From positions 1 to 34,202 of the forward strand of contig NZ_QEHR01000015.1 in NCBI RefSeq assembly GCF_003095375.1: 34,202 nt of DNA. Reading direction: 5' to 3'. This stretch comes from Marixanthomonas spongiae. Lineage in GTDB: Bacteria; Bacteroidota; Bacteroidia; Flavobacteriales; Flavobacteriaceae. Made by a program: the position numbers and the translations under genes. The notes below the pieces were generated by a model. That model was not told the DNA's origin. It saw nothing but the letters and a program-made list of their open reading frames with translations, and did no database searches. Numbering within the stretch: position 1 is the stretch's first letter; each line of letters opens with the position of its first letter. Positions 1 through 34,202 of the stretch are shown piece after piece.

Positions 1-233
1 ATACCCGTGACGAAAAAGCCTACCCAAAAAAATCTCAAGAGTCATACTTAGTTTAGTTTTTCAATATCGACACGGAACGTTCCCATCCCGTGTCTCGCTG
101 TCAATTTCAATATATCAATGAACTTTTAACTCGGCTTAAAACCTAAGCCCCGTTTTGTCAGGTGCAATGGACTCGAACCACCGTGTTTGCCTTGCCTTTC
201 ACCTTTTTAAGAACGCCTTACTGCTTGTAAGCG
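1..233 (-). ncRNA. rRNA operon leader transcript (16S gene off left edge)
   Basis: Read on the minus strand, this stretch follows a strong promoter and contains a box-A-like segment, GTTCATTGATATATTG (about 108-123), of the kind that precedes 16S genes in Bacteroidota (compare GTTCTTTGACATATTG). A hairpin with 7-bp arms (gacacgg 69-75, ccgtgtc 88-94) lies further downstream and could belong to a processing stem. There is no open reading frame. The mature 16S sequence is not reached within the window, so the rRNA identification is inference from leader features and promoter strength. Confidence 0.55.
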
Positions 234-237
234 GGTG

Positions 238-271
238 CAAATATACAACCCTTTATTTTACTCTACCAAAA
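238..271 (-). promoter_or_regulatory. Strong Bacteroidota promoter P2 for the leader RNA
   Basis: On the minus strand, TATATTTG (245-238) matches the TAnnTTTG -7 consensus, and TTG at 269-267 gives a 21-bp spacer. Transcription should start near 233 and run left. The upstream side (about 270-310 on the plus strand) is rich in A/T tracts, as expected of an UP-like element on a stable-RNA promoter. Confidence 0.6.
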
Positions 272-461
272 CTTTTTTGAAGTTTTTTTAAACTTTTTTA
301 CAAGTTGCTGTTTTGCAGCAATTTGAATTTCAAAAAAAATAGCTTATTTAAAATAAAGACAAAATTACATTTTTACTGACTATTTTCTATCTTATTCAAA
401 AGCAAAAACACTTCAACTTTATACTATAATAAAGGTCTTCAGTAACAAAAAGAGCGAACTG

Positions 462-492
462 CAAATATAAGGCAACCATTTTTTATGGGCAA
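462..492 (-). promoter_or_regulatory. Second leftward promoter P1, 224 bp upstream of P2
   Basis: On the minus strand, TATATTTG (469-462) is preceded by TTG (492-490) with a 20-bp spacer. The -7 box is identical to that of P2. Tandem promoters are common ahead of rRNA operons. The region between the two promoters (246-461) holds no gene and is very AT-rich. Confidence 0.45.
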
Positions 493-504
493 GCCTTAAA
501 TGGA

Positions 505-1209
505 TTAATTTTCAGCAGTAGTATTGTTCCAATGTTCGGTAAGGTCTAAATAATCAATTTTAAAGGCAGGTTCTTGACGTTCCAAGATATTGGATTGAAA
601 AGACCGCTCCAAAACGTCTTCAATAAGATAGTCCTCTTTGTTTTCAAAAGGACGGTATTCTTCCTTTAAGGATATTTCAAAAAGACTTGCCGTGGTATTG
701 TACCAAAATGCACGCCAGCCAGTACGCAGTTCCTTTACCAGGTCGAAAGCAGTGCGGCCGGTTTGGCGGTGGATCAATTTAACGAGTATCTGCCCTTCGG
801 TGTGGGTGAGTTTTTTCAGTTTTTCTGAAAATTCTTCTTCAATATACTTTTGTACGCGCTTGGTGTAAGTTCGCCGTTGCCGTCGTTCGGGAAATTCAGA
901 CAGCCGTTCGTTCATGGTCGTGAGCCGTTCTGATGCCAGTTTAGCATACGGATATACTTTCCGGGTTTTTCGGCGAAGTATTAAATACCTCCTACGATCT
1001 TTTTTTGAGTTGAATTTCAGCCTGTTCAGCAAAACCACTTCATCTAAGTTAATGAACTCGCGCGGAATGGTATCGCCCTTAACTATATAGTACAGTTTCT
1101 GGGTAGTATCGGTTTCCGCCCCGTTTTCCGTGCCTATCACTTGGGTCAAGGATGGTTTGGCAAAAAGCAACAACAGGGCAATGCACCATAAGTTTTGTTT
1201 CGATTTCAT
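505..1209 (-). CDS. DUF4294 family exported protein
   Basis: This 234-aa protein has an N-terminal signal peptide (hydrophobic core at about residues 8-20, ending near SLTQ) followed by a basic, helical domain. The conserved core includes VYPYAKLASERL, EGQILVKLIHRQTG and LRTGWRAFWYNTTA, which I recognise as DUF4294, a Bacteroidota family without a known function. Its length is typical. The gene is divergent from the M42 aminopeptidase, an arrangement that is common in flavobacteria. A minus-strand TAATTTTG box at 1258-1251 would place the transcript start near 1246, about 37 nt ahead of the ATG. The family call is firm; the role is unknown. Confidence 0.85.
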   Translation of the reverse strand: MKSKQNLWCIALLLLFAKPSLTQVIGTENGAETDTTQKLYYIVKGDTIPREFINLDEVVLLNRLKFNSKKDRRRYLILRRKTRKVYPYAKLASERLTTMNERLSEFPERRQRRTYTKRVQKYIEEEFSEKLKKLTHTEGQILVKLIHRQTGRTAFDLVKELRTGWRAFWYNTTASLFEISLKEEYRPFENKEDYLIEDVLERSFQSNILERQEPAFKIDYLDLTEHWNNTTAEN

Positions 1210-1250
1210 TTAAAATCCTTTTGGCTGTTTCTACTACGCGAAAATTGTTC

Positions 1251-1301
1251 CAAAATTATATATTCTGAAACGTTTGAGTTTGTTTTTAATTATTAATTTT
1301 G
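1251..1301. promoter_or_regulatory. Divergent promoter pair for DUF4294 gene and M42 peptidase
   Basis: Plus strand: TTTG (1273-1276), 17-bp spacer, TAATTTTG (1294-1301), start near 1306. Minus strand: TAATTTTG (1258-1251) with no clear -33 box. The plus-strand promoter lies downstream of a possible upstream start at 1274 and so supports the ATG at 1337 for the peptidase. Confidence 0.5.
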
Positions 1302-1336
1302 AGCGTAATTTATATACATTAGCAAATAATCTCTTT

Positions 1337-2422
1337 ATGGCAAAATCTATCCTGAACAAAAATTCACTTTCTTTTTTAAAAAATTACCTGAACAACGCCT
1401 CCCCCACCGGTTATGAATGGAGCGGGCAAAAGCTGTGGATGGAGTATTTAAAACCTTACGTGGACGAATTTATCACCGATACCTATGGAAGCGCAGTGGG
1501 CGTGATCAATCCCGATGCTAAATACAAAGTGGTCATCGAGGGCCATGCCGACGAAATTTCCTGGTACGTTAATTATATAAGTGACAACGGGTTGTTGTAC
1601 GTGATACGCAACGGTGGCAGCGATCACCAAATCGCCCCTTCGAAAATAGTGAACATCCACACCAAGGACGGGATTAAAAAAGGTGTTTTTGGCTGGCCGG
1701 CCATACACACCCGAAACAAATCGAAAGAAGCCGCCCCAAAACCCGACAATATTTTTATAGATGTAGGGTGCAAAGATAAAGAGGAGGTTGAAAAAATGGG
1801 AATCCATGTAGGTTGTGTCATTACATACCCAGATGCGTTCCACATTCTTAATGAAGACAAATTTGTGTGCCGGGCACTGGACAATAGAATGGGCGGATTT
1901 ATGATTGCCGAAGTCGCCCGCCTGTTGCACGAAAACAAAAAAGAATTGCCTTTTGGCCTGTACATCACAAACTCGGTCCAAGAAGAAATAGGATTGCGCG
2001 GTGCCCAAATGATTGCCGAACGCATTAAACCCAATGCTGCCATCGTAACCGATGTTACGCACGATACCACCACGCCCATGATCGAACAGAAAAAACAAGG
2101 CGATGTGGAAATTGGGAAAGGCCCCGTGGTGGCATACGCCCCAGCCGTACAGCAAAAACTGCGCGATGCCATTACCGATACAGCCGAAAAGAAGGACATC
2201 CCATTTCAACGGGCCGCCTTGTCTAGAGCTACGGGCACCGACACCGATGCTTTTGCTTACAGCAACAGCGGTGTTGCCAGTGCTTTGATATCGCTCCCTT
2301 TGCGGTATATGCATACCACGGTGGAAATGGTCCATCGGGACGACGTGGAAAACGTGATCAAGTTGATTTACGAAACACTTTTGAATCTAAAGGACGGCGA
2401 TACCTTCAGTTATTTTGATTAG
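1337..2422 (+). CDS. M42 family metallopeptidase (glutamyl aminopeptidase type)
   Basis: This 361-aa cytosolic dinuclear-metal aminopeptidase should remove N-terminal residues from peptides. Metal and catalytic motifs are visible in order: GHADE (His70, Asp72), ALDNR (bridging Asp182), QEE (Glu216 catalytic base, Glu217 ligand), TDVTHD (Asp239) and RYMHTTVEM (His326). Length fits the family. I place the start at ATG 1337 (MAKSILNKN); the frame is open to 1274, but a TAATTTTG promoter box at 1294-1301 makes the longer form unlikely. M42 enzymes usually form 12-subunit tetrahedral particles. Confidence 0.9.
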   Translation: MAKSILNKNSLSFLKNYLNNASPTGYEWSGQKLWMEYLKPYVDEFITDTYGSAVGVINPDAKYKVVIEGHADEISWYVNYISDNGLLYVIRNGGSDHQIAPSKIVNIHTKDGIKKGVFGWPAIHTRNKSKEAAPKPDNIFIDVGCKDKEEVEKMGIHVGCVITYPDAFHILNEDKFVCRALDNRMGGFMIAEVARLLHENKKELPFGLYITNSVQEEIGLRGAQMIAERIKPNAAIVTDVTHDTTTPMIEQKKQGDVEIGKGPVVAYAPAVQQKLRDAITDTAEKKDIPFQRAALSRATGTDTDAFAYSNSGVASALISLPLRYMHTTVEMVHRDDVENVIKLIYETLLNLKDGDTFSYFD

Positions 2423-2483
2423 GTTTATAATACCGCTACGGATATTTATTGGCTATTTTATTACGGTAGTTTGTTAAAAATCA

Positions 2484-2491
2484 TATTTTTG
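2484..2491 (+). promoter_or_regulatory. -7 box of the lipoprotein gene
   Basis: TATTTTTG matches TAnnTTTG and places the transcript start near 2496, about 28 nt before the ATG at 2524. No well-spaced -33 TTG was found. Confidence 0.35.
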
Positions 2492-2523
2492 TAGCTACAC
2501 TAAATTACAAATTAAATTCATTT

Positions 2524-3984
2524 ATGAAAAAATTACTTTACGCATGCATCGCTGCTGCCTTTCTTGTTTCGTGTACCGTGGACAACACCGAACTTACGGA
2601 ACATGAACAGGATTTAACGCAAGAATTAGCAACTGATAATTCTAATTTAGGGCTTTACAAAGGAGTTTTTACAACTCAAAACTCCAAGTACAGAGCACAA
2701 GTTGAAATTGTTTTTCCTAATAAAAATTCTTTAGCTGTTTCAGCAAAACAAACCATATACCCTACGGCTAAAATGACTACCCAATATGGCGATGTTTATG
2801 AAGCTAAAGCGAGTAAAATAATAAATGACGGTGAAGCTATTTCAAATCTGTTATTTACTTCAAAAGATTTTGAATTTACGTTTTCCGCAGATAAAAATGG
2901 TAATAATGTAATTATTGAAAACGTAATCTTTAAAAGTCTAGCCAGTTCGATATTAGCTTTAAAATCAACAAGTAATGCACCTATTGTTAACTTAACTGGA
3001 ACGTATGATTGTATTGATTGTGGAAATCCAGAACCGATGACCTTCAATGTTATGATTAGCAACGACGGTACAGGAAACCAAACCTACAGTACCCAAATGA
3101 ACTTTAACGGTCAAACTTATTTTGGGGATGGACTGCAAAATGGTTGTGAAGTTGATACTACCAATAACAATTTAACCTTTTGCAATGCCGAAAGCGGTGA
3201 CGGAGCCTCCAGTGTTGGTTTTACTGTTGGATCAAACAACTATCCAGTTGAATGGACAGGGCAAATGACGTACTCTAACAATACTCCTAATTGTTCTGAG
3301 TTGGTTGGACTTTGGTACTTTAGAAGAGGCACTTCGGCAGAGAAATCTGGCACATTTAGAACAGACCAATCGTTTAGGTGCTTAGAAAATATTGTTTTTG
3401 AGAATTTTGAAGATGCAGATGTCAATTATACATCGAGTATACCTGAATTTACTGATGGTTCTGAAGATTACTTTATTCGTACAGACGGGAGTGATTTTTC
3501 TGGCAGCATTAATTTTACCGATATAATTGGAAATAGCTATTTTGCCGCTCAAGATATAGATGGTGAAGGAGAAGATGCCAATCAACACATTATATTTGAA
3601 AATATGGATGTGTCTTTATATTCTACAATTTATTTTGACGCTCTTTTTGCTGAAGATGATGATGGTTCTAATCAAGATTGGGACGATGATGATTATGTTA
3701 GTGTAGATTATTCTTTTGACAATGGAACAACTTGGAATTCTTTTTTTGCAATAAGAAATGATGGAACCGAATTCAACACAGTTCCTCTTGTAGATACCAA
3801 TTTAGATGGTACCGGAGATGGAGAAGAAATCACAGATACCTTTAAACCGTTTAGGGCTGCTTTTGAAAACAATTCAGGCAACAATCCTACTAGTTCACCA
3901 ACCGTTTCCATACGTATTTCTATGAGTTTAGATAGTGGAGATGAAGATATAGCTATCGACAATGTGTTGATAAGAGGCATTTAA
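2524..3984 (+). CDS. Large lipoprotein with C-terminal acidic beta-sandwich domain, function unknown
   Basis: This 486-aa protein begins with a lipoprotein signal peptide whose lipobox is LVSC (Cys17), so it should be lipid-anchored. Residues about 40-150 form one beta-rich region, and a second (about 155-275) carries several cysteines (CIDCG, NGCEV, FCNAE, NCSEL). From about 290 to the end is a domain starting FENFED and ending DEDIAIDNVLIRGI, with an acidic stretch EDDDGSNQDWDDDDY that could bind calcium; this resembles a jelly-roll domain found in Bacteroidota exoproteins. There is no T9SS sorting domain. The coding sequence is clearly more AT-rich than the flanking peptidase and MBOAT genes, which may indicate transfer. 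No specific function can be assigned. Confidence 0.75.
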   Translation: MKKLLYACIAAAFLVSCTVDNTELTEHEQDLTQELATDNSNLGLYKGVFTTQNSKYRAQVEIVFPNKNSLAVSAKQTIYPTAKMTTQYGDVYEAKASKIINDGEAISNLLFTSKDFEFTFSADKNGNNVIIENVIFKSLASSILALKSTSNAPIVNLTGTYDCIDCGNPEPMTFNVMISNDGTGNQTYSTQMNFNGQTYFGDGLQNGCEVDTTNNNLTFCNAESGDGASSVGFTVGSNNYPVEWTGQMTYSNNTPNCSELVGLWYFRRGTSAEKSGTFRTDQSFRCLENIVFENFEDADVNYTSSIPEFTDGSEDYFIRTDGSDFSGSINFTDIIGNSYFAAQDIDGEGEDANQHIIFENMDVSLYSTIYFDALFAEDDDGSNQDWDDDDYVSVDYSFDNGTTWNSFFAIRNDGTEFNTVPLVDTNLDGTGDGEEITDTFKPFRAAFENNSGNNPTSSPTVSIRISMSLDSGDEDIAIDNVLIRGI

Positions 3985-4012
3985 AACCTTCCCAAAATCC
4001 ACAAAAATACCC

Positions 4013-4040
4013 AAGCCCGAACCACCCTTCGGGCTTTTTT
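4013..4040 (+). terminator. Rho-independent terminator after the lipoprotein gene
   Basis: A 9-bp perfect stem (AAGCCCGAA 4013-4021, TTCGGGCTT 4028-4036) with a 6-nt loop CCACCC is followed directly by a T run. It lies 29 nt past the stop codon at 3984. Confidence 0.85.
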
Positions 4041-4072
4041 CTTTTAAAGCGGTATCCTGTATTGGTTTTTAC

Positions 4073-4080
4073 TATATTTG
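4073..4080 (+). promoter_or_regulatory. -7 box of the MBOAT/SGNH operon
   Basis: TATATTTG is a perfect TAnnTTTG match just after the preceding terminator. A start near 4085 leaves about 16 nt before the TTG start codon at 4101. No clear -33 TTG is present. Confidence 0.45.
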
Positions 4081-4100
4081 GCCACAAAACAAGCTAACCT

Positions 4101-5534
4101 TTGCTGTTCAATTCATTTTCATTTGGGCTGTTTTTACCCATTGTCCTGCTACTGTATTGGGCGGCGGGCTACAAGCGTATTAAAGCCCAAAATACCATTC
4201 TTTTAATTGCCAGTTATGTTTTTTACGGCTTGTGGGATTGGCGGTTTCTGTTTCTTATATTCGCCAGTTCTATTATCGATTATGCAGCCGGAAGGGCCAT
4301 TGCCAGCACTGCCAAAAAGAGTAAAAAACAGCTGTATTTGCTGGTAAGCATTATTTGGAACCTAGGCGTTCTTTTTATTTTTAAATACTATAACTTTTTT
4401 GCCGAAGGCTTTGCCAACCTGTTCCACCTCGGCACACAAGGCTACACCTACAATACATTGGATATTATCCTGCCGGTGGGGTTGAGTTTCTACACTTTCC
4501 AGACCATGAGTTACAGCATTGATGTGTATCGAAGCCGCATACAACCCACACATAACCTCTTGAATTTCCTGTGCTTTGTGAGCTTTTTTCCACAACTGGT
4601 CGCCGGGCCCATTGAACGCGCCCGTTCGTTGTTGCCGCAATTCAGTAAACAACGTGGTTTTAACAGGCCAGTGGTGGTCGATGGGCTACGGCAAATACTG
4701 TGGGGACTTTTCATGAAAATGGTGGTGGCCGACAATGTTGCGTTGGCCGTCAATACCATCTATGCCGAGCCCGATAGCTACGGAAGCCTTTCGTTGCTAT
4801 ATGCCTCGGTACTGTTCTTTTTTCAGATCTACTGCGATTTTGCTGGATATTCCAACATTGCCATTGGCACGGCCAAGCTCTTTGGATTCCAATTGAGCAA
4901 AAACTTCAACATCCCCTATTTGTCCCGAAGCGTGGCGGAGTTTTGGCAACGGTGGCACATTACCCTTACCAAATGGTTTACCGATTATGTCTATGCTCCG
5001 CTCATAAGAAACTGGAAAAGAAGTTATATATCCAGAACCATCGCCCTATTTATCACTATGACCCTTATTGGTCTTTGGCACGGCGCCAACTGGAGTTTTG
5101 TGTTTTTTGGGGTGTTTCAGGCCATTGCCATTTCGGTGGAACGAATACCGGTAAAAGCGAAGGGAAAGCTGTATAACATCAATTATTTTTTAAACCGAAT
5201 GCCCTTGCCCATTACCGTTATTTATAGTTTTACTTTAATCATGGCTTCCTGCATTTTTTTTAGGGCTGAAACTTTTGGGATGGCCGTGAACATCATCAAC
5301 AGGGTTATTACATTTATCCCCAGTAAACCTTTTTCGTTGGAAATAGGCCTTCGGGTACTTTTTGTACCTTTATTGATATTTATGGAAGTGACGACCCGAA
5401 ACAAGAACCATCCATTTGAATTTTTAGAAAAAAAATACAACAGGCCCGTACGTTGGTTGCTCTATTATATATTTGTTTTTTTCATCATTCGTTATGCCGG
5501 ACCCAAAGAGGAATTCATCTATTTTCAGTTTTAA
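4101..5534 (+). CDS. MBOAT family membrane O-acyltransferase (AlgI/DltB-like)
   Basis: This 477-aa polytopic membrane protein transfers acyl groups across or within the membrane. Key family signatures are FNIPYLSRSVAEFWQRWHIT (about 275-295) and LIGLWHGANWSFVFFG, which holds the conserved catalytic His of the WHG motif. About ten hydrophobic segments are seen. The start is TTG at 4101, giving the family-typical opening MLFNSFSF; no ATG sits at an equivalent place. The gene overlaps the next gene, which encodes an SGNH-like protein, as in alginate (AlgI with AlgJ/AlgX) or other glycan acylation pairs. No polysaccharide synthesis genes are present here, so the acceptor is unknown. Confidence 0.88.
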   Translation: MLFNSFSFGLFLPIVLLLYWAAGYKRIKAQNTILLIASYVFYGLWDWRFLFLIFASSIIDYAAGRAIASTAKKSKKQLYLLVSIIWNLGVLFIFKYYNFFAEGFANLFHLGTQGYTYNTLDIILPVGLSFYTFQTMSYSIDVYRSRIQPTHNLLNFLCFVSFFPQLVAGPIERARSLLPQFSKQRGFNRPVVVDGLRQILWGLFMKMVVADNVALAVNTIYAEPDSYGSLSLLYASVLFFFQIYCDFAGYSNIAIGTAKLFGFQLSKNFNIPYLSRSVAEFWQRWHITLTKWFTDYVYAPLIRNWKRSYISRTIALFITMTLIGLWHGANWSFVFFGVFQAIAISVERIPVKAKGKLYNINYFLNRMPLPITVIYSFTLIMASCIFFRAETFGMAVNIINRVITFIPSKPFSLEIGLRVLFVPLLIFMEVTTRNKNHPFEFLEKKYNRPVRWLLYYIFVFFIIRYAGPKEEFIYFQF

Positions 5535-6474
5535 GAAAAACCAGCTTCGGTTTTTAATGCTGTGCTGTGTATTTTTTATACCGGTAATACTGGCTTATGC
5601 CGTAGTGGAGATAGCTGTTGCCAACATCCCCAATAAGTTTTCCATTAAACAAAACTATATGGAAACCCATGCACCTGAAATAGAAACCTTGGTTTTTGGC
5701 TCTTCGCAGATAGAAAAAGGCATCAACCCAGCGTTTCTTAAAGCGCCAGCCATTAATTTAAGTTCTGCAGGGCAACACCACAATACAGATTTTGAAATCT
5801 TAAAAGGGGTTGTCGATAGGTTCCCCAACCTCAAAACGGTAGTTTTTGAAGTATCGTACGGGCATTTTGAGCTGCGGCACAATTCAAAATATTTCTGGAA
5901 GCATAATATCTTCCTTAAATATTATCATGTAAATACGTTTGACCGCCCCACCACGCCCAAAGACAGCCTGCTTTTCTTGGCACACCCCGGAAAGTTTTCA
6001 GAAATACTCCTCACCCATTATGTTAAGGATACCGTCCCCGATGTGTACAATAAATTTGGTTTTGACCTCAACCATTACGAAGGAAAGTTTAAAAAACTGA
6101 GTTACGACAGTACCTCTATCGTTAAAAAACCTGTGAAAATCTACAAACGGGAAGACCCCAAAATTTTCGAACACAATAGCCTTTATTTTTATGATATGGT
6201 TGAGTTCTGCCTGAACAGAGGCCTAAACGTGGTTATCTTGAGCCCGCCAACCTTTCCCAACTATAATGCGCTACGGAATGGGGAAATTCTAAAAAGAAGG
6301 GATAGTATTCTTCAAGATATCGTCAGGAAATACGACCATGTTTATTTTCTGAATACGGAAAGTGATTCTGATTTCAAAGTGGAAGATTTCAGAAATGAGA
6401 ACCACCTTAACCCAAAAGGAGCAGAAAAACTGACCAAAAAACTCAATACGTTTTTAAAGAAACTAGAAGAATAA
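5494..6474 (+). CDS. SGNH/AlgX-like membrane-anchored partner of MBOAT protein
   Basis: This 326-aa protein has one N-terminal membrane segment (about residues 20-42) and an extracytoplasmic domain. LVFGSSQIEKGI carries the likely nucleophile Ser of an SGNH-type fold (block I), and ENHLNPKGAEKL near the C-terminus carries the His of the D-x-x-H-like block V. Such proteins sit beside MBOAT enzymes and move acyl groups onto a glycan outside the membrane. I chose ATG 5494; the frame is open to a TTG at 5473. The start lies inside the upstream gene, overlapping it by 41 nt, which implies translational coupling. The substrate is not known. Confidence 0.75.
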   Translation: MPDPKRNSSIFSFKKNQLRFLMLCCVFFIPVILAYAVVEIAVANIPNKFSIKQNYMETHAPEIETLVFGSSQIEKGINPAFLKAPAINLSSAGQHHNTDFEILKGVVDRFPNLKTVVFEVSYGHFELRHNSKYFWKHNIFLKYYHVNTFDRPTTPKDSLLFLAHPGKFSEILLTHYVKDTVPDVYNKFGFDLNHYEGKFKKLSYDSTSIVKKPVKIYKREDPKIFEHNSLYFYDMVEFCLNRGLNVVILSPPTFPNYNALRNGEILKRRDSILQDIVRKYDHVYFLNTESDSDFKVEDFRNENHLNPKGAEKLTKKLNTFLKKLEE

Positions 6475-6486
6475 TATATTCCTTTT

Positions 6487-7860
6487 CTATTTCAGCCTTA
6501 AATTCCCGAAGTATTTTTTTGCTTCTTTAATTACCCGTGGTGCCAAAAGAATAGTCGCTGTCATTGTTGGTACGGCCATTAACGCAAAAAAAGTGTCAAT
6601 TAAATTGATCATCATACTCAACGATGTAGTGGCTCCCATAATAATACTTACAATATAAATGTAATTGTAATACCCTTTGTATTTGGCTCCGAATAAAAAA
6701 GACATACACTTAGTCCCGTAATACGAATATGAAAATAAAGATGATATGCTGAAAACAGCAATACAAAGCAATAACGCATATTTTCCGAAATTAGGAATAC
6801 CATCTGCAAAGGCAGTAGCCGTTAAGCTCACGCCATTGGCATCGCTGCTTTGCCAAACACCGGTTACCAAAATAGTTAATGCAGTTAAGGTGCAGACAAT
6901 AAGGGTGTCAATAGCTGGTCCCAACATCGCCACCAACCCTTCCCGAATAGGTTCGTTGGTTTTTGCAGCTCCGTGCGCCATAGGTGCTGTGCCAATTCCC
7001 GCTTCGTTGGAGAAAGCGCCTCGACGAATTCCCAGTAAGATGATGCCACCTACAATTCCGCCGAGAAAAGCATCGCCTTTGTAAAAGGAAGCCGAAAAAG
7101 CATCGGTGAAAATCAGTTTAAAATAATAAGGAAGGACATCTATGTGCACAACCAAAATGATCAAGACCATTATTAAATAGAAAAACACCATCGCAGGCAC
7201 CAGCTTTGACGCTGTTTTACTAATTCGGGAAAGTCCACCCAAAATAACTACTGAAGTAATTATAACTAACACAACCCCAATAATCAAATCGCTAGAAAAC
7301 CCATAATACAAGCCCGCAGGTTTCAACAAAACATCGTTAATCGCCTGTGTTAATTGGTTGACGTTAAAAACCGGCAATGCACCTACCAATCCCGCAATAC
7401 TAAATACAACTGCTAACGGCTTCCATTTCCTGCCTAAGCCTTCCATAATAAAATACATAGGGCCACCTTGAATTTTGCCCTCGCTATCGGTTCCTCTATA
7501 TAAAATGGCGAGGGTTGCCGTAAAAAACTTGGTGGACATCCCAATGACGGCACTTACCCACATCCAAAAAACCGCTCCCGGCCCGCCCAAGGCAATGGCA
7601 ACTGCTACTCCAGCAATATTGCCCATGCCTACCGTTGCCGAAAGCGCGGTGGTCAAAGCTTGAAAATGGGAAATTTCACCGTTGTCTGTTTCATTATCAT
7701 ATTTTCCCCGTAACACCGCAATGGCATGACCTAAATACCGAAAGGGCAAAAACCGAATGCGTACCAACAAATACAATCCGCCACCAATAAGTAGTAATAG
7801 TAAAGGAAGTCCCCAAGCGGTGGAAGCCATTTTTGAAACAAATAAATCTAGTTTTTCCAA
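6487..7860 (-). CDS. AGCS family sodium:alanine/glycine symporter
   Basis: This 457-aa inner-membrane protein should import alanine or glycine with Na+. Signatures include GMGNIAGVAVAIALGGPG (about 78-95), a GGPMYFI segment and RRGAFSNEAGIGTAPMAHG, which is strongly conserved in the AGCS (AlsT/DagA) family. About 10-11 membrane segments are visible and the length is normal. The stop lies only 12 nt from the convergent stop of the SGNH-like gene, so the two transcripts meet tail to tail. Exact substrate preference cannot be read from sequence. Confidence 0.93.
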   Translation of the reverse strand: MEKLDLFVSKMASTAWGLPLLLLLIGGGLYLLVRIRFLPFRYLGHAIAVLRGKYDNETDNGEISHFQALTTALSATVGMGNIAGVAVAIALGGPGAVFWMWVSAVIGMSTKFFTATLAILYRGTDSEGKIQGGPMYFIMEGLGRKWKPLAVVFSIAGLVGALPVFNVNQLTQAINDVLLKPAGLYYGFSSDLIIGVVLVIITSVVILGGLSRISKTASKLVPAMVFFYLIMVLIILVVHIDVLPYYFKLIFTDAFSASFYKGDAFLGGIVGGIILLGIRRGAFSNEAGIGTAPMAHGAAKTNEPIREGLVAMLGPAIDTLIVCTLTALTILVTGVWQSSDANGVSLTATAFADGIPNFGKYALLLCIAVFSISSLFSYSYYGTKCMSFLFGAKYKGYYNYIYIVSIIMGATTSLSMMINLIDTFFALMAVPTMTATILLAPRVIKEAKKYFGNLRLK

Positions 7861-7939
7861 TAGTTTGAAAGTAAAAAGTGATACTAAAATACCCGTAAAT
7901 TTTTAAAAGTAACATTTATATTGTTTCTTGCAGTTTTTT

Positions 7940-9226
7940 ATGAAGAAAACTATACTAACCTTTTTCTTATTATTTTCGTTTGGATTGTTTGCGCAACAAT
8001 CTGATTCCCTGTCCAAAAAATCCAATTTTATTATTTCCCCTGAAGTATTATTGGGCATTACCGCCGAAGCCAATAGCTATTTCCCCGATCACGGATTACA
8101 ATCACAAGCTATTGTAAGCTTTGGATGGGAACACGACAACAATCCGCAAGAATGGGCACATCGTCTTAAAGGCCCTAGAACAGGAATAAGTATCGGTTAT
8201 ACCGATTTTGGAAATACCGAAAACTTAGGTAGCGCCATTTCCGTACTGCCATTTATTGAGTTTAATGCCTTTAAAAGTAAGAAGCTTACGATACAAGTAG
8301 GGACAGGGGCTTCTTATTTTACAAAAAAATACGATCCTATTACCAACCCGAACAACGAAGCGGTTACTACAGATTTTACGTGGTCTTTTAAACTTTTTAG
8401 TCATTACAGCGTCTTTTCAACAAATAAAATTGATTGGCGGGCTGGTATTGGTTATTCACATCATTCCAACGGGCATACCCGGCTGCCCAACCAAGGGTTT
8501 AATTCCTTTTTAATAGGTGTTTCGGCAGATATAAAAAATAATAGTAAACCCACTTTTTATTCCGAAGAAAATAAACCTATCTTCTTAGATAACAGATACA
8601 GTTATTTTGCTATACGCACGGGTCTGGGTGTGCAAACCCTTGGAAAAGCCTTCAATGATAAAAAAGGGGTTTACGCTTTTTCCGGTGAATACGGGCGCGT
8701 TTATAATAATACCTATAAAGTGGGCGTAGGAATGTATTACCGTTTTTACCGCCATTATTACGATTATATGACAAATAATGAATCGTTGGTGCAAGATGGA
8801 CGGGAGTTTGACTCTTTTAAAGAAAACCCAACGTGGAGCGCCAGTAACCTTGGTGTTTTTGTTACTGGGGAAGTGTTGCTGAATCACTTTGGAATCAATT
8901 TACAAATAGGTTTCAATATTCATAAACCCGCCTATAACATTGATTGGCGCATTAATCAAGGATGGGATGTGGTCCCACGGGTAATTCCTGAAAATAGCGC
9001 CATTGTTTTAGGGGAATTTGACACCAAATTTAAACTGAAAAAACATATATCCTCTCGCTTAGGGTTGAAATATTATATCATTGGAACCCGAAAATCGCCC
9101 CAACACAACTTTTTTATCGGGGCAAACTTAAACGCCAATTTAGGACAAGCTGATTATACTGAACTGAGTTTTGGGTATGTGCATAGTTTCAGTTTCAAAA
9201 AAGAAAAACCCCTTTCAACTAAATGA
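7940..9226 (+). CDS. PagL-like lipid A deacylase / acyloxyacyl hydrolase family
   Basis: This 428-aa protein has a signal peptide ending LFAQQ (about residue 20) and a beta-strand-rich body that fits an outer membrane barrel. The motif GYSHHSNGHT (His174, His175, Ser176, Asn177) matches the His-Ser active-site motif of PagL lipid A 3-O-deacylases, and PNQGFNSF follows as in that family. The protein is about twice the size of PagL: the region after about residue 215 looks like a second set of beta strands. I chose ATG 7940 because the signal peptide starts there; a TTG at 7928 is possible. Family call is good; activity on lipid A is inferred. Confidence 0.75.
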   Translation: MKKTILTFFLLFSFGLFAQQSDSLSKKSNFIISPEVLLGITAEANSYFPDHGLQSQAIVSFGWEHDNNPQEWAHRLKGPRTGISIGYTDFGNTENLGSAISVLPFIEFNAFKSKKLTIQVGTGASYFTKKYDPITNPNNEAVTTDFTWSFKLFSHYSVFSTNKIDWRAGIGYSHHSNGHTRLPNQGFNSFLIGVSADIKNNSKPTFYSEENKPIFLDNRYSYFAIRTGLGVQTLGKAFNDKKGVYAFSGEYGRVYNNTYKVGVGMYYRFYRHYYDYMTNNESLVQDGREFDSFKENPTWSASNLGVFVTGEVLLNHFGINLQIGFNIHKPAYNIDWRINQGWDVVPRVIPENSAIVLGEFDTKFKLKKHISSRLGLKYYIIGTRKSPQHNFFIGANLNANLGQADYTELSFGYVHSFSFKKEKPLSTK

Positions 9227-9260
9227 AAGAGACTTTCCATACACATACAATAATTAAAAT

Positions 9261-12200
9261 TTACTTGGATAAAATCAATCTATGAATCGATGTTCCTTCT
9301 TCCGAAGTTGCATTGATTATATATACACCATCTGCCATTGCGTTAAAATTAAGCTCTGTTGCCCCGAAAGACGTGCTAACATTATTTACAATCTTACCCG
9401 AACCTAATTCAACTATCGTAATTTGAATAGCTGCACCGAAGGTTTCAGGAATTTCTACCGTTGCCATTCCTCTTGAAGGGTTTGGATAGATTACAATTCC
9501 GTTACCTGATTCAGTAATATCCTCGATGGAAAGTAAAATTTCCTGTGCTTCATACGCACCGATATCACGAACATCATCAAATACAGCTTGATCTATTTGA
9601 TCGTTAAACTGATCGGCTGGATCCCCTGCATTATATGCAAGTGAACCTTCTAATAACTGATGTGTATTGGTCAGTCCACCATTATCTTGTAATGGTCCAA
9701 CCATTGGGTCTATTTCTTCTATATCATTTGCTTGTTCTGGGAACACGCTTTCGTCGTCTGTCCCAATCAAGTTATAATCGTTAGAAGCAAATGTTCCAGA
9801 TACATCTTGACCGTTCGCTCCGTTGTTTAAAGCAACCAAGGTGTTTTTAAGTGACGTATTGGTCAAACTACTAATACCACCGCCATTAGCTAAGGCTTCA
9901 TTCATCGCTATCGTAGCGGCATTGATATCAAAACTGATTCCGTTGTTATAAATTCCACCTCCGGAACCGTTTGCAGTATTTCCTGAAATGGTACTTATCA
10001 TTACAGTTACATCACCGCCATCGGCATTATGGATACCACCACCAGAACTTGTAGCTCCAGAAGCAATATTGTTCGATACAGTAGATGAATTAACTTCTAA
10101 CATACCTCCATTATTGAAGATACCGGCGCCACCATCGTCAGCAGCAGTTCCAAATGAACTGTTTGAATCGATTGTAGATGTTTCAACTATCATCATCGTT
10201 CCACTTTGGTTCCATAGTCCACCACCTTCACGGGCAGCTTCATTTCCTGAAACGATACTTTCTGAAATAGTAATCAATCCGCTGTTTCCTGTTACGTGCA
10301 GACCACCACCGTTACCCGGTACTGCTGTTCCTGCCGTTCCATTTACATCGTTGTTTGTCATATCAGAAGTGGTAAATGTCAATGTACCATCGATCAATTC
10401 TATAGCTCCACCTGCTCTATTTGCAGCATTGGAATCTAACGCAGCATCGGTAATTGTAACATCACCTGCTGTACTCAATATTCCACCACCAGAACCTGAA
10501 GCTCCTGTAGCCATATTATTGGTAATTGCAGTACCATTAACAATATTCAACGTACCTCCATTATTGAAGACACCTCCACCACCATTATCGGCATCAGCTC
10601 CTTCTGCGGTGTTTCCGTCGATCGTCATTCCATCGATTGTCATAACACCTACACTGTTCCAAAGTGCTCCACCTTCAGCAGACGCTGTGTTTCCACTTGC
10701 TGTTCCACCCGTGATGTTAGCATCTCCTTCTCCAGTTATATGCAATCCACCACCGTTACCCGGTGCAGATGCAGTGCTGTTGTTCATTAAATCAACATTC
10801 TCAAGTGTGAGTACATTTCCAGCGATTGAATTATCTTCTATTGCACCTCCAGCTCTCATGGAAGTGTTTCCACTCAATTCAGAATCGGTTACGGTAAGTG
10901 TTCCTTGGTTGTTCAAGATTCCTCCACCGGATCCTGATGCGCCGTCAGCAACATTGTTGCTTACAGTTGCATTCAGTACGGATAGGGTTCCTCCTTCGTT
11001 GAAGATTCCACCGCCACCTTGATCGGCGTCGGCTCCACTTGCGATATTTGCATCAATGGTCGTTCCGTCGATGGTCATTTCACCAGATCCGTTCCAGTAG
11101 GCTCCACCTTCAGCAGACGCCGTGTTTCCACTTGCCGTTCCACCTGTGATGTTTGAGTCTCCAGGACCAGATATGTGCAGTCCACCACCATTACCCGGTG
11201 CAGATGCGGTACTGTTGTTCATTAAATCAACATTTTCAAGTGTCAATACATTTCCAGCGACTGAATTATCTTCAATTGCACCACCAGCTCTCATGGAACT
11301 GTTTCCGCTTAATTCTGAATCGGTTACGGTCAATGAACCTTGATTGTTCAAGATTCCTCCACCAGAACCTAATGCGCCGTCAACAACATTGTTACTTACG
11401 GTTGCATTCAAGACAGAAAGTGTTCCACCTTCGTTGAAGATTCCGCCACCACCTTGATCGGCGTCGGCTCCGCTTGCTGTGTTTGCGTCAACGGTTGTTC
11501 CGTCGATGGTCATGATGCCAGCTCCGTTCCAGTACGCTCCACCTTCAGCAGACGCCGTGTTTCCACTTGCGGTTCCGCCTGTGATGTTTGAGTCTCCAGG
11601 ACCAGATATATGCAATCCACCACCGTTACCCGGTGCAGATGCAGTGCTGTTATTCATTAAATCAACATTCATCAAAGTCAATACGTTTCCGGCAACTGAA
11701 TTTTCTTCAATGGCTCCACCAGCTCTCATAGAACTGTTTCCGCTCAATTCAGAATCAGTTACAGTTAAAGTACCTTGATTGTTCAAGATTCCTCCACCAG
11801 AACCGGATGCTCCGTCAACAACATTGTTGCTTACCGTTGCATTCAATACAGAAAGTGTTCCTCCTTCGTTGAAGATTCCGCCACCACCTTGATCGGCGTC
11901 GGCGCCACTTGCCGTGTTCGCATCAATGGTTGTTCCGTCGATTGTCATTTCACCAGATCCATTCCAAAGACCACCACCTTCGGCAGTTGCAACGTTTCCG
12001 TTTACTGTTCCGTTGGTTATCATAGCGGTACCAGGACCTGTTATATGTAATCCACCACCGTTACCCGGTGCGCTTCCTACTTCGTTATTATCTAAATTGA
12101 CATTAAACAGCGTTATGCTTCCTGCGGTTACCGAAGAATTGTCTTCAATACCTCCACCAGCTCTGTTTGCTGAGTTATTTGAAATTATCGTGTTATTCAC

Positions 12201-12299
12201 GGTTACAGATCCGCCAGCAACATTTTGAATACCACCACCAGAACCAGCAGTTCCATCGGCAAAATTGTTTGTAATTTCTGAAGAGTTCTGTACCATCAA
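9261..12299 (-). CDS. Giant beta-helix surface protein, C-terminal part with T9SS sorting domain (split by TGA)
   Basis: This 1012-codon open frame continues the upstream reading frame in the same phase, directly after an in-frame TGA. It holds about five 145-residue cycles of GG-rich beta-helix rungs, then a region ending DIGAYE (choice-of-anchor Q type), and finally a T9SS C-terminal sorting domain starting about VIYPNPSRGMATVEI and ending IHRLILSK. It has no signal peptide of its own; the nominal start is a TTG next to the nonsense codon, so independent translation and export are improbable. Either the full gene is a recent pseudogene or the TGA is a sequencing error or is read through. 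It converges with the PagL-like gene, 34 bp away. Confidence 0.7.
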   Translation of the reverse strand: MMVQNSSEITNNFADGTAGSGGGIQNVAGGSVTVNNTIISNNSANRAGGGIEDNSSVTAGSITLFNVNLDNNEVGSAPGNGGGLHITGPGTAMITNGTVNGNVATAEGGGLWNGSGEMTIDGTTIDANTASGADADQGGGGIFNEGGTLSVLNATVSNNVVDGASGSGGGILNNQGTLTVTDSELSGNSSMRAGGAIEENSVAGNVLTLMNVDLMNNSTASAPGNGGGLHISGPGDSNITGGTASGNTASAEGGAYWNGAGIMTIDGTTVDANTASGADADQGGGGIFNEGGTLSVLNATVSNNVVDGALGSGGGILNNQGSLTVTDSELSGNSSMRAGGAIEDNSVAGNVLTLENVDLMNNSTASAPGNGGGLHISGPGDSNITGGTASGNTASAEGGAYWNGSGEMTIDGTTIDANIASGADADQGGGGIFNEGGTLSVLNATVSNNVADGASGSGGGILNNQGTLTVTDSELSGNTSMRAGGAIEDNSIAGNVLTLENVDLMNNSTASAPGNGGGLHITGEGDANITGGTASGNTASAEGGALWNSVGVMTIDGMTIDGNTAEGADADNGGGGVFNNGGTLNIVNGTAITNNMATGASGSGGGILSTAGDVTITDAALDSNAANRAGGAIELIDGTLTFTTSDMTNNDVNGTAGTAVPGNGGGLHVTGNSGLITISESIVSGNEAAREGGGLWNQSGTMMIVETSTIDSNSSFGTAADDGGAGIFNNGGMLEVNSSTVSNNIASGATSSGGGIHNADGGDVTVMISTISGNTANGSGGGIYNNGISFDINAATIAMNEALANGGGISSLTNTSLKNTLVALNNGANGQDVSGTFASNDYNLIGTDDESVFPEQANDIEEIDPMVGPLQDNGGLTNTHQLLEGSLAYNAGDPADQFNDQIDQAVFDDVRDIGAYEAQEILLSIEDITESGNGIVIYPNPSRGMATVEIPETFGAAIQITIVELGSGKIVNNVSTSFGATELNFNAMADGVYIINATSEEGTSIHRLILSK

Positions 12300-12774
12300 T
12301 GTTCAGCCATTGTTGAAGATTCCTCCTCCACCTTGATCGGGATCGTTACCACTTGCAGTATTACTGTCTATTGTAGTATTATCTACTTCCATAGTGCTTC
12401 CGGCTTGGTTCCAAAGACCACCACCTTCAGCAGCGGCATCGTTAAGGGAAACCGAACCTCCAAACATAGAAACATTAGCTACGCCACTTACGTGCATTCC
12501 ACCACCGTTTCCTGGGTTTGGCGCTCCAGAAGAGCCATTCACTCCATTAGAATCCAACGACGTATTTGCCATAGAAAGCATTCCATCGATAATTTCAATT
12601 CCACCACCTGCACGGTTTGCAGAATTGTTATCAATACTTCCTCCTATTACAGTTACGTCACCATCGGTTGTCAATACACCTCCACCAGAACCTGAAGTTC
12701 CTGTAGCTGTGTTACTTTGAACAGTGGAATTAACAATTCCTAAGTTTCCTCCGTTGTTGAAGATACCTCCACCG
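10581..12774 (-). repeat. Tandem 435/444-bp coding repeats in the beta-helix gene
   Basis: The anchor ACCTTGATCG or its variant (ACCATTATCG) falls at 10581, 11016, 11451 and 11886, exactly 435 bp apart, and then at 12330 and 12774 (variant), 444 bp apart. Units between about 10740 and 12060 are nearly identical at DNA level; those beyond 12330 are more diverged. Each unit encodes five beta-helix rungs. Such an array can recombine and change copy number, and is a likely assembly problem. Confidence 0.85.
12303..12305 (-). other. In-frame TGA nonsense codon splitting the beta-helix gene
   Basis: The local codons read AAC AAT GGC TGA ACA TTG where sister repeats read AAT AAT GGA GGT ACG TTG. 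TGA thus replaces a conserved glycine codon (Gly-Gly-Thr-Leu), one G-to-T change from GGA. The reading frame continues unchanged for 1013 further sense codons. Confidence 0.9.
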
Positions 12775-15700
12775 CCGTTATCGGCATCGTTACCAGCTGC
12801 GGTATTTATGTTTACCATAGCATCGGTAACAGTCATTGTGGCTCCGGCTTGATTCCAAAGTCCACCACCTTCACTGGCAGCTTCGTTTGCTGAAACTGTA
12901 CCACCATTAATAGAAACTGTTGCAGCGCCACTTACGTGCATTCCTCCTCCGTTACCCGGATTAGGTGTTCCTGCTGTTCCATTAACATCATTAATGCTAA
13001 GTGCTGAATTAGTTAAAGTTACTGAACCTTCAATAACTTCCATACCACCACCGGCACGGTTAGCGCTATTTTGTGAAATCACAGCATCGGTCACAGTTAC
13101 TGAACCACCAGTACTGAAAATTCCACCACCAGAACCTGAGGTTCCGTTTGCCAAGTTGTCAGTGATATTTGTACCAGCCAGTACATCAAGCGTACCTCCA
13201 TTGTTGAAGATACCTCCACCACCATCGTCGGCAGCAGCTCCACTCGCTATGTTGTTTGTAATTGGTGTTCCGTCAACGGTCATTGTTCCTGTTCCATTCC
13301 ATAGTCCACCACCTTCTCGTGCAGCGACATTACTATCAACAGTACCTCCGGTTAACGTAGCATTGGCAGCTCCACTTATGTGTAATCCACCACCGTTACC
13401 TGGTGCGGCTATTGCGGGGGCAACGCCTGCGTTATTGGTGTCTAACGTTACACTGGTAAGGGTTAATGAACCATCAATCAACTCAATACCGCCACCAGCT
13501 CTATTAGCTTGGTTATCGGTTATGATCACTTCGGTAAATGTTACATCTCCAGCGGTACTAAATACACCTCCACCAGAACCTGAAGCTCCGTCAGCGCTGT
13601 TATTTGTTATTTCTGTACCTGCTAAAACATCTAACGTACCTCCATTATTAAAGACTCCACCACCACCATTGGTAGCATCAGCTCCTGAAGCTGTGTTGTT
13701 TGTAATTGGAGTTCCATCAATCGTCATCGTTCCGGTTCCATTCCATAAACCTCCACCTTCGGCAGCAGCAACATTACTGTCAACTGTTCCACCTGTAATG
13801 GTAGTATTTGCAGCTCCACTTATATGCAAAGCACCTCCATTACCTGGAGCGGCTGTTGCGGGGGAAACACCTGCATTATTATTATTTAATGTAGAATTAG
13901 AGACTGTAAGTGAACCGTCAATCAATTCGATACCACCACCGGCTCTATTGGCTCGGTTATCAGTTATAGTTACTTCAGTAAGTGTTACATCTCCAGCAGT
14001 ACTGAATACACCACCACCTGATCCTGAAGCTCCATCAGCAATGTTGTTCACTATATTTGTACCGCTTGCAACGGTTAACGTACCTCCATTGTTAAAGATT
14101 CCACCACCACCATTGGTAGCATCAGCTCCAAAAGCTGTGTTTCCGTCAATAAAAGTATCTGTAAATAAACCTCCAAAAGCTGGGGCTAAAATATTCATGG
14201 TACCTCCATTATTCCACAATCCACCACCTTCACTGGCGGCTGTATTTGCTAATGCAATACCACTAAAAGATACGATTGCTCCGTTTCCAGTTACGTGAAT
14301 TCCTCCGCCATTTCCAGGATTTGGTGTTCCGGCTGTTCCGTTTACGTCATTACTACTAAGATTGGTGTTGATAATATTTGCAACACCATCTATTATTTCA
14401 ATGCCACCACCTGCGCGGTTAGCTCCATTACTTGTTATGAAAGCTCCCGCTATTTCTACAGTTCCACCGGTACTTAAAATAGCGCCACCAGAACCTGATG
14501 TTCCAGTTGCCATATTTCCGAAGATATCAGCAAATCCACTAAATAAACCACCTTGTGCATCTAAAGTACCTCCATCATTGTAAATACCTCCACCACCTTG
14601 TTCAGGGGCATCACCAGTTGCAGTGTTATTGCTTATTGTATTGGAACCTGCCAAGGTCATTGTTCCTGTTCCATTCCAAAGGCCTCCACCTTCTACCGCT
14701 GTGTTGTTTTGAACTAAACAATCGGTAAAAGTTGAGTCTCCGCCTCCACTAATGTGGTAAGCACCACCGTTTCCGGGAGCAGTAGCTCCAGTAGCGGCAT
14801 TATTGTTAAAGGTAACATTGTTGAATTCAAATAAATCACCTGGATTTGATCGTACTTCTATACCGCCACCAGCTCTAACGGCTGTGTTTCCGGTGATTGA
14901 TAAATTATCAACTGTCAATGATCCCATATTGGTTAAGATACCTCCACCAGAACCTGCAGTTCCAGTTGCTGAATTACCATCAATAGTCGAAGAGCCATTT
15001 ACAATCAATGTGCCCATTTCATTATAAATACCACCACCGCCTTGATCGGCATCGGCACCTGTGGCTTCATTGTTTGAAACCTGGGTATCTGTTACGGTCA
15101 TGGTTCCTGAACCATTCCAAAGACCACCACCTTCTACGGCTGTGTTATTTACAAATGTTGAACCAGAAATAGTTGCGTCTGCACTTCCTGTAATATGTAA
15201 AGATCCTCCGTTTCCGGGAGGACCTACTGCTGTATTTCCGTCAAAATTTGAATCTGTGATTGTAATAAGGTCTGAAGAATTTACTTCAATCGCACCACCG
15301 GCACGGTTTGCTGTATTGTTTGTAAATTCAGAATTCATAATAGTCAGCGTTCCACTAGTGTCTTGTCCAATGGCACCTCCACTACTTGAAGCTGCGTTAA
15401 CAGCAGTGTTTCCGTCGAAAAAACTTCCAGAAACCGAAAGGTTCGTGTCAGTTGATCCAATTGCTCCACCGCCGTTAGCGGCATTTGTTGCATTGTTATT
15501 AAATTCAGAATCTATAACATTTGCATTCACAACATTTTGAATTCCTAGTGCCGCACCAGGAACGGATGCTGTGGCATTTTGAAATGTGATTCCTTCGATC
15601 GTTAAATTAGTAAAGTTGGAAGCTCCCAAAAGTCGAGCGGTTCCGTTACCCGAACCGTCTATAATTGTGTTACCAATACCTGTTCCTGTGATAGTAAGGT

Positions 15701-15923
15701 CGTCATCAATAACTATTTGCCCCGTAACGAGATTGATGGTATAATTTGCATTAAAGGTGATTGTATTAGGACCAGCCGTTGCATTAGCGTCGATAACAGC
15801 CTGCCTTAAAGAGCCAGGGCCTGCATCGTTGTTGTTCATAACAACAAATTGTCCATAAGACAATGATGTCGTTAACAGAATAGAAACCAATAAAAAAAGG
15901 CTTCGCGTAGTTGTTCTTTCCAT
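12303..15923 (-). CDS. Giant beta-helix surface protein, N-terminal part with signal peptide (split by TGA)
   Basis: This 1206-aa open frame starts with a signal peptide (core LFLLVSILLTTSLS, cleavage near SYGQ) followed by a segment with GPGSLRQAVIDANA, typical of the first repeat in polymorphic-adhesin-like beta-helix proteins. It then runs through seven cycles of five GG-rich rungs recognisable by GGGGIFNNGGTL, GSGGGVFSTAG, RAGGGIELIDG, GNGGGLHISG and EGGGLWNGTGTM. Translation stops at TGA 12303-12305 in the middle of a rung. The product would be exported by Sec but lacks the T9SS sorting domain encoded downstream. Joined with the next frame it would be a 2220-codon protein, probably surface-attached and adhesive. 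Confidence 0.8.
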   Translation of the reverse strand: MERTTTRSLFLLVSILLTTSLSYGQFVVMNNNDAGPGSLRQAVIDANATAGPNTITFNANYTINLVTGQIVIDDDLTITGTGIGNTIIDGSGNGTARLLGASNFTNLTIEGITFQNATASVPGAALGIQNVVNANVIDSEFNNNATNAANGGGAIGSTDTNLSVSGSFFDGNTAVNAASSSGGAIGQDTSGTLTIMNSEFTNNTANRAGGAIEVNSSDLITITDSNFDGNTAVGPPGNGGSLHITGSADATISGSTFVNNTAVEGGGLWNGSGTMTVTDTQVSNNEATGADADQGGGGIYNEMGTLIVNGSSTIDGNSATGTAGSGGGILTNMGSLTVDNLSITGNTAVRAGGGIEVRSNPGDLFEFNNVTFNNNAATGATAPGNGGAYHISGGGDSTFTDCLVQNNTAVEGGGLWNGTGTMTLAGSNTISNNTATGDAPEQGGGGIYNDGGTLDAQGGLFSGFADIFGNMATGTSGSGGAILSTGGTVEIAGAFITSNGANRAGGGIEIIDGVANIINTNLSSNDVNGTAGTPNPGNGGGIHVTGNGAIVSFSGIALANTAASEGGGLWNNGGTMNILAPAFGGLFTDTFIDGNTAFGADATNGGGGIFNNGGTLTVASGTNIVNNIADGASGSGGGVFSTAGDVTLTEVTITDNRANRAGGGIELIDGSLTVSNSTLNNNNAGVSPATAAPGNGGALHISGAANTTITGGTVDSNVAAAEGGGLWNGTGTMTIDGTPITNNTASGADATNGGGGVFNNGGTLDVLAGTEITNNSADGASGSGGGVFSTAGDVTFTEVIITDNQANRAGGGIELIDGSLTLTSVTLDTNNAGVAPAIAAPGNGGGLHISGAANATLTGGTVDSNVAAREGGGLWNGTGTMTVDGTPITNNIASGAAADDGGGGIFNNGGTLDVLAGTNITDNLANGTSGSGGGIFSTGGSVTVTDAVISQNSANRAGGGMEVIEGSVTLTNSALSINDVNGTAGTPNPGNGGGMHVSGAATVSINGGTVSANEAASEGGGLWNQAGATMTVTDAMVNINTAAGNDADNGGGGIFNNGGNLGIVNSTVQSNTATGTSGSGGGVLTTDGDVTVIGGSIDNNSANRAGGGIEIIDGMLSMANTSLDSNGVNGSSGAPNPGNGGGMHVSGVANVSMFGGSVSLNDAAAEGGGLWNQAGSTMEVDNTTIDSNTASGNDPDQGGGGIFNNG

Positions 15924-16131
15924 AAAGTGCTTTTTATTAATTAAACTTATGCTTCCTGGGGATACAGAAACATTTACACTTTACATACGAAGAAAATATG
16001 GGTACGGTTTTAAAAAAAACCGATTATTTTGAATAAAACTTAATTATTTGCATTATATAACCTTTATTACAACTAAAAACTTAATAAATACCTCAAAATA
16101 TAGAAATAATTTTAGTTTTAATGTTTTATTA
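15924..16131. other. AT-rich intergenic region without a gene
   Basis: This 208-bp stretch separates the divergent-side start of the beta-helix gene from the stop of purC; both genes are on the minus strand. I see no ORF, no strong hairpin and no convincing TAnnTTTG box on the minus strand, so the promoter of the beta-helix gene remains unplaced. Confidence 0.5.
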
Positions 16132-17079
16132 TTACCCTTTTAGATAGGCTAATACATTATTATGAATTCTGTTTTGGATATTTGAAACATCAGCTTTCAC
16201 AAAAGTCTCACCCGTTATGTTTTCATATAATTCAATATACCGTTCAGAAACGGTTTTAATGTAGTCATCGCTCATTTCAGGAACTTGCTGTCCTTCGAGA
16301 CCTTGAAACCCGTTTTCAATTAGCCATTGCCTCACGAATTCTTTAGATAACTGTTTTTGTGGCTCATTGTTATCCTGGCGTTGTTGATAGCCTTCTGCAT
16401 AGAAATAACGGGAAGAATCTGGTGTGTGTATCTCATCTATAAGAACAATTTTTCCGTCTTTTGTTTTTCCGAATTCATATTTCGTATCAACCAAAATCAA
16501 TCCACGTTTGGCGGCAATTTCGGTACCTCTTTGAAAAAGCTTTCTAGTATAGTCTTCTAACTGAAGATAGTCTTCTTCTGAAACGATATTTCTTTTTAAT
16601 ATATCTTCGCGAGAAATATCTTCATCATGATCACCAGCTTCGGCTTTTGTTGCTGGGGTTATAATCGGTTCAGGAAATTTATCATTTTCTTTCATCCCTT
16701 CTGGCATTGGTACGCCACAAAGCATGCGTTTCCCAGCTTTATATTCTCGCGCTGCGTGGCCACTTAAGTATCCTCTAATTACCATTTCAACCTTATAAGG
16801 TTCACAGGCTTCACCCACTGCAACGTTAGGATCGGGTGTAGCCGTTAACCAGTTTGGCACGAGATCTTCTGTATCGCGCATCATTTTGGTAGCAATCTGG
16901 TTTAATATCTGTCCTTTAAATGGAATCCCTTTTGGCATGACAACATCGAAGGCACTTAACCTATCGGTTGCAATCATAACCAAGGTATTATTTTCCAAGG
17001 TATATACTTCGCGTACTTTTCCGTGATATACGTTTTTTTGACCGGGGAAATTGAAGTTTGTGGAAGTTAGGGTGTTCAT
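16132..17079 (-). CDS. purC: Phosphoribosylaminoimidazole-succinocarboxamide synthase
   Basis: This 315-aa enzyme joins CAIR with aspartate using ATP to make SAICAR in purine synthesis. Family motifs are present: GKVREVYTL near the N-terminus for nucleotide binding, ATDRLSAFD (about 37-45), [13 protein letters not shown], and [11 protein letters not shown] with [13 protein letters not shown]. Length is typical of the longer (about 310 aa) SAICAR synthetase type found in Bacteroidota. It stands alone here, not in a pur operon, which is usual in flavobacteria. The ATG at 17079 gives the expected N-terminus. Confidence 0.95.
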
Positions 17080-17088
17080 ATCAGTAAT

Positions 17089-17123
17089 CAGTATTCAGTG
17101 TTGAGCATTCAGTATTCAGTGTT
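17089..17123. repeat. Short direct repeat CAGTATTCAGTGTT
   Basis: The 14-mer CAGTATTCAGTGTT occurs at 17089-17102 and again at 17110-17123 (21-bp period), with partial copies (CAGTAATCAGTA) just before. It lies between purC and the PhoH gene. It is the kind of degenerate iterated repeat seen between flavobacterial genes. Confidence 0.6.
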
Positions 17124-17132
17124 TTTTCTAAG

Positions 17133-17166
17133 CTGAAAATGGCTTCTACAAGCAGGCAGTTTTCAG
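17133..17166. repeat. Hairpin between phoH-like gene and purC
   Basis: CTGAAAA (17133-17139) pairs with TTTTCAG (17160-17166), with an inner GCTT/AGC pairing around CTACA. On the minus strand the arm is not followed by a long T run, so termination of the PhoH transcript is possible but not shown. Confidence 0.35.
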
Positions 17167-17188
17167 TAAATAACATGTTTTATAGCAA

Positions 17189-18142
17189 TTAGTCAACGTT
17201 TTCAATTGATTTGTAGGCGGCAATTACTTTTTTAACCAGCCTGTGGCGTATAACGTCTTTATCGTCCAGATAAATAACCCCAACGCCCGGAATATCTTTC
17301 AAAACCAATAAGGCCTCTTTTAATCCTGAAATAACGCGCCGTGGTAAATCGATTTGTCCCGGGTCGCCAGTGATCATAAACTTGGCGTTTTTCCCCATAC
17401 GGGTAAGGAACATTTTCATTTGTGCGTGGGTAGTGTTTTGGGCCTCATCGAGAATTACAAAAGCATTGTCCAGTGTGCGGCCACGCATAAAAGCCATAGG
17501 CGCAATTTGAATGACCCCTTTTTCGATGTGCGATTCCAGTTTTTCGTGTGGAATCATATCACGCAAAGCATCATAAAGCGGTTGCATATACGGATCGAGT
17601 TTTTCTTTTAAATCGCCTGGAAGGAATCCTAAATTTTCGCCGGCTTCAACTGCAGGACGGGTTAAAATAATGCGTTTTACTTGCTTTTCTTTTAAAGCCT
17701 TCACGGCCAAAGCGACGCCGGTATAGGTTTTTCCGGTTCCAGCAGGGCCAACAGCAAAAACCATGTCGTTCTTGCCCATAAGGGTTACCAGTTTGCGCTG
17801 GTTGGCAGTTTGGGCTTTTATCAATTTACCACTAACCCCGTGTACCAGAACGTCACCGGCACTCACGGGGGTTTCATAATCTTCTTTGCTTTCGCTTTGC
17901 AATATCCGCTCGATGATGTTCTCGTCTATCTTATTGTATTTGCCAAAATGCTCCAGCAGCATAGTGAGGCGTTTATCGAATTCTTCCAATACCTCTTCGT
18001 CGCCATAAGCTTTTATTTTGCTGCCCCGGGCAACGATTTTCAGTTTTGGGAAAAACTTTTTGAGCAGGTCGATATTTCCATTCTGAAGCCCAAAAAATTC
18101 GCGAGGGCTTACTTCGGTCAATTCAATAATGAGTTCGTTCAA
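17189..18142 (-). CDS. PhoH family P-loop ATPase
   Basis: This 317-aa cytosolic protein has an N-terminal KH-like region (about 1-80), then a PhoH ATPase domain: Walker A GPAGTGKT (132-139), TRPAVEAGENLGFLPGDL, Walker B-type VILDEAQN (229-236) and TGDPGQIDLP (about 258-267). This matches the PhoH/YbeZ family associated with RNA metabolism and often found with ybeY; ybeY is not adjacent here. The start is TTG at 18142, giving the family-like opening MNELIIELTEVSPREFFG. A near-match -7 box (TATATTTA on the minus strand, near 18181) lies upstream. Confidence 0.9.
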   Translation of the reverse strand: MNELIIELTEVSPREFFGLQNGNIDLLKKFFPKLKIVARGSKIKAYGDEEVLEEFDKRLTMLLEHFGKYNKIDENIIERILQSESKEDYETPVSAGDVLVHGVSGKLIKAQTANQRKLVTLMGKNDMVFAVGPAGTGKTYTGVALAVKALKEKQVKRIILTRPAVEAGENLGFLPGDLKEKLDPYMQPLYDALRDMIPHEKLESHIEKGVIQIAPMAFMRGRTLDNAFVILDEAQNTTHAQMKMFLTRMGKNAKFMITGDPGQIDLPRRVISGLKEALLVLKDIPGVGVIYLDDKDVIRHRLVKKVIAAYKSIENVD

Positions 18143-18200
18143 AAGCAGGATTGTTTATAAGATTTCATACTAATTGTAAATATAGTTTTTCCTATAACAA

Positions 18201-18224
18201 AAGTACCTTATTTTTGTGGTACTT
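18201..18224. promoter_or_regulatory. Promoter of SAM hydrolase gene embedded in an inverted repeat
   Basis: TATTTTTG (18209-18216) is a perfect -7 box, with a transcript start expected near 18221. It is enclosed by the inverted repeat AAGTACC (18201-18207) and GGTACTT (18218-18224). The repeat could be an operator covering the start site. No clear -33 TTG was seen. Confidence 0.45.
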
Positions 18225-18251
18225 GTTTCAACAATATATCAACAATTCACA

Positions 18252-19082
18252 ATGCCCATCATTACCCTTACTACTGATTTTGGAGAGAAAGATCACTTTG
18301 CAGGAGCAGTAAAAGGCGCTGTTTACAGTGAATTGCCCGATGTAAGGATTGTTGACATTTCGCATTCGGTATCGCCGTTTCACATTACTGAAGCTGCCTA
18401 TATCATTCAAAACGCATACCGGAGTTTCCCAAAAGAAACCATACACGTCATCGGGATCGACTCAGAATTGAACCCTGAAAACAAGCATATTGCCGTTTAT
18501 TTAGACGGTCATTATTTTATTTGTGCCAATAACGGAATTATTTCCCTGTTGGCTTCAGAAATAAAACCTGAAAAAATTGTGGAAATCAATATCCACGACC
18601 GCGTAGAGACCAACTTTCCGGTGCTGGACGTGTTTGTAAAAGTAGCCTGCCATATTGCCCGTGGCGGCAGTTTGGACGTTATTGGAAAAACGATTACAGA
18701 TATCAAGGAAATACGGGGGCTACGGCCAGTGGTGAACAGTGAAAACAACCAGATTGTGGGCAACGTCATTTACATTGACAACTACGGAAACGTGATCAGC
18801 AACATTACCAAGCCATTGTTTGAAGAAGTGGGAAAAGGCCGCGACTTTACCGTACGGGCACGGACTGCAGAGTTTAAAGAGATTTTTTCACACTATAGCG
18901 AAGCCATCAATTTTGAGGTTCCGCCCAACAAACGGGAGGAGGACGGAAAAAATCTGGCGTTGTGGAACTCTTCCAACTATCTGGAGCTGGCCATTTACAA
19001 AAGCAATCCCAACACTGTGGGCAGCGCCGCTACCCTTTTTGGGTTAGCGTACTGGGACACGATTTCGGTTAATTTTAAATAG
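18252..19082 (+). CDS. SAM hydrolase / SAM-dependent halogenase family (DUF62)
   Basis: This 276-aa protein belongs to the family that includes fluorinase and SAM hydroxide adenosyltransferases. Visible motifs are ITLTTDFGEKDHFAG at the N-terminus, IVDISHSVSPFHITEAAY, NNGIISLL, and VIYIDNYGNVISNI. The extra loop of true fluorinase is not evident, so hydrolysis of SAM to adenosine and methionine is the likely reaction. I start at ATG 18252 (MPIITLTTDFG) because the promoter box at 18209-18216 overlaps the farther upstream start. The gene is divergent from the PhoH gene and followed by an ABM-fold gene 94 bp later. Confidence 0.85.
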   Translation: MPIITLTTDFGEKDHFAGAVKGAVYSELPDVRIVDISHSVSPFHITEAAYIIQNAYRSFPKETIHVIGIDSELNPENKHIAVYLDGHYFICANNGIISLLASEIKPEKIVEINIHDRVETNFPVLDVFVKVACHIARGGSLDVIGKTITDIKEIRGLRPVVNSENNQIVGNVIYIDNYGNVISNITKPLFEEVGKGRDFTVRARTAEFKEIFSHYSEAINFEVPPNKREEDGKNLALWNSSNYLELAIYKSNPNTVGSAATLFGLAYWDTISVNFK

Positions 19083-19176
19083 TACTTTGATCCACAGCCC
19101 GAAAGGATTTCATTCTGGCAGGCGCTCAGCAATCATGATTGGAAAAAGTTTTTCTTAAAATAAAGTAAAACACGTT

Positions 19177-19473
19177 ATGTTTACCAGAATTGTAAAAATG
19201 GAGTTTAAAGCGAAGGAGGTTTCTTCTTTTCTTGCTAATTTTGAAACCATAAAAGACAAAATAAGAAGTTTTCCCGGCTGCGAATTTTTAGAATTGTACC
19301 GTGATAAACACAACCAAACAATCTTTTTTACCTATAGCCGTTGGAAAGATGAAGCAGCTTTGGAAGCCTACCGCCACAGTGATTTATTTAAAGGCGTTTG
19401 GGCCAAAACAAAGCCAAAATTTAAAGAGAAAGCCGCCGCTTGGAGTGTGGATACGTTGTATAGCTTAGGTTGA
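19177..19473 (+). CDS. Putative antibiotic biosynthesis monooxygenase (ABM) domain protein
   Basis: This 98-aa protein has the ferredoxin-like alpha/beta pattern of ABM/quinol monooxygenase proteins: MFTRIVKMEFK as the first strand, PGCEFLELYRDKHNQ, TIFFTYSRWKDEAALEAYRHS and a final helix with strand. Trp in SRWKDE and the HSDLF segment are typical. Such small dimers act as oxygenases without cofactors or as haem-handling enzymes, but the reaction cannot be told from sequence. It may be co-transcribed with the SAM hydrolase gene. Confidence 0.75.
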   Translation: MFTRIVKMEFKAKEVSSFLANFETIKDKIRSFPGCEFLELYRDKHNQTIFFTYSRWKDEAALEAYRHSDLFKGVWAKTKPKFKEKAAAWSVDTLYSLG

Positions 19474-19549
19474 TGCTAGATGCTGCTTTTCCAAAAAGGT
19501 GTTTGAGTGAATTCGGGAGACCGGTAGGTATCGCAAATTTGTACCGAAA

Positions 19550-19639
19550 ATACCGATGCTGGATGCTGGAGCAAAATATAATTTATAATATCAATTTTTA
19601 GGTGGCTGAGTGATCCCGAAAGCGAAGCGCTTCGGGATC
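19550..19639. repeat. Intergenic iterated repeat and 9-bp hairpin upstream of gldF
   Basis: GATGCTGGATGCTGGA occurs at about 19555-19570, with a related GATGCTAGATGCTG at about 19475. A hairpin follows: GATCCCGAA (19612-19620), 10-nt loop, TTCGGGATC (19631-19639). No T run follows, so it is not a standard terminator. The hairpin sequence resembles REP-like elements. Confidence 0.5.
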
Positions 19640-19671
19640 GTATCAAAGCCCCAGATAATAAAAAAAATTAA

Positions 19672-20388
19672 ATGACCGCATTAATAAAACGTGAAATAAC
19701 AGCTTTCTTCGCCAGCCCCATAGGGTATTTGGTTGTAGGTATATTTCTGTTGATTAACGGCCTGTTCCTTTGGATTTTTAGTGGTGATTATAATATTCTC
19801 GATGCCGGTTTTGCCGATCTGTCGTCTTTTTTTCAGTTAGCGCCTTGGGTTTTATTGTTTCTAATTCCAGCAGTAACGATGCGGAGCTTTAGCGACGAGC
19901 TGAAAACGGGCACGTTGGAATTGTTATTGACCAAGCCCATTTCAATAAAAAACATCGTGCTGGGTAAATATTTCGGGGCTGTCCTGCTTATCATCATAGC
20001 ATTGATCCCTACTTTATTGTATATCGTTACCATTTCACAATTAGGTAATCCACAAGGAAATTGGGATGTTGGCAGTACTGTGGGTTCCTACATTGGCCTG
20101 CTCTTTTTGGTTCTGGCTTATACCGCAATTGGCATCTTCTCTTCTACCCTTTCGCAAAACCAAATTGTAGCATTTATAATTTCAGTGTTTTCATGTTTTG
20201 TATTGTATTATGGCTTTGAAGGTATTACCAATTTAGGTATCGATTTCCCAATTGAAACATTGGGGATGAAAGCCCATTTTGACAGCGTTGCCCGTGGCGT
20301 ACTGGATACAAGGGATATTATTTACTTTTTGAGTATTGCTGCCCTTTTTATATCGTTTACCGTGCTAAAGCTGAAAAAACGCAACTGA
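19672..20388 (+). CDS. gldF: Gliding motility ABC transporter permease GldF
   Basis: This 238-aa inner-membrane protein has six hydrophobic segments and the ABC-2 type permease core. The opening MTALIKREITAFFASPIGYL and the segment MRSFSDELKTGTLELLLTKP are characteristic of GldF. It acts with the ATPase GldA and with GldG in gliding of Bacteroidota. Its stop is 1 nt before the gldG start region, so the two form an operon. The ATPase gene gldA is not in the window, as is common. Confidence 0.93.
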   Translation: MTALIKREITAFFASPIGYLVVGIFLLINGLFLWIFSGDYNILDAGFADLSSFFQLAPWVLLFLIPAVTMRSFSDELKTGTLELLLTKPISIKNIVLGKYFGAVLLIIIALIPTLLYIVTISQLGNPQGNWDVGSTVGSYIGLLFLVLAYTAIGIFSSTLSQNQIVAFIISVFSCFVLYYGFEGITNLGIDFPIETLGMKAHFDSVARGVLDTRDIIYFLSIAALFISFTVLKLKKRN

Positions 20389-20389
20389 T

Positions 20390-22069
20390 ATGAATAAAAA
20401 AAACATTCAATATATCGTTGTAGCCGTGCTTGCATTTATTGTGGTAAATGTAATTTCGTCCTACGTTTACAAACGCTTCGATCTTACGCAAGACAAACGA
20501 TATACCCTTTCTGAAGCAGCAAAGCAAACCATAACTACAGCTAACTCGCCTATAGTAATTGATGTTTTTTTGGAAGGCGACCTCCCGGCCGAATTCAACC
20601 GGCTGCAATCGGAAACCAAGCAGATGCTGGAAGAATTTTCCGCATATAACCCAAACATAAAATACGAGTTCATCAACCCCATGAAAGTGGATGACCCGCA
20701 AAGCTTGCAAAAAGAATTTGCCAACCGGGATATGATGGGCGCGCAAGTGGAAGTTCGCGAAAGCGGAAAGGTTAGCACCGAAACGGTTTTCCCTTGGGCA
20801 CTTGCCTATTACAACGAAAAAAGCGTCGCCATTCCTTTGCTCAAAAACCAACTGGGTACCACCATGCAAGAGCGGGTAAACAACTCAATTCAAAATCTGG
20901 AATATGCCTTTGCCGATGGTTTTAACAAGTTGATTAACCCGAAAAAACGGAAAGTCGCCATCTTAAAGGGAAACAACGAGTTGAGCGATCGCTATGTGGC
21001 CGATTTCCTTTCTACCTTAAAAGACTACTACTTTTTAGCGCCTTTCACGTTAGATTCAGCTGCCGTTTCGCCCAATAAAACCTTACGGCAACTTAATGAT
21101 TTTGATCTCATCATTGCAGCCAAGCCTACCGAAGCTTTTTCCGATGCCGAAAAGTATATTCTGGACCAATTTACAATGAATGGCGGCCGCTCGCTTTGGC
21201 TTATCGATGCCACAGAAAACAAAGTGGATACAATAAGCGGCAATACCTTTGCCTTTGGAAAAGATCTTCACCTGAATGATTTTTTCTTTAAGTACGGGCT
21301 GCGCATCAATCCAAACTTGGTCAAGGACGTCTATTCCGCCCCTATCGTTCTGGCGCAAGGCAGCGAACGGGATTCCCAGTACAACCGCTATCCGTGGTTT
21401 TTCAGTCCGTTGAGCAGCAGTGCCAACAACCATCCTATTGTCACGAACATTGAAGCAGTAAAGTTTGATTATGCCAGCACGATCGACACGCTTCCTAATT
21501 CGGTAAATAAAACCGTGCTGCTTTCTTCATCGCCCATAACCGATGTGGTTGGGCTGCCTTATGAAATCAATTTAGATACCGAAATTCCCGAAAACCTACA
21601 AACAGTAAACGAAGGTCCAGACCCGGCACAATACAACGCTGGGGAAAAACCTCTGGCCGTATTGTTGAAAGGCAAATTCCCTTCCGCATTTACCAATAGG
21701 GTAAAACCATTTCAAAATCCAGAAAACAGTGATATTTCTGTTCCAACAAAAATGGTAGTGATTAGCGATGGCGACGTCATAAAAAACCAATTAGATGGGA
21801 ACCGACCACTGGAGTTGGGTTTCGATAAATTCACCCAATCCTTCTACGGAAACAAGGAGTTTTTGTTGAATACGGTCAATTACCTACTGGACGACAGCGG
21901 ACTTATAAACATTCGAAGCAAAAAAATTGCCGTTCCATTCCTCGATCCGCAAAAAACAGCTGAGCAGCGCACCCAATGGCAACTTATTAACATCCTGTTA
22001 CCGTTGGGGTTACTTGCTATATTTGGAATTTTCTTTCAATATTTCAGAAAGCGGCGCTATATGCGTTAA
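20390..22069 (+). CDS. gldG: Gliding motility ABC transporter substrate-binding protein GldG
   Basis: This 559-aa protein has an N-terminal membrane anchor (about residues 7-27), a large periplasmic domain and a C-terminal membrane segment (about 532-552, before FRKRRYMR). The opening KRFDLTQDKRYTLSEAAKQ and FLEGDLPAEFNRLQSETKQ are typical GldG/ABC_transp_aux sequence. It pairs with GldF directly upstream (1-nt spacing). Mutations in gldA, gldF or gldG abolish gliding in Flavobacterium johnsoniae, so a role in motility is expected here. Confidence 0.93.
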   Translation: MNKKNIQYIVVAVLAFIVVNVISSYVYKRFDLTQDKRYTLSEAAKQTITTANSPIVIDVFLEGDLPAEFNRLQSETKQMLEEFSAYNPNIKYEFINPMKVDDPQSLQKEFANRDMMGAQVEVRESGKVSTETVFPWALAYYNEKSVAIPLLKNQLGTTMQERVNNSIQNLEYAFADGFNKLINPKKRKVAILKGNNELSDRYVADFLSTLKDYYFLAPFTLDSAAVSPNKTLRQLNDFDLIIAAKPTEAFSDAEKYILDQFTMNGGRSLWLIDATENKVDTISGNTFAFGKDLHLNDFFFKYGLRINPNLVKDVYSAPIVLAQGSERDSQYNRYPWFFSPLSSSANNHPIVTNIEAVKFDYASTIDTLPNSVNKTVLLSSSPITDVVGLPYEINLDTEIPENLQTVNEGPDPAQYNAGEKPLAVLLKGKFPSAFTNRVKPFQNPENSDISVPTKMVVISDGDVIKNQLDGNRPLELGFDKFTQSFYGNKEFLLNTVNYLLDDSGLINIRSKKIAVPFLDPQKTAEQRTQWQLINILLPLGLLAIFGIFFQYFRKRRYMR

Positions 22070-22108
22070 CTGTTAATAAAATAGTTTTCATAACCGTCCC
22101 ATTTCAGA

Positions 22109-22116
22109 TATATTTG
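22109..22116 (+). promoter_or_regulatory. -7 box of dnaN
   Basis: TATATTTG is a perfect TAnnTTTG match. Transcription would start near 22121, leaving a leader of about 58 nt before the ATG at 22179. The -33 side (TTTTC near 22085) is weak. Confidence 0.45.
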
Positions 22117-22178
22117 TAGGTAAACTGAATACTATTCAGTAGAAATTGAAAATCAACTATTTCCACAAAATATAGAGA

Positions 22179-23297
22179 ATGAAATTCATTGTATCGAGTT
22201 CGTATTTACTGAAACAACTACAAGTGCTTGGTGGCATCATCAACAATAACAACACACTTCCTATTTTAGACAATTTTTTATTCAACCTTGACGGAAGTTC
22301 ACTTACCGTTTCGGCTTCCGACCTGGAAACGACGGTTTCATCAAAACTGGAAGTGGAAAGCAGCGAAAAAGGAAGCGTTTGCATCCCGGCCCGTTTGCTG
22401 TTGGACACCTTAAAAACATTTCCTGAACAACCTTTGACCTTTACCGTTGAAGACAACAATACGGTAGAGATAAGCAGCAACCACGGTAAATATGCCTTGG
22501 CGTATGCCGATGGCGAAGAGTTTCCCAATGCGGTGGAACTGAACGATCCTTCGGCAACCGTACTGCAAGGTGATATTTTGGCAACGGCCATAGACAAAAC
22601 ATTTTTCGCTACCGGTAATGACGATCTGCGCCCGGTAATGAGCGGGGTGTTTTTTCAGTTTTCAACCGAAGGGCTCACCTTTGTGGCCACCGATGCCCAC
22701 AAACTGGTAAAGTATTCACGGGAAGATGTTACTGCCTCGGAAACGGCCGAATTCATCATGCCTAAAAAACCACTGAACCTATTAAAAAGCATCTTGGCCG
22801 GTAGTGAAGAAGATGTGACCATCGAATACAACGAGAGCAACGCCAAGTTCACTTTTGAAAACACCGAAATGGTCTGCCGTCTCATCGACGGGAAATATCC
22901 CAACTACGAAGCGGTAATCCCAAAAGAAAACCCCAACCAGTTGAGCATAGACCGCAATCAGTTTTTAAATTCGGTACGGCGGGTGTCTATTTTCTCAAAC
23001 AAAACCACCCACCAAATACGGTTGAAAATTGCCGGATCTGAGTTGAACATTTCCGCAGAAGATGTGGACTACAGCAACAAGGCCGAAGAGCGGTTAACCT
23101 GCGATTATAAGGGTGACGATATGCAAATAGGGTTCAATTCGCGTTTTCTTACCGAAATGCTAAACAACCTCACCAGCGACCACGTTTCTTTAGAAATGTC
23201 TTTACCAAACCGCGCTGGGATTTTAACTCCTGTAGATGGCTTGGACGAAGGTGAACAAGTTACCATGCTTGTGATGCCGGTGATGCTCAATAATTAG
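22179..23297 (+). CDS. dnaN: DNA polymerase III sliding clamp, beta subunit
   Basis: This 372-aa cytosolic protein forms the dimeric ring that tethers polymerase to DNA. It shows the three-domain clamp pattern: KFIVSSSYLLKQLQ at the start, DLRPVMSGVFFQF and ATDAHKLV in domain 2, KYPNYEAVIP and VSIFSNKTTHQIRL in domain 3, and the C-terminal VTMLVMPVMLNN. Length is normal. It has its own promoter and terminator. A 147-bp diverged copy of codons 283-330 lies 1.6 kb downstream. Confidence 0.96.
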   Translation: MKFIVSSSYLLKQLQVLGGIINNNNTLPILDNFLFNLDGSSLTVSASDLETTVSSKLEVESSEKGSVCIPARLLLDTLKTFPEQPLTFTVEDNNTVEISSNHGKYALAYADGEEFPNAVELNDPSATVLQGDILATAIDKTFFATGNDDLRPVMSGVFFQFSTEGLTFVATDAHKLVKYSREDVTASETAEFIMPKKPLNLLKSILAGSEEDVTIEYNESNAKFTFENTEMVCRLIDGKYPNYEAVIPKENPNQLSIDRNQFLNSVRRVSIFSNKTTHQIRLKIAGSELNISAEDVDYSNKAEERLTCDYKGDDMQIGFNSRFLTEMLNNLTSDHVSLEMSLPNRAGILTPVDGLDEGEQVTMLVMPVMLNN

Positions 23298-23322
23298 CGA
23301 TTACAGCTTAAGAAAAGTTTTT

Positions 23323-23351
23323 AAAAGTCCGCCGAGAGGGGGGCTTTTTTT
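23323..23351 (+). terminator. Terminator after dnaN
   Basis: AAAGTCCGCC pairs with GGGGGGCTTT (one G-G mismatch, one G-T pair) around loop GAGA, followed by a T run to 23351. It lies 25 nt past the dnaN stop. Confidence 0.75.
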
Positions 23352-23438
23352 ATACACGGAAAAAATATTTGAAATTTTGGATGACATTTTTGGTTTGGGC
23401 CGATGTACTTACAACTGTAATCCTTAAACCAAACAATT

Positions 23439-24485
23439 ATGAAACCATTTTACGCTTTTTTAGTATTCTTTCTTTGCGGCATAACGGCCATAAATGCCCA
23501 AACCATTGATGTTATTACGGGGCTGGCCAATCCCTCAAGATTGTTGATGGATGGCAACGACCTGTACTATTCCACACCCTCGGAGGTGTTTAAGATTGAT
23601 GTTACCCAGAGCTCCCCTACGCCGGTTTCGGTGATAGGCGGCCTCACCACTGCCGCTGGCATGGCCAAGGGCGGCAATATCCTATACATTGCGGAATTTA
23701 ATGCAGGCCGTATTTCCAAAATTGACGTGAGCGACCCCACCCCAACTTTAGAAACCGTCATTTCTGGGCTCAATACGCCCAACTTTCTCCTTTTGGATGG
23801 CGACACCATGTACTATTCAGACAACAATGCCGACATCGTGGCCCGATTCGACGTAACGGATACAAATCCAACCCCCGAAGTGGTTGCCACTTCTACGGTG
23901 AATTTCAATCCCACTGGCCTCGCACTTCTCGAAAATATGCTTTACATGGGGCAAGGGCAGGCCAATAGGATCTCAAAAGTAGACGTTACCAGCGGTATTA
24001 CCCAACCTACCGATGTGGTAACCGGCATAAACCGCCCCATTGGTTTACGCATACGTAACAACAATCTGTACATAACCGAACGGAATGATAATAAGATTTC
24101 GGTAAAGGACCTTACCGACGGTGCCACCACGGCTACCGACCTGGTCACCGGGCTTAATCTTCCACTGGACATTGAACTGTCGGGCAGTACCCTTTATATT
24201 TTGGAAGGTGGGGCAAATAAAATTTCGAAAGTGGAAAATATTTTGGGCGTTGAAAACCAGATTTTCAAAAATGGCCACCAGCTTTTTCCCAATCCGGCCC
24301 GCGATTATTTAAAAATTTCAAATCTCAAGGAATCCATTCCCTATACCCTTTTTAGTATGCTTGGCACCAAAATTTCACAGGGAATTATCACTCCAAACGG
24401 CAAAATAAATACGGTAAATCTTGCCCAAGGAGGCTATTTTCTTTCGTTGGCAAATGGCGCTAACTATCGCTTCATAAAAAATTGA
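23439..24485 (+). CDS. Secreted beta-propeller protein with T9SS sorting domain
   Basis: This 348-aa protein has a signal peptide (core FYAFLVFFLCGITA, cleavage near NAQ) and about five to six repeats of roughly 45 residues with the pattern GLNxPxxLxLxGxxLYYS...ISKIDV, forming a six-bladed (NHL/SMP-30-like) propeller. The C-terminus (about 278-348) is a T9SS type A sorting domain: LFPNPARDYLKISN, then VNLAQGGYFLSLANG and a final strand RFIKN. It should be secreted through the outer membrane. The substrate or ligand is unknown. Confidence 0.85.
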   Translation: MKPFYAFLVFFLCGITAINAQTIDVITGLANPSRLLMDGNDLYYSTPSEVFKIDVTQSSPTPVSVIGGLTTAAGMAKGGNILYIAEFNAGRISKIDVSDPTPTLETVISGLNTPNFLLLDGDTMYYSDNNADIVARFDVTDTNPTPEVVATSTVNFNPTGLALLENMLYMGQGQANRISKVDVTSGITQPTDVVTGINRPIGLRIRNNNLYITERNDNKISVKDLTDGATTATDLVTGLNLPLDIELSGSTLYILEGGANKISKVENILGVENQIFKNGHQLFPNPARDYLKISNLKESIPYTLFSMLGTKISQGIITPNGKINTVNLAQGGYFLSLANGANYRFIKN

Positions 24486-24548
24486 TCTTTTTTCACTTAT
24501 AAATTTGGCACTACGATAAGCCTAAATATTTGGATACTTAGATTGAAG

Positions 24549-24832
24549 TTATGGACTAAAATTTGGTGCTTCAGCTTCATAAAAGTCCTCAATTGAACTA
24601 TCAAGTGCGGGAAAGCCTACAATCACTATTTAGGTATCATAAAGTTCTGAGGCATTGGAACCTTTATCGGAACATCTCGTAAGCCCTCATTGTTTAGTCT
24701 TTATGTTTGCTAAATCCTCTTTATTGGAATTTAGAGCAACGTTTTACTTAGTCTTGTCGGGATCCAAATTTGTTGTGAATATGAAAAGTAGTATAATAAT
24801 AGTATTAATACAGATAGTGGTCTTGAATTCAT
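24549..24832 (-). pseudogene. Decayed gene for a small secreted protein
   Basis: On the minus strand an ATG at 24832 opens a clear signal peptide, MNSRPLSVLILLLYYFSYSQ, which runs into a stop. Coding-like pieces then continue in shifting frames: NVALNSNKEDLANIKTKQ, NEGLRDVPIKVPMPQNFM plus IPK, and IVIVGFPALDSSIEDFYEAE plus APNFSP before a TAA at 24551-24549. At least three frame changes link them; one is a single missing base between CCTAAA and TAGTG. About 95 codons in all. I do not recognise the family. The reading is by eye and rests on amino-acid plausibility. Confidence 0.5.
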
Positions 24833-24879
24833 AATCTTATAAATTTAACTTAAATAAGAAATTTATTTTTAAGGAACAG

Positions 24880-25026
24880 AAGATTGCACGTTCTGAACTT
24901 AATATTTCTGCGAAAGATGTTGATTACATTAATAAAGCAGAAGAGCGTTTAACCAGTGACTATCAAGGTGACGATATGTAAATAGGCTTCAACAGTCGTT
25001 TCTTTAACGAAATGTTGAACAATTAA
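24880..25026 (+). pseudogene. Diverged 147-bp fragment of a dnaN gene
   Basis: Translated in frame, this stretch matches DnaN residues 283-330 of the gene at 22179: KIARSELNISAKDVDY, NKAEERLTSDYQGDDM, a stop in place of Gln316 (CAA to TAA), then IGFNSRFFNEMLNN and a stop. Of 48 codons, 20 are identical, 20 differ only synonymously and 8 change the residue (one to a stop). No similarity to dnaN continues on either side. It is non-functional by itself. Confidence 0.88.
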
Positions 25027-25049
25027 TCGATACCCAGATAATATAACCA

Positions 25050-25079
25050 TTGGGCTTCTTTTAAAATTACATAACTTTG
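25050..25079 (+). promoter_or_regulatory. Promoter of the TonB-dependent receptor gene
   Basis: TTG (25050-25052), a 19-bp spacer and TAACTTTG (25072-25079) match the Bacteroidota consensus very well. The transcript should start near 25084, giving a leader of about 40 nt. Confidence 0.65.
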
Positions 25080-25123
25080 AACATAAACAAAAAAGTACGT
25101 TAAACAACAGTAACAACCTTCTT

Positions 25124-27406
25124 ATGTTTAAAAAATATGCTACGGCGGTTATGCTTATAGCCGTCTTTTTTAATGGTGCTGCTCAATTTACAGGGAAGGT
25201 TATTTCAGAAAATGGCAACCCAATTGAAAGTGTTTCGATAACAGTTGCCAATTCCATAAAAGTCAATACGAATGTCAATGGGGAATTTACATTCTCTTCG
25301 GAAATTGAACTTCCTACTACCATTTTATTGCAACATCCTGATTATTATACTGAAACTTTCACTATTTCAGAAACAGGAAATACCTATATTCTGAAAAAAA
25401 CAAAAGAAGCCGAACAATTAGAAACTGTTGTTTTAGCTTCCAAGTTTCAAAAAGAAAGTGGTGTGCTCGTACCTACTTCAAATATTTCCTCTAAAACAAT
25501 TGAAACCTATAGCCCGGTCGATTTGGTTTCAGCGATTAATGAAACGCCCGGCGTGTACATTCAGCAAGGCGCTATCAATACCAACCGAATTACCATTCGT
25601 GGCGTAGGTTCCCGCACCTTGTACGGCACCAATAAAATACGGGCTTACTTTAATGGTATTCCCATCACCAACGGTGTAGGTGAAACCGCAATTGACACGT
25701 ACGACGCCAACGACATACAGAATGTTGAAATTATTAAAGGTCCAAAAGCTACGCAATATGGAACTAACCTTGGTGGAACGTTACTGCTCAATTCAAAAGA
25801 GCCACTAAAAAGCGAAGTTAAAATTTCAAATACAACAACAGCGGGGTCGTACGGATTGTTTAAAAATACAGTAAGCGCTTCTATAAAAGATGACAAGCTT
25901 TCGATTCATTTTAATTACGATCACCTGCAACAGGACGGCTATCGCGATAACAGCCGGTACAATCGGAATAGTTATTTTCTAAACACAGATTATCAATTTA
26001 ATGAAAAGTACAGCCTTTCCTTTCTAATAAACCATCTCAACAACAACGCTCAAATTCCGAGTTCTTTGGGGCTAACCGATTTTACCGAAGACCCTTCGCA
26101 AGCTGCTTTTACATGGGATGCTTCCAAAGGTTATGAAGACAACCGCCAAACGGTGACTGGACTTAGTTTCTCTAGTAAATTTTCAGAAACGTTTAGCAAT
26201 ACCACGAGTGTGTATTATACCTATTTAGATCATTATGAGCCACGCCCTTTTAATATTCTCGATGAATTAACCAATGGTTACGGCGCCCGAACAGTGTTTG
26301 AAAAAAAATTTATCTTTAACCAACAACAAGCCAGTGTGAACTACGGTGCTGAATGGTACCAAGACGAATACCGTTGGAAAACGATTGAAAATTTATATGA
26401 AAAAAACAACGGCCAAGGTAGCTTGGAAGGTAATTTACTTAGCAAGAATAAAGAAGTTAGAAAACAACTGAATGCATTTGCCACAACCAAAATATCCCTT
26501 AGTTCAACGCTTGAAACAGAGTTAGGCCTCAACATCAATAAAACAACATACAGCTATAAAGATGAGTTTAATACGGGCGCAAGTAATACTTCTGCAGATA
26601 GGAATTTCGACGCCATTTTTGCACCCAGTATCACTTTTTTATATACAGCATCGGCTAATAGGGTTTTCTTCGGAAATATTAGCCGGGGTTTTAATTATCC
26701 CAGTCTGGAAGAAACGTTGACACCTGATGGAGTCATCAACCCCGAAATTGGTCCTGAAACCGGTTGGAATTATGAAATAGGAACTGAGCTCTATTTCTTT
26801 AACCGAAGTTTACGTATTAAATCTTCTGCTTATTTACTATCCATATCCAATTTATTGGTGGCCGAACGTGTGGGCGACGATCAATACATTGGCAGGAATG
26901 CTGGCAAAACCCATCATCGAGGTTTGGAGTTTCAAGCAGATTATACTTTTAAAATAGCATCTGTACTTGAAGTTAATCCCTTTTTAAATACAGAATTCAA
27001 CTTTCATAAGTTTATTGATTTTGTGGACGAAGCAGACGATTTTTCAGGAAATGACCTCACTGGTGTACCTGATAAAAAAATAACCACAGGAGTACGTATC
27101 TATCATAATTCTGGGTTAGGCCTGTCTTCAAATTTCAGATATATTGGTAGTCAACCAATAACCGATAGTAATTCGTTGTATAGGGAGTCGTACAACCTGT
27201 TAAATATACAAGCCGAATATAAAAGGGCGATAGCAGCTACTTTTTATATCCGGCTTTCAGCAGGCATTAATAATGTAACTAACTCTACGTATGCCTCCTC
27301 AATTTTAATTAATGCTTCTGGTTTTGGTGGAAGTGAACCTCGGTACTACTACCCTGGTTTACCCCGTAATTATTACAGTAGTTTACAAATTCAATATACT
27401 TTTTAA
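25124..27406 (+). CDS. TonB-dependent outer membrane receptor with CarboxypepD-like N-terminal domain
   Basis: This 760-aa protein has a signal peptide (to about residue 20), a carboxypeptidase-regulatory-like domain (about 21-92: FTGKVISENGNPIESVSITV), a plug domain (about 105-225: SAINETPGVYIQQGA, ITIRGVGSRTLYG, VEIIKGPKATQYGTNLGGTL) and a 22-strand barrel ending SLQIQYTF with a C-terminal Phe. It takes up a ligand using TonB energy. The layout resembles FecA-type siderophore or cation-complex receptors rather than SusC, and no SusD gene is adjacent. The ligand is unknown. Confidence 0.9.
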   Translation: MFKKYATAVMLIAVFFNGAAQFTGKVISENGNPIESVSITVANSIKVNTNVNGEFTFSSEIELPTTILLQHPDYYTETFTISETGNTYILKKTKEAEQLETVVLASKFQKESGVLVPTSNISSKTIETYSPVDLVSAINETPGVYIQQGAINTNRITIRGVGSRTLYGTNKIRAYFNGIPITNGVGETAIDTYDANDIQNVEIIKGPKATQYGTNLGGTLLLNSKEPLKSEVKISNTTTAGSYGLFKNTVSASIKDDKLSIHFNYDHLQQDGYRDNSRYNRNSYFLNTDYQFNEKYSLSFLINHLNNNAQIPSSLGLTDFTEDPSQAAFTWDASKGYEDNRQTVTGLSFSSKFSETFSNTTSVYYTYLDHYEPRPFNILDELTNGYGARTVFEKKFIFNQQQASVNYGAEWYQDEYRWKTIENLYEKNNGQGSLEGNLLSKNKEVRKQLNAFATTKISLSSTLETELGLNINKTTYSYKDEFNTGASNTSADRNFDAIFAPSITFLYTASANRVFFGNISRGFNYPSLEETLTPDGVINPEIGPETGWNYEIGTELYFFNRSLRIKSSAYLLSISNLLVAERVGDDQYIGRNAGKTHHRGLEFQADYTFKIASVLEVNPFLNTEFNFHKFIDFVDEADDFSGNDLTGVPDKKITTGVRIYHNSGLGLSSNFRYIGSQPITDSNSLYRESYNLLNIQAEYKRAIAATFYIRLSAGINNVTNSTYASSILINASGFGGSEPRYYYPGLPRNYYSSLQIQYTF

Positions 27407-27429
27407 GGCATCTCATTTCAGAAGAAATA

Positions 27430-27813
27430 CTATCCTATAAACGGAATAGTCATAAAAAGACTTGGTGGTTGATTATTGCTGGCCCTTACTGCATTGACAA
27501 TGGGTAACACAAAGGCCACAATACCTATAAAAATGAGCATTAAAATTCCTAAACCTAATAGTAGTATGGCAGGAATGCTTATGATAGTCAATAAAATCAA
27601 GGTCAGCTGAAAATTAACGATCGCCTTGCCGTGTTCGTTCATTCCCACTACTTTGTCTCTTTGGGTAAGCCATAGAATCAGTGGCACAATAAGGCCGCCA
27701 AATCCGGTAACATACGTTAACAATTGAGATACATGTGTGATGACCAGTAACTGGTTGTCGTAGCGTTTTGCAGTAGTGCTTTGTGTTTGTGGTGTGGGAT
27801 TGATTACTTCCAT
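27430..27813 (-). CDS. DUF4870 family membrane protein
   Basis: This 127-aa protein has a polar N-terminus (MEVINPTPQTQ) followed by three to four membrane segments. The core, ITHVSQLLTYVTGFGGLIVP, WLTQRDK, EHGKAIVNFQLT and a final hydrophobic block with NAVRASN, is the DUF4870 (Tic20-like) pattern. Function is unknown. It converges with the TonB receptor gene (23 bp between stops). Confidence 0.85.
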   Translation of the reverse strand: MEVINPTPQTQSTTAKRYDNQLLVITHVSQLLTYVTGFGGLIVPLILWLTQRDKVVGMNEHGKAIVNFQLTLILLTIISIPAILLLGLGILMLIFIGIVAFVLPIVNAVRASNNQPPSLFMTIPFIG

Positions 27814-27899
27814 TTTTATGATTGATTTTGATGCTGTACCTTATAGGTAGTAAAATGTGATAAAATGTTACAGTTAATCCTATCGCCAAAGGAATTATG

Positions 27900-27942
27900 T
27901 ATTTTTGCAACTTAAAATATGGCAGGCATGAGACTCCTGCCG
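27900..27942 (+). promoter_or_regulatory. mnmE promoter -7 box and 5' leader hairpin
   Basis: TATTTTTG (27900-27907) places the start near 27912. The leader of about 86 nt contains the hairpin GGCAGG (27921-27926), loop CATGAGACT... and CCTGCC (about 27936-27941). No T run follows, so it is not a terminator. A role in mnmE expression is unproven. Confidence 0.4.
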
Positions 27943-27997
27943 AAGTTTATACTGAGCATTTCAAAATAAATATAGTTTAGCCGTAGTACAAGAATTT

Positions 27998-29395
27998 ATG
28001 ACACACACCGATACCATTGTAGCTTTAGCCACCCCATCGGGAGCCGGCGCCATTGCCATCATCAGGCTTTCAGGGCCCGATGCCATTGCCATTGCCGCCA
28101 ATTTGTTTGCTTCTGTTTCTGGCAAAAACTTAGCGAAGCAGAAAACACACACCGTGCATCTTGGGAATATCGTGGACGGTACCCGTGTGATAGACCAAGT
28201 TTTGGCTACGGTGTTTAAAAACCCCAATAGTTACACTGGGGAAAATGTGGTTGAGTTTTCGTGCCACGGCAGCAGTTACATTCAACAGGAAATAATACAA
28301 CTATGCCTTCGGAACGGTTGCCGTATGGCTCAAGCCGGGGAATTTACTCTTCGGGCTTTCTTAAACGGAAAAATGGACTTAAGCCAAGCTGAAGCCGTGG
28401 CCGATTTGATAAGTAGTGATTCGGCCGCTTCGCACCAACTGGCCATGCAACAAATGCGCGGCGGTTTTTCTTCGGAAATAAAAAAATTGCGCCAAGAGCT
28501 GTTAGACTTCGCGTCTTTAATTGAATTAGAATTAGACTTTGCCGAAGAAGATGTGGAATTTGCCAATCGCGATGAATTCCAGAAATTAATAACCCGAATC
28601 ACCCATGTTTTAAAACGATTGATTGACTCCTTTGCCACGGGGAATGTGTTGAAAAACGGAATTCCAGTAGCCATTGTGGGCGAACCGAATGTGGGGAAAT
28701 CAACATTATTGAATGCGTTATTAAACGAAGAGCGCGCCATTGTAAGCGACATTGCCGGTACTACGCGTGACACCATTGAAGATGAAATTACCATTGGTGG
28801 CATTGGCTTCCGGTTTATCGATACTGCTGGAATTAGGGAAACGACCGATACCATTGAAGGCTTGGGCATAAAAAAGACTTTTGAAAAAATGGAGCAAGCG
28901 CAGGTGGTTGTGTTGCTTGTAGATAGTGTTCAATTAACTAGTGGTTCCGATGTAATTAAGAAGAGAAAAGTTGAAATAGAGAAAATTAAAAACAAATTTC
29001 CTCAAAAACCCTTGGTGATTATTGCCAACAAAGTAGATCAACTGTCGCCTGAGAAAATCTCAAATCTTAAATCTCAAATCCCAAATCTCAAATTACTTTC
29101 TGCTAAAACAGGAGAAGGTGTCGAAGAGCTTCAATCTACCCTACTCGATTTTGTAAATACTGGAGCGTTACGTAACAACGAAACCATTGTTACCAACACC
29201 CGCCATTATGATGCCCTTTTAAAAGCATTGGAAGAAATCCATAAAGTACAACAAGGCATAGACAGCAATTTAAGTAGCGATCTCATGGCGATAGATATTC
29301 GTCAAGCCTTATATTACTTTGGTGAAATCACTGGGGAAATCAGTAATGACGAGTTGTTAGGTAATATTTTTGCTAATTTTTGCATCGGGAAGTAG
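27998..29395 (+). CDS. mnmE: tRNA uridine-5-carboxymethylaminomethyl modification GTPase
   Basis: This 465-aa enzyme works with MnmG to modify U34 of tRNAs. The N-terminal tetrahydrofolate-binding domain starts TDTIVALATPSGAGAIAIIR. G-domain motifs are GEPNVGKST (228-236), G2 TT in GTTRDT, DTAG (275-278), NKVD (344-347) and SAK (368-370). The C-terminus is FCIGK with the conserved Cys. Between NKVD and SAK the sequence ISNLKSQIPNLK is encoded by a 7-base iterated repeat (about 29054-29094) that looks like an in-frame expansion. Length remains in the normal range. Confidence 0.95.
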   Translation: MTHTDTIVALATPSGAGAIAIIRLSGPDAIAIAANLFASVSGKNLAKQKTHTVHLGNIVDGTRVIDQVLATVFKNPNSYTGENVVEFSCHGSSYIQQEIIQLCLRNGCRMAQAGEFTLRAFLNGKMDLSQAEAVADLISSDSAASHQLAMQQMRGGFSSEIKKLRQELLDFASLIELELDFAEEDVEFANRDEFQKLITRITHVLKRLIDSFATGNVLKNGIPVAIVGEPNVGKSTLLNALLNEERAIVSDIAGTTRDTIEDEITIGGIGFRFIDTAGIRETTDTIEGLGIKKTFEKMEQAQVVVLLVDSVQLTSGSDVIKKRKVEIEKIKNKFPQKPLVIIANKVDQLSPEKISNLKSQIPNLKLLSAKTGEGVEELQSTLLDFVNTGALRNNETIVTNTRHYDALLKALEEIHKVQQGIDSNLSSDLMAIDIRQALYYFGEITGEISNDELLGNIFANFCIGK

Positions 29396-29514
29396 ACAGT
29401 AATTTTATTTGATTTCATTTGCTGTTAATTTACTGTAAATCAAATTTTTGATAACAGCTCTCAAAGTTTACCTTCTCTTGATTATTCGGTTTTTATACTT
29501 TTATTACATCTAAT

Positions 29515-29568
29515 TTACACCTCGAAATTATTTTTTACACCCGAGGTGTAAAAATTACACCTCGGGTG
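29515..29568. repeat. Strong inverted repeat plus extra half-copy between convergent genes
   Basis: CACCCGAGGTGTAA (29538-29551) and TTACACCTCGGGTG (29555-29568) form a perfect 14-bp stem around loop AAA. A third copy of TTACACCTCG begins near 29515. The element is between the stops of mnmE and the DUF6691 gene, where a two-way terminator is expected, but neither strand has a clean T run after the stem. The rest of 29396-29665 holds no gene. Confidence 0.7.
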
Positions 29569-29665
29569 AAAATCCATCTCAGAAAGAAAAAATTGAAAAG
29601 TGCTATGACAAATCTTTATATTGAATTTTATAAAGACAAAATGCTTTGGGCAGTGTAGTCAACTT

Positions 29666-30079
29666 CTAATGCGGCAACCTACCCTTAACCAATCCATACA
29701 AAAACGTGCCAGCGATAGCGCCAAAAATCACTATCAAGATAGATGCATAACCTGCGCCTGCGAGCACATACATAGGGCCTGGACAAGCACCTGCAAGTGC
29801 CCAACCCAACCCGAAAATAATACCGCCTATTAAATAGCGAGGCACACTTTTGTTTTTTGGTGTAAGGCTCATTTCGCTGCCATCGAAGGGCTTTATGTTT
29901 TTACGTTTTATAAGCTGTACGCCTATGACTCCAAGCACCAAGGCTGAACCCATAATTCCGTACATATGGAAACTGCCAAATTGAAACATTTCATAAATAC
30001 GGAACCAAGATGCTGCTTCAGATTTGAACATTATAATTCCGAAGAAAATACCGATAACTAAATATATAAAATAACGCAT
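29666..30079 (-). CDS. YeeE/YedE-type sulfur transport half-protein (DUF6691 type)
   Basis: This 137-aa protein has four hydrophobic segments. WALAGACPGPMYVLAGAG (Cys99) is the conserved Cys motif of the second half of YeeE/YedE sulfur transporters, here as a separate polypeptide. YeeE binds and passes thiosulfate through a chain of membrane cysteines; paired half-proteins like this one (PmpA/PmpB type) are taken to do likewise. The gene is 3 nt after its partner and surely co-transcribed. Confidence 0.85.
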   Translation of the reverse strand: MRYFIYLVIGIFFGIIMFKSEAASWFRIYEMFQFGSFHMYGIMGSALVLGVIGVQLIKRKNIKPFDGSEMSLTPKNKSVPRYLIGGIIFGLGWALAGACPGPMYVLAGAGYASILIVIFGAIAGTFLYGLVKGRLPH

Positions 30080-30082
30080 AGT

Positions 30083-30640
30083 TTAAAAGATTAAAGGGTA
30101 AAATAAATGAACCATTATCAGCCCACCTATAAAAAAGCCTATGGTGGCTATAAGAGATGGCAACTGAAGGTTGCTTATTCCAGAAATGGAATGACCAGAT
30201 GTACAGCCGCCAGCATATCGCGCACCAAAACCAACTAATAGACCGCCTACTAATAGTATGCTAATGATAAACGGATTGCTTAACGCATCTGCCGCAAAAA
30301 TTTCAGGAGGTAAATAACTTTCGCCAGCACTTGTTATTTGATAATCTTCTGCGAGTTGTTGTGCCACGTTGGGATTAATTTCAACAGTGTTATTGCTCAT
30401 ATAATTTGTAGCAATAAAACCACCGATTACGGCACCCAACACCACCATTAAATTCCAGCGTTGTGCTTTCCAATCAAATTTAAAGAAGTCGGCTGCTTTG
30501 CCACCACCGACTGCCGCACAGGCAGTTCTCAGGTTCGATGACATACCAAATTGCTTTCCTACAAGCAACAAGATAAACATTACAAGTGCAATAAGTGGTC
30601 CGCCTACGTACCACGGCCAAGGTTCATATATAAAATCCAT
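30083..30640 (-). CDS. YeeE/YedE family sulfur transport half-protein (first half)
   Basis: This 185-aa membrane protein has about five hydrophobic segments, with the motif ARYAGGCTSGHSISG (Cys146) diagnostic for YeeE/YedE, plus Cys41 in LRTACAAVGGG. It should form, with the next gene, a channel for thiosulfate or another sulfur species. I start at ATG 30640 (MDFIYEPWPW). The frame is open to 30694, but that start lies upstream of the promoter box at 30658-30665 and inside the palindromic operator. Confidence 0.88.
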   Translation of the reverse strand: MDFIYEPWPWYVGGPLIALVMFILLLVGKQFGMSSNLRTACAAVGGGKAADFFKFDWKAQRWNLMVVLGAVIGGFIATNYMSNNTVEINPNVAQQLAEDYQITSAGESYLPPEIFAADALSNPFIISILLVGGLLVGFGARYAGGCTSGHSISGISNLQLPSLIATIGFFIGGLIMVHLFYPLIF

Positions 30641-30657
30641 ATTAAATAATTTTTGTG

Positions 30658-30730
30658 CAAAGATGACAGTTTTAATAGGTCCAGTTAGTAACAATAGTTA
30701 CAGTAGTATCAATTTTATTTTCTTAATTTG
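30658..30730. promoter_or_regulatory. Divergent promoters around a shared GTAAC-N4-GTTAC operator
   Basis: The palindrome GTAACAATAGTTAC occupies 30688-30701 (centre 30694.5). On the minus strand CATCTTTG (30665-30658) serves yeeE; on the plus strand TTAATTTG (30723-30730) may serve the 51-aa gene. Palindrome centre to last box base is 36.5 and 35.5 bp, placing the centre near -41.5. Both boxes lack a good -33 TTG, as expected of activator-dependent promoters. The 5-4-5 shape is that of CRP/FNR-family sites. Confidence 0.6.
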
Positions 30731-30746
30731 AATAAAAATAAAAACT

Positions 30747-30902
30747 ATGACACGTAATAAAAAAATAAACTTGATTTCTATATTGCTCGCTTTAACCGCT
30801 ATTGCAATGCTTGTAATAGGCATTGTTATGAAGATTCCTGCACCTGCTATTACTGGTATTGGCTTTCTATTGATTGTTTGGGCTTTTCAGGTGCTAAAAT
30901 AA
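30747..30902 (+). CDS. Small 51-aa two-helix membrane protein
   Basis: ATG 30747 to TAA 30902 encodes 51 residues: a basic start (MTRNKKIN), a first hydrophobic helix (about 9-28), a short turn MKIPAPAITG and a second helix (about 33-48) ending FQVLK. I do not recognise a family. Support for a real gene comes from the position, divergent from yeeE behind the shared operator with a start 17 nt from the promoter box, and from the clean membrane pattern. It could be a small subunit of the transport system. Confidence 0.6.
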   Translation: MTRNKKINLISILLALTAIAMLVIGIVMKIPAPAITGIGFLLIVWAFQVLK

Positions 30903-31010
30903 ATAGTTGCTTGTTACAATTGCCCTCATAATATATCTGTAGGATTATATATGTGGCATAGATGTTTAACAAGCTACCGCACCTTTTGTTTTGGAGTTTT
31001 AGAGAGTTAA

Positions 31011-31054
31011 GTAACAAAAGTTACAAACCAAACTTATAATTATTTCTATTTTTG
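31011..31054 (+). promoter_or_regulatory. Second GTAAC-N4-GTTAC operator with -7 box
   Basis: GTAACAAAAGTTAC (31011-31024, centre 31017.5) precedes TATTTTTG (31047-31054). Centre to last box base is 36.5 bp, identical to the yeeE promoter. There is no good -33 TTG. The transcript would start near 31059, only about 5 nt before the GTG at 31064. Confidence 0.6.
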
Positions 31055-31063
31055 TCTTAATTC

Positions 31064-31426
31064 GTGAAAAGTAAAGTTTACATATCGATATTGTTAACCT
31101 TGGTGTTTATGGTAAAACTTGTTGCCATAGATGCAAATGGGCTGAATGCGTTGTTTAACGGAAAAGGAATTTCTTTTGTAAAACCTTTTTGTGAAAAAGA
31201 AAATTTTCAAGAGAGCACCGATAAAACAGCAGATTTTTCGCAAATAGACTTCGGTTCGTCACAAATTGTTGCATTAACGGGTGTTTGCACCTCCCAATTT
31301 CAATTTGAACTTTTCTCTTGGGAATCAACTATCTTAAGCCCTATTACTGTATTAAACACTAATTTTTCTTCCAATTTAAGTTATCCTTACCTAGATAATG
31401 ATTCTCCGCCACCCCGCTTGGCATAA
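31064..31426 (+). CDS. Unknown 120-aa exported protein in the sulfur cluster
   Basis: The start is GTG at 31064 (MKSKVYISILL); the next in-frame ATG would remove most of the signal sequence. Residues 5-22 are hydrophobic, consistent with a signal peptide or anchor, and the remainder is polar with two cysteines (PFCEKEN, TGVCTSQ) and a C-terminal SPPPRLA. I do not recognise the family. It is the first gene after the second operator and probably begins the doxX-dsrE-soxB operon. The predicted leader is very short. Confidence 0.6.
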   Translation: MKSKVYISILLTLVFMVKLVAIDANGLNALFNGKGISFVKPFCEKENFQESTDKTADFSQIDFGSSQIVALTGVCTSQFQFELFSWESTILSPITVLNTNFSSNLSYPYLDNDSPPPRLA

Positions 31427-31551
31427 TTTCTATTTAATGATTTTTTAAGTCGATTCTTCCGTAGAGGCTGTTCGTAAACAAGAATTAAGCTGTATCTATT
31501 TATTGCGGAAAGACATCGCACAAAAGAAAACACTCTTTTAACTATTTTACA

Positions 31552-31950
31552 ATGGCTACCAAAATTTTAGTAAGCCGTCGTTCTGTACAATTGTTACGTA
31601 TACTGGTAAGTGGCATATTTCTCGTTGCAAGTTTTAATCACTTGCTTAATGTAGAAAAAACCATCCAACGTATTGAACAAGCCAATTTTAAAGGTATCGC
31701 TTATTTTTTTGGCGAACCCCAATGGCTTATTATACTATCTGGTATCGTAATGCTCATAGCTGGTTTTCTGTTTCTCATTGGTTATAAAACCAAGTGGGCA
31801 GCAATTGTACTAATGGCAGTTTTAATACCTATTACATTAACCATTCAAGTGGGCCAGATTACAACTCTTGGACCGCTCTTTAAAAATATAGCAATTATCG
31901 GTGGACTTCTCTTTTTTGTACTGAATGACACCAATAACCTTTTAAAATAA
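31552..31950 (+). CDS. DoxX family membrane protein
   Basis: This 132-aa protein has four membrane helices and the DoxX pattern: LLRILVSGIFLVASFNHLLN in helix 1, then an EPQWLIILSGIVMLIAGFLF helix and a C-terminal KNIAIIGGLLFFVLND. DoxX/DoxD-type proteins are membrane parts of thiosulfate:quinone oxidoreductase in archaea and appear in many sulfur and oxidative-stress modules. Here the 6-nt gap to the dsrE-like gene links it to sulfur handling. A role in passing electrons to quinone is inferred. Confidence 0.8.
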   Translation: MATKILVSRRSVQLLRILVSGIFLVASFNHLLNVEKTIQRIEQANFKGIAYFFGEPQWLIILSGIVMLIAGFLFLIGYKTKWAAIVLMAVLIPITLTIQVGQITTLGPLFKNIAIIGGLLFFVLNDTNNLLK

Positions 31951-31956
31951 ACAAAA

Positions 31957-32379
31957 ATGAAAACGTATTTATTTAGTTCCCTTTTTTTAATGTTAACCCT
32001 GTTCGGAACCCTTACCACACAGGCGCAACAAACAAATGACAACAAAAACAATTATGTGGTATTGACAAAAAAAGTACCACAATTACAACCCATTATTTTA
32101 ACGGCGGAAGCTTTAAAACTAGAAGAAGGAGATGCTTTTGGAGAGTTTAAAGTGGTTATCTGCGGAAAAGGAATAGGTGATATCACCAATACCGAAAAAA
32201 TAAGTGGGTTTATCAAAAAAGCTAAAAAAGCAGGTGTACAAATTGTTGCTTGCGGATTTTCACTTAATAAATTCAACATAGACAGAGCTAATGTTCCAAA
32301 AGAAATTAAAGTAGTTGATAACGGAATACTCTATAATTTCCAACTTCAAAAGAAAGGATACAAAAGCATTAGTTTATAA
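31957..32379 (+). CDS. Exported DsrE-like sulfur-carrier protein
   Basis: This 140-aa protein has a signal peptide (cleavage near TQAQQ, residue 24) and a DsrE/DsrF-like alpha/beta domain. Cysteines in VVICGKG (Cys69) and IVACGFSLNKF (Cys99) sit at places where DsrE-family proteins carry sulfane sulfur as persulfide. Because of the signal peptide it should act in the periplasm, unlike classical cytosolic DsrEFH. It lies between doxX and the soxB-like gene with short gaps of 6 and 23 nt. Confidence 0.8.
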   Translation: MKTYLFSSLFLMLTLFGTLTTQAQQTNDNKNNYVVLTKKVPQLQPIILTAEALKLEEGDAFGEFKVVICGKGIGDITNTEKISGFIKKAKKAGVQIVACGFSLNKFNIDRANVPKEIKVVDNGILYNFQLQKKGYKSISL

Positions 32380-32402
32380 TTATAAAAAGAAAAACAAAAA
32401 GA

Positions 32403-34061
32403 ATGAAAACAAATAATAAAATATTAGTATCAAGCATTGCCTTGATAGCATTAGCCTTAGTAACTGTCGCTTTCACGCCGGAAAAATCAAAAGCTATGAA
32501 GCCTACGGAGACATCAAAGGATACGTTGAGTGTTACTATATTACAAACAGCAGATATACACGGCCAGCTCGATACACACCCTGAACTTTTCTGGGAAAAC
32601 GAGCAGATAGTTTTTAAAAATCGGGGTGGTCTTGCCAATATCAAAACACTTTTTGAACAGGAACGTCAAAAAAATCCAAACCGCACCCTAATTGTAGATG
32701 GTGGCGATTTAATTCAAGGAAGTGGTTACACGGCGCTTTCCGATGGAAAAGTAATGCCCGAGCTTATAAAGAATATGGGGTACGATGTTATAATTCCGGG
32801 TAATTGGGAAGTAGTTTACGGTAAAGAGATAATGATGGATGTGATGAATGGCTACAATACCGATGTTGTTGCCCAAAATATGTATCACGACGATAGCGAA
32901 GAACCCTTATTTCCTGCTTATTCCATTAAAGAAATTGAAGGAGTACGCATTGGGTTTATGGGTATTAACGACCCCGATGTGCCCGTACGCCAAAACCCTA
33001 TCTTTAGTGAAGGAATCTCATTTAGCGGCCTGACAGAAGATTTAAAAAAACAAGTGGATGATTTGAAGGTGAAAGAAAACCTAGATGTACTCTTTTTGGT
33101 AACCCATATTGGTATTTTTAAACAAGTAGAGCTTGCTAACAACCCCATTTCTGAAAATGTTGACTATATATTAGGAAATGATACCCACGAGCGTGTGCGC
33201 AAACCAATACAAGGTAAATATGCTAAGGTTACAGAGCCTGGAGCTTTTGGTTCGTTTGTAGGGAAACTAACCTTACATTTTGTAGACGGAAAGCTAGTAG
33301 GCGATGATTATGAACTTATTGATGTAGATCCAGCCGTTTATCCTGCCGATACAGAAATGCAGCAATTGGTAAATAAAGCAAAAGAGCCTTACGAAGCACA
33401 TTTAGAAACCGTAGTAGGATATACTGAAACACCCCTCTACCGTTACCTTACCGTAGAAAACCCAATGGATAATATGATTACCGATGCAGCCCGTTGGAAA
33501 ACAGGTGCCGATATTTCTATTTCCAATGGTTTTAGGTTTGGAAACCCTATTGTGCCCGAAAATGGTCAAGCTGCGCCAATTACCAGAGCCAATTTATGGA
33601 ATTTACTTCCCGTAAATGAAAAAATAAAAACAGGAAGAGCCACCGGAAAACAGATTAAAAATTGGTTGGAAAAAGAGATGCACAATGCTTTTTCAAAAAA
33701 CCCTACCGAACGTTTTGGTGGTTGGTTAGTACGATTTTCAGGGATGAAAGTGGACTTTAACAGTCAAAATGAAAAGGGAGAACGTATAAAAAGCATCACA
33801 GTAAACGGCGAGACAATGCAAGATAACGAATACTATACCATTTCGGCTTGTGTTCGCCCTGGAGATCCTTTAGACAACCTATGTAGAATGCCTAATGTAA
33901 AAGATGTTAAGGTAAAAGATTATACCATTCACGAGGTTGTAGAAGAATATCTTCAGAAAAACTCTCCTGTTTCGCCAACCTTAGAAGGAAGAGCCTATTG
34001 TGAATATTTGGGTGTTAATTCCTTTTCAACCGTACCCGAGACAAAATATCAATTTAAATAA
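32403..34061 (+). CDS. SoxB-like metallophosphoesterase/5'-nucleotidase family hydrolase
   Basis: This 552-aa periplasmic protein has a signal peptide (about 1-30). Metal motifs are TADIHGQLD (Asp51, His53), VDGGD (Asp102), PGNWE (133-136), VTHIG (His235) and GNDTHE (His262). Ordinary 5'-nucleotidases have GNHE; the Trp instead of His is the SoxB signature (GHWE in SoxB). The C-terminal half, including ACVRPGDPLDNLCRMPNVKD and a SPVSPTLEGRAY end, also resembles SoxB, which releases sulfate from SoxYZ-bound sulfonate. No SoxYZ is encoded nearby, so the carrier may be the DsrE-like protein. General 5'-nucleotidase activity is the main alternative. Confidence 0.75.
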   Translation: MKTNNKILVSSIALIALALVTVAFTPEKSKAMKPTETSKDTLSVTILQTADIHGQLDTHPELFWENEQIVFKNRGGLANIKTLFEQERQKNPNRTLIVDGGDLIQGSGYTALSDGKVMPELIKNMGYDVIIPGNWEVVYGKEIMMDVMNGYNTDVVAQNMYHDDSEEPLFPAYSIKEIEGVRIGFMGINDPDVPVRQNPIFSEGISFSGLTEDLKKQVDDLKVKENLDVLFLVTHIGIFKQVELANNPISENVDYILGNDTHERVRKPIQGKYAKVTEPGAFGSFVGKLTLHFVDGKLVGDDYELIDVDPAVYPADTEMQQLVNKAKEPYEAHLETVVGYTETPLYRYLTVENPMDNMITDAARWKTGADISISNGFRFGNPIVPENGQAAPITRANLWNLLPVNEKIKTGRATGKQIKNWLEKEMHNAFSKNPTERFGGWLVRFSGMKVDFNSQNEKGERIKSITVNGETMQDNEYYTISACVRPGDPLDNLCRMPNVKDVKVKDYTIHEVVEEYLQKNSPVSPTLEGRAYCEYLGVNSFSTVPETKYQFK

Positions 34062-34066
34062 AAGCG

Positions 34067-34096
34067 ATGAAAACAAATCCTAAGTTCAACAAATAA
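34067..34096 (+). pseudogene. Possible truncated gene start (10 codons)
   Basis: ATGAAAACAAATCC opens a reading frame that stops after nine residues (MKTNPKFNK). The first four codons copy the start of the soxB-like gene (ATGAAAACAAAT at 32403), including the spacing to an upstream AAG-rich stretch. It may be the remnant of a further operon gene or chance. Confidence 0.25.
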
Positions 34097-34104
34097 GTGC
34101 AACT

Positions 34105-34141
34105 CAAATTAAAAATCATTGGGGGCTAGCCCCCAATGATT
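34105..34141 (-). terminator. Perfect 28-bp palindrome, probable leftward terminator
   Basis: The palindrome spans 34114-34141, with arms of 14 bp and core GGGGGCTAGCCCCC. On the minus strand it runs into TTTTTAATTTG, a moderate T tract; on the plus strand no T run follows. It could terminate the RNA expected from the leftward promoter at 34194-34201, and also lies 52 bp past the soxB-like stop. Confidence 0.5.
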
Positions 34142-34193
34142 GGCCAAGTGCTAAATTTGCGTTGCAATGAAATATAAACAGCTCAGCCGAGAG

Positions 34194-34201
34194 CAAAGAT
34201 A
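34194..34201 (-). promoter_or_regulatory. Leftward -7 box at the right edge
   Basis: TATCTTTG followed by C (minus strand, 34201-34194) is an optimal TAnnTTTG box. The -33 region is beyond the window. A transcript from near 34189 would end at the palindrome after about 85 nt and has no ORF. Confidence 0.4.
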
Positions 34202-34202
34202 C

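Follow-up and report, generated by a model that had tools for sequence, protein, structure and literature searches.

A SoxB-like hydrolase encoded with DoxX and an exported DsrE protein in Marixanthomonas spongiae: a candidate SoxYZ-free sulfur oxidation module of Bacteroidota

We describe a group of genes from Marixanthomonas spongiae that encodes two YeeE/YedE halves, a DoxX membrane protein, an exported DsrE-family protein and a SoxB-like hydrolase. Judged from sequence, it is plausible, if not quite probable, that this module performs a quinone-linked, periplasmic oxidation of thiosulfate or polythionates that is independent of SoxYZ and uses DsrE as the sulfur acceptor. The window, that is, the whole stretch of DNA that was analyzed, comprises 34,202 nucleotides. 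A first-pass annotation of this sequence had described a five-gene set of two YeeE halves, DoxX, DsrE and a SoxB-like protein, and all five open reading frames were confirmed. The relevant features are:

29666..30079, minus strand: YeeE/YedE half (DUF6691/Sulf_transp), putative sulfur-compound importer subunit (PF20398, 48.2 bits; PF04143, 45.9 bits)
30083..about 30640, minus strand: second YeeE/YedE half (Sulf_transp; PF04143, 67.9 bits)
31064..31426, plus strand: small exported-looking protein of 120 amino acids with a GTG start, 5′ of DoxX, conserved in the alignment
31552..31950, plus strand: DoxX membrane protein, candidate quinone-linked partner (PF07681, 43.8 bits)
31957..32379, plus strand: exported DsrE-family protein, candidate sulfur acceptor or carrier (PF02635, 25.3 bits, cut-off 22.7)
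32403..34061, plus strand: SoxB-like dimetal hydrolase of the GNWE/D260 clade (best NCBIfam model TIGR04486)
34090..34202, no strand: repeated, insertion-sequence-like end and assembly break (113 bases identical elsewhere in the genome)

The YeeE halves are oriented divergently from the doxX-dsrE-soxB-like genes and are not part of their operon. For the second half, the listed reading frame reaches a TTG at position 30694, and the ATG start of an orthologue (L014) corresponds to about 30640; this protein matches the TsuA model NF052577 only weakly (42.9 bits, cut-off 400). Because the intergenic gaps between doxX and dsrE and between dsrE and the soxB-like gene are only 6 and 23 bases, the latter three genes have an operon-like arrangement. 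Neither a promoter scan (10 promoter-like sequences, shuffle mean 15.8) nor a terminator scan (6 terminator-like sequences, shuffle mean 4.5) of the window gave anything clearly above the shuffled controls. The window represents an entire contig that ends 141 bases past the hydrolase gene in a repeated stretch, whose 113 bases are found identically at C17:1-113, C21:4-116 and C3:386482-386594, so that the window by itself gives no basis for calling SoxYZ absent. A probable continuation of the module is contig C12 of the same genome, which starts with an orthologue of the TlpA proteins encoded 3′ of soxB-like genes in other loci and also encodes DsbD, two MBL-rhodanese proteins, a rhodanese, TauE and a Crp regulator.

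In the mechanism that we propose, DoxX (or a DoxD-DoxA protein in sister genomes) and the exported DsrE would act together as a quinone-linked sulfur loader, by which thiosulfate, polythionate or persulfide would be oxidatively joined to Cys99 of DsrE while the electrons pass to the quinone pool. The SoxB-like hydrolase, of which the family and the signature residues are observed, would release sulfate from the S-sulfonate of loaded DsrE or from a polythionate. A TlpA thioredoxin fed by DsbD could keep the thiol usable, comparable to SoxW/SoxV and SoxS in the Sox system. The remaining sulfane sulfur may be imported via the paired YeeE halves and oxidized to sulfite by the MBL-rhodanese proteins, and TauE would export the sulfite; the genes for all these steps are present, their roles are predicted. 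In its most specific and more tentative form, the proposal describes a Bacteroidota pathway in which exported DsrE might replace SoxYZ as the covalent carrier, a DoxX or DoxDA unit might replace SoxAX as a loader and pass the electrons directly to quinone, and the DsrE-bound sulfonate might be hydrolyzed by a distinct clade of SoxB that has an Asp in the metal site and a Cys pair of its own. Whether a genome can oxidize thiosulfate is commonly judged by its sox genes, tsdA or doxD. If our proposal is true, genomes annotated with a 5′-nucleotidase and a DoxX protein would be those of sulfur oxidizers, exported DsrE proteins would gain a role, and the oxidation of carrier-bound sulfur would have been solved in a second way. 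The module is present in genera that have been cultured, such as Leeuwenhoekiella, Salegentibacter, Christiangramia and Pontibacter, and single-gene tests are therefore possible.

The first-pass annotation had also stated that SoxYZ is missing and had suggested a genome-wide search for soxYZ, soxAX, tsdA and sqr. Neither SoxYZ subunit was found in genome-wide searches of M. spongiae: SoxY was absent in a search run without a positive control, and SoxZ was detected in 0 of 53 Bacteroidota carriers of the SoxB-like gene, M. spongiae and 52 others, while the Paracoccus plasmid used as positive control was recovered (1/1). The SoxA/TsdA cytochrome (PF21342) is likewise not detectable in the M. spongiae genome, with both plasmid controls found (2/2). 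A putative SQR of sister loci, labeled as such by eye, has no close relative there, the sole match being a weak one (E 5.9e-4). The genome thus lacks, within these searches, both the SoxYZ carrier and the SoxA loader cytochrome of canonical Sox. Compared with the Sox systems of Paracoccus and Thermus (SoxXABYZ, SoxCD, SoxVW/S), the module shares a SoxB-related dimetal hydrolase, a periplasmic thioredoxin with CcdA/DsbD-type electron feed and YeeE-type genes nearby. It differs by the presence of DsrE and DoxX, by the lack of detectable SoxZ and, in M. spongiae, of the SoxA/TsdA cytochrome, and by a hydrolase clade with D260 and N134 whose score does not reach the cut-off for SoxB.

Similar gene sets recur patchily in relatives. 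The recurrence of the neighborhood, named in the first-pass annotation as potential support, is thus borne out. Our wider scan covered 81 SoxB-like loci (80 fetched loci plus the window). DoxX is encoded within 2.5 kb upstream of the SoxB-like gene in 60 of them and is missing from the examined stretch in 15; a TlpA-like thioredoxin gene follows directly 3′ in 39. For DsrE, 15 of the 81 loci lack a same-strand copy in the 2.5 kb upstream, and tblastn found none in the examined stretch of nine (L012, L013, L042, L068, L070, L071, L085, L086 and L087). Clustering of open reading frames revealed a distant DsrE in L012 and L013, leaving seven loci without it in the stretch examined. Among 299 Flavobacteriaceae genomes, each of the 19 with a SoxB-like gene encodes an exported DsrE no more than 5 kb away, and in 16 the two genes share a strand and are at most 150 bases apart. 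This co-occurrence is highly significant (Fisher 3.8e-17; by genus 16/16 versus 37/203, 5.9e-14). The count leaves out two weaker SoxB-like matches (281 and 294 bits), and both of these genomes also contain DsrE.

The DsrE assignment is based on a Pfam score above the gathering cut-off together with a conserved cysteine: C99 is invariant in 76/76 aligned proteins, and C69 is present in 63/76. The N-terminus appears signal-like by eye. In DsrE/DsrEFH and TusA-type transfer systems, the DsrE family and one invariant Cys are shared with the module, whereas the module DsrE is exported and tied to DoxX/DoxDA and the SoxB-like protein; DsrEFH hands sulfur to DsrC in the cytoplasm, as described in parts of PMC12345210. 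The AlphaFold model (mean pLDDT 88.7) places C99 at the end of the core strand 94-99 in a compact fold without a swinging arm.

The carrier cysteine of SoxY is located on such a swinging arm. A minimal conjugate length is required to reach the metals of SoxB, according to the relevant passages of PMC5336275. The first-pass annotation had inferred that DsrE carries sulfur to SoxB, a step that we regard as hypothetical: in addition to the position of C99 and the 7 to 9 loci without DsrE in the examined stretch, DsrE occurs in 49 of the 299 genomes and 30 of these have no SoxB-like gene, absences in this sample not being certain since part of the first-look candidates were scored per genome (4 and up to 13). 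Given this occurrence without the hydrolase, carrying substrate for SoxB is not the exclusive task of DsrE.

These 30 genomes, together with the 7 to 9 of 81 loci in which the SoxB-like gene has no DsrE nearby, are also in agreement with a different scenario, in which the hydrolase would cleave small polythionates (tetrathionate, trithionate) directly, with no protein carrier, while DoxX, DsrE and TlpA would process persulfide sulfur alongside it or produce the tetrathionate. The closest precedent is the TsdA-SoxB-SdoAB pathway of Erythrobacter flavus 21-3 (PMC7608252), with which we compared the module from the published description. That pathway, like the module, uses a SoxB-like protein without SoxYZ, together with MBL-rhodanese sulfur dioxygenases. 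The formation of sulfur globules ceased almost completely when tsdA or one SoxB-like gene was deleted; the loss of two other SoxB-like genes and of two more genes of the cluster was without effect, and tetrathionate is proposed there to be what SoxB hydrolyzes (PMC7608252). The same paper gives the annotation of the E. flavus SoxB-like gene as a bifunctional metallophosphatase/5′-nucleotidase, and trithionate is an in vitro substrate of SoxB according to parts of PMC5336275. A SoxA/TsdA-type cytochrome is encoded in 15 of the 53 Bacteroidota carriers, and in Pontibacter akesuensis (L092) its gene is next to that of the SoxB-like protein. The text of PMC7608252 does not contain the word DsrE, and the E. 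flavus pathway needs TsdA. However, the cytochrome is absent from M. spongiae and 37 other carriers, and none of the 299 Flavobacteriaceae genomes had the SoxB-like gene but no DsrE. Altogether, we consider direct polythionate hydrolysis possible but doubtful. The same precedent limits the claim of a “distinct pathway in Bacteroidota” made by the first-pass annotation: a SoxYZ-free SoxB route as such is not new, so that the claim is only partly novel. No open-licence PubMed Central paper treating SoxB, DoxX and DsrE together was found.

Returning to DsrE as a candidate quinone-linked sulfur acceptor, further evidence concerns DoxX. Its residue H30 is invariant in 60/60 aligned proteins, and DoxX-DsrE fusions are present in L063, L077, L080, L084, L091 and L092 (Pontibacter and Salegentibacter sp. 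24). In profile searches, the DoxX protein of the window matched SURF4 and MauE below the cut-off and showed no DoxD or DoxA match in Pfam; DoxA was also not detected elsewhere in the M. spongiae genome. The DoxA domain belongs to a known thiosulfate:quinone oxidoreductase family. It scores above the cut-off in 29 of the 299 Flavobacteriaceae genomes, and in 17 of these 29 the DoxA-domain gene lies within 2 kb of the same exported DsrE on the same strand; a domain scan of two of the DoxA-domain proteins identified both as fusions of DoxD and DoxA (E 1.5e-56 to 3.5e-52). Since this DsrE has a DoxA-domain gene as its neighbor in these 17 genomes, the position of DoxX can be tied to quinone-coupled thiosulfate oxidation, which strengthens the earlier suggestion that DoxX leads to quinone. 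The module hence resembles the DoxDA thiosulfate:quinone oxidoreductase of the S4I pathway (Acidianus, Acidithiobacillus) in the neighborhood of DsrE and differs from it in encoding DoxX in place of a recognizable DoxD or DoxA. An apparent mutual exclusion of SoxB-like and DoxA genes (0/19 versus 29/280 genomes) was not significant (p 0.23).

This pairing with DoxA-domain genes also argues against the view that the module serves persulfide or sulfide detoxification instead of thiosulfate oxidation, with the SoxB-like protein as a clean-up hydrolase for S-sulfonated thiols. The MBL-rhodanese, rhodanese, TauE, YeeE and Crp neighbors and the cytochrome bd genes close by in several SoxB-like loci would suit such a function, but a close relative of the putative SQR is missing from the M. 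spongiae genome, and we regard detoxification as unlikely.

In sequence, the hydrolase itself resembles SoxB more than it does nucleotidases. It reaches 270.9 bits with the SoxB model TIGR04486, below the equivalog cut-off of 550. Among PDB entries it matches SoxB 2wdc best (E 2e-29), and its GNWE lines up with the SHWE of SoxB. GNWE, with the Trp that the first-pass annotation had recognized as SoxB-type (W135), occurs in the window protein and in each of the 80 fetched loci, where the Trp replaces the catalytic His of nucleotidases; the GNH[ED] motif of 5′-nucleotidase/UshA is accordingly absent from all of them. Among 85 aligned rows, for which W135 is given because they were grouped by GNWE itself, the SoxB-type Arg R378 occurs in 85/85. 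The Trp/Arg378 pair, which marks SoxB in the broad, thiosulfohydrolase-like sense and is carried by the window hydrolase, is also found in 3/3 canonical SoxB and 18/18 second-clade proteins, whereas nucleotidase-like rows show H and G at these positions (6/6). Specific for the clade are C483 and C494 (85/85); D260 (85/85), a possible metal ligand, takes the place of a conserved His, the first of the GHxH motif. The remaining metal-ligand positions, which we take to be those of UshA and SoxB, are D51 and H53 (84/85) and D102, H235 and H262 (85/85). In a tree with long branches (UshA, part of 2wdc, Runella), the hydrolase forms a separate clade with a branch support of 100/100 with 28 GNWE rows. 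An ordinary 5′-nucleotidase or UDP-sugar hydrolase with incidental neighbors is very improbable: the Metallophos and 5_nucleotid_C domains (Pfam) and the public annotation of plasmid relatives as bifunctional metallophosphatase/5′-nucleotidase would allow it, but the Trp and Arg residues and the recurrent sulfur neighborhood speak against it, as does, weakly because only 2/6 nucleotidase-like rows have it, the absence from 85/85 GNWE rows of C-terminal GGDG[YF], which we take as a nucleotidase mark.

Finally, the small protein encoded 5′ of DoxX contains two Cys residues (C43 and C75) that are invariant in 59/59 aligned proteins, and a C-terminal PPPR. In 59 of the 81 loci, its gene precedes the one for the SoxB-like protein. 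It might be this protein, and not DsrE, that acts as sulfur carrier or sulfur sensor, but no weighty match was found in Pfam, NCBIfam or PHROG, and small proteins of a similar kind precede transport genes in Bacteroidota, which makes such a role rather far-fetched. The point in its favor, apart from the conserved cysteines, is a second copy in the M. spongiae genome (L118), which has a TlpA of its own and adjoins a response-regulator-like gene.

The five genes reported in the first-pass annotation were all present. In Pfam and NCBIfam searches, the two minus-strand genes came out as YeeE/Sulf_transp halves and the three plus-strand ones as DoxX, DsrE and a hydrolase with Metallophos and 5_nucleotid_C domains. 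DoxX is preceded by an exported-looking small protein of 120 amino acids, which was absent from that annotation. The genes are arranged as follows:

29666-30079, minus strand, YeeE half
30083 to about 30640, minus strand, YeeE half
31064-31426, plus strand, small exported-looking protein with two Cys
31552-31950, plus strand, DoxX
31957-32379, plus strand, DsrE
32403-34061, plus strand, SoxB-like hydrolase

The YeeE pair is similar to PmpA/PmpB, a split transporter discussed in PMC11582611. For the hydrolase, the top NCBIfam model was TIGR04486 SoxB (270.9 bits, against 177.5 for the runner-up model), which lies under the curated cut-off of 550 bits, and the top PDB match was Thermus SoxB (2wdc, E 2e-29).

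An alignment of 112 proteins contained 85 with a GNWE motif: the window protein, the best match from each of the 80 loci fetched from other genomes, two proteins from relatives and two from plasmids. Since GNWE served as the grouping motif, residues N134, W135 and E136 are given, and D260, R378, C483 and C494 were found in 85/85 of these rows. At position 260, Asp takes the place of the opening His of the GHxH motif; all 27 non-GNWE rows keep His there. W135 always occurs together with R378 (85 proteins of the window type, 18 of a second SoxB-like clade and 3 canonical SoxB), and H135 always with G378 (6 rows). In a tree of 56 rows, including 28 of the 85, the window type forms one branch (support 100/100), separate from canonical SoxB (100/100) and from the nucleotidases; it adjoins the second clade, with long branches making the deeper joins unsure.

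A simple lipobox pattern is present in 42 of the 85 window-type proteins. The window protein itself has no Cys at the lipobox place (within 32403-32500), though many orthologues begin lipoprotein-like, and its anchoring may differ from theirs. Proteins of the second clade carry the W/R signature, appear by eye to start without a signal peptide and occur on plasmids of Alphaproteobacteria and Bacillota. Their genes (L010:11503-12930, L014:14492-15922, L094:11992-13434, L125:9992-11434, L124:4001-5428 and L128:5034-6467 in the fetched loci) lie near TlpA, TauE, MBL, DsrE, CcdA, DsbA or TusA genes, and the product is possibly a cytoplasmic thiosulfohydrolase-like enzyme.

The window-type gene is patchily distributed, because among 60 relatives only five genomes, including our own, showed a match at E 1e-60, and four of the six other genomes of the same genus lack it in this search. 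A scan of public genomes turned up 116 relatives, from which the 80 loci were retained. ORF clustering revealed the recurrent order small protein, DoxX, DsrE, SoxB-like hydrolase, TlpA, so that the neighbourhood is indeed repeated in other genomes. Frequent neighbours, labelled mostly by eye with family scans for examples, are MBL-rhodanese, TauE, the YeeE halves, Crp and cytochrome bd; DsbD, a second SoxB-like gene and a SoxA/TsdA-type cytochrome are occasional. By tblastn, 66 of the 81 loci (the window included) have a same-strand DsrE no more than 2.5 kb upstream, 62 of them within 150 bases, and 60 have DoxX upstream within 2.5 kb. Within the fetched stretches, tblastn found no DsrE in nine loci and no DoxX in 15; two of the nine (L012, L013) contain a distant DsrE according to ORF clustering, the other seven being L042, L068, L070, L071, L085, L086 and L087. 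On a mobilizable plasmid of Pontibacter akesuensis, the module occurs together with a SoxA/TsdA-type cytochrome and three genes of the SoxB/nucleotidase group, one each of the window type, the second type and a nucleotidase-like type.

We also searched for both proteins in 299 Flavobacteriaceae genomes that were at least 90% complete, counting SoxB-like matches above 890 bits; two weaker matches (281 and 294 bits), both in genomes with DsrE, were left out. The SoxB-like clade is present in 19 genomes and DsrE in 49. All 19 have DsrE within 5 kb; in 16 the two genes share a strand and lie no more than 150 bases apart (Fisher 3.8e-17, and 5.9e-14 when counted by genus; values inflated by relatedness and based on part of the candidates per genome). 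The relation is one-way, as 30 genomes contain DsrE without the SoxB-like gene.

We inspected the DsrE regions of ten of these 30 genomes. Five (L135, L136, L137, L139, L140) show the small Cys protein, DoxX and DsrE with or without TlpA; at another site, the genome of L140 harbors one of the two weak SoxB matches left out above. L134 carries DoxX, DsrE, TlpA and a shortened second-clade SoxB remnant (L134:4706-5098), which suggests that SoxB was lost and the DsrE unit retained. In the other four (L138, L141, L142, L143), DsrE is followed by a protein of 338-339 amino acids, with a DoxX-like ORF also before DsrE in L142, and DoxA was found at this site in all four genomes. L138:4705-6156 and L141:6172-7612 combine DsrE with a DoxD-DoxA fusion (PF04173 and PF07680, E 1.5e-56 to 3.5e-52) of the thiosulfate:quinone oxidoreductase family, in genomes without a window-type gene. 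Throughout the 299 genomes, DoxA exceeded the cut-off in 29 (one further, sub-threshold match was discarded). DsrE is also present in 19 of these (Fisher 2.5e-10), and in 17 the two share a strand and lie within 2 kb of each other. DoxX and DsrE form a single polypeptide in Pontibacter (L077, L080, L084, L091, L092) and Salegentibacter sp. 24 (L063). DoxDA adjacency and these fusions connect DsrE with a membrane protein that oxidises sulfur and is coupled to quinone, and the DsrE-DoxA pairing in 17 genomes together with the fusions supports the link from DoxX to quinone drawn in the first-pass annotation. In the literature, DoxDA performs thiosulfate oxidation with quinone (PMC6335251) and DoxAD is known in Bacteroidetes, with the warning that DoxX proteins get misread as DoxD (PMC6704655).

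The carrier and loader of canonical Sox had been described as missing from the window, and genome-wide searches for SoxZ, SoxY and SoxA/TsdA agree with this. No SoxZ was detected in any of 53 Bacteroidota carriers (our own genome, those of three relatives and those harboring 49 of the 80 loci, with L057 left out), whereas the positive control, a Paracoccus plasmid, was found; SoxY was likewise not found in our genome, in a search run without a positive control. The SoxA/TsdA cytochrome domain was not found in our genome and was present in 15 of the 53 carriers, with both plasmid controls positive. Neither SoxZ nor this cytochrome was found in 38 carriers, our own included. The main rival explanation is a route of the Erythrobacter flavus type, in which tetrathionate would be the SoxB substrate, as proposed in the E. 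flavus study; there, sulfur globules almost entirely failed to form once tsdA or one SoxB-like gene had been deleted (PMC7608252). The word “DsrE” does not occur in the text of that study. Bohai Sea sediment yielded 21 metagenome bins with SoxB and no other Sox genes, eight of them with TsdA, according to PMC12345210.

Our preferred reading, a SoxYZ-free module with DoxX/DsrE as quinone-linked loader and sulfate release by the SoxB-like enzyme, is tentative and held at a little less than even confidence, slightly lowered because a recount showed a few SoxB-like loci with no DsrE in the stretch covered. That DsrE and DoxX stand in place of SoxZ and, in our genome, of SoxA/TsdA is partly supported by their strong association. 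The earlier interpretation stands in part: the association speaks for it, as does the failure to find SoxZ and, in our genome, SoxA/TsdA. Direct delivery of sulfur from DsrE to SoxB is putative; the geometry of C99 speaks against it, and a few SoxB-like loci show no DsrE. C99 is conserved in 76/76 DsrE proteins and C69 in 63/76; in the AlphaFold model (mean pLDDT 88.7), C99 ends strand 94-99. From gene content, conservation and association, which we observed, we infer every reaction of the following scheme. DoxX and DsrE would accept sulfur from thiosulfate or polythionate and pass electrons to quinone, and the SoxB-like enzyme would take off the sulfonate as sulfate. TlpA and DsbD would service the thiol, a role held in Sox by SoxV/SoxW and SoxS (PMC10451225). 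Sulfane sulfur would be imported via YeeE and oxidised to sulfite by MBL-rhodanese enzymes, with TauE exporting the sulfite. Read this way, the module would extend the known range of SoxB-dependent sulfur oxidation rather than form a category of its own.

The window is an entire contig that ends 141 bases after the hydrolase. Because its final 113 bases recur identically on three other contigs of the genome (C17:1-113, C21:4-116 and C3:386482-386594), an insertion-sequence-like repeat is the probable cause of the assembly break here; it may hold the start of an IS30-type transposase. In 39 of the 81 loci, the gene after the SoxB-like one is TlpA-like; another contig, C12, opens with such a gene. 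Next on C12 are DsbD, MBL-rhodanese, a second DsrE-like protein (22.2 bits with the Pfam model, slightly short of its 22.7-bit cut-off, and 113.8 bits with a custom DsrE profile), a putative sulfate exporter (PF03601), rhodanese, another MBL-rhodanese, TauE and a Crp-type regulator. From the way the genes are ordered in relatives, and from the similarity of the element ends, we infer that C12 continues the window (contig C15).

An MBL-rhodanese gene on C12 (L116:8846-10177) may be decaying: its frame opens late, with the motif ETHFQTDF, and the expected reading contains two stops. On contig C1, the small two-Cys protein has a second copy, accompanied by a TlpA-like gene of its own (L118:7047-8263) and lying next to a response-regulator-like gene; the 14 kb inspected there contain no DoxX, DsrE or SoxB. 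In the window, two abutting minus-strand ORFs of the repeat-rich surface-protein type (9261-15923; 1206 and 1012 amino acids), separated by a few bases, are probably one long interrupted gene.
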